A stretch of 64,000 bases of DNA from Polytrichum commune (lineage: Eukaryota; Streptophyta; Polytrichopsida; Polytrichales; Polytrichaceae), in contig OX485805.1 of the NCBI GenBank assembly GCA_950295325.1, positions 6,882,501 to 6,946,500 of the forward strand. The letters run 5' to 3'. Every line of letters begins with the position of its first letter. The stretch's first letter is position 1. Below are positions 1 through 64,000 of the stretch, piece by piece. The translations under genes and the position numbers were made by a program. Below the pieces are notes generated by a model that saw only the letters and a list, made by a program, of their open reading frames with translations, was not told the DNA's origin and searched no databases.

Positions 1-1272
1 ATCGCATTGGACGAGTTTATGACTGCTATTGATAGTATCGCCATAATCCTATAAAAAACTGGTAAGCTGCAACTTTTGATGCCAAGCTTAGTCCATCTGC
101 TGACGGTATTGCAAGATGTTCTGAGGCCGAGTGTAGAAGGCCGAGTGTTCTGCAATCACGAAATTTGACCATCTAGATTTCCCAAAAGCTGTTTCGCATC
201 TGTATTGAGATGCATGGGTGAATCTCAAACTTAAGCTTCAGCAACGCACTTTCAATACCTGTGGTGATTGTGGTGATTGGTTCTTAAATTTACCCCTTCT
301 CTTTGAATTTAATTCCCCATCAGCTTGCCAATCTCCCTTGTGATTGTCCTGCTTTCTGTTCGACGTCTCATGATCCTCTGACTGCACCTTTGCAACGCTC
401 TTTAGAAAAGTAAAACAACCTGAAATGTGGGAATTGGAGCAGACCAGCCTTTCGCCTTATGTCCAGTTGGAGTGGTCATCAAAAGACAGGAAAGCAGCAA
501 ATGATCGCTTCCATCATAGCCAGGAATGTAAAGGAGAATTGCCACAGCCACATCAGTGATTATAATTATAAGAGGGTTGCAGCCATTGGATGAAGGGTTG
601 CGAGTGATAGGATGTGTATGCATGGATATCGACGATGATATAAATTTCAAATTGGAGCTTAGAAATGATGGTGGAATCTGCAGATGAGAATACTTTTTTA
701 ACAAAAATATTATCTAAAGTGTGTTCTCTTCATACTACAGTCTGCACATGAAATAATATTTCTTTCCTCTCTTACTGGATTCTTAAGGTCCCATGGGATT
801 GCTGTGAAACTCAATTACTTCTGTCTTGCTATGAAATATTAAACTAGTTGTCATAGATACATAAATCACTTTACTTAAATTTTGTTACAGGATTTGTTAC
901 AGGATTGTTGCACCACACGAATCTTCTCAGATGAACGTATCGAGATCCGAATTGACATAACAAAACTGCCATTATACATAGACCTTCCATGGCCACAATT
1001 TGATCAGTCGGAATACTTACAGACCCCCAAAAACAACAGAACATGAAGCCAGAGAGACCCAAAAAGTACCGAAAAAGTTGCCTTATCCTCATAAAGTTGC
1101 ACATGTGGAAACAGTTTCAGTCGAATGCCTTCCGAAGCCCTGGGTTGTCACTCCTGCTCAATTCAAGTCACCTTTTTTCTTCTTCTTGGCTTTCCCTCCA
1201 CGAGCTTCGGTATAGAGGTACAGATATTAGAATTTGCAAGTTTGTTGGCAAAAAAAAGGAAGGTTGGGTAGG
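1..1272. other. Upstream region of the SDR gene, no gene recognised
   Basis: No coding region with protein-family resemblance is visible on either strand. The last few hundred bases probably hold the promoter and 5' leader of the SDR gene, but I see no clear TATA box or other element that I would defend. Confidence 0.5.
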
Positions 1273-4200
1273 ATGGAAGTGGGCACATTTGCATCGCCGG
1301 TCGCGGTGGCTCGAGCATTGCCAATCGGTTGTCGTCAACAATCAACCCCAATTCGCATCGGCCATGGTGTCCATCTCTATCTCGCGGGGGCACATTCTGC
1401 TCACCATGAGCTCCAATTTGCAAGGAAAAATAGAGAATTGAAGCATGTGAAATCGAGGAGAACGGCAATTTGTGTTCAGTTAGCTGAGTCGGAGAAGCAG
1501 ATGGTGGAGGAGCAGGAGGCCATGGCCAGCTCTTCCAAGTGTGTTCTTGTTGTTGGTGCAACCGGAGGTGTAGGTACGACCTTGTTTGCAATTGAGATTT
1601 ATTTTTTGCCCCCAAATCGGGTTTCTGCAGGTTTCAGTGACTCTACAAGTTTTGTCCAATTGACGATGTATCGTATAGCTTATGGTGTGAATTGGTTCAT
1701 AGGATTGTGAAACTCAGAGTGATAAGAACGGTTTGGGTGAAATTGACGTTCCACAATCTTCGTAGAGCATTTTGAGCTTCAGCTATGGCCAATGTGCACC
1801 ATGAGTTGAGGAGAGTCACTCGCAATTTGGCTGTAAACAAGGCCAAGGGCTGGTTCAAGAAGTGGAAGTCCTTTTATAGAGTGTACTGGATTATAGGATT
1901 GTGAAACTTAGGGTACTAAGAATGTTTTTGGTGAAATTCGCCGTTCACAATCTTCGTAGAGCATTTGAGCTTCGTCTTTGGCCATGTGCGCAATGAGTTG
2001 AGAAGAGACATTTGCAAATTTAGCTGCAAACCCTGGAGAATATGGTCAAGGGCTGGTTCAAGAAGTGGGAAGTCCTTTCTGCAATGGGTAACAACAAGCA
2101 TGTCAATTGTGGAGTTAAGGCTTACAACATAACTCGAATGCGCTCAATGACTTCAACCAACTCAGATTAAGTTGTTTTCAAATGAAGCCAATGTCAGGGC
2201 ATTCTTGATGATCCTTCAAAACATCTTCACATTGTGGAGTCTTCTTTCTTGACCAATTGACATCACATAATTAAGAGTCAGCGTCAGCAATTTCAATCTG
2301 GCGAAGTAGACCTAATGACAGCTCTCTTGAATCAGGTTTATAATGTTTGCGTCAGATGTCTTTGTACCTCTTTAACCGCAGGGGACATGTGGGTTTTTTT
2401 TGTATGTGTGTTTGACAACAGGGCAGCTGGTAGTGGCAGCTCTGCTGGAAAGAGGTATTCCTGTGAAAGCAGTTCTCCGTAGCGAAGAGAAAGCTCGCAC
2501 CCTGTTCGGCGAACACGACCCTAAGAAATTTCAGGTGCCCTTTTTCAGTCTGCATACCAATTTTGTGTCCAAAGAAAGCTGAAATGCATATCCATCGAAT
2601 GGTTTGGTAATTTGCTTCACATCAAATGATCCCTGGAAAATTTTCTTGTAGTCTCATCCTCAATGGTACCCATCAACCTTAACGTACACCTACTCTGTAC
2701 TATTTGCTCATTCGACTGACACATGACAATCTTAAATATCAGGTGCATGTTGGAGACACAAGGCAGCCACAAACTTTGAGTCCATCATTGTTTGAGGGTG
2801 TTACACATGTAATTTGCACTACTGGTACAACCGCATTTCCATCACAACGATGGGTCGGTGAAAATGGACCGGAACAGACAGGTTTGCCACTTTCTCTGAT
2901 TTCCTTTGCCTTTTTGAATGTAGCAATGTTATCAGGTTCTCTTTTGGTTCCTATTTCTAAAAATGATGGAATATGTGAATTTCTGCGTTTAGGAGTATGA
3001 TGATGTTGGTATCTTTGTAATGAATTTTTTTTTAATTTTCTGAACTTCGTCGCTCTTTGGGATGATTGTTGCAGACTGGCATGGAGTACGAAACTTGGTG
3101 GCCGCATTGCCCAAAACTGTGCAACATTGTGTCTTAGTATCTTCGATTGGAGTCACCAAGTCCGGTGAATTGCCTTGGAGGTGAGTCTGCCAATAACCAC
3201 ATTTACATCAGAAATAATGCTCCAAAAATTCCCATCCAATTCGAAGCCTTTGTTGAGTTTTTGAAATCAAAGTGCTCAGAAGAGAATAGGTGCTTTGAAG
3301 ATTTTTTTTCCAAATTGATGTCTGTGTAGAGTGTCAGTCGACATGACTGTTTAAGATATAGCCATTTGCTATTGATGATGATCCAAAACCTTAAACCCTA
3401 AACCCGAAACCCTAAAATCAAAAGTCCTGAGTGACTACTTCATACATTGAAAGTGCTTTATCTCAATCAAGCACAATGTTTTAGTATTCAGTGTCACGTA
3501 CACTGTTTGCAAATGGCCTAAACTGCATGCCTAGAGGTCTCAAAAGTGTCACATCCACTAATTCCAATATGAATCTATTCATCAACACAAGTAACTTTTT
3601 GAAGTGATATTTGTTTACATTATAGCATTTAGCGTAGCACATTGGGATACTTGAGATGATGATAGTTTTGCAATTTAGTATGCAAGGGGAAGATATTATT
3701 GAGCATACTAATGCCCAGTATCATTTGTGTACACTTTAGTCAACTTGTAAATCATTGTGTAACATAAGCATATACCTCATAACACTATTGAACTTATGAG
3801 TAAGCGGACTTGAACGCCAAGTGTCATGAGGTGACACCAATAGTGAAGTTGTTGATCGTTAATTAACCTATCATATGCATGAAAAATAGGGTAAGTGATA
3901 CAATTATGCATGTGACATTAAGTACCATAAATAGTGTAATGATCTGAAGGCTGAATCTCCATGATTGGCGTTTGGCGCTTGGGTGGTTGTGGGGATAGTA
4001 TCATGAATCTCTTTGGAGTTCTTAAATACAAAAAAATGGGCGAGGACTTCCTTCGTGAATCTGGGATTCCTTACACCATCATCAGGTATGGTATTTGCCT
4101 TTGATCTGCTGCTATCTGAAATTTATCTTGCTTCCAACTTCAACCCAAGTTGGTTGAATAGCATGTTGGTTCCTTATCCTCCTTGATTTTAAGCTGCCCT

Positions 4201-7200
4201 GTCTTCCTGTAACTTCATGTTTTTGTTCAAAGTGGGTGTCAATGAAATGAAATGAAATTGGTTCTGAAAGCCGGCAGCCAAAAGCCTTATGGGACTAAGA
4301 GTACATTAAGATGGCAACAAAGAGGCTAATTCCCTAGAGTAATGGAGTGTAGTGGCCTCCATGAGATAGAAGTTAATATCAACTTGATGATTCATTCGGA
4401 AGAAAGACTCAAGATTGCCTAGTGTTGCATTTTGAAATAGGGAAGGAACCCTACCTCTAATAGTGTTGTAAAGGGGACACTCCAATACACATTGTGCCTC
4501 CTTTTCAATTGCATTGTAAGAGCAAAAGTGGCATAATCTTTTTTTCACTAGTCGATCACGTGCCAGTCTCAATGGCGAGCCCATGGTTTAGGTGCGGTAA
4601 TTTAACAATGGTTTTTGCTTTGAAGTAGTGTCAATGGTTGCTTCACGTACGAATCACATTCATAGTTGATGAAGTCCTTGAGGTGGAGATAATCTAATTT
4701 CTTTCTCATGAGGTGGAAAGAGTTCCACTCCTCTCGGTAAAGGCTTGATTAAAGAGCATTAAATGGGATTTTTGGTGATATTTAGATGTCAATAGAGATG
4801 CAAAAGGCATCTTGTAAGTTACTAATTTGGACCCATGCCGTCTCACCTTGTTCCACATGTACATATGAATTAGGGTGAGTTTTCATGTAGGTTGCTCGCC
4901 CACTAGATCTAGATAATAGTGGGTTGGAGGTGTTCGCATGTACATAGGCACGAGCTTTCAAGCAACCACAATATGGGGGTTCTATAGAATGTGGAGGGCA
5001 ATCGACACAGGCCACTGGACTTCCATGCGCCCACTAAAGGATCTTTAACTTACAAAGTGCTTGTCACCGAAGGACTAAGACTAGTTTAATACTCAAGAGA
5101 ACCAATGTTGGTCTAGAGCTATATCCTTGGTAACCGGGAGGAGGACTTTAGTAGGTGTGTCCGGATCTGAGAAGATGGGAGTAGCTAGTTGGCACATACA
5201 AACCCTACCCCACCATATTCCCTCTACATTTGGGCGGGTTTGTCCTTACTCACACTAGAATCTAGTGGGCAAGCAACCTACATCGAAACTCACCCTTAAT
5301 TATCCCAACCCAACCCAACCCAACCCAACATGCATTGTCCATTCAACACCCTGCCGTCAATGATTGATTGTTTTGGAACTTTGGAACAATGACTGTGTTG
5401 GCACCTACGGTCCACCCACCTAGTGATCGGGGAGAGTTTTGGGCATAACCGGTTGAGATCCTAGTGTTTGCAAGTCCAACCGGTTACATGTTGACATCCC
5501 CTGGTTTTCCTTTATGAAATTGGGGTAAATTGATCGATAATTTTCCTGCAGACTTGAACTTCAACCGGTTATTTCTCAAACTCAACCAGTTCATTTGTAA
5601 CCAACTACCGGTTCTCCCCGATCATTGCACCCACCCTTACTGCACTTAGGTTGCCAATATATATATATAGATAGATAGATAGATATAGATGATGTTTGGT
5701 GGGTTAAATTTGTGGTTTGATGCAGGCCAGGGCGCTTGACAGATGGGCCTTACACATCATATGACCTTAACACACTTCTCAAAGCCACTGCGGGGACACG
5801 GCGTGATGTGATTGTGGGACAAGGTGAGAGCCGCATGTTCTCCGTCTCTATCTATTCCTGATACATTTTTGGCATCCTTTTATAATTGGTGCACCATGTG
5901 CCCACATCTGAGGAGTATTGTATTCCTGGAAGCATATTATGCTGCAGCATGTCTGGGTAGCCTATCAACTGGTTCCTTATTCTCTGCTTTGGGAACGCAC
6001 TATGTAATTAGAACTGATCAGAGGAAGCTGTTGAGAGACTCCTGCCTGCACTGTTGAGCGTTCCGAATAGTTTCATGAATTCTAGCATCTTCCTGCAATT
6101 GGAAGTAGTGCACCGACTTTGTGGGGGCTTGTAATTGCTGGACTTACATCAACTGTGAAAAGTCATTTGGCGTTCGCTCAGTTGGCCTTCTGTCTCAAAA
6201 AAACAAAACTGTGAAAAGAAGAATTCAAAAGAAAAGGAAAAAGTGTTTTTGTGTTAGCAAAGATGAGTCACACTGCACAGTGGTGCTCACACAATTTACA
6301 AACCAGCGAGGGTTTGCTCCAGGGAAAAGTGGTCCCTAAAAGGCTGAAAGCACCATATCGTCTCTAGTCTCAAAATACTCATGTGGAGGTCACACACATC
6401 CGGAAACGGTGGTTTTGAATTAAAGGAGTTCGGTGTGCTAAGGTAAAAGATCATGTGTCTAATCTTGAGGAGTTGTGGTTTCAAGGTTGGTCCCTGTTTC
6501 ATTGGGTAGAATCATGCATTCTCAACTTCCAATATGAGACAATGGTTTTGTAAGGCTGAACACCTCTATTTCCGATTGGAGTTGAGCACGGATGGTTTTC
6601 ACCCAAAAGAAAAAGGTTAAAGAGGGAGGAACCAACTGTGAAACCAAGCTCCTCAAGATTAGGTACATGTCGAGGTCAAAATTCTTTTACCTTTAGGCCC
6701 ACTGAACTCCGTTTCAAAACTCGTTTTTTTGGACATGTGTGGCCTCCCCTTGAACATGGGAAGTGTGTAGGATTTGGTAAATGAATACCCTACGAGGGAG
6801 TAGTTCTTGCCTAATAAGGTATACGGGTCTAACTTGGTTACTTTAATGGACACATATATTTGAGTTGTGTGTAGTTAGGTGTGGATCTAAGATTAGAGAC
6901 CAATAAGACGTATTTTGCAGAGATTGGACTACGTGCTCAAAATCTATGAATCATTCTAAACTACATAGTCAAAACAATTTGGAGGAGGGGGGAGTCTTAC
7001 TGTGATCAAGTTGTAGCTCCATGGCCGTCGTCTTTAGAAATTCATAACAATTCAGGGGGGGGGGGGGCTCCAAATCTCTTTCCAATTGAACGTTGCTTCT
7101 CATTCACATTTGGAGAGTTTAGAAATCATGAATCACAGTTGTATTTCATAGAGAACAAGAAAAAGTTAACCATTCAAGGCCCATCTACCTCAGGTAACTG

Positions 7201-7576
7201 CCTAGTTACAAACTTTGTATTCTCTGCTGGTAATTTCCCAGGTGACACTTTAGTAGGGGAAGCAAGCAGAGTGGTGGTAGCCGAGGCTTGCATTCAAGCT
7301 CTAGAAATTCCTTGCACTGTCGGCCAAACATACGAGGTCAACTCCATTGAGGTTAGAATTTGGTTTTACCCTTGTTCTCTCTTATTATGACCTCAAAATG
7401 ATGCATATGTTTAGTCAGCTCACAATGGTTATTTTGCAGTTTCCTCGTCTGTTTTTGTTCACTGAAGCCTGAAAGTGTGATTATGTCTCCTTCAGGGTGA
7501 GGGCCCAGGAAAGGATACTTCACGGTGGGAACTTCTCTTCAAAGCTGCACATAAGCCCTCTCCTTCGAGACAATAA
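1273..7576 (+). CDS. Chloroplast-type NAD(P)-binding atypical SDR (At4g31530-like), 8 exons
   Basis: Exons read as 1273-1573, 2422-2534, 2743-2881, 3075-3180, 3999-4085, 5726-5823, 7242-7351 and 7496-7576. All have GT-AG borders, and the phases join into one 344-residue frame. Residues 1-70 are rich in Arg, Ser, Ala and His and nearly free of acidic residues, as in a plastid transit peptide, so I start at the ATG at 1273. The Rossmann glycine motif GATGGVGQLV is split by intron 1 (about residue 95). Further family blocks are GVTHVICTTGTTAFPS, LVSSIGVTKSGELPWS, NLFGVLKYKKMGEDFLR (Tyr/Lys near residue 230), RPGRLTDGPYTSYDLN and GEASRVVVAEACIQAL. From memory these match the Arabidopsis At4g31530 group of stromal NAD(P)-binding proteins, whose substrate I do not know. 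Introns 4 to 6 contain transposon fragments, yet every splice border is intact, so the gene looks functional. Confidence 0.88.
3389..3417. repeat. Short interstitial plant telomere-like repeat
   Basis: About four degenerate units of CCCTAAA in intron 4 of the SDR gene. A two-unit TTTAGGG string also occurs near 17117 inside the hAT element. Both are too short to be a telomere and may be chance or a repair scar. Confidence 0.5.
4236..4780 (-). mobile_element. 3' fragment of a non-LTR retrotransposon (zinc-knuckle end of ORF2)
   Basis: The minus strand encodes a C-terminal block with CHFCSYNAIEKEAQCVLECP and then LESFFRMNHQVDINFYL. The same block recurs on the plus strand near 13.06-13.32 kb (CSYNAAENKGHCMLECPLYN). 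The C-x2-C...H-x4-C spacing is that of the zf-RVT zinc-binding end of plant L1-type reverse transcriptases. Upstream decayed frames (LDYLHLKDF) also match between the two copies. The fragment ends in a short TCATTTCATT-type tail and lies in SDR intron 5. It is broken by stops and is not functional. Confidence 0.7.
4873..5295. mobile_element. Tourist/Harbinger-like MITE, GGGTGAG family, copy 1
   Basis: A 423 bp element in SDR intron 5. Its terminal inverted repeats of about 36 bp begin GGGTGAGTTT and contain CATGTAGGTTGCTCGCCCAC. It is flanked by TTA on both sides, the TWA target duplication of PIF/Harbinger elements. It has no coding capacity. Related copies are at 7867-8614, 13933-14360 and 31502-31573. 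Confidence 0.8.
5424..5624 (+). mobile_element. AACCGGTT-rich short repeat family, copy 1
   Basis: A 201 bp unit with ends TGATCGGGGAGA and TCTCCCCGATCA in inverted orientation and several internal ACCGGTT motifs. Copies recur near 15065-15215 (minus), 26285-26502 (minus), 27629-27848 (plus) and, diverged, 36605-36790. It is probably a non-autonomous DNA element. No clear target duplication is visible. Confidence 0.6.
5657..5692. repeat. TA/GATA microsatellite
   Basis: A run of TA dinucleotides followed by GATA tetranucleotides in SDR intron 5, about 35 bases upstream of exon 6. Confidence 0.9.
6163..6206 (+). mobile_element. 44-bp LINE-tail insertion with 12-bp target duplication
   Basis: The inserted segment is TTTGGCGTT...TTGGCCTTCTGTCTC followed by an A-rich tail, and is flanked by perfect AACTGTGAAAAG duplications at 6151-6162 and 6207-6218. 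The sequence equals the 3' end of the LINE fragments at 25.6 kb and 19.0 kb. It reads as an extremely 5'-truncated retroinsertion in SDR intron 6. Confidence 0.85.
6905..7080. repeat. GATTGGACTACGTG dispersed repeat, copy 1, ending in a G tract
   Basis: Contains GAGATTGGACTACGTG and then a 13-base G run at 7055-7067. Similar text, also with a 13-base G run (10210-10222), occurs at 10135-10260. The reverse complement of the start motif occurs near 20412 (with a C run at 20065-20077) and 38203. I cannot assign the family to a known class. Confidence 0.45.
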
Positions 7577-7866
7577 ACCATATTGGCAACTGTTTATGTA
7601 CACTACCCTTGTCATCCTGATTCTCTGCTTGAGAAAATTTATTCAATCTGCTCTCTGGCTTATCTCTCTCAATCTACATATATAGTGTCTTATACATGGA
7701 ATTTATCTATCTGTACACACACAAAATTTGTGGCTGAAGTGCCTTTCTTTTTCTAAGATCAAGAAGAATATAACATCATTCTTTCACATTCTCAAAGCAT
7801 GCAGATTGGTCGAGGAGGACGTGAACCTTCCCTCCCAAGATTCTACCGTGAGTTGAGTAGGACTTA

Positions 7867-8614
7867 GGGTTAGTATTCATGTAGGCCGCTCACCCACGAG
7901 ATTCTAGTGGGAATAAGGACAAACCCGCCCAAATGTAGATGGAATTCGGTGGGGTAGGGTTCGTACTTGTCAACTACACTAAATATGATATTTAGTGTCA
8001 TTTTATGTCATTACGGTCACTTTTATAGCGACGGTTTATTGTCATTGCAACTTACCTTCAGTTCATCCAAAAACCAATCACTGAAACAAAGTTTGGTAGA
8101 ATTCACATCCTAACAAATATGTGGTGAATTATTGTCATGGTTAGTTGAAATTTGGATGAAAAACCACTTAGTAAGTGACATTACTTGCGACACTGTAAAT
8201 CTAGAATGCCCAAATTTTTTTTACAAGGAATGACAAATATTGTTAGGTTTACATTTAGTGTCGGTGACACTACACCGTGGTTTACAATTAATAAATTGAG
8301 CAAGACAATTAGAATTGTAGACACTAAATATCATATATAGTGTAGCTACTCTCATCTTCTCAAAACCGAGCCCACCTACTAACCTCTTCCTCCTCCTAAA
8401 CCAATCTTCAATCCTTCAATGACCGGTACTTGTAAGTTAAAAAGTGCTTCAGCGGACGCATTGAAACCTAGCAGCCCATGTCCACAGCCCTCTACATTCT
8501 AGTAGGCCATAAGGACGTGGTTGGCTTGCAGCTTGTGCTTATCTACATGTGAACACCTCCAACCCACTATTCTCCATAATCTAGTGGGCGAGCGGCCTAC
8601 ATGGAAACTCACCC
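7867..8614 (-). mobile_element. GGGTGAG-family MITE, copy 2, split by a nested insertion
   Basis: The terminal repeats (CATGTAGGCCGCTC... at the left, GAGCGGCCTACATGG at the right) and the interior match copies 1 and 3 in the opposite orientation. The element is interrupted at 7977-8342 by a second element; without it the host would be about 380 bp. The left flank is TTA and the right flank TCA, consistent with an aged TWA duplication. Confidence 0.75.
7977..8342. mobile_element. Nested CACTA-ended MITE inserted at a TA
   Basis: A 366 bp insertion. Both ends start CACTA(A/T)ATATGATATTTA, about 23 bp of terminal inverted repeat with one mismatch. The terminal 21 bases are themselves palindromic. 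Comparison with the intact host MITE gives the empty site CAACTAGCTAC and shows a 2-bp TA duplication. CACTA elements normally duplicate 3 bp and Tc1/mariner elements duplicate TA, so the superfamily is unresolved. Confidence 0.75.
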
Positions 8615-8797
8615 TCACACAAGGTTGTTGTGACTTTGACTTATTTCATTGAAAGGAGTGAGTGATTGTAATCCACCTCCAATGCAGGCCAGCCCAATAA
8701 TTAGAGAGTTGATTCTCTGCCACTACTTGGATGAATGATTGAGTGGAATGGTTACACGAGCTCGATGCTTTCTAACTCCTTCAAAGATTTTAAACAG

Positions 8798-8859
8798 ATT
8801 TTAATTCATCTGGCGCTGTCTGAGTTGGCCTTCTGTCTCAAAAAAAAAATTAAATTAAA
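8798..8859 (+). mobile_element. 62-bp LINE-tail insertion
   Basis: TGGCGCTGTCTGAGTTGGCC, then TTCTGTCTC and an A/T-rich tail, flanked by TTAAACAG at 8790-8797 and 8860-8867. It has the same 3' tail as at 6163-6206. Confidence 0.7.
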
Positions 8860-9031
8860 TTAAACAGCAGACTCATAGCAAAGTTCGCAGTGGATATCTA
8901 CATCAAGTGCCAAAAGGAATTAGTTCTTAGCCATACATGGAGCTCTCTGCCAAACGCATCCAGTGCAAAAAGGGTCTCAATATGTTTTGTTTAGTATATT
9001 TAGACTTTGAGATGACACTGAGTACAGATGA

Positions 9032-9113
9032 GTCGCTTTGGCCGAGTGGTTAAGGCGTGTGCCTGCTAAGTACATGGGGTTTCCCCGCAAGAGTTCGAAT
9101 CTCTTAGGCGACG
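9032..9113 (+). tRNA. tRNA-Ser (anticodon GCU)
   Basis: The sequence folds as a class II tRNA. There is a 7-bp acceptor stem (GTCGCTT with AGGCGAC), a GCC/GGC D stem and an anticodon stem TGTGC/GTACA. The loop CTGCTAA gives anticodon GCT for AGC/AGU codons. A long GC-rich variable arm and a perfect AAGAG/CTCTT T stem with loop TTCGAAT follow. There is no intron and no encoded CCA, as expected for a plant nuclear gene. A box (TGGCCGAGTGG) and B box (GTTCGAATC) are internal. Base 9113 (G) is the discriminator. Confidence 0.97.
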
Positions 9114-9143
9114 GATGAGATGCAATCATAGTGACTCAAAGCC

Positions 9144-9149
9144 TTTTTT
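9144..9149 (+). terminator. RNA polymerase III T-run terminator of tRNA-Ser
   Basis: Six consecutive T about 30 bases after the tRNA 3' end, the usual Pol III stop signal. Confidence 0.75.
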
Positions 9150-9226
9150 GACCTTCCAATTGACAACGATAAATGAAGTTGTTATTTAATATTTTGGAAT
9201 AGAGGATGCGCTTGGCCATCTTGTTA

Positions 9227-9818
9227 CACTAAATATATCAATTAGTGAGGGTGGTACTAAATCAAGTCACATGCACGATCTAGCCAAATCTCAAAGATAC
9301 TGAGGGCTGAAGGTGCTACTGAGTGACACTAAATGCGTGACTACAATAAATTCTATGTTCATTTACCATATATTCAATAGAAAACGACAAATAAAGTTTT
9401 TATTTAATATTTTAAATATTTTGGAATAAAGGATGCGCTTGGCCATCTTGCTACACTAAACATACCAATTAGTGAGGGTGGTACTAAATCAAGTCACATG
9501 CACAATCTAGTTAAAGCTCAAAGATACTAAGGGTTGGAGTTGCTATTGAGTGACACTAAATTCATAACTACAATTAATTCTATGTCATTTACCATATATT
9601 TCAAGAAATTAGTGTGCTTCTGATTAGGGCGCGTTGCATGCTTGTCAATGATTAGTGCCAAGTGTTGGTACTTTAAAGTGAATAGTGCCAAGTGTTGAGG
9701 TGAACAATGCTTCCTAGTCTTAGATCGAAGATCTTTTGGTGGCACTAATTCATAGCTTAAAAGTAATTTAATATCACCTTCACTAATTTCCCACCCTCAC
9801 TTAGTGGTATATTTGGTG
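9227..9818. mobile_element. CACTAAATAT-ended MITE-like element with an internal tandem duplication
   Basis: The left end CACTAAATATATCAATTAGTG and the right end (reverse complement CACCAAATATACCACTAAG) are imperfect inverted repeats followed by a shared AGGGTGG block. A segment of about 230 bp is duplicated in tandem: TTTTGGAATAGAGGATGCG at 9193 and TTTTGGAATAAAGGATGCG near 9420. The ends resemble the nested element at 7977-8342. I found no convincing target duplication, so the exact borders are uncertain. Confidence 0.5.
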
Positions 9819-12800
9819 AAGTTTTTTCATGTGAAGTAGAGAGAAGATTTCACGCATGGGAATCGAACTGTGAACCACTGTAGTCAATTTTGGGTACCTG
9901 TCCACTATCATACTAGCTTGGGGTCATCTTGGACCACACAATTAAATAAATTTGCTTCCCACTGTTTACCTACTATGCTCAAGTCTTTTTCTTTTCTTTT
10001 TTTCTCTACGAGTCAATTGTCCCAGGGGCTCCCTTTCCACAAGATAGAGAACCTTACTTGAGTAGGACCCCTATATTTAAGTGGTATATTGTTTGACGTG
10101 GCTCCAAAAATAGATAACAATAATACATGTGTTCAAAAGAGATTGGACTATGTGTCCAAAATACGATAAACATTCTAGGTTGAACAATTAACATAATTGA
10201 GAGGGTTGAGGGGGGGGGGGGGCTATTTGACCATTTAATAGGCACAAGAATCTTCACTTTAATATTGAAAGATATATTCATATGAGCTCCGAAAATCATG
10301 AGGAAAGTAGCTACGGCCTCGATTTTGGATTTGCTAACCATCTTGTACTAATCACGTGTCTTGGTGCTTGGAGAAGTAGCCATTTTAAGACCCGTCTAAG
10401 TCAAGTTTTTGGGCTTCTTGGACTTTTAAATTCATTTTATTTCATTTCCCAAACAACCCAGCTCGTGGTCTTGGCACACATCCAAAGTGGCAACCATGTT
10501 GAAGCATGATACATCCACTTGGGCTTCAACAATATCATAATCACATGATTTGACTTTCAATTGAAGGAGATATACTTCTCAAATGCACGGATTGACGACT
10601 TGTAAATTTGGAGGTTACCCAATCTTGACGGTAGACGAAAGCTTGCCTTCGTGTGGCTCATTGTCAATGGAAGAATCAACTTTCTTTAGCAATTCGGACA
10701 ACACTTCAAACCAAGCATGCCATGACCAAAAGTCCAACATGAGAGAATTCAAATTCTTACATGCATGTTATTCTAATGTATAATTACATGCATATAAAAT
10801 CATTTGTGAGATCACCTCACTTCAAGGGAAACATTATTTCTAATAAATAAATCGATATGTCCTATTAGAGAGGGTTATCATTTAGAATTGCTTGTTGCTA
10901 TCACAACTATCTATAATACGGGTTGAAAATGATGTCGTCATTTTAGATTTTTAGTGTGTGCTACTATTTGGAATCAATGCAATGCAATAATGTCTTACTC
11001 AGGAGTTCAACTTTTACTAGCAAAAGTTCAATAAGTTGTTCGGACATTATAGAACGTAAACGACTTTGCTTGGAATAGTTACATTCGCCTGAAATAGTTA
11101 AAGCAATGTTACTTTGTATAATTACATGCATTAAATGGGATAATTAGTGCAGTATGCAACATCAAGATCTAAGGAATAAGTTACTCGATTTAAGAACGGT
11201 ATTCTTGGTAAATATTTACAGCAAAGTCAAACTCCCAGTGGTAACCAACATCTTGGTGTAAGGTAAGCAACCCATTCCTTACCACCACCCATTCTTGAAG
11301 CTGAGGCCAACCTATTTCCATGTAGCACAACATCAACCCCTAATCATTGTTGACATACCATGATTGAAATCCAACTTAGCCAAATGTCAACGACTAAGTT
11401 GATAACTAGGTTTAGATTACAAGCATGTTCAAGTGCCACAAATTATCGATTATGGGAATCAAGCGTTCTCAATCTTGTAACCAATCGGTGATTGGAAAGT
11501 GGTCAGCCTATATCACGAGTACATGTCAAAGAAAATATGCACTTCGAAACTTCATAATATATTGATTATTATGAAAAAAAATTATGAAAATTTATACATT
11601 GCTTCTTGTTTCTATTTCTCTACGTGTGGAATTTTTACTCTGGTCATACCTAAACCATAGATATGCTAAATTGCTTAGCTGGTCAGGAATGGATTGCTTA
11701 CCTCAACTTTCCATTCTTTGAAAACTGTCACTTGGTGATGTCTCTAAGATTGTTCTTTGCTTTGGCTATTTGCAGGCAAGTGTACTCCATGTTTGAGGAT
11801 TTTGCATATTTGGTGCATCACAGTGTACTCTAAAAAATTAAATTTTTTATTGTGAACTTATTCATAATATTAGCAAGGGAATACGTAGTCCCATATCCAT
11901 GGAGCATGGAATTGAAGCACGGAATGAGCAAGGGAATGGTTTACTGTTGGTCCAAGCAGATATTACACTTTAATATAGATCAAGAGCCAATTAGAAAATA
12001 TTCTATTGATCCCCTTCCAATTGCCTTGGGGCCTTAGATGTCTCACGTCAAAGTGTGTTCCTCAACAACTTATCATTTTTTTATTTTTTTATTTTTTTGA
12101 AAACCTATCATATTTTGTTGTCCATATTTGGAGAACCACTCATAAAAGTATATGCTATTAAGCTCACCGTGGGTTTTCAACAATGGCTTGCTCACCTACC
12201 CTCCTCTTGATTATTTATGACTGCTTCACACAATGGCCGTCCAAGTTGAGAGGTTGTGGGTTTGAATGGCCAAACTTTGTTGAGAGTCCAAAGAAATGGG
12301 CTGAAAATTTGCAATAAAATGTAGGAATTGGAGCCTTTGGCCGGGCATAGTGTGAAGCCTCCAAAGGCCAAGCCCAAGAGTCCAAAAGAAGAAGGAGCAT
12401 CATCCCATTTTATTCCATGCCCAAAACAACCCCTCCATTCTAACGGCCAAGATCTTATCATGTTTTTTTTTTTTTTTTAAATAAATGAAAAAGTCGACAA
12501 CCTCTCAAACATAGTGTGGGTTTTCATTTGTGTCCGACCCAAACTTCCTTTGAGAGTATGTCGCCTTGGCAAAAACATATTGCCATGTACGCATTTTAAA
12601 TTGCAATGGCATTTGGACTTTGGCCTCTAGTGTGAAGGGTCGAGAGGCCGAATTCTTGGGTTCTTGCACTCTGATTGGAGGAAATCGATGGCCTCTCGAC
12701 CTTCGACCAAGTAGTCTCGCTTTCCCAACACCTGGCCAATCAAGGATTTAACACTTTTAACAAATCGACAAACATGTGGAAGCCATCATGGGGTCTATCT

Positions 12801-12829
12801 CACTAGGAAACCCACGACAACCCACAACA
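9819..12829. other. Repeat-derived intergenic DNA, no gene recognised
   Basis: Contains a second GATTGGACTACGTG-type repeat with a G run (10135-10260). Near 12200-12450 there is a stretch resembling the GGGCCACTTCACAC repeats (TCACACAATGGCCGTCC), followed by a run of T. Short open frames here show no family features. Confidence 0.4.
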
Positions 12830-13385
12830 ATCCAACAACTTCAAAAATCACATTACATGATTTCAAGGAGGTTTTTCTTGCTGCAAAGTGGAATTCTTTT
12901 CATCTCTCACAGAAGAAACTAGATTACCTCCACCTCAAGGATTTTCTCAAATACAAATGTGAATTGTACTTGAAGCAACCATTGTCACTGCCACAACGCA
13001 AGATCATTGTTGCTTATCGCATTGCAAACCATAGACTTGCAATCTAAACCAGACGAGGGTGACTATCCCTATCTCTAGAGGTAATAATAGACAAAGCCAC
13101 TTTTGCTCTTACAATGCAGCTGAAAACAAGGGACATTGTATGTTGGAGTGTCCCTTATATAACCCCACTAGAGATAAATCTCTATCAATATTTACGAATG
13201 TAATGTCAAGGAGTCTCGAGTCTTTCTTCCAGTTGGATCATCAAGTTGATATTAGTCTCTATCTCACAAAGCCTACTGCACTCCGCCACTCTAGGGAATT
13301 AATCGGTTTGAAACCCTCCTAATGTACGTTTTAGTCTCATTAGCCTTTTGACTTCCTGGACTCTAAAATCGATCTCATTTCATTA
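12830..13385 (+). mobile_element. 3' fragment of a non-LTR retrotransposon, second copy
   Basis: Plus-strand frames read LDYLHLKDFLKYKCELYLKQ, then PQRKIIVAYRIANHRL. After a stop and frame change come CSYNAAENKGHCMLECPLYN, FFQLDHQVDISLYL and HSRELIGLKPS. This is the same C-terminal block as on the minus strand at 4.3-4.6 kb, with the zf-RVT cysteine/histidine pattern. The 3' end reads CTCATTTCATT. It is decayed and not functional. Confidence 0.7.
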
Positions 13386-13932
13386 GATAAATGCCCTTAA
13401 CATCTACCAAGAGGGAGGACAAACCAAGGGAGGGAAGACAAAAACCTTGATTACTATTGTAAAGCCCAAGGATTGTTATTTAAAACTAAAGTAACCTTAA
13501 ATCGGAGCCAAAGACCATTAGTCCCATCAAGCTTATATTGGGTTAGCAGCCAATGTAGAGGGGGGCAGTTTTTCCATTCCAGTAGCAACCGTTATGTTTG
13601 AATAACAGTTTTCAAAAAGAGCAAAAACAACATGCCAACTTTGTCAAATAAAGAGACACAAAAACATTGAGAAAACCAAAACCTTGGTACCGAATTCCTT
13701 GGACTTGACCTTTCATGTCATCTAACCATGTTGAAATACATCCATTTTGTTGGATTCAAGATTTGAGCTCGCTTTTTTCATCGTTTTATGTACCAAAGTG
13801 ACAAATCGTTGAGAACTTCGAAATTAATGTTACATTCACACTAACTTGCAACATAGTAAATGTTTCCATAATGCTCACTGTGATGATGAACTGAACATTA
13901 GGTAGTAACCTATGGTTGGGTGGGGGTGCTTA

Positions 13933-14360
13933 GGGTTTCCACAAGGGTTGCTCGCCCACCAGATTCTAGATAATAGTAGGTCGGAGGTGTTCGCATGTAG
14001 TTAAGCACAAGCCGTCATCCAATCATAATTTGGGGGTTTGTTAGAATGTGGAGGGTTGTGGACACGGGCCGCTAGACTTTCATGCATTCATTAAAAAATA
14101 TTTAACTTATAAGTGTTGGTCACCAAAGGATTAAGATCGGTTGAAGCTCCAGAGAACTACTCTTGGTTTAGAATTCCATTATTGGAAATCGAGAGGAGGA
14201 TGAGGAGGAGTTTAGTAGGTGGGTCCATAATTGAAAAGATGGGAGTAGCTAGTTGGCACATATGAACCCTACCCCACCATATTCCCTCTACATTTGGGCA
14301 AGTTTGTCCTTATTCACACTAGAATATGGTGGGCGAGTGGCCTAAATGGAAACGTATCCT
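13933..14360 (+). mobile_element. GGGTGAG-family MITE, copy 3
   Basis: Same orientation and interior as the copy at 4873-5295 (AATAGTAGGTCGGAGGTGTTCG, ATGGGAGTAGCTAGTTGGC, CACCATATTCCCTCTAC). The terminal repeats are more diverged. TTA precedes the left end. Confidence 0.7.
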
Positions 14361-15430
14361 CAACCAACCCTAAAGCTTATTTAACTTATTTTTGGACTCC
14401 TTTGGATAATTGGTATGCATGATCGACTCAGCAAATTGGCTTAGACATGGTAGAAATATAAAGAAAATAATTTGCACATCATATGAAAATACTACAAATT
14501 CATGAAGTCGCTTACCCCTAGCTTCTTAAACACATCCCTAGACCCACACTTTTTCCACAACAAATAGCTCCCAAAACCGTCCAGACACTCACCAAAACCA
14601 TTCCGGGTTCTTATCCTAAAGTCAACCCCGCTTTTCCCATCTTTTGTCGATACCGCCTTTGCACAAAAACCAACACTCCACCCAATAATAAATAAATAAA
14701 ATTTTGTTAAGGCCCATCTCTTTGAGATGTGCCCCTACACTATCACCCAAGGTGAAAATGCATGCAATTTCTACTATAGCATGTGCATTTATTTTGGGGG
14801 GAAATATTGACCCCAAAATTAGCATAAGAAGCCCCGATTAGTATAGAGGGACCCACTTGAGACGAATAAACCACAAATCTACGAGTTATGTTTTTACTAG
14901 ACCCCCTCTACCTTGGGTAATAATTGTAGGGGGCCAATTCAAAGAGGAGGGTGTCTAGCCATGGCCTTCAATTCATAACTATTACAGACTTAAGTTAGAT
15001 CTTCTTCCCAATGAACAGAGAAAACCGACCGCTACTTATATATGAACAGGCTGAGTTTAAAAAATTACCGGTCAAAATTAAAGACTCTAGAATAATCACC
15101 CATCTTTGAGAGGAATCTATAAAATATACCTTGAATTAATAAAGAAAACCGAAAGATCACAACATGTAACCAGTTGGACTTGGAAACACTAGGATCTTGA
15201 CCGATTATGCACATGAAAATATCCCGAAATACTGCTTCTTCCTTGCACATATGGATGAACACCGTTCATTGAAACACGGGACGAGAAGGCTTTCATGTGC
15301 TCAATGAACAATATTTCATCCTTACTGACAACCTGGCCCTATGTTAAAAATACACCCTACAAGACAAAGGGTACTCATGTTTTTAAAGAACCCCATTGAA
15401 GGAAAATGGATTACTACACAAACAACTTTC
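14361..15430. other. Intergenic DNA with one AACCGGTT-family remnant
   Basis: No gene recognised. At about 15065-15215 a minus-strand relative of the short AACCGGTT-rich repeat is visible (AAAACCGAAAGAT, CATGTAACCAGTTGGACTTG, GACCGATTATGC). Confidence 0.45.
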
Positions 15431-15433
15431 TCA

Positions 15434-16014
15434 GGGCCACTTCACACACAAGGCTGAAGGCCCCTGACCATGGCAATGTAAGAGCTCTTATTGGTCGAAA
15501 AGGCGGAGACCGTCCAAGTTCACTTCACACTAGGAGGTGAAGGTCTAAAGGCCCAAAGACAAGTTTGTTAATGAAAAGTCTACATGGAGTCCTACATGGC
15601 AGGTTGTGGATAAGGGTGTATAATCTACCGGAATTTGCGCCAGACCCACCTTCAAGAGGTGGACCTGACGCAAATTCCGGGAGACCATGATTTTTTTAAT
15701 AATTTTTATCAACATGACATATTATAGGACAGATTGCAAGGCAGATTCCAAGACAAACAACCACCACCAAGTAATTCTCTTAAACTGATAAAGTTTGAGA
15801 CATATTATATTAAACCAAATCCTCCCCCTTTTTTTCTGCCAACAAAATATGCATTGGTCCCGCAACATGGTTCATTCTAACTTCACACTATGCTTGAGGG
15901 CCCAAGACTACATAAAATGGCTTTCCGCAACACCCATGGTACAGCCCTTGGATGAGTGTCAAGGGTCCTCACCATTACAAGGTCACGGCTCTTGGCTCAT
16001 GTGTGAAGTGGCCC
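15434..16014. mobile_element. GGGCCACTTCACAC MITE-like element, copy 1
   Basis: A 581 bp segment with inverted ends GGGCCACTTCACACA and the reverse complement ending GTGTGAAGTGGCCC. The flanks are TCA and TTA. Internal text (CAAGGGTCCTCACCATTACA and GTCACGGCTCTTGGCTCATG) recurs at 18.43-18.59 kb in the other orientation. No protein family is encoded; the matching translated strings reflect DNA identity. Confidence 0.5.
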
Positions 16015-16108
16015 TTAGTGACCATGCATGTCGACTAACTTTCACCGATGGGCCCGGGACCACCGCCAGTTATATATGGGTAAAGCAACATCATGGAGTG
16101 CTAGAGAG

Positions 16109-17464
16109 CAAGCTATAAATTTGACACCCTAGCCAAATTTCCAGGGGACACCCTGTCCCAAATTTTGGGTGTCTCAAGGACACCCTGCTCCAATTTTTGG
16201 GTGTCCTCATAAATTTCTCTTAAAATTTTTTTTTTGGTCAAAATAGGTACAATTTTGAAAAATATATAATATCATTTCAAAATCTCAATCAAAAATCAAA
16301 AAATCACTACATATCATAACTTGCAATGCAAATCAAACCTACAAGCGGCGGCCTTTCATAGCACACCACTTTACCCATACTTGTTCAAAGTCAATGGCCT
16401 CTATGGGGATTTTTGCCATTGCAACTCTCATTTGTGCTTCCAAAGTCTCTAATACCAAACTACACCGTAAAGTAGATTTAATATGATTTTGAGTAGAAAA
16501 TCCTCTCTCACAAGAAGCTGTACTAGCAGGAATTACAAGAACAGCTTGCCACAACTTTGTCATATGAGGATATCTTCCAACATAGTCCAAATTGGAAGAA
16601 TAAACCATCCAAGCTTGGTGCATTTTAAGACCACCACATGAAATATGAAGTGTATCCAAAAAACCTCGAAGCTCTGATTTTAAACCACACTCATCAAAAA
16701 AATTCCCTCCATTAGTGCTAATTGGATTAAAACTCACCTCAAAAATTTCAAAATAAGCTTGTTGCCTTGAAATGAATGGTTGAAACTTGGACAGCATTCA
16801 AATGCACATATCTTTGCCAATACAAATTCAAACTGAGCAAAACAAACACCACAAGAAGCGTAATCTTCATAGCTTTCCAAAAATGTAAAGAAGTGTGTAA
16901 TCGGATAAGAACCGACCTTACAAATTGCAAAACCAAATCGATCAATTTCTAGAACTAGGCGACCTTCATATGCTCATAACTTTGTCTATACAACTCGGAA
17001 TGAAGCAAGACTACCACCAAAAGAAGCGAAATTTCAATAGCTTTCCAACGATATGCAGAACACATCAATCAGATAAAAATTTGATCTAAAAACCTCGGAT
17101 TCAGATTGTGGATCTTAGTTTAGGGTTTAGGGTAAGAGATGCTACGAAAAAGACACCATTTGATAAGTGTTGTGAGTGTGAGTAGGGTTTTACAAAGAGA
17201 ACCTAGTTCCCATGGTTCTCATGTTTATTTCATCATTTTACATTTAAACTTCCTTAATCCAAACTTCATATGTTTAAGAACTTCATATGTTCAGGGCCAT
17301 AGGCCCTACAAGTACAAGGGACACCTTAAATTTTTTTTGGGTGTAAAAATGACACCCTTGTAGGATTTTTGGGTGTCCTCGAGGACACCCAAAATGAGAT
17401 TTGGGTGTCATAGGACACCCTAGGAAGCAAAATACACCCCCCAGGGTGTCAATTTTATGCCTTG
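16109..17464 (-). mobile_element. hAT transposon, internally decayed, bounded by 8-bp target duplication
   Basis: A 1356 bp element flanked by CTAGAGAG at 16101-16108 and 17465-17472. The terminal inverted repeats start CAAG(C/G)(T/C)ATAAA and share TTGACACCCT. Both ends are packed with GACACCC/GGGTGTC motifs in both orientations, like the subterminal transposase-binding repeats of other hAT elements. A minus-strand frame (16339-16797) keeps the end of the hAT dimerisation domain. The element is much shorter than an autonomous hAT, so most of the transposase is missing. Confidence 0.88.
16339..16797 (-). pseudogene. hAT transposase remnant (C-terminal dimerisation domain)
   Basis: The 150-residue frame contains LWQAVLVIPASTASCERGFS, TQNHIKSTLRCSL and LETLEAQMRVAMAKI. 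This is the conserved hAT C-terminal dimerisation block with its ASxxxCERxFS signature. The N-terminal BED finger and most of the RNase H-like catalytic core are absent, so it cannot be an active transposase. It lies inside the hAT element with matching ends and orientation. Confidence 0.85.
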
Positions 17465-17523
17465 CTAGAGAGAACTATTGTTAGCTTAACTATTATTAAT
17501 TTTTTATTTATATGGTCATATCA

Positions 17524-17860
17524 TCCCGGGCTAGATCACATCTTCATTCGGTTGGGCCCCACCCCTCTCACACCTCCTCCACTGCCCGGACTTTTTGTCC
17601 GCACCTACGTGGGAACTCATCCCTGCTCGGAACCAATGTGACAGTACCCAATCCAAATTACAAATATTCGAGTTGATATCACTTTCATTATTCCCGAGTT
17701 GATTGATGGAGTTCCTTCACATGCCAAAGGAGCTTATTTGTTTAAGTGACCGGGAATTGTCACATTGGTTCCCACACATGTTGGGCAGGAAGACCGGACA
17801 ATGAAGGAGGCGTGGGAGGGGCGGGACCCAGCTGAATGAAGATGTGATCTAGCCTGGGGC
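17524..17860. mobile_element. Hairpin MITE, Mutator-like, 10-bp target duplication
   Basis: A 337 bp insertion whose left (CTAGATCACATCTTCATTC...) and right (GAATGAAGATGTGATCTAG) arms are inverted repeats over roughly 110 bases with scattered mismatches. It is flanked by GGTCATATCA (17514-17523) and GGTCATACCA (17861-17870), one mismatch in 10. Long inverted repeats with a 9-11 bp duplication fit Mutator-like elements. It carries no coding sequence. Confidence 0.75.
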
Positions 17861-17954
17861 GGTCATACCATTGGGTTCTATTTTTGTGCATGAGTCGTCC
17901 AAAACCTTACCATCATCAACTCGGGCATATAACTACACCATTTATGGTATTTAT

Positions 17955-18605
17955 GCCCACTTCACACACGAGCCAAGAGCCGTGACCATGAAATTGTGAG
18001 AGCACAAAGAAAGTGTCCAACGACCGTCCCAAGACACCTTCAAAATCATGTAATGTGGTCATGGATCCTCAAGTGTAGTGTGAAGTCATATGTGACCGGA
18101 CCCTCAAGAAAATGCTATTTCAATGAGTTTCTAGTCATGCGGGTCCTCACACATGAAAAAATAGAATAAAGCAACAGTTGTGAGCGTTCAAAATGCCATG
18201 GTCTCCCAGTGTCGTGTTAGGCTTACCTCCAAGAGATGGTTTATGAAAATAGTCCAAGTGACCATGGAACACGATCGGTTCGATGCCATGTAATCCATGT
18301 AGACTTTACATCCATCTAGCATTCACATACTCCATCGGTCCCTCAAGCGTAGTGTGAAGTAGCGAACTTGGACCGGCTCCGCCTTTCCCACCAATAAGAG
18401 TGCTCGAAGTGTAATGGTCACGGGCTCTCAGGGCCACTTCACACATGAGCCAAGAGCCGTGACCTTGTAATGGTGAGGACCCTTGACTCTCATCCAAAGG
18501 CCGTACCATGGGTGTTGGGAAAGCCATTTTATGTAGTCTTACATTGAAATGGTCAAGGGCCTTCAGCGTTGTGTGTGAAGTGGCCCTCGGTCTCGCGTGT
18601 GAAGT
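17955..18605. repeat. GGGCCACTTCACAC family block, copies 2 and 3
   Basis: Multiple CACTTCACAC/GTGTGAAGTG motifs. A compact 156 bp unit at 18431-18586 has inverted GGGCCACTTCACACA ends. The stretch 18030-18420 is also present at about 26762-27115 (TCAAGTGTAGTGTGAAGTCA, CTCCAAGAG, GACTTTACATCCAT, GGACCGGCTCC). Open frames here are repeat-derived and not supported as genes. Confidence 0.6.
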
Positions 18606-18963
18606 GGCCTTAAGTAACCAATCCAACCTTACCGCCAAACATAGACTTTTCCTCTTCACCTACCAAACGGGAGTCTCTTATCCGAGGGTGAGAACAGCTA
18701 ATCGAAAGCTCCTAAAAGGCACCTAATTTAAACTAGAACCGAGCTGTCACTAATCTAAACAATGGATACTAATATTAAAATTCCCAGTACCATATTCCAC
18801 CATGGTTATGAAGGGATAGGGACTTTTTGCATGCGATGCTAGAGTCCTCTTCTCTATATTTTTGGGTTCAAGGAACTGCAGGGGAACATATATAAAGTAA
18901 TGTTATCGGGGTACAACAACCATTCACTCTTTTGGCATATTTAATCATCGGAGTCAAGTTTTG

Positions 18964-19610
18964 TTTTTTTTTTTTTTTTTTTTTTTTTTGAGACAGAAGG
19001 CAACCAGCCAACGCCAAAGAATTGAAGAAAAAAGCAAACCGCACCCATCACCGAGGGGAGGCGGAACCCCTCGGGTGCGGGACACCGCCACGTAAACGCA
19101 CCAAGAAACCGACCCCACCACGGACAACCCCCCTACCCCACCCTACCAAGGAACCACCCCCACCCCACCTGCCAAGGACAACCCCCAAACCACCAACCCC
19201 AACCAAAGCGGGGAAGACCACTACCTACCATAGCCCTTCCAATTCCAATCAACGTGTAAATTCCTCCGCCTACATAAGACTTCCCGTGCTCCCCATGTTT
19301 TGTCAAAGCCTTGGAGCATCGCAACCTTCGCAAAGTCGTTAGTTTTGATAATGCCAAGCACCCTATTCCATGCCGCTTTGGCATAGATGATAAGCCCATC
19401 CCACACAAGCCGTTTAACCTTAGATTCATGCCAGTGTTCATGATTAAACACTTTATCGTTGCGTTCAATCCTTTGGACCATCGGAGTCAAGTTTTGGATC
19501 GATCGGTTAGTGGAATCCACCACATAATTTTTGAATTTTTTTCTTCTTCCAAATAATAGCAAATGAGATTCATTGCAAAAAAAAAGGAGGAACCAGCCGA
19601 GGCACAAACA
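18964..19610 (-). mobile_element. 5'-truncated L1-type LINE 3' end
   Basis: A 26-base T run (18964-18989) on the plus strand is the poly-A tail of a minus-strand insertion. Next comes the family tail (GAGACAGAAGGC...GCCAACGCCAAA). The minus-strand frame reads VFNHEHWHESKVKRLVWDG, AAWNRVLGIIKTNDFAKVAM, LQGFDKTWGAREVLCRRRNL. The same residues appear in the plus-strand LINE near 25.2-25.4 kb, so both are one family. Confidence 0.8.
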
Positions 19611-20690
19611 ATGTGATTGTTAAAGAACTCCTATCCCAATGTGCCTTTCCCAATAGATTAATGAATCCATGTGCGTTAAGTTACCACTTAGTTCATTATT
19701 TCCATAGCAACCACTTCAAAGAAGGGGATGGTTTTCATGTGAGAAGTGTTGTATAACATTACTAAGCATACACATGATGGTCTTTTTTCAAAGAAAGATG
19801 ATGCAATTAAATTACTTTGATGATTTACAAGTGTTTGTCAATAGTTTTACAATTCATAACCTAAGTGCTCCGCATGAATGGTGAATCCCGGGATCAAAGG
19901 ATAATTATGTTCATATGATACATGGGTCCACGGAACACAATCAAGGAGTCGTGTTATGTTATGTACCACTTCAATGTCACTCAACCATTGTTCTAGTGTG
20001 ATTAGCTATTATTATGGTGTGTGCTCCCCCCACTCAAAGTACATACTAAGTTGAGTAATGTTATCCCCCCCCCCCCCTCCCACATCTTCTAGACTTAAAG
20101 ATTGCCACTAAAATTCACATCTAGGCAATCAATCTTTCCCTAGTCTTTCCACCTTCAATGGTAAATACTCGAGTATAAATGTGTGTTATTAAGACAATTT
20201 TCTTCATGCACCCACTTTTTGTAGGATATAAAACACACAATGAGTGCGAGATGGTTAGCAAATCCATATTGTGCCCATAACCATTTGCTTCATTGTTTTC
20301 GGAGCTATCACATGAATATCCCATTCATTGTCATAATTCATTATTCATTAAATGGTCGTATAGGTTCCCTCGATTATGTTGATTGTTAAGCCTATAGCAA
20401 TTAGCATATTATGAGCACGTAGTCCAACCTCTTTTGACCACCTATCTTATTGAAACGTGCCCTTTCTAAATAAATAAATAAATAAATATATATATATATA
20501 TATATATAACATAGGTGTTAAGGTTCACATGTACCCATGTTTGAAGTGAGCTATGCTTTGTAGAGACATCCTCATCACACCAGAAGGAAGCGATGCGAGG
20601 AAGACGAGGAGTTTGAGCAACCAGTGAAGGGGGTGAGAGCTCGGTGAAGGAGCCTGAGGAGAAACCAACAAATACGCGCCAGGACTGAGG
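19611..20690. other. Intergenic DNA, no gene recognised
   Basis: Holds a 13-base C run (20065-20077), a remnant of the GTAGTCCAA repeat (about 20410-20450) and a TAAA/TA microsatellite (about 20469-20508). Nothing else is supported. Confidence 0.5.
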
Positions 20691-20694
20691 GACC

Positions 20695-20830
20695 AGCGTA
20701 AGGGACTAGGGCAAGAGCTGCGGGACCAGCAAAGAGAGGACCCAGCCCGAGAGCATGCGGCCAGTGAGAGCTAAGGGACTAGGGCAGGAGCTGCGGGACC
20801 AGCAAAGAGAGGACCCAGCCCGAGAGCCAA
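20695..20830 (+). repeat. Tandem GC-rich minisatellite, two units of about 65 bp
   Basis: The string GGGACTAGGGCAAGAGCTGC and GACCAGCAAAGAGAGGACCC repeats once (GGGCAGGAGCTGC in the second unit), with CCCGAGAGC ending each unit. It sits in a GC- and purine-rich island directly upstream of the LTR-like stretch. Confidence 0.75.
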
Positions 20831-21039
20831 GCGGCCGAAAGCCTGAGGGACCAACAGGAGAGGGAACTAAATGGACGGTGGAAACGGGGCCATTTGAGGA
20901 CGAGGACGGCCATCGGCCTCTGAAGTTAGCAAGCCGGTTCGGGTCGGCCGAACGGAAGTGGAGACGAACTGGTTTGAGCCTCGGACAATAAATGTAAATA
21001 GGACCATTTTGAGAAGCGTAGAGGCGCGGTCCTATTTCC

Positions 21040-21740
21040 GTTTAGGAGCACATGTTAAATAGAATTAGGATGAATGAAATTCCAACTAGGGTGATAGGAA
21101 AAGTTATGTACATGGATAGTACATGTTGGACTATTTAGATTTAAACTCTATGAATTAAGACATTTAAACTCTGCTATAATTAGATTCAGTGCTAAAATTA
21201 GCCGAGCTAACATTTACAAAAATTCTAGGGAAACGTAGATTTGTGAGACTATATAAGGAGGCCACTAGAGGGCCCTAATACACTTCATTTCATCCCGAAT
21301 ATTATACATGAGTATCCGGACCTCGGACTTTGTTGAGACGTGAGGATTGAGCGTCCGAACTCGGACTATTGTTGAGACGTGAGGCATGAGTGTCCAAACT
21401 CGGACTTTGTTGAGACGTGAGGCACCTATGGTGATTAATTAGCTTAGGAATTAGAGAATTAATCCGAGACGGGAGGCACCGAAGGGCATTCGGACTTAAG
21501 AACGCTCGTGGAAACAATACAATCAACCGCGGCAACGAATCGAACTCGCCAAGTATTATTACTCAAGCGGGCGAGGTTGGGATTTCCGTGCCGACGCGGG
21601 ACGATTAAAGACTTAGAAAATAAACTAAAATTACCGAGGAGGCCACATGATTTTGGAGTTGCGGGAACTTCAAGGACCTTAGGAAAGTGGACACAAATTC
21701 ACCGAAGGAAACGATTAAGAGAAGTAACTTATATGTAACA
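21040..21740 (+). mobile_element. Possible LTR fragment with TATA box and 38-bp tandem repeats
   Basis: A TATATAAGG string at about 21250 is followed at 21309-21425 by three tandem 38-39 bp units built on CGGACTTTGTTGAGACGTGAGG-like text. This TATA-plus-leader structure is typical of an LTR U3/R region. I cannot find paired LTRs, a primer-binding site or gag/pol frames here, so this may be a solo or broken LTR, or something else. Confidence 0.35.
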
Positions 21741-23760
21741 TGATTGGAATTGATTGATGAATGTAATTACACTTAAGCTTAAAAAGGATCTTACATTGTC
21801 TACATACTTAACCATCATTTGAACTAGAGTTATTAGAATCATATCACCGCATGACGTAAAAACGTAATCATAAGCGGTAGAGGATTCGTCAATTAGGCAA
21901 ATCAATGTACCGCCACATCATACCTTTATATCAAGACCTCATATCAAACTTTTACCGCATATCAAATCTAAAAATAACTTAAGGGGCAATGAGTAAGGAA
22001 TTGAGGGATACATGAAGGGATTACTTAAGCCATATCTTTGTGAGATGCCCTAAGGAATTGAGAGATATTATTCTTCCTTGAGGTTAGATTTTGAACATGA
22101 GAAAGGGAATTTGAGGTGGATGAACTAAGGATTTAATTCAAGGCCGTAAACATAACCAAATAGGCACCCGAGAGATCTAATTTAGCAAGGGTATATGCTT
22201 GCGTAAATTGGATAGCGTGACTCGGATTTGAGATAATTGAATGGACATTCGAACCATGAAATAATGGGGAGTGATCCTAGAAGTTATTAGACTTACGGGA
22301 ATGATAAAATATTCTAAGAGAGTAAATGAGGAACATTCTATGAATTAGGTTGTTTTGACTTAGCGAGGGAGTATGCTTGCCTTATAGAGAAGTTGGGCAA
22401 GATGCTTGAAGACTTGAAAGGAACGAGAGATATGTTATAAGAACTTGAATGGATAAATAGGATTGTGAATGTTTTCAACCATGAAAGATATTGTATAAGA
22501 GCAATTTCCCTCGTAACACTTAACCGTGACATTACACTTTTTGGGAAACATTAACTAAGTTCTAAAGGCACTTACACATTAAGAATCCATTAGAAAGCTA
22601 TTAAGAGATATTGAGAATGCATTTACGTGTTTCTGGTTAAGGACGCTTTCGGGGAACATAAACTTGTGATCTTAGGGCAACTACTCCTAGAGAAATTATA
22701 AAGACATTGAAACTATATGTTACGGGATTGAGACACAGAAGAATACAAACACCTTCACGAGACTTAGAGAGAAGATCTAATTTTGGTGGGAGTAACTTCC
22801 ATGTAAACCGGTTCAGCAACGGGTTACACCGTCTGAGGCTGGAAGGTTGAAGGTGCCCTCCACATGCTTGTCTTATGTGCTCACCCTTTTGAATTAGACA
22901 CCTACATTTGAGTGGAGTATGCCAATAGTTAACAACATACATCAGATAACGGTTGGGAAGATGTGCAATGAGATTGGACTACATACTGCTTGGAATATAG
23001 ACACCATTTTAAATCAAAAACCTAAATTCAGTTGGGATGACATGTGTGACCAATTACGAAGAATGAGAACTTTCACCCTGATTTCTTGTAACTTTTGTAT
23101 CTCAAAAGCAATTGTGAAATTTGAAACGACAATCTTTGTGATTTGCAATTACCTACTAGACTAGACAATTCATAATCCAGTCCAATGACAAAAATTACAT
23201 ATGGAGTTGAAAGTGCGCACGCTAGGACCACACTCCTTATATCAAAAACATAGGAGCCAATACTTTAAACAAACTCTCGGGAGTCCCTACTAGTAGACTC
23301 GTAGTGGCTTATTTGATTACTTTTCTTTATGAAAGTACCGGTCAGAGCCCGACTACGAGGGATATTATTTCTAGTGCTCTTGGAATTGAACACATGTATA
23401 TTGATGATGTCATGATCGTCAATGACTCCCGTCTTGCAATTGGTCGGAGACTTATTTATAACAACGAACTGCAAATTTGGACGCCTGATTAAATAGACTT
23501 GTGTTACGTACACACTAAGGAAGAAACGTGACTGTCCCTGCTTTTGAGATAGAATCTAACTTATGGCAGACATCTTATGTGACTAAATCCAATTCTCAAT
23601 GGTTGGATATTGTCAATGGCAACTTGGCAAGGGTTTCGGTTTCATGGAAGGTGCCCACTAAAAAAATATTATACTCCTTCAAAGTTTGTTGTTGTTGTTG
23701 TTTTATGTTAATAGGGTTTCACGAGTCTTGTACACTCTAAACTTCATAGTATCATACCTG
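21741..23760. other. Intergenic DNA, no gene recognised
   Basis: AT-rich, with only short open frames. One plus-strand frame at 23304-23492 (ending IWTPD) has no recognisable family. It may be the interior of a decayed retroelement. Confidence 0.4.
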
Positions 23761-24299
23761 TGGCAATCAAAGTGCATGTGATATTACAAAGTTATGTAGT
23801 GTTAACATGGATGCATGATACTTTAGAATTAGTGTAGCATGCGACGCTATGGAATAACACAAAGTGCAACATTTTAGTGGTGTGGTGTGGTCCACTCCAT
23901 TTGGCCTTTCCGGGCGATGTGGCATATGCATGCACCAACATTCAACAAGTGGCATGAGAAGAAGAAGAAGGAGAATAAGAATAAGAAGGCGACACTCCAC
24001 ATGTTGACACATGGCGCAATGCAAGGGTGTGGGTTGACTTCTTTGGTGGTTTGCATTAATGACAAAATTCGTGATGTAAGGGAGAGAAATGTGACAATAA
24101 GGACTAAAATTTGAACAACGAACATCCGTTCCCTAGGGTTTCATGATATTAGAGAGCGAGTGACAGTATGGAGGTTGATATTATGGAGTCTAAGGTGTGT
24201 TATTAAGCAGAGTGTGTTCATTTTGTGGGCCTTGAGAATATAACCATCATTGGATAGAGCACAAAAGAAGTTTAACCTTACGCCAACCGAGGCCGGAGA

Positions 24300-25640
24300 G
24301 TGGGCCATGCTCACGAATATTTTTTTAGGACAATGGTGATACCTATTGGACGCCGACTCGGATACCACCCACTCTAGACAATGGATTGGGTTTTGCAGGG
24401 AGGGGGAGGAGGATCCTACTTTCGTCTTGCAATGCGTGACCGATTTTTTCTCCTCCATGCATGCAACTACGCCATCTCTATGTGCCCCTCCCAATGCAAT
24501 GTTTCACGGTTGGCACTCATTCCTGATGCCTCGGGGAATGGGAAAATCCCACCCAGGATATGGTTGGTTTATTCCATGAGGCTAAAATTATTCATACTAC
24601 CAGATGCCAAGAAAAGAAGAAATCATCCTCTTCTATGGCAGGATGGCCACTCTTAGTTGGGACATGGACCGTTGGCGCTAGGTTGAAGGGTATCGCTTTC
24701 CTAATTATACTACAAAATTTGGTAGAGACTCCATCATCAACATGAATGCGGGGACCACACATGTGGCACACAAGTGGCAAGGCTATCTCCCAAGGAACTA
24801 CAAGTTCTATTGGTCCCAAGTTTGGATCTGCATCAGTCTGGCAAGGAAGCAACTTTCATGTGGTCCATTTGGCATTAAGCAATGGCAATTAATGAATGGA
24901 GGGCTCACATTGCACAAGCCTCCATCTCCAAACAATGTATTTTTCGTCTTCCTAACACAACCAAATCAATCTAACATAAGTTTTGGGATTGCATCCAAGC
25001 TAGGAGGGCTTGGAGATGGGCCACGTTCATCATGCATGAGCTTTGTGGGGTTAGAACCAACAACTATGATAGCTTCCAGTGGAAACAAACTTTGTTTGGG
25101 GAAAGGAATCCTAAGAAATTCGGCAAAAATATCAAAATTTGGCACCTTCTTTCTGGTATTATGCTTTGGACCATTTGGATTGAACGTAAGTGTTCAACCA
25201 TGAATAATGGCACGAGTCTAAGGTCAAACAATGTATCTGGGATGAACTCATCATTATGCCAAGGTGGCATGGGAACATGTGGTCAAGCAAATTAAGATTA
25301 GCAGATTTTCTACTACGGATATGCTCCAAGGCTTAGACCAAATGTGGGGTGCTAGGAATGTCCTTTGTAGGAGGAACAACTTGAGTATCACATGGACTCG
25401 GAAGTGGCAATGTTGACAAGATGTTATGCTTTTTGATGGGCAATTTGATGGCTTGGGGTGGTCCTTGGCTAGTGGGGCGGGGGTTGTCTGTAGTAGGGTC
25501 TATTGGTGTTACTCTTTACGTGGCGGTGTTTCATGTCCAAGGGGCCCCACCTCCCCTTATGTGGGCGCGTTTTCCTTGTTCTTTATGCACTTGGCGTTGG
25601 CTTTGTTGGCCTTCTGTCTCAAAAAACCTACATACATATA
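24300..25640 (+). mobile_element. L1-type LINE 3' region with family tail
   Basis: Decayed plus-strand frames end with an IWHLLSGIMLWTIWIER block typical of the ORF2 end of plant L1 elements. VFNHE-WHESKVK, AWEHVVKQIK and MLQGLDQMWGARNVLCRRNN follow across frameshifts. The 3' end is CTTGGCGTTGGCTTTGTTGG, then CCTTCTGTCTCAAAAAA. It is the same family as 18964-19610. No intact ORF remains. Confidence 0.75.
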
Positions 25641-26284
25641 TGGGATGCTAGGAGCTCAATCTTCATCTAAATCTCCTTACACATCCCAAGGTTTGAACAT
25701 CCCATGGTTACATTCTCCAGGCCCGCATAATGAATGTACATTGCTTGCTAATGTTACGAGATACCCATGTAGATCATGATAAGGATAATGGGCTCATATT
25801 CACATTAATATATGAACACCAATTTTTTCCTTTCTTTTCTTTTCTTTTCCATTGGAATTAGATTGGGGTCAAACTATACCATGTTTTACAGGACACTCTG
25901 TTTTACAGGACACTCTGTTTTATAAACAGAGATGATATGCCTATGCAATGTTTCTATGCAATTTTTCTGCGCTCTCAGTTTCATGTTAGTTGTCATGAAA
26001 CTTTATTGTCTTATTTTTCGTAGCACCTAGAAAGGGGGAGGGGGAAATTGTTGATTACTATGTAGAGGCAACGTTACTATCTATAGTTTAGAGTAATACC
26101 TAAACCAAGTTTAGAAACCTCAAATTAGTCTAGTGAGGTTAGATCAAGATGAATTGACAACGAACCTTTAGTAGCAACTCTTAACCACACCTCCCATGGT
26201 AAGTGTTGGGAAACAAACACACACACATACATACATACATACATAACATTTGTTGTTGTTGTCAGAAGTTAAGTTGCCCCCCTA
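25641..26284. other. Intergenic DNA, no gene recognised
   Basis: A short direct duplication (ACAGGACACTCTGTTTT twice near 25889-25921) and a CA/CATA microsatellite (26217-26245) are the only structures seen. Confidence 0.5.
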
Positions 26285-26502
26285 TGATCGGGGAGAACCG
26301 GCAATTAGTTACAAATGAACCGGTTAAGTTTGAGAAATAACCGGTTGAAGTTCACGACTGCATGAAAATTATTGATCATTTTAGAGGAATTTATAGAATA
26401 CACCCCAATTTAATAAAGGAAAACCGAAGGATGTCAACATGTAACCGATTGGACTTGCAAACATAGGATCTCAACCGACTATGCTCAAAAATCTCCTGGA
26501 TC
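26285..26502 (-). mobile_element. AACCGGTT-rich short repeat, copy 3
   Basis: Starts TGATCGGGGAGAACCGG and contains AACCGGTTGAAGTTC and AACATGTAACCGATTGGAC. It is the inverse of the copy at 27629-27848, 1.1 kb away. Confidence 0.65.
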
Positions 26503-26744
26503 GTTGTTGCCCCCTCCTTTTCATGGACGTGATGATAGAAAGATTTTTGTGTATATTAATCTATACATTTGTGATTTTTTTTTAAATTGATTAAAATAAT
26601 AATAACAACAAAAATCTCTGTTTCTCCAATACTAAGTATGGAACCAATGCTTGTGGTCCAGACTCCTCTTCTATATAATGGAGCTCTTTCTTGCCAAAGT
26701 AAATCCTCCTCCTTCTGTGCTACTCTCCATGTAGTTTATATAGG

Positions 26745-27160
26745 AAATTCCAAAACACTTCCGAAATCATGTAGTGTGGTCACTAGCCCTCAAGTGTAGT
26801 GTGAAGTCATATGTGATCAGGCCCTCACCAAATGCTAGCTCAATGAATTTATATTCATTTGGGGCCCTCACTCATTGATCGTGAGATTTCAAAGTGTCAT
26901 CATGGTCTCCCGGTTTTGCATTAGGCCTACCTCCAAGAGGTGGTTTTTGGAAAATCATCCAAGTGACCATGAAACACGATCCATTTGATGCCATGTAGGA
27001 ATTCATGCAGACTTTACATCCATTGTGCATTCACTTACTCCGTTGGTCCCTCAAGCATAGTGTGAAGCAAATTTGGACCGGCTCCACCTTTTCCACCAAT
27101 GAGAGTGCTTGCAGTGCAATGGTCACAGATCCTTGATCGCATGTGTGAAGTGTGGGTTGA
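26745..27160. repeat. GGGCCACTTCACAC-family internal block
   Basis: Closely matches 18030-18420 over several hundred bases, in the same orientation. No terminal repeats are evident in this copy. Confidence 0.6.
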
Positions 27161-27628
27161 AAATTAGTGTGGCCCACATTTATTCTCATGATGAGAAGTA
27201 AGCTAGAGGGTGCTAATTCTGTTACCCGCCCAAAACCCTCACCCACACCCAACCGCCAACAACTACCCTACCTTGAAGCCGTCCCTATGGAAAGGTCCTT
27301 GCATGGGTCCACAAAGTGATGGGTTTAGCTGCCATTAGCGATACCACCTCATGTTGGCCTCCACTACCTCCAGTTAGGAAAGGACACGGGCTCTACTCTA
27401 TCTCAAGTAAGCTCAAAGTGGATTTAGGGTGGCTTATCAATGTCATGTTGACTATTAAAGTCACGGAAAGGGAACAACTACCCTATGTAAAGGGGTCAAC
27501 TTTGTACTTGAAGGTCCTTGGTGTTAACGCTTGGGGAGCTTGGGTAGTGGGGTAGTTAATGTTGTTGTTCATTGGTTGATGCCGTTGGTTCAAGGTGTTG
27601 TTAGGATCATAGTAGTTGATGTTGGTTT

Positions 27629-27848
27629 CAGAGATTTTTGGGCATAATCGGTTGAGATCCTAGGGTTTGCATGTCCAACCAGTTACATGCTGACATCCTC
27701 CGGTTTTCCTTTATTAAATTGGGGGGGGTATATTCTATAAATTCCTCTAAAATGTTCGGTAATTTTCATGCAGCCTTGAACTTCAACCGGTTTTTTTTTT
27801 CAAGTTCAGCTGGTTCATCTGTAACTAACTGCCAGTTCTCCATGATCA
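27629..27848 (+). mobile_element. AACCGGTT-rich short repeat, copy 4
   Basis: GGGCATAATCGGTTGAGATC, CCAACCAGTTACATG, CTTCAACCGG and a right end TTCTCCATGATCA match the copy at 5424-5624 throughout. Confidence 0.65.
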
Positions 27849-28700
27849 TAGGTTGGTTTAGGTTGATGTTGTTGCTGATTAAGGTAGAAATACCATAACC
27901 CGTTAACCACCCTCTAGCCATGCAGTAGACCACCGTTATAATGGTGAATTGCCATTTCTAAAATGGATCATGGCTCGGCGGCAACTTCAATGCGTGTACA
28001 CTTAGTGTAGCCAATGGGAGTCAAGTGTTAAGGTACTGATGAGGTAACCAATTTAGGCGATGTTCTGTATGAAAATGCATATTACCGTGTTCGATGTAGG
28101 GAGAATCTAGTGAACGAGTAGGAGGTTGGACAACTTTCCACTTTGAAAAATTGTAGCATTTTTTGTATAGGGCAGAAAAATATGAAACAACTTGCATTCT
28201 TCATGAATCCTTCTCGTCTATCTTGGAAACTTACCTCTTGATTGTTAGACCAAATCTTCAATGCGAATCACCTTATTTTCACGGGTTGTGGTATTTCTAC
28301 CTTAAGTGGATGATTAAGGCATCATTAAGGGCTAAGGGTGGGTGATCAGAGGTTATCGAGAGTTCAATTATTTGTTCAAAATTGTAATACCAATCAAATA
28401 TTGATAGTTAGTGTATGTCAAGTTGAGAGGATCTTCATACACTTGAGTTATTATATGGGTCAATACCATTCTAAACCATATTGATACTAGGGCGAGTTTA
28501 CCTAAGTATGAAAGTTCTTGCATAATGTATAGACCCAAATAGTATTGAAAACAAAAATACCATCAAATATCATACCCATACTTGTCAAAAAGTATGAAAT
28601 CCTCATTATAGATACCCAAATGGTTTAAAATAAGACGATACCAATTCAACACTGGTCTAAAGTTCTAAACTTCACGACACTGAGCAATTTGTAAGCGAGA
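27849..28700. other. Intergenic DNA, no gene recognised
   Basis: AT-rich, without supported coding sequence or clear repeat ends. Confidence 0.45.
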
Positions 28701-28714
28701 TAGAATCTTTATTG

Positions 28715-30560
28715 GATTCAATGAAATGGGCGGATTTTTGTGTATTAATCAACAAATAATTGAACCATTTATTGACTTGGAAGAGGACTATAATAGTGGG
28801 GAAGACTCTGATCGTAATCCATGTAGTGGAGATTGTTTTGCTAGTTTTACCCAACCCCATGAGTTGACCCCCATATTGAATATGTCGAGAATGGCGACAT
28901 TCAATGAGATGTGTGGGGATCATGGAGGATCCATGGTGTCCCCTAAGATATTGGTAGCTAAAAGTTAACATCTTAATGATCCAAGGGCATGGATAGTGGG
29001 AAGTCCTAGCGGGACCAAATCTAGTAATAATGATGGGCTACCCCATGAGCCTAATGCAACTAGGGCTAGTGCCGATCACGTTAGTACACTAGGGGGGGCA
29101 TTCTGATGATTTCACCCCACTTTGCAACACATATTCACAAAACATGTGCCAGGTTGTGAAGGGCATTCGAGAGGGTGTTGAGGTGGCCAATATAGATGGT
29201 ATATGTTATGAATGCCCAATTTTAAAAAATTGGGAAAAATTGGGAGTTGGACAATGACCAACTAGAGGCAACCCTTCTTGCAGTTGACAATGGGGCTCCT
29301 ATGAATATAATACCACAAATTTATGGAATACCCACTGTGTCTTTGTGGGACCATCATGGTATTGGGAAAATTATAGGTAGGAAATGTGGCAAGTTGGGGG
29401 TGCTTTCATTTGAGGAGGATAATGAACCTATAGATTGGATTCTCAAAATGCGAAGATAGGCCGTCCAATTAATTGAGTCCATGTCGATTGAAGGTGGTTG
29501 AGATCACCCATGATTGTGACACCCCCTTCACAAAGGGAATTCTTGGACTGGGGTGGGTAAAGTGGTTTCAAAATTAGGAACCCCAACATGACACTTAGAG
29601 TGGTACATGGTTTAGAGCAAAGCAAGGTGAGGGGTTTATGCCCCAAAAAATTTCATCTTTATATGATAACTTACATGCTATGTACTTCAGGCACAATTAC
29701 CCAAACATTCACATTTGGAATTGTGATGAGTCCAAGGCCCAAGCAAGGCATAATGGCAATGGCTGCATTTTGGGTAGGAGAGAGATACAGAGTGTGTACA
29801 TTGTAATGCATGACAAGAGTAAATGATTGTATGTCTTGTCTTGCATTGATGCATCATGTTCTTGCATCCCAAGTTTTAAATATTTAAGGGTAGGTCATTT
29901 AGGTAGAATTTCATAATTAGGTGCAAGGAGGGGGGCTTTTACGGCCATGTAAAAAAAACCTTGATGGGAGCACTATTCAACGAGTGGATTAATCAATTTT
30001 TACTTCACATTGGTAGAATGTATGGCATTTCGAATGAGAACCGACATTGACTCGAAATGGATGGGCACAAACTCCCATGCCACCCTAGATGTTGCACATG
30101 CTACCAGGATAATAGGTCTAGATGCCTTAATCATTCCTAGTCATACATCCCATGCCACCCACCCCCTGGATGTGAGTGTTTTCAAACCGTTTCAAATGTC
30201 ATTAAGAAAATACTAGGATTTTTGGACCTTAGGAACAAGGGGAAGGGTGTTGCATAAAATGACATGTCATAGTGGATGTTGTTGGCGTTGAAAAAGGGCA
30301 TGACTTCAACGGATATTGGATAAGGGTTTTTTGTCATAAGTATTTGGCCTTTGAATGTTCAACCATGGATGATAAAATGGGGCCAAGTGAAGTGTTTGTT
30401 AATTTTGCAGTTGAGGTCAAATGAATGAGGAAGAGGTGGGTGATAAGTAGGTGGAGGAGGTGCTTGGAGAAATGATAACAAAAACTCAAAAAATGAAACT
30501 TAATATATGATGGCACTGACAAATGAGGATGGAGACACAACACATGGTGTGGAAATGAGG
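28715..30560 (+). pseudogene. pogo/Tigger-like (CENPB-type) transposase remnant
   Basis: Three blocks of one protein lie in order in different frames. At 29250-29460 a psq-type helix-turn-helix reads LEATLLAVDNGAPMNII, YGIPTVSLWDHHGIGK and LSFEEDNEPIDWI. At 29640-29830 the start of the DDE_1 catalytic domain reads SSLYDNLHAMYFRHNY, then HIWNCDESKAQARHNGNG (the Asp of NCDES is the first catalytic residue). At 30060-30216 comes HATLDVAHATRI, then PSHTSHATHPLDVSVFKPF, the classic end of the DDE_1 domain. Frameshifts and stops separate them, so it is dead. Frames at 28.7-29.0 and 30.2-30.6 kb may be its N and C termini. Confidence 0.8.
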
Positions 30561-31500
30561 TTGGAGGGATGAGGGTAGAAGATACTAGTGAGGACTTTAA
30601 TTAAGAGTTTCACAAGAGTTGGATGGGGTTGACCCAAATGCAACATTTAGGTTGACATCAATTTTTGCCTTCCACAAACATTGTCCATTCCTTGAAGGAG
30701 TTGTGACACCCCATTTATAGACTATTCTAAGTCTATAAGTATAGTACAAAGCTGCTCTAGAATACAAGCACGAGAGGCATGAGGAGGTAGCTCGAGAAAA
30801 AGAGAAGAGAAAGGTTGACATTGATAGATTAACGAAAATTAAAACGGAGAAGAAAAAGAAAAAGAAGGTAGTTTGAGGACAAAGAAGCTTAGGGTTGAGG
30901 AACATGTGGAAGAACATGGAGTGATGTGGCTCATTAAACAATGCATTAAGCATGGGTGGAATTTTATGAGGCAATAAGGGATAATGAGCCTCTTGGTAGG
31001 GGGGTATATTGGTCCCCATGTTGTGCTATAGTGCATCCATTGCCAGAGTTGAACTAGAAAGTAAGCATGTTGAGGAGGGCTATGACAAAAAAAAAAAAAA
31101 AAAAAAACTAGTGGAAAACTATGGTTGTTGTAGGAGCCCATTTATGTGCATTATCCCAAAGCCCCTCATAGGAAACGGCTAGCTCCAAGGGCGGGTTAGT
31201 ACCCATGTTACAAGGGGGTTAGGATTTTCATGTTGTTTGGTCATACCTAAGGTGCAATAAAGTTGGTTCTCACTCCACACTAGATGGGATCATGGAGGTG
31301 GCCATGTGGCTTTGGAGTTCTACCGGCGGTTGGGCTTTGATGATTGTTGATCTAGTACTTTGCTAGAGTAGAACCACCTATTCATGATCATAATCCCATT
31401 GGAAATATATAGGGTGCCATAATATTGACAGAATGGGATGAATTTTGGTAAATTTTTCTTCATGTGTTGTTAAAATAGGCTCCATGATTCACAATTTCCA
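30561..31500. other. Intergenic DNA with a long A run, no gene recognised
   Basis: A run of about 22 A near 31087-31108 and a purine-rich stretch (30780-30880). It may be a retroelement tail, but no upstream coding sequence supports that. Confidence 0.4.
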
Positions 31501-31501
31501 A

Positions 31502-31573
31502 GGGCTCGTTTCCATGTAGGCTACTCACCCAGTGGATTCTAGTGGGCAAGCAACCTACATGGGAACTAACCCT
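31502..31573. mobile_element. Minimal GGGTGAG-family remnant: two terminal repeats back to back
   Basis: CGTTTCCATGTAGGCTACTC at the left and GCAACCTACATGGGAAC at the right are the terminal inverted repeats of the 423-bp MITE family, here separated by almost nothing. The result is a 72 bp near-palindrome. It is either an internal deletion product or a solo-end rearrangement. Confidence 0.7.
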
Positions 31574-33822
31574 AAGTCTCCAACTTCGGTCATGGTATCA
31601 CTAGGAAATCAAAAGTTTCATGACACATGTCCTCGGTTTTGAGTGCTAAAGTGAGAAGGAACTCGTCTAAAAATGAGCAGTTATGATAGACACTAGACAT
31701 TGGTAATGTGTTCAGGCCAACTTTTGGCTTCAAAATTCACAGTTTCTTCAATTTAAGGAATAAAATTACCGAATATTTTGTAGTCCTCATGATTTCTATC
31801 TTCCTACATGGGATAAATTCGCATGGCTTATACATCTATAGATTTGGCGCAAAATCTCTCAAGTGATCAATTATGGGCGTCTCCACTCTAAATTGGGTTG
31901 GTTTTAGGTAATGAAGGTGGGCTTCTCTAGATTTGGACAAACCAACCCATACACTCATTCCTTGTTGGATGCCTAGACCCTTGCCTCCAAGGAACCAGTG
32001 TACGGGTTGGTTCGCCCAAGTTGAATCTCTATATCTGCAATCACATCATGCACCAGGCCTAGGAGTGGATAAGAAAAGACTATTGGTTTGGACTTTGAAT
32101 ATCCAGAAAATATTATACTGCCGGTAAATTTTTAATGTATTCTTCATACATATTATGAGCCCAAAGGTTAACAAGAATTTATTTTTTATTTTTTATCAAC
32201 CACGTAGTTATGTGTACGTGCCATAGCTTAAAGTGTTGTTTTAAGCCCCCTCTACCTTAGCGTGAGCTCTATAAGGAGATTAGTGTGGCCCACAGTAATA
32301 GGCCTAATATATAGTATAGTAGCCTGGTAAGGCAGGGATTACGTAATGTTACATGTGCTTTGAGACCACTTTACTGCCACCTTTGATCCCCGAAATAATT
32401 CTTGCACATGTCTCCCGCTTTGCGGCCTTCCCTGTAAATCTCTCCCCCTATTTCTGTCTGCACAACGTCATCTTCTGCGTCAATAACCTGTTTCTAGCCT
32501 TGGCCCAGACTCGGGATGTTGAACCTGAACCAGTATATGCCAATCATGATGCACTTGTTGAAAACTTTGATGCACAGTAACTTCAAGATTCAAAATTACA
32601 ATGAACGTAACAACGTAACTTTAGTGCATGATTCAAGCGGCGGTAAGTTCGAGTTTCTCAAAGTTATCTGGTGCCAAAGGATCTTCCGGTACATGGATAC
32701 CACTTTTTTCGTGGGTAGCACTTTTGATCCTAAGTTTGCAGACATGAAATGATCCTATCAACACAAACAACTTAGATATTGTTCATCACCGCCGAAGTTC
32801 AATCTTATGTTGCAGCATGTTGGGTCGGGTCAGTAAGGCTCAGAATCTGACACTGATGAGTCGGAGGGTTAAGCGTGTTGATGGTCTGTTGATCCATGAT
32901 GTTTGTGGAGAGCTTTGCAGGAAGTAGTTGTGTGAGGGGATCGGTATTTGTGGTCTGTGTGCAGCAGATCTTATTAAGTAGTGACAAGTAATTGGTCGGC
33001 CGTGGGAAATCAGTACTGAGACTGGAGTTTGGGGCAGATGCGATAAGTTTTTGCAGGGTGAGGAAGCTGGGAGTCGCATGTGGGTTGAATCTGGATTTGG
33101 TGTCGGAATCTTCTCTTCTTCGCTCCGCACGTGAACTCTGGTTACGGTACTAGGTGCTGCAGAAAGAGTACTACTAGTGCAGTAAGCTCTTGTAAGTTGT
33201 CTTTCGTAGCTTCTGAGATATTACGCTAGACTCGGGTGACTGGCATCAAGGTTCATCAAGATCACCATCAGGATTCAGGGTTAAGTTAGCCGCGAGCCAG
33301 AGAGCATCTGGCATCTGGAGCTCCAAACACCGCCGCTGTGGCCTGCACAAGGTTTGTAATAAAGATCAGTTTAGTTTTCTGTGTTGAGATCATTATGTCA
33401 AACTGTGGATGACCACCGACGCAAGTTATACAGAACTCGAAGTTATATGGTCGAGGAGCCCGGGGGATGGGGGAATGGTGGTGAGAGACTGAGTTTTGAA
33501 AGCGATTCAGAGAAAAGCTCGAAGATTTGCATTCCGGTGCACAAGACCGTGGTTGTAGAGATTCGGGTTCAGGAACTTGTCACCTTTCCATGGAATCTCA
33601 TGAGAAGCACATCACATCCAGGGATGAACAGCATCATCATGAGCAGCCACTCGTGAGAATCTAGAGTCGAGTGGCAACACGCCGCAGGTTTTAGGGGATC
33701 GGAGGAATTGTTGCTTAAATTATTCAAGTTTGAGGTTATTTTGTATGTAGAGATTCCATCGGTACTGCCAGGGTGCATGTTTTAATTTTTTAATTTTGTT
33801 GCGGATAACTTCAAAAGTAAGA
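31574..33822. other. Region upstream of the GRAS gene
   Basis: No repeat or protein family recognised. From about 33.0 kb the composition becomes more balanced and continues into the GRAS frame, so part is probably promoter and 5' leader. The open frame at 33381-33656 has no family features and I read it as leader. Several upstream ATGs exist, but without a transcript none can be called a uORF. Confidence 0.4.
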
Positions 33823-35820
33823 ATGGGGATGGTGGCGGCATTCTCCAAGGGGGACTCGGAGTTGGACGGAGACTTGGCATCGATTTTTCGGCAGCGGCTC
33901 TCGAACCCGCAAGCAGAGTGGGATACTAGCCCATCGCCTCAATCTCCCTTCCATTTCTCGGACCGGACCGCGGAAGCTGAAGGCATCAGCGACGCATTCA
34001 ACTTGCAAGGGAAATCACCGGAGCTTCAACAGCAACATTACAATTTGCCAGGGTCACACTCATCGTCTCTCCGAGCTCCGGATCCAGCTCCACCGGGGTC
34101 ATCGGAGCTCATGAGGGCCATCTCCGCACAGAAGCTGGACCAAGATGCCATGTTCCGGTCACTTGCGCAGAGAGCCGGAATCCAAAGCTATACCTCCCTG
34201 CAGGAATTCCGACAACATGTGCAAGAACAGGAGAGTCAACACCAAATTGTTCCAAGTTTGCCTCAGATGCCACACACTGCACCGCATGAACGGCAATCTT
34301 CCACCTGCTGGTCCACCACCACCCACAACGCTCATATTGCCATCTCCGGCGATGTGAACAAGCCAGTAGTAAGTGACCCCAATCCATCCCAAGTCTTGAG
34401 AGACAGGTTTATGTTTGGACCAAGGCTGATGCCAACCTTAGTACGAGACTTTTCTCAACCACTTAACAACAACAACAATCCTCCGATGCAGCTCTGGAAC
34501 AGAGAGGATGGCGAGTCGATGCAGCATGGAGGTAACTGGCCTGTGAGTAATCTCACTCAGGCAGAGTTAATGCCAACCTTTCCCCAAGTGATCAGGGCAG
34601 CAGACACCGAATCTTCTGTGGTGACAAACTTCAACTCGGTAGGGTTGGAGCAACAGCCACAGCATCGACATCAACAACGTCAGCAAGCCCTAGACAGTAC
34701 AGGAACATCGGGGTTGCAGCTGGTGCACTTGCTTCTAGCATGTGCGGAAGCTGTGGAGAACGAGCAGTTAAATCTTGCGCAAGTGATATTGGTTCGTCTC
34801 AATACCTTACTTGTTCCCCGTGGCAACACGATGCAGCGTCTCGCAGCGGTGTTCATCGAAGCGCTGACAGCGAGGATAACCAATTCTGCACACAGGGGTC
34901 AGTTTTACGGTCTGTGCAACAACAGCCACGTAGCCATCCTGGAGCTTCTGGAATCGTTCAGTGTTGTGTATGATTACACCCCGCTTGGCAAGTTCCCGCA
35001 CCTGACCTTGAACCAGATTCTCCTGGATGCCGTGGAAGGTGCGTCGAATGTGCATGTGGTTGACATAAAAATGCATTGGAGGGGAATGCAATGGCCAGCG
35101 TTCATCCAAGCTTTAGCGTTGCGTCCGGGAGGCCCTCCGAGGTTGCGTCTTTCCGCCATAGCCGGTATGGAAGACCTGGAACATTCGAAGGAGAAGCTCC
35201 AAGAATACGCACGCAACCTCGGAGTTCCATTTGAATTTTGTGCCATCCTTGAGAAGTCACCTTACACCATCGAGGACATCGAGGTTAGGTATGGCGAGAC
35301 GGTGTGCATCAACTCCTGTGCACATTTCCACACACTTCTTACCCTCGGAGAAGAGAGGTTCCACCAGCTGCTCTGTGAGCTTCGGTCACTAAACCCTAGG
35401 GTGCTTGTTCTCGCTGAGAATGATGGTGACCATAACTGTGATTCGTTCCTCCAGAGATTTGTAGAGTGTCTCAAATACTACTCGGCTGTCTTCGATGCCT
35501 TGGATGCATCCGTCCCCCCGGGGTCATCTGCTCTCTTTGCTGTTGAGCAGTTATTCTCTGGACAAAAAATTCGCAACATCATCGCATGTGAGGGCTCTGC
35601 TCGCGTCGAGCGACATGAGCGCATGGCGAGTTGGAACCGAAGATTTCTGTCTGCAGGCTTTCGATCCTCCCCTCTGAGCAGCCGTGCTATCAGCCAGGCC
35701 AGATTGTTGCTCTCCCTCTACTTCCATTGCGGGTACACACTGAGCAGTGACCACTACTCCATCGTTCTTGGCTGGAAGAACATGCCTCTGCTCGGTGCTG
35801 CGGCCTGGAAATCGTCGTAA
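33823..35820 (+). CDS. GRAS-family transcription factor, single exon, DELLA-like C terminus
   Basis: An intronless 665-residue frame. I start at the first in-frame ATG (33823). A second in-frame ATG follows two codons later, and the frame upstream opens only with a non-ATG codon. Residues 1-295 are low-complexity (Gln, Ser, Pro, Asn), as in GRAS N-terminal regions. No DELLA or TVHYNP motif is visible. The GRAS domain runs from about 297 to the end: LVHLLLACAEAVE (leucine heptad I), VHVVDIKMHWRGMQWP (VHIID variant, 410), ALRPGGPPRLRLSAI, GVPFEFCAI (PFYRE start), IIACEGSARVERHE (RVERHE at 594) and LGWKNMPLLGAAAWKS (SAW end). RVERHE and the AAW end recall DELLA/SCL3-type proteins, but the subfamily is unresolved. 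GRAS proteins act in the nucleus as transcriptional regulators. Confidence 0.95.
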   Translation: MGMVAAFSKGDSELDGDLASIFRQRLSNPQAEWDTSPSPQSPFHFSDRTAEAEGISDAFNLQGKSPELQQQHYNLPGSHSSSLRAPDPAPPGSSELMRAISAQKLDQDAMFRSLAQRAGIQSYTSLQEFRQHVQEQESQHQIVPSLPQMPHTAPHERQSSTCWSTTTHNAHIAISGDVNKPVVSDPNPSQVLRDRFMFGPRLMPTLVRDFSQPLNNNNNPPMQLWNREDGESMQHGGNWPVSNLTQAELMPTFPQVIRAADTESSVVTNFNSVGLEQQPQHRHQQRQQALDSTGTSGLQLVHLLLACAEAVENEQLNLAQVILVRLNTLLVPRGNTMQRLAAVFIEALTARITNSAHRGQFYGLCNNSHVAILELLESFSVVYDYTPLGKFPHLTLNQILLDAVEGASNVHVVDIKMHWRGMQWPAFIQALALRPGGPPRLRLSAIAGMEDLEHSKEKLQEYARNLGVPFEFCAILEKSPYTIEDIEVRYGETVCINSCAHFHTLLTLGEERFHQLLCELRSLNPRVLVLAENDGDHNCDSFLQRFVECLKYYSAVFDALDASVPPGSSALFAVEQLFSGQKIRNIIACEGSARVERHERMASWNRRFLSAGFRSSPLSSRAISQARLLLSLYFHCGYTLSSDHYSIVLGWKNMPLLGAAAWKSS

Positions 35821-36600
35821 GTTGTAACTATAAACACACAGAGATTCCCAAACTTACAGCTTTGTCCGGCACATTTAATTAGGTCTAAATGATCCATAGC
35901 AAATTACTAGGGTCGGGCACAAACAAACTGGCCCTGACTCATGTATCAGAGCTTTGGGAATAGATCATCAGCCTGGACGAGGTAGGAATGCTTGCAATCA
36001 TCCTGCAATCAATGAATGATCCTACAACAGCGTTACTGATCCACCACAACACACCGACAAATGAATTAGGGTATGTATAGTGTACATTGCCATAATCATG
36101 TGTACTGATGAATTTGAAGGCTTTTGCTCCTGCCCTCTGTAGACAGACACACCTAGACTCTTGAAATTTGCGATGATTGATGCTAGGCTAGGGCACTTAG
36201 CGAGATTGATAGATTGATAGAAGATTGTAATGGATCACCCGCAAGGTTACAATTAATGCAGGTGACATGATCATGTAGTGCACCAATCTCGTGTGGAGTA
36301 CAGATGTTCCGTCCACACTAATTTCAGAGTATAATTCCAATTCACTTTGTCTTCATGCCCACCAACTGATGCTCATGCCCTATTTGCATTCCCGAGAGAG
36401 AATAGGTTGCCACTCTTCTCCGTAAATCAAAGGAGGAGGATTCCTCAAGCTTTCTAATGTAGACTTTGGCAGCATGGTTACATACACTTGTGCTCTTCTC
36501 CGAGAGCAATCCGTCTCTCATTGCTAGAGACTCTTTCTATTCCTGTTGAGGAACCTGGGACATGACCACGTAATGTTGGAGTGTGCTCCAACACCTACAG
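35821..36600. other. 3' flank of the GRAS gene
   Basis: Presumably 3' UTR and spacer. No gene or clear repeat is seen. Oddly, short ATTGATAGATTGATAGA repeats occur near 36205. Confidence 0.45.
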
Positions 36601-36604
36601 TATT

Positions 36605-36790
36605 CGAGTGTTCCTTTAATTCAATCAGAATTTTGGTCGGGAGTTTGTTGTTTTGCATCAGTGTTTCGGGTAAGATTCTGGCTACAATCGGTCGAGATCC
36701 AAGTGTTTCCAACTCCAACCGCTTACGGGTTGATATCTTGCGGGTTTCCTTCGTTAAATTGGAGGGAAAATTCTTCAGCACCCAATCATT
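36605..36790 (+). repeat. Diverged AACCGGTT-family copy
   Basis: CAATCGGTCGAGATCCAAGTGTTTCC and CCAACCGCTTACGGGTTG follow the order of the family. The leading text TTTTGGTCGGGAGTTTGTTG also occurs near 52568 in UBR7 intron 2. Confidence 0.45.
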
Positions 36791-36859
36791 AGGACCATTT
36801 CTCTCTCCATTTCTAATGAAGGAGGAGGGCTTTGGAAATGCTGATTGCTTTCGCGAAAA

Positions 36860-37470
36860 ATCGAGGTGAATCGGGAACACGCTTTTCTCATGTCCTTGGA
36901 TTACCAGATGTTGGGGACATGATGTTGGAAAATGGGCAGTGTGCTTCCTTCATAAAATATTACATTTGTGGGTGCAGTGAGAGAGATAATAGCGATGTTT
37001 CATGTACTTTGAGGTTCTAGCACATAGTACCCACTTTGGTGGGATTTCTCGAGGGATAACCTTTTATCAACCAACCAACAATGATTAGTATAGGTGGACT
37101 TTGGAAGTGAGATTGTTGGTAATTATGAAGACATTCAAATGGTACCGTTTCAACTCTTCTCGTGTCATATTTCAACATGATAATGATTCTAAACCTACTG
37201 CAAAATTAGTCAAGTGATGGTTGTTAATGGAAAATTTTGATGTAATTACTTGGCCTCCTCAATCACTTGACCTAAATCCGATGAAGTATGTGTGTGACAT
37301 AAATGAAACGAGTATCCAACACCAACTAAAGGAATGCTTCAATTATGGGAGTGTGAGCAAGCTTCTTTCCATTTCATCACTCCTGAGTAGTGTTTAAAGT
37401 TCTATCATAGCATGCCCAATCATATCCAAGTTGATTTAGCTTCTGATGAAGAGTGGACAAATTATTGATC
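36860..37470 (+). pseudogene. Tc1-like transposase remnant (DD34E spacing)
   Basis: The plus strand reads VIFQHDNDSKPTAKLVK, stop, WLLMENFDVITWPPQSLDLN, PMKYV. This is the classic Tc1 catalytic block (FQQDNDPKH...WPxQSPDLNPxE). Counting from the Asp of FQHD to the position of the catalytic Glu gives 34 residues between them, so DD34E spacing. The Glu is replaced by Lys here and one TGA interrupts the block. The C-terminal ending FYHSMPNHIQVDLASDE, EWTNY, stop also fits Tc1. Upstream the frame is decayed but plausibly continues to about 36.9 kb. Terminal repeats were not found. Confidence 0.75.
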
Positions 37471-38604
37471 TATAAGTGGATGTCGATTACAAAATTGAGT
37501 CAACGTATACAATTCTCTTCAAATGATTGTTTCTCCATGTGCAATTTTGCTATAGACATGAGACTTTGAAAATGATGTACTAGACTATGACTATTAACTT
37601 ACATAAGCGAAAGTCTATATGTTGTTGTATTTATTACCTAGCATTGTGTGTGAAAATTGATGTTGTGAGCCACTGACTGAGTTTTGAGAGTCAATGTAAA
37701 TGGGTTCAGATCCTACAATAAGCCAACTTCTGCAAGTTCACTCAAACTTTTCTCCAAAGGATTTTCTACTATAAGACGAGCTCTTGTGAGTTATAGCCAA
37801 GTTCCAAACTTAGACCCAGAAGAGCCAAATGAGCCACCAAGCTCCAGGTGTACTACCTCTCTTATGTTATATGTTAATACTCTAGAATGACTGGTTTCAA
37901 AATCTCGACCAGTTTATTTGCCATTTCAATGGGCTGACTCCCTAATAAACTAGTGCATAAGGTATGTGGGTGTTATTTGGTTCATTTTTCAAGTTCTCCA
38001 ACTTTTGCCAATTGAATTTACACAACAAAACTCGTATCGCATTAGCAAATCTACAACGAAACATTTGTAAAAACTAAATGGAAAATCGGACATCCCTTAA
38101 TTTGATTATGCTTATTTGCATGTTTGTTGATTCCTTAATTGGATATCTAGGTCCTCCCAATTGCGTTCACTATTGAGTGTAGAGTAGTCATCAATATTTG
38201 AAGACGTAGTCCAATCTCTTTGAAACATATGTCTTCATGATGGTTGCGCTTTGATCCTTACTGAAACACATACAAGTCAAATATAGGGGTCCGATTAAGA
38301 AAACGAGCCACTGAAGACCCATCTACCTCATAGGCTTCTCTTTTCTGATTCCCCCAAATAACCTCCACTAGACCGATGGCCTGACAGAAAAGAAAAGGAA
38401 AAGTGGCGACGTTCAGCTCAATGAGGGGAAGGTGGGATAGGATTTCAAGGTCACTAAATTCAGAAGAAGGGACAAGGTGCTATCCGAGGCCACCTGCTTC
38501 CGGGAGAGTGCACCAGAACAGATCTCAGAATATAAGCAAAGCAGCCAGCCTACTTTTGTCCGCAGAGACAGGTCAATTCACACACAATTCAAATGGAGAT
38601 GAAC
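37471..38604. other. Intergenic DNA, no gene recognised
   Basis: Holds a reverse copy of the GATTGGACTACGT repeat near 38200. The short frame at 37684-37890 and that at 38403-38684 have no family features. Confidence 0.45.
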
Positions 38605-38664
38605 GGTTTCAATGTTTGGCGCTGGCTTTTTGCCTTCTGTCTAAAAATTTAAAAAATAATAAAA
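38605..38664 (+). mobile_element. 60-bp LINE-tail insertion with 14-bp target duplication
   Basis: TTTGGCGCTGGCTTTTTGCC, then TTCTGTCTAAAAA and an A/T-rich tail, flanked by perfect AAATGGAGATGAAC at 38591-38604 and 38665-38678. Confidence 0.88.
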
Positions 38665-39203
38665 AAATGGAGATGAACACATGAAGGAAGGAGGCGGGAG
38701 GACCAGCTTCAACGAACTACAGAGCTTCTGCCACGAATCAAACCCTTCCCAGGAGAGAGATTGGTGAACGACTTCAAGCAGGACACACACGACATGCAAG
38801 TGGCGACCTGTTGAGGCTCGGTCCCACAGTGAGCTCCCTGGATCTGTTTGTTCTTTGAAGCAGAACTTTCACTCTGTGTCTGATCATTTGCTCATTGCGA
38901 CTTTCATTGGACCTAAAATGAAATTAAGCTTTTTGGAACCTTGAGTTGAAACCATGAACGATGAAAGCAAGTAGGGGCAAGTTAGAGCGTCCCCACCAGC
39001 AGAGGTATAAGTCAGTTGAACGGCACTCCTGGAAATCCGGTGCCCAGGACGCCAAGTTCTAACGTCCACCAGTCGACGCTAACGCCATAAAGGGTGCCGG
39101 ACCGGGCATTTGGGAGGAGCTCTTCGGGTATATTGGCCTCGGGTACCGTGTTCTGCCCGCCAACGCCATCCGGCAGTTAGCCCAACTTTGGACTTATTCC
39201 ACC

Positions 39204-40442
39204 ATGTCAGGAAGGGGGGGGGGTGTGCCTGCAACGGGTGGGAGGACCAAGAAGGGCATGAACTTCTGTCCGGAGGAGGAAGAACAGTGTTGCTGAAGTT
39301 TTATGCATACTTCCACCGATGCCAGGAGAGGGATAGGGCAGAAGAATGCACAATTTTGGATCAATGTAGCAACGCACTATGCTAGACACAAACCCGAGGG
39401 AGGAGCTGATCGTCCTGCTAGGTCTCTAGAGACAAAATGGTCTGACATCAAGCAATCTGTCGCCAAGTTCAGTGGTTGCTATCAGTCATTGAGAGATCTG
39501 AATGAGAGTGGGAAGAGTGAGGATGATTTTGTATTAGATGCTATGAGCTTGTACAAGCAAAAATGTGGGAAGGCATTTGTTCTAAAACATTGCTGGTTGT
39601 TGTTAAAGAGCTATCCTAGGTTTGCGGCAATATTTATGGGCAAGCGAAAGGGTGGAGGGTTTGATCCGCCCTCAAAAGAGGGGCTGCCTGTTGATCGTCG
39701 CGATCTGCTTTCTCCGAATGGCCAGGCTCCCTCCACCGAATCGCCACCTGCACAGACAAGACCACAGGGTGCTAAGTCGGCAAAAAACGAGCATGCACAA
39801 AGTAAGGGGAAGGAGCTAGCTTTGCGCGCTAATGCAAAAGCTACAACTGACTTTGCTGCAGCTACATTGAAGAAAGCTGAGCAAATTGCTCAGCAAAATG
39901 CTTTTAGCTTGTTTACAGTAGAGGATAAGAACATTACCTGTGACCTTGCTAGACAGTGGTTCCACCTCCGCAGGACCCAAGAGCTTGCAAAGCTCAAGGC
40001 ACAGGTTGCTGCCGAAGTTGCTGCCTCCAACGAGTCTGCTCCTCCTCGGTTTGGAGTCTGCTCCAACACGCCTGTTGCACCTGCACCTGCACCAACACAA
40101 GGGTTAGGGTTTAGAGGAGATTTGAATGAAGAAGATGATGCTGATGATGATTGTGAAGATGATTCCTCCGACTTGTTTGCAGACAGGAGGAGGGTAGCTG
40201 ATCTAAATGCTTTTGGGAATGACTTCGGCCAACCAGCTTCGGATCGTGATGAGGATACAACCACCATCCTAGATTCTCAACCTAATGACTTCGCAATTAA
40301 CCCTCCCCCATCACAACGTCGACGACTCTCTGCTGATCCTCATGAACTCTTTGGCCAGTTTTGGACCCCTGCAATTCGGGAACAGTTTGTACCTAGGCAA
40401 ATCTCCCCTCCATCCACATGGTTGCAGGGCTTAAGAATCTGA
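39204..40442 (+). pseudogene. Harbinger-type SANT/Myb (NAM-associated) ORF1 with one in-frame TGA
   Basis: From the ATG at 39204 the frame reads through GRTKKGMNFCPEEEEQCC to a TGA at 39294-39296. It then continues unbroken for 382 codons to the stop at 40442. The N-terminal half matches the SANT/Myb-like DNA-binding proteins of PIF/Harbinger elements and their plant relatives: GQKNAQFWINVATHYARHK, GGADRPARSLETKWSDIKQS and KFSGCYQSL. The C-terminal half has the NAM-associated pattern with an Ala/Lys-rich helix (KATTDFAAATLKKAEQIAQQ). An acidic run (EEDDADDDCEDDSSD) and a Ser/Pro tail follow. The stop falls where such proteins often have Arg, so CGA to TGA by CpG decay is likely. An internal ATG at 39303 could give 379 residues lacking the first SANT helix. 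Confidence 0.8.
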
Positions 40443-40572
40443 ATTATGTATTTGTTAGAATTAGGCTCATAATTATGTATTTGTATTCCTGATTTATGTC
40501 TGCAATTCATTTGTCTTAATTGGATTCCAATGTGCAATGTTATGCAACGTCTCTTCAAACGCGGCGTCAACA

Positions 40573-40598
40573 AACACAAACACAAACACAAACACAAA
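40573..40598. repeat. CACAAA microsatellite
   Basis: Four tandem ACAAAC units inside the Harbinger element. Confidence 0.85.
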
Positions 40599-40720
40599 CC
40601 ACGCCACGCTCCAGCTCCCTGGAGCTCCATGAATTTTTTCCTTTATACCTGCAACTTGGGGTTTTGACGACGGTTATGGGACCATGAGCTTTTGACCACC
40701 CTGATCTGCAGTCACTAAAA

Positions 40721-40883
40721 GACTGCAGATTTGTTTTGTGGGTTTTACAGCTGAAATTTTAAGAATTTGGGGGCATGTTATATACCGTTGGAAAGGTATT
40801 GAAAATATCTTTCCAGCGGTATATAACATGCCCCCAAAGTCTTGAAATTGCAGCTGGAAAACCAAGAAAACAAATCTGCAGTC
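40721..40883. repeat. 163-bp imperfect palindrome inside the Harbinger element
   Basis: The left arm begins GACTGCAGATTTGTTTT and reaches GGGGGCATGTTATATACCG. The right arm is its reverse complement, ending AAAACAAATCTGCAGTC. Transcribed RNA would form a long hairpin. It may be a separate tiny MITE nested in the larger element; no target duplication was identified. Confidence 0.8.
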
Positions 40884-41328
40884 TTTAAGAACCCATTTCA
40901 AGATGGTTTAGGTAGGACGACTCAAACATTAGACCATGTTGTTGTGGTCCATATATTAATGGGTGACAATAGAAAGTCTCAAATTAACTCATATAGTGAT
41001 ATTAGTGTAATGTTTTATTTTGTGATTGATGAAAATCTAGTATGATTAGTGAATTAGTTAATTAGTGAATTAGTTAACGAGGGATTTTAGTATATTTCCG
41101 GGCGGAGAACCGAAAGGGATCGGGTAGGGAATCGGGCAACACATCGGGCACGGAATCGGTATCCGGGCAAGGCATCGGGCAAGGCTAATGGAATCAGGCA
41201 AGGGGGTAATACCGGGCGGGGGCCGGCCTCGAAGAGGGGCATGTACCCGAGCTAGTGGGCTCCAACAATATGTCGGGTAAACCCACACTATGCCCGGGGC
41301 GGTGCCCGGTGTAGTGGGGATGCTCTTA

Positions 41329-42284
41329 GTTTCAATCACGAAGCTGGCTTTGGCTTCTTCTACCTGAAATGTGACAAAACCATATAATATTACACAAGTG
41401 CTAATGCAAACCCCGTTTCATAGTCATTTTGGGACTTGTGTGTATTCCATCCATGGGTTCCAACTTTTGATGCTGGCAATCCTCTGAGGCAATGGTACAC
41501 AACGCATGGATTGGGCCCACAAGCATGAAGTGGTTGTCTCACAAAGTCTCTGTGACAATGAGAAGAGCTGCCAAAGATGAGGGTGACCTAGACTCTAACC
41601 CTACTAGAATTTCATCCTCCCTTGAAATTGTTCCCTTTGTAGGTGAGGTACATGATTCTCCTAGTTCGGGACAATCAAAGAGGATGGGCAATCAGGAGGA
41701 CAACTTGACTGTTGATTGTGTCTATTGAAAGACTTCTACAACAAGATGCATATTACTCACATAAAAGGACTTCAACACATTCTAAGACTTGAACTTAGGT
41801 TAAACATAAATCAAGAAGCTTAGCCAAGCATCAAAACATTGTGAAGTAAGTTCCCTCTTTACTACATTGTGTACCGCAAGGTTGCGGTATTACATACAAC
41901 CAAAAACCTACATAGGCAACACCTTGTCATACACTCCTAGGCAAGAGCTCAAGACACACACCAACACCAAACCACTCACCTTCCCGTGCATACTAAAAGG
42001 GGTGCCAAGGAGAGAGATGAAATCATTACTTGAAGAGGAAGGCAACTACCATAGTCCTTTCAAACGAGAGCGGAAAGAGTAAGAGTGAGATGGCGAACTC
42101 ATTACATGGACATCCTAATTGGCAAGTTCTAGTTAGCAAAGTGATGACCTAGACAAACCCTAAACAATAGTGTCCTTGAAACCCAAAGCCTAGCTCCGCC
42201 CCCTAACCAATCCACATATGTTATCGTTATTCTTGCTAACGTGTCGGAAGGGGGTAAGACACGTTCTCCTCAACACCTACATTC
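41329..42284. other. DNA 5' of the LINE, possibly its ORF1 region
   Basis: Short open frames at 41492-41728 and 41867-42082 show no family features. LINE ORF1 proteins are poorly conserved, so part may belong to the adjacent LINE. Confidence 0.35.
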
Positions 42285-43468
42285 TTGCTCCCTGGAGCTT
42301 GTGATGACAACAAACCACTCATGAAGGTGGGATGCTTAGCCTCTACACTTAAGCACATAGGTTTGATTGAGGAGGAAGATCTCAAGGTATTCATGGATGT
42401 TGTGGACGATAGGTCCACTCCGACCTCGCCATTGCCCCCCAGTGCCACGGATGAGCAGGCGCTGTCACTTCTTCCCTCAAATATAATGCATAAACCCACC
42501 CGAAGTTCTAGAAGTGTGGAGGCGCTTACCCTAACCGGTGGAGCTTGCCAAGAACTAAGCAAGGCAACGAGTGTCCCGGGCATGAAGTCCTCCACTTGCA
42601 CGAAGACTCAACAAAGCAGTGAGGTGGTGCCTACCTTCAACTTGTGGAGGAACTTTAGTAGATCCTCTTCCAAAGACACAAGCGAGTTCGGCTTGGGCAA
42701 CATCCCCCCATCTTCCGCATCCTCCATATGAAATTACACTCCTTATCAATTAATGTTTAGGGCATCAATAATGATCATAAAGTTGGAGTAACTAGAGACT
42801 ACATTGGTAGTTTTACTCCTAGGATTGATATCCTTTGTTTGCAAGAACACATATTAAATGGAGATAATGTGGACATGAACATTAGGATGCTTTGGAAAAA
42901 AATTTATTTTTGGTCTATATAAGCTAGCCCTAGCAATGAGGTTGAGAATAGGAAAGTGGGTACAGGGCGTGGTGGTATTGCCATGTGTTTTCATCCTAGA
43001 CTATAACCGCTAATTCTTGACCAAGGCACGATATTTGGAAATAGAGTTTAGTGGATTAGATTTAAAGGTTTGGAAGGTGGGAATCTTGGGATTCTTAATG
43101 TTTGCTTCAAACTTGGTTGGGGAAAGGTATGCCATGTGGATTTTAGTACTTCAAGTTCTTCCTTTGGACCGTAGGTGGATTATATCTAGAGGTTTTAACA
43201 TGGTAGAGAGTCCTCTAGAAAGGTCCTCATCCTAATGTAGCCAACTCATGGGATTAAGAGAAGAACTAATATGAATTGATATTAAAAACAAGTATACTAT
43301 CAAAGATTGTTTAGTAGGAATGATGGCCCAATTTACTATTGGGATAAGCATAAGAATGATGGCATTAGAGTTCTTGTGAGACTCAACAGATTTATTCCTT
43401 CTCCAACTCAGTCCATAACCCTGACTTCTCATGTTGGTCATTATAAGTTCCATGGCCTTATCAACTAA

Positions 43469-43693
43469 AATGAGCCAATTGGTCCGCTCAATTTAATGTA
43501 GGGAACATGATGGGAACATAATGGTTGCTAGTTGGAATGAGAGAATACATGTTGAGGGTTCTTAAAAAACAACTCAACCATTCCAATACACCTACACATG
43601 TTTATAAAACCATACAAATAATCAATTGTAATATGGAAGATCTCATCAATTGTGACAAAAGGATTGACTCATAATGGCCCAATTGGCTCATTT
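43469..43693. mobile_element. 225-bp MITE nested in the LINE, 8-bp target duplication
   Basis: Inverted ends AATGAGCCAATTGG and CCAATTGGCTCATTT, flanked by TCAACTAA at 43461-43468 and 43694-43701. An 8-bp duplication suggests a hAT-type non-autonomous element. Confidence 0.7.
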
Positions 43694-43924
43694 TCAACTA
43701 ATGACCTCATTATGAGCCAACGAAAATGACCTCATAATGAGACTGAAGGTTGTTGATAGTAGATCTATTTGTCTCACTAAGTAGGTTAAATTGGAGCTGA
43801 ACTTGCCAAAAGTCAAGATATTACCTGAGTTTAGCCTCTTCCAACCTAGACTCCATTGCTTTGGCAATACATAATTGTTAATAAACTTGCGCAACATTCT
43901 TAAGCTTTGTAAAGAAAGGCATTT

Positions 43925-43943
43925 GGGGGGGGGGGGGGGGGGG
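43925..43943. repeat. 19-base G homopolymer
   Basis: An uninterrupted run of 19 G, followed by CGCGGGGGG. It lies within the LINE between the endonuclease and reverse transcriptase regions. Confidence 0.85.
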
Positions 43944-44193
43944 CGCGGGGGGACGCTTCCCATAAGGCTTTAATGGGTTCTTTGGCCTCTTGGAGAGATC
44001 TCGTATCAACCCTCCAAGAGGAACCCCCTTGAAGGTTAGTGCTAAGATTCATAAGAAAAGAGCCTAGATGATTATAAAAAAAGATGAATCCCCAAGGAAA
44101 TGGCTCTAAAATGAGGTAGGTTTCCCAATGGAGTTCAAACCATTGCTTGATTGCATTATTGTTTAAAAAAAGGGATAGATTGAAGCTAACTAA

Positions 44194-44689
44194 GGGGCGG
44201 TTTACACTATGGACCATGAAGTCGTCCCACGGCCGTCTAAGCGATGTGATTGGACGTTGAAGTCGTCCCGGGACGACTTGGGTTTACACCAAGGAAAAAA
44301 TGGCAGAGTGACCACGGAGGTTGAGGTCCACAAATTTGTTTTTTTAAGCCTACTCTATCCACTGCCATGGTCCAATGGGTTTTCCGTTGGGACAAGCAAA
44401 AGAGGTGGTCTAGGAAAAATAGCAAAGGCCCATGTCAAAAAAATGTCGTTTTAATGATTTTTTTGGATTTTTTTAATGATTTTTTTTCCAACTTAGTTAA
44501 TGACTCCACTTTTTGGTGCATGGTCATTCTTCATGGTCCACATTCGGTTTACACCTAGTGAAGGGCCCACGAACCATGAAAACTAATATTTTAGTAACTC
44601 GGACCATGGAAGTCGTCCCATGAAGTCGTCCCATGCAAAATAGGCCTCTTACATGGGACGACTTCATGGTCCATAGTGTAAACCGCCCC
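44194..44689. mobile_element. Harbinger-like MITE nested in the LINE RT region, TAA duplication
   Basis: A 496 bp element with perfectly matching 36-bp terminal inverted repeats starting GGGGCGGTTTACACTATGG and containing CATGAAGTCGTCCCA, flanked by TAA on both sides. Removing it rejoins the LINE sentence IEAN...ITLLNITYKI in one frame. The perfect ends suggest recent insertion. Motifs of GTCGTCCC recur inside. Confidence 0.92.
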
Positions 44690-46148
44690 TAACTAGAGGT
44701 CTATTACTCTTCTCAACATCACTTATAAGATCTTTGCCAAAGCTCTCCAGAGGCGTTTCCAACCTTTTTTGGTAGAGATAATTGATAGCAACGAAATTGC
44801 CTTCCTTCCTCTCAGGTTTATCCTTGACAACATCCTCCTTACGCATGAGTCAATTTAATGGGCTAAGGAGTTGCATCAAGATATACTCTTCCTTAAACTT
44901 GATTTTAGTAAGGCATATGACAAATTTGATTGGAGGTTTATATGTTAAGTTATGAAGAAGTTAGGGATGCCCAACTCCTATACCCATATGATTAGATTGT
45001 CATTTCAAGATGCGCCTATCTCAATTGACATTGACAATCAAGACACAAATGTTTTCGAACTTCATAGAGGAGTCTAACAAGGATGTCCCCTAGCTCCATA
45101 TTTGTTTGTTATTATTGTGGAAGCTCTGAATGTTGCCACCAAGAATGCGGTGCAAATTGGACATATTGAAGGTGTTTCCCTTCCTCAATGCAATGCCCAA
45201 CAAAAGAATTAGTTAATACACTGATGACATGTCATTTACTCTAAGAGTGAAAAAAACTAGTGTTGATAATCTTGTCAAGATTCTCTGCAATTTTGGGATT
45301 GCTTCTGGGCTTGAAATTGATTGACAGAAGAGTGTAGCATATTGGTGTGGTTGGGAAACTCCACTGAGATGGGTGCAAAACTATCAATGCAAAGTGGGTT
45401 GCTATCGGTGACTTGTTGAAGCTATTGGGCACATTGTTCAGTCTACATCTGGAATTGCAGAATATTGATCAATTTCTTGTTGACAGAGTCAAAGCTAAGC
45501 TCAAACACTGGAGCTCCACACATTTGTCATTAGTTGGTAGAACCCTTATTGTGAATAAGGTGTTGATTTCATTTCTTTGGTATTTCATTATGTTGTGGGT
45601 TGGCTTGAAGAGAGTTTTAATGAAGGTTTAAGGCCTTGTTATGCAATTACTTGTGGTATGGATATGAGAACATGGCATGTGCATTAGTGAGTTAGGATGA
45701 CTGCACAATGCCAAAGAAAATTGGAGGCCTTAGTCTTGCTTCTCCAGAGGACACTATGAAGATGATGATGAGCAAGTGGATCATTTGACCACTCATGCCT
45801 GGTCAAGCTAATCTGTAGATTATGTTGAAGTTATGAATCACTTGGTTGCAATCTTCTTATTATGGCAACTTGGCCCCTACCTCTCTTTGGTTGTTCTCTC
45901 CAAATTTCTTCATCCAAAGCGGGTCTAAAGTCTAGTGACACATTGCTCAATCTTGGAAGGTGGTGGCCCGAAGTCTATTTTTCTCTCTCCGTCTTGTCTG
46001 GAGGACATCTTGCAACTCAATCTTTGGTGGAAAACGGAATATCAAGGGATTTATTTTGGCATTATGATGTATAGAGCCTTGGTTCTTTATAGGAAAAAGT
46101 TGCGATACTTCCATGACATTGGGATCCAGGTTGGAATGATTTTCTAAG

Positions 46149-46906
46149 CACGGGTAGATTACTCTAAGGCATTTTTGTGCACCACGTGCGGCTGGGGTTT
46201 TTTTTTGTTTTGGGGCTATTTACCTTCAAGGGCTGAATTAAAATCTCCCTATAATTACTTAAATTTCAAAAATGGCCCATTTGTTTGCACCCTTTCATTA
46301 CTTATATTGTCCAAGTCACTGTAATTTTTTGTACTCTATATTCCTTTTAAGTAATAAAAGCTAATCTACTTCCTAACGCAATTGATGAGTGTTGAGGAAA
46401 AACATGGAAACAAAGAAAGGTGCAAACAATAATACCATTGCAAACAGAGTTATGAAGAAAACACATAGGAGACCATAGCAAAGTAATACCATTGCAAATA
46501 TTGTTATGATGAAAACACATAGGAGATGCCAGCACAAATACCATAGCAGTCATTGCAATGCAAGTGACCAAAAACATAGAACATAGTAAAGCGGGTTTAG
46601 AATTTACAATTTAGATTGGACAGACGAAAATCCCAATTATCATCCATCCCCGTGAGTCCTAAACCCATTTACATACCATACTAAACATACCTTCTAGGAT
46701 CCTTATCTTTAGCCCCTATATTAATTTTACAAAAAAATAATGGTCCACGTTTTATGTCCATCTAACTTACTTATAATGGGATTGTCTACATTTAATGGCC
46801 CCTTCATTATTTGGAATTCCTTTATAATTTTTATTTCAAATGATTTTAATCCTCTGTATATTATGCCGCACGTCATTTTTAAAATACACTAAGTGATCTA
46901 CCCGTG
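46149..46906. mobile_element. 758-bp hAT-like MITE nested in the LINE
   Basis: Inverted ends CACGGGTAGAT(T/C)ACT, flanked by TTTCTAAG at 46141-46148 and 46907-46914. The AT-rich interior has a tandem repeat of about 65 bp (ATGAAGAAAACACATAGGAG and ATGATGAAAACACATAGGAG). No coding sequence was found. Confidence 0.85.
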
Positions 46907-48080
46907 TTTCTAAGATGGGAGAAAGCGCGAATGAAATTCTCCCATACTGAGATTTGTTATGATCTTTGGGTTAAGCTACTGGAGTTTTACAACTCCTTCC
47001 GTGCCTGAATGCTCAACCAAATTGATGCTCCACCCACTTCACATGAATTGGTTGGTCTGTGCAAGAATCCGGAAGATACGATTTCCAAATGGGTGGCTTG
47101 TGGTGGGTAATTTAATGAGTTCAAATATGATTGATTCAATTTAGTGGGGAGTTTATGGGTGCTTTTCCTAAGTACACATTTGGGTTGCAATACTTCGCCC
47201 TTATTAAAGTGGATCCAAATGACTGCAATGCATAACCCTCCATGGCCTTTTTGGGATGGATGGCGCAAGTTCAGGTGGACAAATTGTCATATGGTTGTGC
47301 TGAGACCCAATTCAATTAATTTTTTGGTAAATTGGTTAAATTAATATTTGACATGGCACGTTGGTGATGCCCTATAGTTGCTCTTTTCTTGGAGTACTTG
47401 GCTAAATTTGGTAAGAAGAGGATTACGAATCAAGGGGCTCCAAAGAAACTAATCCCCAAAAATAGTGGAACGAAATTCCTCCTTCAACCTCCCCCAAGTG
47501 GAACATTATTTGGCACAAAAATAAGGCACAAAAGGAAGCGGTGTTCCTTTGGTTAGTTATCCATAAAGTAGTGGCAGTGAATAAGTGATGCAGTTGGATC
47601 TCAGTGGAGATTGAGCAGAGTTGCCCTCATTGTGGCTCACAATTTGTGGAGTCAGTGGAGCATAAATTCTTCAGCTGCCCATTGGCTCAACAAGTGTGGC
47701 GCTATGTAACTAATATCATGTGGCAACTCTTTGCCCAAAAAGGCAACCTTGGTCCTCGAAAATCCTCTTGTGATGCAATGTTTGTTTGATTAGCCTCTTC
47801 ATAAGCTGTTGTATTCCTTTAGCCAAATTTGGTTTTTCTTGAAAAATAATCTCCCCTAGATTATATGGTGACAGAGGAATGATCTTCCTTTTAAACACTT
47901 TGCATTGGCAAGTGGAGAAAATGCACCAAGTGGTGTTGGACTCTTTGCTTGACTATGGTAGACTTGAATGGCAAAGGACTCTTCAAGATTTGGAGAAATC
48001 TCTGAATGTTGCCTATCAAGATGTGCTTAAGGAATTTGATGTGGTGTGTCAAAGGTCTTATGATGACTTGTGATGATTTA

Positions 48081-50003
48081 GTGGTTACTTTGAAGGTTAA
48101 GTCCCAAATGGACATAATTTCTTGAATCCCCTTGGGTTGAGCTGGTTTTCTTGGTGGTTGTACTTTCCCCTTGCAATTGGTTTTGTTTCAATTTGAACCC
48201 CAAAAAGAGAGGATATGGTGGACACTAATTTTTTATTGCTTATGTCCACCAATTTTCTCTTGGAGATGTTGATACTTGTAAGATGTTTGGGCAAATCCAA
48301 ATGAGCAACAAAACACTTGAACTTGCTATTTTCAAAGCTGATGTTCTTTCAAATCGCAACTACCTCAAACAACTACTCTAAACCATGATATTATACTTTT
48401 GTCACAACAAGTGATAACCTACTAAACACACCAACTACTTTTTCCTTGTTTAAAGAGATACACATACACCCACATTTGACGCACTAGAAGGGAAAATTAT
48501 TATTTTCCAACTAGATAGCTAATTAATGATAGAACCACCGCCTAAGAAAGATTAAAAGTTTCATAGAAGTTAGCGGTTTCCACTGCAAAAAAAACTTTGC
48601 AAACACATTCCTAGACAAACATTTTTCATTTAACACTCAATGCACAGATCTCTCCAAGCTCTCTGTGGTCAATACCATTGAGTGCAGTGGATGTGAAATT
48701 CCGAGAGATAGAATTTGATTAGCAAGGGATAGGTCAAGAGATTGTAGGGAAAACTTGTACAAGGTGCAAAAGCCAACTTGTATCTCCTAAATCAATGTGA
48801 TATCGAAGTGTGGCTTACGAGATACAACATTGTCTAACCATAGTTATAGAATTTGGTTGAAGGGCAATGGTTGAGGGGACCTGTCTTTTGACACGCTGAT
48901 TTTTTTTTTTTTTCCTTTTCATGTGACATGCAATTTTTCATTTTTGGTTTTCTTTGGACAAGCAAGATTGATTTCAGACTTTATATGCCTTTCTTTTTGC
49001 TTGTGGCAAGTGCAAAAAGGAGACTTGGTTGAACTGCTGCTCAGCGAGTTTCTTCTATACATGTACATTGCAGAGTTGAGTATGTACCTGGTTGTTAGAG
49101 GTCATTTAAGGGCATTGTTTGTTTAAAGACAACCCATCATTTCCTCATATAAGAATGTTTGACCTATTTTAACTTTGTTCACAAATTCAAACACAAAACT
49201 GGAATCTGCAACGCCAAATTAGCATCAGAGCATGTGCATATCACTATGGGCGTCTCAGTCCAGAGAAACACAACCCAATCCTTAAGAGAAATTCAATCCA
49301 AATTTTTCTATCAAATTTTTACTTGGAATGCAATAGCTCCCTTCCAATTCATTTGTGGCTAGAAAACTAGGTGAATTATGATTGCAACTTTCATCATGGG
49401 CTTTTGGAACAGACCAAGAATGTAGTCAGTTGGCCCAAGATTCAAGACGTCTCAACATAAGGAATCGAAACAAAATGTACTGTGAAAAATGCTCATATTA
49501 GTAGCACCATGTTACTAATTTTGTATACATTTGTCTGGATTCTGGAACAATGGGTCATCTGCAATATGAGCTCCATATTATCTCCACTGACTATGATGTC
49601 AAGAAACAATATGATCAGAAATTCCAGATGCTCTCCAAACCTTGAAGAGCAGCAGGTTATGTCAGAGTTATCCTGAATTTACTTTCCTCAGGATATAAGC
49701 ACCCACGCATACTAGATGTTTAAACCAAAATTTTACTTGGGTTTGATCAGAATAACTGCTAATGCCTGGTTATTCCTTGCTTGCTTGTGGGATCAGCTTC
49801 ATAGAAGACTTCAGCAGCTCACTGGTGTTGCAGTTTCATGCTTGAATCCTTTTGAGTGCAACAAAGATGGTGCAGTGAAACTTCTGGTGGAAAATGCAGT
49901 ATTGACTCCTCAAACAATACCTATGCTGATGGGTTTGGATCTTTGATTAGAAATCTTGAAAATTACAATCAAAAGGTGGAGCTTGTCGATGGCATAACTA
50001 GTG
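48081..50003. other. Spacer and 3' flank of UBR7
   Basis: No gene recognised. The bases just below 50004 should include the UBR7 3' UTR on the minus strand. A T run lies at about 48901-48914. Confidence 0.45.
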
Positions 50004-53000
50004 TCAATTGCGGCGCCGCCTTTTCTGGCTGAGATTTTGAAAGAAATCATGGATGTCTGCACTTGTCACTGTTCTCCCAGATTCACCAAAAGGCTCCTGT
50101 TTGGTACAGAAAAAAAAAGCACTACTGAGTAGACAAAGATCTGTTTTATCAAGAAGGCTGAACAAAGATCAAAACCAACAACAATTAAGAGAAACATTTC
50201 ACAATACAATGAAACATAAACTGATGATTACCAGAAAGGACTTGAGTTCAGATGTCATGTCATTGAGGCCATGTAGGAGTTCAATACGTTGCACATGCCC
50301 CAAATTTTTCATGAAATCTGATCCAGCTCCTTCTACCAGAGCACGTGACTCTTCTCTCTTTCGCTTAGCTGAAGCTTCATACTCCTGCAATCACTTCCAA
50401 GTGAAGATCAGGAAATGGACAAAGTCTCCCAACATTTGAAAGGCAGATTCTGGCCTACTCTTGGATTCTAAAGGCGTACTTGGTTTCCACAAACTCATCC
50501 ATAAGAGAGAACACAGAAAATGAGTCTTTGATGTCTACAACATGGTGGATGATCAGAAAGTACTTACCAAGAAGTGAGTACTAAGTAACTCTAGGCTTGT
50601 GAGTTAATTTTGGACAAGATTAAAGTTGTATACATGTAGTTCTATGGACAGGTCCTATGATAGAAGACGTAGAAAATAGCTTAGGTATGTATCTCTTGCT
50701 TCGACCACATAGTATAATTGGGTTGTCATCATATGCTTGTAGTTTGTTCTCCTGAATACTTGTTTTGCAACGAACATGTATTAATGGTGCAAACAGTACT
50801 CTCATATGCATCATTATCTCTAGACAAATCTTTTATCTAGAATTTATTAACTCCTAGTTCAAGACTGTGCAGCCAGCTTAGTGCTACTACAAAAATCATA
50901 CCTGCAAAGTATCCTCTGAATCAAGAAGGAAGTTGATTCCCTTCTCCTCATACATGCTCAAGCAGCTGGGGCATCGGCAGAGTTCTGTCCGCCAACTTTT
51001 GGTCAAAAAGATTGCAAGGCCCGGCTCCAGAGTAGCAGTTGGAACATCCTCCTTCAACACACAATGATTCCCATTTGTAGCAGCTTCATGGGAAACATCA
51101 TCATTCTTTACATCAGTTTCAGCTTGCTCCGACTTGCAAACATCTTGCACTCCATTTGAGGCTCCATTTGAGGACTCACACATTGCAGATTCTTCCTTTA
51201 CATTTCTCACATCTCCATTTGCATGTGCACCTTCTCTTTGACCTTCGGTGAGATCTGAAGGAACTTGTTTTTGCGTGCCATTTCCTGTGTGGGGTACATG
51301 CAGGTGTCAATCTAAGCATTTACAAATACATTCATTGGTCAAGAAAAATGTCCCTAGTTGAGAGGTACAGGTCAATGTAGAGCAAATCCTCATACCTGAC
51401 ATATTTACTCCCTCCTTATTCACAACGGGGTCTATCCCTGTAGTTGGTGCAGACATCGGAGCAACTACATATCTCTGGTACTTTGACACAAATGAGCATT
51501 TAGGTACACAAGCTGGGCATATTAACTCATCAAATGTTGGTTCTCCTTCCTCATCCCTTGGAACCTGGAGCATGATAATTTCTGCTTTAGAATTCTGCAG
51601 AGTGGGATGTGTGCCACCATATATGACCAAAGCAGCACCATACAAATTTGCATATTGTATAGACACGTGCCAATCGAAGGTATGCAGATCCAAGTCTCTT
51701 TATCTCACATTCCATGTGCAATTTCAATAGGACATCCAAGAGATTCTTAAACATTCTACTTCCGTATCTTATGTTAGGACACTATGTCGGTTACCGTCAA
51801 GAGGTGAACAACACATGAATTGATCAGAAACTGTGTAAAGAATGCCTTCACATAGCCACAAGAGTCCAAGCTTCTTTTCTTTTGTTTTTAATTGATCAAT
51901 TCTTCTATATATACATGAGAATTGTGCTACAAACATCTAACTCTCAAAATCATTGAAATATGACTCACCAGAAGTGTTGGCGGAAGTCCAAGATGACACT
52001 CATGAAACCAGTCCTCACAGATGCAACATTGCAGCATCTCACCCAGGTCCTCACCCTCGGGATCAGGGTATGCCCGGTGACACGTGCAATATAATCCTCT
52101 GTAATTCTGGTTGTACACATTTTCAGTATTCTGAATGTCTTTGTTGGCTTGCAGCTTGCAAATGCCCTCCCCATACTTGGAGTTCCCACAATCACAACGG
52201 AAATGCCGCCTGGTCCACAACTCTATAACCTGCAAACATACTTTTTCTTGTATCAGAGTGGAAAGGAAACCATGAATACTGTGATCACTGATCAAACTCG
52301 CACAGACTCCCACAAATGTTATTAAAATTGAACCTTAAAGCAACACCACAGGTAACTAAAGAAATGGAAGATTCTACTGAATGACTTCAGTCCATTCATA
52401 GGAAACAAATCAGACGCCTTAAGAATTTAGCATCACCTCAAATGCCAGACTTATGCAATATTTGAGCATTTAAACCCTGATCTCCACCATGCCTCGCATG
52501 AAAGAATGTGTATTATCAGTGAGAGAGGAAGGATGAAGGTAATAGGGTTATCCTCTAACTCAACATGACTTTTGGTCGAAAGTTAGTTGTTTTGCATACA
52601 ACACCTTCCATGTTCGGTAAGTTTTCGGTGCACGCTTGGAGGCAGTGTGAAGGTTTGAATGAAGAGGAACATTCTATATCAGTTCATTGGGGGTCAAACT
52701 CATGTTGGCATGCCAAGAGGTGCTAAGATAAGTTTTGGGCCTCAATAAACCTCATGAAATAGGTTGCTCAACATTCAAATTCAAACACTACTTTGAAGCA
52801 TGCACATTCACAAGGGCAACGAAAGAAATTTATTGATATTGTATGCAAATAAACCAATGGAAAATCATCAGGGACCATCTCCCAACGAACAGCCCCATTG
52901 AGTTATAGGATTGCTCTAATGTGATCTGAACTTGATGATCAGAGGCATAAGGGTGACGCACATCATGATTATCGTGGCAGGATAAAGAGCAAGCGGTGCA

Positions 53001-54433
53001 AAAACCGCCATCTCCACTGGGTGTACATGTCAGACATGCAAACACTGCTTGCCTCTTCATGTAGCCCTGATTGTATGTGCACTCCTTGCCTTCATCTCCA
53101 CCCAGAACCAAGTCAGCTTCCTGCAAAAAGAAATCACTCGATACAGTCTTCTCATCAGAAATTTCACCAAAAACCTAAAAAACTGAGTTTGCATTATTAC
53201 TTTAAGAATCACAAGTTCTGCGTCTTCCATATCAACACACAAAATTTCCACTTTCTCTCCCCTTACCATCTTAAGCTCAAAAGCATGTATGCTTGTAACG
53301 GACATAAAAAGCCGGCAGGAATGAAATTGCACCAGGAATGAAGGGCGATATCCCATAACTTATCATTACGATTACAACACAAAGTCAATAGATGCCTTGT
53401 CATCAGTAATTTACCAATTACCAAAAAAGCAGAGCATGAATTATTACTTTAAGAATCACAGGTTTTGCGTTTTTCATATCAACCCAGAAAATGACTCTCT
53501 CTCTCTCTCTCTCTTCTTACCACCTTAAGCTCAAAAGCATTTACGATTGTAATAGACATAGACAGAGTGGCAGGAACAAATTGTACCAGGACTTGAGAAT
53601 GGCGACATCCCATGATTTATCATATCCATTACAACACAAAGTGAATCGATACAGTGTCTTGTCATCAGAAATTTCACCACGCAGCCAAAAAGCTGAGCAT
53701 GCAGTATCACTTTAAGAATCACAGGTTTTGCGTCTTCCATATCGACCCAGAACTTCTCTCTCTAAGCTCAAAAGCATGTATCCTTGTAACGGAAAGCGGC
53801 AGGAACATAATTCCACCAGGATTGAAGAAGGGCGACATTCCATAGTTCATGAATATCATTTCCATTACTACATAAAGCCCAATTCCACACAATTTGTTTC
53901 ACATTTTGTGCGGCAGTTATTTGTGAAACAAACCCTTGGCCGCTAAACCAAGCGCGGTGAACCTCCACAGATTACTATGGAAATACTCACCGTTTGAAAT
54001 GTGAGAGTATAAACTCAGAAAGTAAGATAAAAAGAGAAGCCTAATTTTTTTTGTCACTGTACTCATCGTCACCATCATCATAATCTCTAATTACCTCCAA
54101 TTGTGACGAACAAACATTGCGATGCTCACATACACTAAATCTTGTCATCCTCCCACATGCCTTGTGCAAAACTTAATATCCCCGAAGAACAATTTAACCC
54201 GAACAAAAGCTCCATACCGCACCATTAAAACCCCGTACATCCATCCATAACCCATCAAAGAGAGCGGCACAGAAACTCACTAAACCCTCCGCTGACATAA
54301 TATTACATGGAGGTTTTTAGGAGGGGGTGAAGGTTGAAGTTCGCACCAATTCCTCAGCCTCGTACTCTTCAATATACTCGGCCAAAGTGCCTACAGGCTC
54401 CTCCTCCTCATTTGTGACCTCCCTGTCATCCAT
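50004..54433 (-). CDS. UBR7: UBR7-like protein (UBR box plus PHD-type finger), 7 exons
   Basis: Exons, in transcript order: 54347-54433, 52962-53120, 51969-52229, 51396-51564, 50902-51284, 50232-50384 and 50004-50097 (start within one base). All use GT-AG and join into a frame of about 434 residues. Exon 1 is short and acidic, ending EYIEEYEAEEL. The UBR box (about 43-100) carries ECTYNQGYMKRQAVFACLTC, FCTACSLSCHDNHD and, across intron 2, HFRCDCGNS. The PHD-type finger (about 128-190) reads YCTCHRAYPDPEGEDLGEML, QCCICEDWFHECHLG and ICPACVPKC. The C terminus has LGHVQRIELLHGLNDM, VTSADIHDFFQNL and a basic end (KRRRR). Length and domain order match plant and animal UBR7, a putative E3 ubiquitin ligase; Arabidopsis has a PHD-annotated homologue. 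All key Cys/His are present, so it looks functional. Confidence 0.94.
53135..53880. repeat. Tandem repeat in UBR7 intron 1, three units of about 250 bp
   Basis: The string CTTTAAGAATCACA recurs at about 53201, 53448 and 53711, with surrounding text conserved: CTCAAAAGCATGTA, GGCAGGAA, CCAGGA and CATCAGAAATTTCACCA. The first unit starts within about 20 bases of the exon 2 acceptor. One unit has gained a TC microsatellite (53494-53513). Confidence 0.85.
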
Positions 54434-54633
54434 GGCTGGAAGAATGGTGTTACCCAAACGCACAGCAACGAATATGTGGATGTGAGTGACAATGCAGACG
54501 GCGATGGTTTGACCTGTAAGTTATATGGGAAAAATGTCCAGGCTATGGTTGTCAGACAGGCGAACTTGCTTGCAAGCAAAAGAAAACAAACATAGAGGGG
54601 ACGAGAGAGAGAGAGAGGGGACGAAAGAGAGGG

Positions 54634-54674
<41 letters not shown>

Positions 54675-55084
54675 TGAAATCTTGAAATTCACTAGATTTG
54701 GAAGATGATGCAGAGTTCCCGCCAGAACTGGGCCCTATTCCCTCTAATAAGGCTCTACCTGTGGAAGAGCTAGTATACGGATGTTGATACGAATACGATG
54801 TGGATTTTACTTTACTCCTTACTTATGTTTACCCATGGGTCATGAACCCATGTCGAAAAGGTACGAAGAATTGATAGATGCTTAGTAGGTCAATTGAACT
54901 GAGAGGAGGCTATAAGTATCATTAAATTTATAATAACTTAAACAGGACATAGGTATCCTCGTATACTCTTTTCCATGTCCTGTCCCAGCGCAGCCTTTGA
55001 AGTGCATCATGTGACATGGAGATGTTGAGTAGGTGTACATTGTACAATGAAAGATACCTAAGTGAAGATTAAAGTTTATCGGTC

Positions 55085-56030
55085 AGCTGCCACAAAAAGT
55101 TGAACCTTGAAGAAATGGTGATGCCAACAATAGCAGAGGCAAGGATTGCAGAAGAAACATGGCGAAACAGAGGCTGATAACTGGTGTCTTCTTCTTTGGT
55201 TTTTAATTCTCCTGGCTTTGGCTTTGTTGGCCTTCTGTCTCAAAAATAAATAAATAAATAAATATGGTGTATCATCAGATAGGGTAAGGAAATGAGCTAT
55301 GCATGTAAGCTTAGTGGTTGTATTCAGTAGGTGTGCAATGAAGGAGAAGCTCATTGGTATTTCAGAGTTCATAGGTCAAGAAGGTAAATCTCGAAGAAAT
55401 AATGATGGCAACAAAGAGCATAGTCAAGGGTTGCAGAAGAAATGCTAAAGTAGAACCTTGTAACTGATGTATCATCGAGTAGGCTAAGGAATTCAGTCAT
55501 GCATGTAGCGGTTGTATTCAATAGGTTATGCAATGAAGGAGAAGCTCTTGAAAGTTCAGATTTCATGCGTCAAGAAGGTAACTCCTGAAGAAACAATGAT
55601 GGCAACAGGAGCATAGCTAGGATCGCAGAAGTGAAGCAGAACCTGGTATCTGATGCATCATCAAGTAGGCCAAGGAAATGACCTATGCATGTATTCAATA
55701 TGTATGCAATGAAGGAGAAGCTCTTGAAATTTCAGATTTCACAGGTCAAGAAGGTAAACTCTGAAGATATAATGATGGCCACCAGATCATATTAGCAAGG
55801 ATCGCAGAAGTGAAGCAGAACCTGGTAACTGGTGTATCATCAAGTAGGCTAAGGAATTGAGCTATGCATGTATTTAATGGGTGTGCAATGAAGGATAAGC
55901 TCTTGAAATTACAAAGTTCCTGGGTCACCTGCTACAAGAAGGTAAACCTTGAAGAAATAAGGATGGCAACAATTGCATAGGCAGGGATTGCAGATGAAAC
56001 TTGCCATAAGCAGAACCTGTATCATCAACT
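55085..56030. repeat. Tandem array of about five ~190-bp units upstream of OFD1
   Basis: GTCAAGAAGGTAAA followed by GAAGAAATAATGATGGCAAC recurs near 55374, 55570, 55745 and 55936. An older unit near 55090 makes five. Each unit also holds GCAGAACCTGGTAACTG, TATCATCAAGTAGGC and ATGAAGGAGAAGCTC. The spacing is 175-210 bp after discounting the LINE-tail insertion in unit 1. The array ends about 65 bp before the OFD1 start codon. Confidence 0.88.
55188..55264 (+). mobile_element. 77-bp LINE-tail insertion inside the tandem array
   Basis: CTGGCTTTGGCTTTGTTGG, then CCTTCTGTCTCAAAAA and four TAAA units, flanked by TGGTGT at 55182-55187 and 55265-55270. Other array units show the uninterrupted text TAACTGGTGTATCATC, confirming the insertion point. 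Confidence 0.85.
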
Positions 56031-56094
56031 GGTTCTGTGGAATCATAGCAAGTGATCGTTTGAGGAGAAAAAAAGAATAAAAACAGAGATTCAG

Positions 56095-56610
56095 ATGGAT
56101 GTCGAGTCCAGTGGGGATCCGGAGCTGTCAAAGGAGGCGTTGCGCAGACATCTGTTTACTTCCCTGCGCTCCAGTGGCATTCTCGACTCCCTCAAGGTCA
56201 AGCCCTCGTAATTTTTAATCCTCTAAAGAACCTTAAAATTCGTGTTGCCGCAATCTCATCATGCGCGTTATGAAGATGGACCAAATCAAATAGATACTAA
56301 GGTTTTTTCCGTCAAGAAAAGCTCGACCTCGATGCAAAAAATAGGGTTAGTCACAGAGCAGTTTCTAGGGATTTGTAAAAAGATGACTTACAAGGATTCA
56401 TATATTACTGTGCTGCTGATAGCATGCTATTGGAGCGTATTGGACCAAGAAAATTCAATTACACTTTATGTCATGGAACAATTGGCCATAAGTATTTTCA
56501 GTGCCTTCAATCTCCTTCATGTACTCCAGGTCACCAAAATTGACCGGATTCTGATCTGGAAGAAACGATGCTCATGGTGGGCTCTCCTATTTGAGGCACC
56601 AACTTAATCA

Positions 56611-56650
<40 letters not shown>

Positions 56651-59600
56651 GTTTAATTGATTCCAGAGAAATAAAATCGTTTTGTTAATGATGTATTGAG
56701 TCGATGCTCGATGCCTAGGGTTTCTTTGTTTACAGTGTGATGCTATGTTTTTGACATTTTCAATTTTTTCACAAGCAGAGCCAGCTGAGAGCTCGCCTTC
56801 TTGAGCACCTGAAAGCCCATGACGGATATCTAATTGACCACAAGAAGGAGAGTAAGCCCACTTTGACAGAGAGGTTGCTGAGAAGTTTGTTTCTGGATTA
56901 TCTGCACAAGAATGGGTTCACTTTCACCATATCTGTGTTTTTGCCTGAGAGCCAAATGGTCTCGCATCCACCTTTTTCCTATGATGAAATGCTGGAGCTT
57001 CTGCACTTGGACCCTTCTTCGAAATTCCACCTTCGACTGAAACTGGTGTGTGATTCTTCAGTCAGATCTCAGCAAGTGTTGATTTTAATTAACATGCATG
57101 CACGAATTTGGAATTCTTGTTTCTTTTATTTTGGTTTGTAAGTGTCGGTCTTTGAATACTACCCAGTCATGTGACGGTTTGGAATATTCATCAATCTTCG
57201 TTCTGTGAGTTGCCTATGGGAAGGCAACCCTAACCTGGCAGCACAACAATGAGACACACACCTGGGAACAGATGAGAGATGGAAGAGCAAAGAAGTCTTT
57301 GGAATTAGAGGGTGCTCTACAGAAATGATATCATATGCAGATCAGTCCTCTTTAAAGCCTGCATTTCCTATTTGTATTGCTCAGCTAGAACGGTTATCTG
57401 CTTGTACCTGTGAGGCACATTTGTGTACTCCTGAAGGTGCGTTTGCACACAAATACTCAAGTGGTTGTGGTTGTGGTTCAGGCCCACTTTCAGCCACAAG
57501 TACAAATTTTTTTGCTAACACACAACTACTCTAGTAGTTGAATAGTGGATTTGACCTCAATGATCGTCCCTCCTATTGGTGCAATCCGTGAAGTGGAGGC
57601 AAACAATGTATGGATTCTAGACGAAAGTCTGTCTAATCCTACAAATCCTCTCCCATGCTTTGGCCTTAATGTTCTCTCCTGGTGCCACCTAGTAACTACA
57701 ATCAAAATAGAATAAAGAATGTAGACTACAACGATTGCACTTACTCCCAACTAGACCTTGTACTGTAGTTGGGAAAGGGGAGTAGTTGTGGTGGTAATAA
57801 TTGTCATCAATGCACCTTATCCCTCCTTGTCCCTCAAAAATAGAGCCAAAGGAAGCAAACTACAAATACCAATACTTTGTTTTCTTTGGCTCTAGTTTTG
57901 TAACTTTGTGTTTAGCAATCTACTAAAAGAATGTCTGACATTGGTGTAACAGGCTGGGGAGAGGAAAGTTTGCCTAGCCCACCAATTGGTGCTGGTGTTG
58001 CAGCAAATGGCAATGCGGGGTAACAATTCCCAGGAGGTTTCAACTCAAACATCTCAACCTGAAGCAGCTTGCAAACAACCTACACAAGCATCCTGTCTCA
58101 GTACCATCAATTTTGGTACCGTTGTGGAATCTTCAACCCTGAATTCGTTAGCCAAGAAATTTCATAGATTGCAAACATGTACAGATCCAGCATGCAATTT
58201 CAAGGGCTTTCTGGTGGTCAATTACAGCAAATTGGCTTCCACCCCTGAATGACATTCACAATGTGAGAACATATAGGGACCATGCAGCTACAAAGAGGTT
58301 GTGAAATCAACAAAATCTAAACAATAGTTATCTATGGGATAATATTCAGTGTAAGGGCATGACACATTCAAATGCATAAATTGCCTAGACCACTACTACT
58401 CGAGGATTTACATGCATAGATGAGACTTTGCTCTTGGGTCCAGAGTGCAATCACGTCTGCAAAAATCTTCCAAGAATTGTAGGTTGTTGTAGATATTAAC
58501 TCCTCAAGGTATACATCCTTGACAATCGCACTATAATATCATCCAAACCAAGTATACAAGAGCATGAAGGAAATGCAGTATTCATAAGACGTGTAGATTA
58601 TTGATCTGCAGAACCTTTTTTTAGTGATAGATTTTGAAGTGGGGTGCTACAGAGAAGGCCATACAGGAGGTTGATGATGCATACATCCGGAAGAAAGTAG
58701 CTCATAGTGCTCAAAGAGTGCTACCATACCAGTCCCTTGAGGATCAAATTACCATACTACACAAGGAATTTGATGCCCGTGTGAATGCTGAGGTGGCAAT
58801 GCAGGTTAGTGACCTGCCATGTCGAAATTGATGTTGTAATATGCATGTGATGTGGATGACTAGCTATTGGTACACAGATTTATATAAAAATTAAAGACTT
58901 GACATGTCATTGTTAAAACCATTCTGGGGAAGGATCACAAGTCATTGTTCATCAGAATGGAACCACATTTATTTTGAGGCCTGAACCATAGATATAATTA
59001 GCAGATTTGTCAAACATTTTGTTTCACATACAAACGGTAGAGCTCTATGGATGTTTTCCTTCATAGATCAACCTTGAAATTCAAATTTGAATTGCATAAT
59101 TTCTTTATAACTATAATTATTTAATCTGAACATGGACAGGTCAGTCGTATTCGAGACTATGAGATAAGTGCTGCTCGGATGGACGAGTCTGCTCGGTATC
59201 GCAGGTGTGTGTAAAACTGTTTTTAACTTAATTTTTATATTGCGCTTATACTGCTATGCTCTTAATACGTGTACATATTCTCAAGCTTTTGAGGACATCT
59301 TCGGGCCATCTTCACTCTTTCATAAGATATGTCGCTTTCTTTTGTAGACAGCTATCCAGGGATCGAGAGGAATTGGAAGAGATTCATAAATCCCGCATGG
59401 ACCGGATCAAAGCCCGGGAAGAGTCTTTACTTGAGCGTTTACTTGTGAAGGAAAAGGTGCTAATTTCAGCATCATCTGATATGTGCTGAGTCTTCCTTCA
59501 GCATCAATTCACTTTTTTGTTAAAAGTCCCATTAAATGCATCATCTAGTGTCTTAAAATTTGATGTTGCTGTTTATGCTCAGATCAATTATAGATGGTGC

Positions 59601-62600
59601 TACGAATAAGAGAGATTAGTTTCCTTTATGCAGGCCATTGAGGCATCAGCCTTTGAACAACGGCAGAAAACTCTCCTTGAGATCACTAGTCTTCGGGAAC
59701 GTGAGGACAAGCTCACAAAAATGAAAGAAGCACTGGTAATGTGTACTATCTTATTCATTACCAAAATATGTCAATCTTGGTAAATGTGTGTCCATCTTAT
59801 TCTTTGAGTATTAAGCAGGAAAGGCGAGAAGAGAAACTTGATGAGAGAGAGCTCTCCCTAAGGGCAAAGGAAGAGGAGGTGGTACACGCGCGTAAGACTC
59901 TCTATGCTCAAGCTGATGATATAATTGCCTCGTTCGTCCCGTCCCTTTCCCTAACATCCCTCTTTCTGTGTGAATCACCTCACAATAACCTGTTTCTTGA
60001 ATCTTTCTGACATTGGGTGTCCCTTGAATTGTTTGAATACTTTGGCAATGGTAACCATAGTATGTATTTCATAGACCTGTCATGCATACAGTATCAATTC
60101 CAGAATTATCGAAGTAACTTCATATGTGCAGGGAAGCTTGAAATTTGACAAAGTGATAACTGAAGAAATGCAGGGTTCCTTCATAAACTGCAATGAATTG
60201 TCCTCAAGCTGCAAGCAATTATTGTAGGTGTATTTTGCCATCAACCTTAGGGATGATTCTGGATTTCAGACGGAGAACAGAACTGGAGGAGCAGTACAAG
60301 GAGCTTCGTAACCATCTCCATCACGAGCACATAATTCTTGAAGGTATAAAAAGTGTGCAACTCAGCTTCATACATTTACTCTGTAATGATCATATCTGCT
60401 CAGTGTCGAATGTATCACTACACTAAAAAAGGATAGCGCCTATGTTTGTCAACAGTAGCAAGAATTGTATTCTCTTTGCCCGCAGGTTACTCAAATAAGA
60501 CGTGGACTCTTTCTAACAGCCGTAACCGGGGCAACTTGATCACCCATTGGTCCTCCCCTACTAGGCTCGCCTAGCCCCTCGATACCCACAACTTTTGAAA
60601 TGTGGTCTTGCAACAATGATCATACCTGCTCCCTGACATATGTTTGACTATGCTAAGAAAAAGGATAACGCCAGTGTATGCCAACACTAGCAAGAATTAT
60701 ATAGTCTTTTCGCCCACATGCTAATGCCTCAAATAAAGAGGCAGACTCTTTCTTATAGCTGTATTTTGAGCAACTTGATCATCCATTGTTCCTCCCCTAC
60801 TAAGCTCCCTGAGCCCCTTGATGCCCACAACTTTTGAGATGACCAGTGGACCCAATGACCTCCACAATGATGATTGGGTGGACCACAGTGGGTTACATTA
60901 GCATGGCTTGGTGGAGAATGGAACCCACACCACTTGCAAGGTGGAGATGAGTCCCCACCACTAATGCTATTGGCTTCATGTTTTTCTCACTATACTCAGT
61001 TTTATCAGTGTCTAAGAGCTTGTTTGACACAAAATGTGCAATTTGACTAATCTTTGTGTCCGTCGCCTTGGAATCAGCTGAGAGAGAGAAGATGAAAGAT
61101 GACAAAATGGCCATGGCTATAGAACTTGCCGCATCACGTAGTGACAAGGAGCTTATACGTGCCCTTCACCATCGCATCATATTTGACGAAGAGAAACGTC
61201 AAACTTCTGTTGAAACCATCAAAGAGGTAGTAGGAACTATGTTACACCGGTATCACCTATTGGTGTGTGTTACCATTTGAAGTTACACGTTGTTATAACT
61301 TTTTACTGAGAGGATCATTTTCTACCAAGTAAGTTAAATCATGTTCCTTGATGTGCATACTAGCTATTTATGTTATTGGGGTAAACAATGATGTTCTCAT
61401 TATAGAGCAATAGCAACGTGCTAACTTCAATGGTGACCCACACTAATAGGTGATGTTGGTGCAGCTCCAAATTGTACAGTATCTTATCTCTGGCTCATTT
61501 GAAACATCTATAAGGAACTAGTTTTACATAGTGAGAATGTCAACACCTCATACTTTGAAAGAAATTTTGTTCTACAGTTGGAGGAAAGGCTTAAATGGCT
61601 AAGTTCACAACCTCCGAAGTTAGTTGATATGCAAGAGCAACAGTCTATGGTTCTCAAAAGGTAGGTTATAAAAATTTCAGTAATTTACATGTCTGTTCAC
61701 TCTACGAGGCGCACATATTCGCTTGCATTTATGGAGAATTTCCTCAATACTAGTGTACTATCGTGCCAATTCCTCAATTGAATTGAAAATCTAAACATCA
61801 ATGTTGATTTTCTTGCAATGTCATTGTTCAGAGTGTTGCAGAATAGAAGCCCTTTCACACTTAGTAGTGAGCTGTAGATCTTTTATTCATTTATACATCT
61901 CAACGTCGAATCTTACATAATTTCATGTTGGTGGTGCAAGTTTTGAGTGGGAGGAGCGATTGCAGGCAGCACAGGCTGAGCTTGAGCAAGTGCGGATTGA
62001 TCGACAAAAGAGTGAGAAAGAGTGCAAGTCACTTGAGTACAATATTCAACTTCAGGTGAAATATCTGGATGGCTAAAGTTCCATCATTTGTAATTTATCC
62101 TTGATGTAATTCCACACCAAGAATAAGTCCGGATTGAGTCTGAATTAGCTTAGAGGTATACCATTCTTTTCTGGGTAGACCTCACTCCAAATAATATTCC
62201 ACAAGTTCCTTGATTGATCCTCATGGTTGACTTTGAACTTCTAATTTACAAGGATGTGCATACATCATCATCCAATCATTTATTGGCATTAGAGTATTTT
62301 CTGTTTTCTAAAAATCTAGATTTTATTTACATTAAGTGATGTAATTAATAGATAAACCTCATTAGTTCAACCATTTCCTTGAATGATCCTTCTTGATCTT
62401 TCAAACAACCTCTTTTAATGGCTTCCAGTTTTTTTCAGTTACTATAATTTGAACTTTTGTCTGCTGTGGTGTGTGTAGGGGGTGGAGCTGGAAGCATTGA
62501 GAAGCCTTCAATTAGAGTGGGTTGCAGAGCGCAAGAGCCTCATGATCACTATTAATCAGCAAGAGGAAAACCTTCAGAAAGATGTATTAATTTATCACTC

Positions 62601-64000
62601 TCTGGCTCCAAAACATTCATCATTTCTCAATTAGAATTGAACGGAAGTCTGCTAAGAAGAAAAGATAAAATGCTCTAAAGGCACATACAGTAGAGATAAA
62701 TGACCTCAAAAGGCTGAGCACCTCTGAGAGCTGATGCTTTTGTAATTTTAGGAGTCTGACCTATCCAATGTGGAGACAGTGTTTTGAGCCATGTCTGCAT
62801 GATTCAAAAATTGCATAGTTGATGACCATTTTTGCATTATGCTATTCTTCCGCTTTTCCTCCTGATTTTTTTTATCTAAATCCTCCGGTAACCTGGATTT
62901 GTCTTTGCTGTTTTTTTTTCATATCCAGGAAACAAAGCTTCGACTGATAGGTGCAGAAAAAGAGAAGTGGACCATGCAACACAAGAAGCTTCTAATGAGA
63001 ATTGACCAGCTTGAGACTCTCAATAAGGAAGTGGTAGGTGAAAACCTGTTACGTAATTTGCACCATTGAACCAGGAAAATCCATGCTACTTTCTATATGG
63101 TGCTGATATTGTAACCTGCAAAGTATAAGAGGTTAGAGTTGGTTACAATCAGGATAATTATTGGTTCATCTGGCCTTGACCGCATTGCAGCAAGAGGAGA
63201 ATGTTAAGCTGGTTCATGAATTGGAGGTGCTTCAAAGTCAGCTGAAAATTGCTGAGAATGAGCTTCTTGAGACCACTATGCACTTGAAGCAGACGCAACA
63301 AGGTATGAAAAACATGTCAACTTTTTTGGCAGCATTTTTTAAGATGGATTTTACAAAGCCCAGGAGAAGAGTTATTCATAAGTAGCTGAAGACCATATTG
63401 TTTGTGGATTACTTTTTATTGATTGTCACAATTTTGTGCTTGCATTTTCAGTTTCTGGACTTCTTGAAAGTTCTGTCTAGATGTATGAAAGTTGTGGTCT
63501 GGCTTTGTGATGTATTTTGACTGTCATCATCCACTCACAAATGTTTCTAGCTCTGGAAATCGAGCGGCTGCAACACTGCACATTACGGTCCCACCTGAAT
63601 ACTCTGAATCCCCCATTCAGGTCTGTTCAAAACAAAGAGCTGTTATAGACTTCATGTCTGAAATTGGTGGTCTTGATCTTAATGTTCGAATTTGAAGCAA
63701 GAGATTAGGACTGAAGTTTTCCATGTTTTTCTGTGATCAGCTTTTAAAATCAATGATTTAATACCCAAGTCCCAGGTAGAAAGAGTTGGCTCACCGTGTG
63801 ATGTTTTCTGGACCAGAATGGATGTTGAAGCTTTAACACTTTTACAAGGAGCTGGTTTGAAAGGTAAATACAAGGATAGGACAAGAGTGAATGACAAGTC
63901 ATCGTGGCCAGACATGGAATGCAGAGAGAAGCCAGCTCAAAAAAGCTCGAATTCTAATGAGGTGATACTTGTTCATTACCCAGTTATCTCTTTTCCTACT
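56095..64000 (+). CDS. OFD1: OFD1-like centriolar protein (LisH plus coiled coils), 3' end outside window
   Basis: Exons read: 56095-56196, 56779-57045, 57953-58213, 58631-58804, 59140-59204, 59348-59456, 59634-59735, 59819-59931, 60270-60343, 61078-61226, 61578-61660, 61941-62055, 62479-62583, 62929-63033, 63191-63302, 63551-63620 and about 63776-63961. All phases agree up to 63620; the last junction is unresolved. At least 730 residues are encoded. Exon 1 gives EALRRHLFTSLRSSGILDSL and exon 2 SQLRARLLEHL. The LisH motif (about 65-92) reads RLLRSLFLDYLHKNGFTFTI, then SVFLPES, followed by FSYDEMLELLHLDPSSKF. This order is that of the OFD1 N terminus. From exon 4 on the protein is long, charged coiled coil. 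OFD1 acts at centrioles and basal bodies in ciliogenesis. Confidence 0.88.
56611..56650. repeat. GT/GA compound microsatellite in OFD1 intron 1
   Basis: About nine GT units followed by about ten GA units. Confidence 0.92.
60382..60855. repeat. Two-unit tandem duplication in OFD1 intron 9, about 232 bp each
   Basis: AAAAAGGATAGCGCC (about 60425) and AAAAAGGATAACGCC (about 60657) begin parallel stretches. Both share AGCAAGAATT, CAACTTGATCA, CCTCCCCTACTA, CCCACAACTTTTGA and ATGATCATA. Confidence 0.8.

Follow-up and report, generated by a model that had tools for sequence, protein, structure and literature searches.

At the 3' edge of the window, the whole 64,000-nucleotide stretch of DNA that we analysed, lies a split gene that most probably represents a land-plant orthologue of OFD1 acting in the basal bodies of developing sperm. 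We give this reading a probability of about 0.88. The encoded protein begins with a TOF helix and a LisH motif, after which come ~470 residues of coiled-coil-like sequence. Its assignment to OFD1, which a preliminary description of this DNA had proposed, is well supported by the N-terminal alignment score, the conserved residues and the intron positions, and we regard the gene as OFD1 rather than FOP, FOR20 or TONNEAU1 on the strength of these comparisons. The result supports the view that OFD1 is an ancient gene of the basal body which at least one land plant has kept, with introns at positions also used in humans.

Gene model and surroundings

GT-AG bounded exons were joined from the ATG at 56095, the first ATG downstream of an in-frame stop, up to the window edge, giving a continuous frame. 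Two alternative models were obtained, both with consistent phases and no stop. Model A has 18 exons and 727 codons, and model B has 17 exons and 714 codons, with exons 8 and 9 of model A replaced by a single longer exon 8. The features are:

56095..63961, plus: OFD1-like gene, visible part in model A, with GT-AG borders, consistent phases and no stop codon
56095-56196, plus: exon 1, N-terminal TOF helix through GILDSLK; 3' border matches human OFD1 c.111
56779-57045, plus: exon 2, SQLR, LisH motif and SVFLPES; Pfam LisH_2
57953-58213, plus: exon 3, TQT block (human Q162); 3' end provisional
58640-58804, plus: exon 4, which with exons 5 to 7 forms the first coiled-coil part with the EQRQ block; 3' border matches human c.654
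59140-59204, plus: exon 5, in the first coiled-coil part
59348-59456, plus: exon 6, in the first coiled-coil part; 3' border matches human c.828
59634-59735, plus: exon 7, last exon of the first coiled-coil part
59819..63961, plus: all exons from exon 8 onward, coiled coil and then the beginning of the non-coiled part
59819-59878, plus: exon 8 of model A; exon 8/9 border provisional
59819-59931, plus: exon 8 of model B, replacing exons 8 and 9 of model A
60132-60223, plus: exon 9, in model A only and missing from model B
60270-60343, plus: exon 10 of model A
61078-61226, plus: exon 11 of model A
61578-61660, plus: exon 12 of model A
61941-62055, plus: exon 13 of model A
62479-62583, plus: exon 14 of model A
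62929-63033, plus: exon 15 of model A
63191-63302, plus: exon 16 of model A
63551-63620, plus: exon 17 of model A
63817-63961, plus: exon 18 of model A, fits in phase; donor provisional

Three borders are provisional: the 3' end of exon 3, for which there are several possible donors, the exon 8/9 border and the donor of the last exon. Model A also implies a suspiciously short intron of 46 bases after the exon at 60132-60223. With exon 9 taken 3 bases short, the introns of model A have a mean length of 335 bases; the longest is 907 bases and 17 of 17 are under 1 kb. On the same basis the GC content was 0.459 in the joined exons versus 0.378 in the introns, and that of the window is 0.412. The gene had been described as intact with 17 readable exons. 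A count of 17 or 18 exons free of stop codons bears this out, but the gene extends past 64000 and its 3' end is not covered by the window. The word intact therefore holds for the visible part only.

The N-terminal helix, the LisH motif and the coiled coils are all present in the spliced frame in the order previously claimed, as is the wording GILDSLK/SQLR at the exon 1-2 junction and SVFLPES. The heptad signal was 3.0 sd above shuffles from residue 211 to near the end (469 residues, 1.1% proline), and no such signal was found in the N-terminal 210 residues (z -1.2 versus shuffles). Pfam LisH_2 scored above its cut-off of 27 bits on exon 2 alone (27.7 bits) and just under it on the longer hand-spliced N-terminus (25.4 bits). 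A match of the coiled coil to Pfam DDE_Tnp_IS1 (16.4 bits, cut-off 24.1) was rejected as composition. Sequence searches of the PDB matched no solved structure, either with the hand-spliced N-terminus (E up to 1) or with exon 2 (E up to 10). Relatives of exon 2 were sought in viral contigs and in prokaryote genomes, where none of 36 and none of 177 pattern matches, respectively, were confirmed. AlphaFold gave a weak model of exon 2 alone, with a mean pLDDT of 65.8 and a pTM of 0.48.

Elsewhere in the window, a 674-residue open reading frame at 33796-35820 encodes a complete GRAS domain (Pfam, 348 bits), and a 379-residue open frame at 39303-40442 encodes a NAM-associated C-terminal domain (35.5 bits). 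The minus strand carries UBR-box exons at 50007-53174 (zf-UBR, 30.2 bits); with the exon pieces that follow, this gene is presumably similar to UBR7. Transposon remnants include a hAT dimerisation domain on the minus strand (16339-16797) and a zf-RVT reverse-transcriptase zinc-binding piece on the plus strand (47589-47786). Transposase-like pieces at 29226-30213, with a DDE_1 score of 21.5 bits just under the cut-off of 22, we take to be of the pogo type. A tRNA-Ser (GCT) gene at 9032-9113 is followed by a tandem repeat of 227 bases in 1.8 copies (9188-9600). Two further tandem repeats have units of 247 bases (2.4 copies, 53138-53752) and 179 bases (3.2 copies, 55319-55910), the latter ending ~185 bases upstream of the OFD1 start codon. 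The GRAS, UBR-box and NAM-associated genes and the transposon pieces fit a land plant.

Sequence identity and shared intron positions

Residues 1-165 were locally aligned with reference sequences entered by hand. Human OFD1 scored 160 (z 22.5, 300 shuffles), compared to 84 for FOP (z 11.5), 87 for FOR20 (z 11.2) and 74 for TON1a (z 7.8). The comparison with OFD1, FOP and TONNEAU1 that had been proposed as a check, here made with the N-terminus and extended to FOR20, was won by OFD1 at about twice the score of the others, all against hand-entered references. Only the OFD1 reference was compared with printed residue numbers. It agrees with 32 of the 33 in PMC11818881, the miss being Q622, and with 95 of 99 entries selected from the mutation table of PMC9303915. 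The four misses in that selection, at 352, 357, 358 and 434, do not touch the region on which introns were mapped.

In the N-terminal block, 47 of 145 aligned residues are identical to the human OFD1 reference. The block 206-345 has 29 identical residues of 122 and scored 126 versus 61 for the reversed sequence. Past residue 345 the OFD1 score was 110 versus 88 reversed, which is little beyond coiled-coil composition. Four OFD1-like patterns occurring in order were found in none of 2000 protein shuffles; single patterns are not rare, with frequencies of 0.7 to 10.5% among the shuffles, and one more match to the first lies elsewhere near the N-terminus. The animal-conserved OFD1 residues reported in PMC11818881 were assessed for human positions 31-287, with D436, Y437, L638, Y961 and W1012 left out, and 10 of the 12 residues assessed are identical here. 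The two exceptions are H81, replaced by Y, and Y89, replaced by F. Conservation of Y89 is described in PMC11818881 as specific to the OFD1 LisH, so the second substitution counts mildly against OFD1.

Intron positions of human OFD1 were taken from the mutation table of PMC9303915. Among the first seven introns in the window, three fall exactly at human c.111, c.654 and c.828, and another lies one codon from c.381, beside an alignment gap. Two map to c.719 and c.930, where there is no human intron at exactly that position, and one could not be aligned to human OFD1. The human introns at c.312 and c.412 have no counterpart in the gene described here. Using 10 human positions, up to c.1055, at least three exact matches were obtained in 1 of 100,000 random placements. 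These common positions support descent from a common ancestral gene.

Basal bodies, plant distribution and swimming sperm

Animals and protists depend on OFD1 for the formation of cilia. In Paramecium, basal bodies reportedly need OFD1 for docking and for their distal assembly, and FOR20 is reported as its partner (PMC5374602). In T. brucei, recruitment of OFD1 to probasal bodies is an early event, and cells depleted of it are left with very short new flagella (PMC11190437); Marchantia and Arabidopsis are among the proteomes of that study. By analogy with animals, Paramecium and trypanosomes, OFD1 is likely to have a similar location and function in plant sperm. The TOF-LisH part, together with FOR20, would direct OFD1 to the newly formed basal body. 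The coiled coils would form dimers that help to build the distal end and the transition fibres, the basal body would thereby dock at the membrane, and the flagellum would grow. Expression confined to male gametogenesis, as the preliminary description expected, stands as a prediction.

An OFD1 orthologue might instead work mainly outside cilia, for instance in general microtubule function or in autophagy, across many tissues. Roles of animal OFD1 outside cilia have been reported (PMC11818881), and 21 proteins with a ciliary profile are retained in plants without cilia (PMC3268115). We consider such a role improbable, given that the table entries of PMC3193505 examined include no flowering plant and that such genes reportedly correlate with basal bodies (T. 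brucei study, PMC11190437). A role in sperm basal bodies is preferred.

In PMC3193505, 72 homologues of OFD1 are reported across 31 species. OFD1 is listed there in green algae (Chlamydomonas and two Micromonas), one moss (Physcomitrella patens, XM_001755713), a ciliate and animals. Because a moss OFD1 is already in print, OFD1 in a land plant is not new. Flagellar genes are reported to have largely disappeared from Gnetum, conifers and angiosperms (PMC9023351); OFD1 goes unnamed in the main text of this paper and in those of PMC3268115, PMC10425847 and PMC4092220. From the published distribution of OFD1 and flagellar genes, a host with flagellated sperm, such as a moss or liverwort, is a reasonable inference. 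The proposal that the gene would mark centriole-gene retention holds in reduced form: it is usable as one more possible marker of plants with swimming sperm, alongside the published flagellar genes, and its novelty is less than had been claimed.

Mean intron length is ~30.8 kb in Cycas (PMC9023351) and 5,555 bases in Ceratopteris (PMC9477723), and the moss Pohlia nutans is reported with 500-base introns and 41.5% GC (PMC9247546). Since the introns of the gene described here are short, a cycad or a fern with a large genome is less favoured than a bryophyte. A bryophyte, or perhaps a lycophyte, is the likelier host as judged from one gene, a small sample in which intron length and GC serve as hints.

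Physcomitrella and Selaginella are reported to be without known transition-zone complex proteins, and non-seed plants without Y-links (PMC4092220), which makes the retention of OFD1 mildly interesting. The gene described here nevertheless has the OFD1 N-terminus and ancient intron positions. One tentative and rather doubtful idea is that OFD1 could be what is left at the centre of a reduced docking machinery, in plant sperm flagella that would be without the usual transition-zone gate.

Comparison with known systems

OFD1, FOP, FOR20 and TON1 have a common TOF-LisH start, and TON1 is the member of the family known from non-flagellate plants (PMC6070722). A protein of the TONNEAU1/FOP type would organise cortical microtubules and division planes and would also occur in plants without flagella. 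The gene described here resembles this type in its TOF-LisH N-terminus, its alignment scores with FOP and TON1a are well above those of shuffles, and G31, L40 and R41, three of the 12 residues assessed above, match FOP too in the N-terminal alignment. The OFD1 score is nevertheless about double. In addition, Pfam FOP_dimer stayed below its cut-off of 29.4 bits on the hand-spliced N-terminus (16.7 bits) and on exon 2 (18.6 bits), whereas the hand-entered Arabidopsis TON1a reference clears the cut-offs of both LisH_2 and FOP_dimer, the latter with 30.3 bits. TON1 and FOP are not known to have a long coiled coil, which also counts against this assignment, and we regard it as very unlikely. A decaying OFD1 copy is equally hard to credit: the 3' end beyond the window and three unclear splice borders, one of them implying the 46-base intron, would allow for a pseudogene, but the coding sequence is free of stops for over 2.1 kb, phases are consistent in both models and conserved residues are retained.

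FOR20 has the TOF-LisH N-terminus in common with the gene described here and aligns with it at a score of 87, but is a small protein of ~20 kDa (PMC6070722), compared to more than 700 residues already in the visible part of this gene. The closest likeness is to human OFD1, in which the TOF helix, the LisH motif and the long coiled coil follow one another in the same order, the gene described here differing in its longer linker after the LisH motif.
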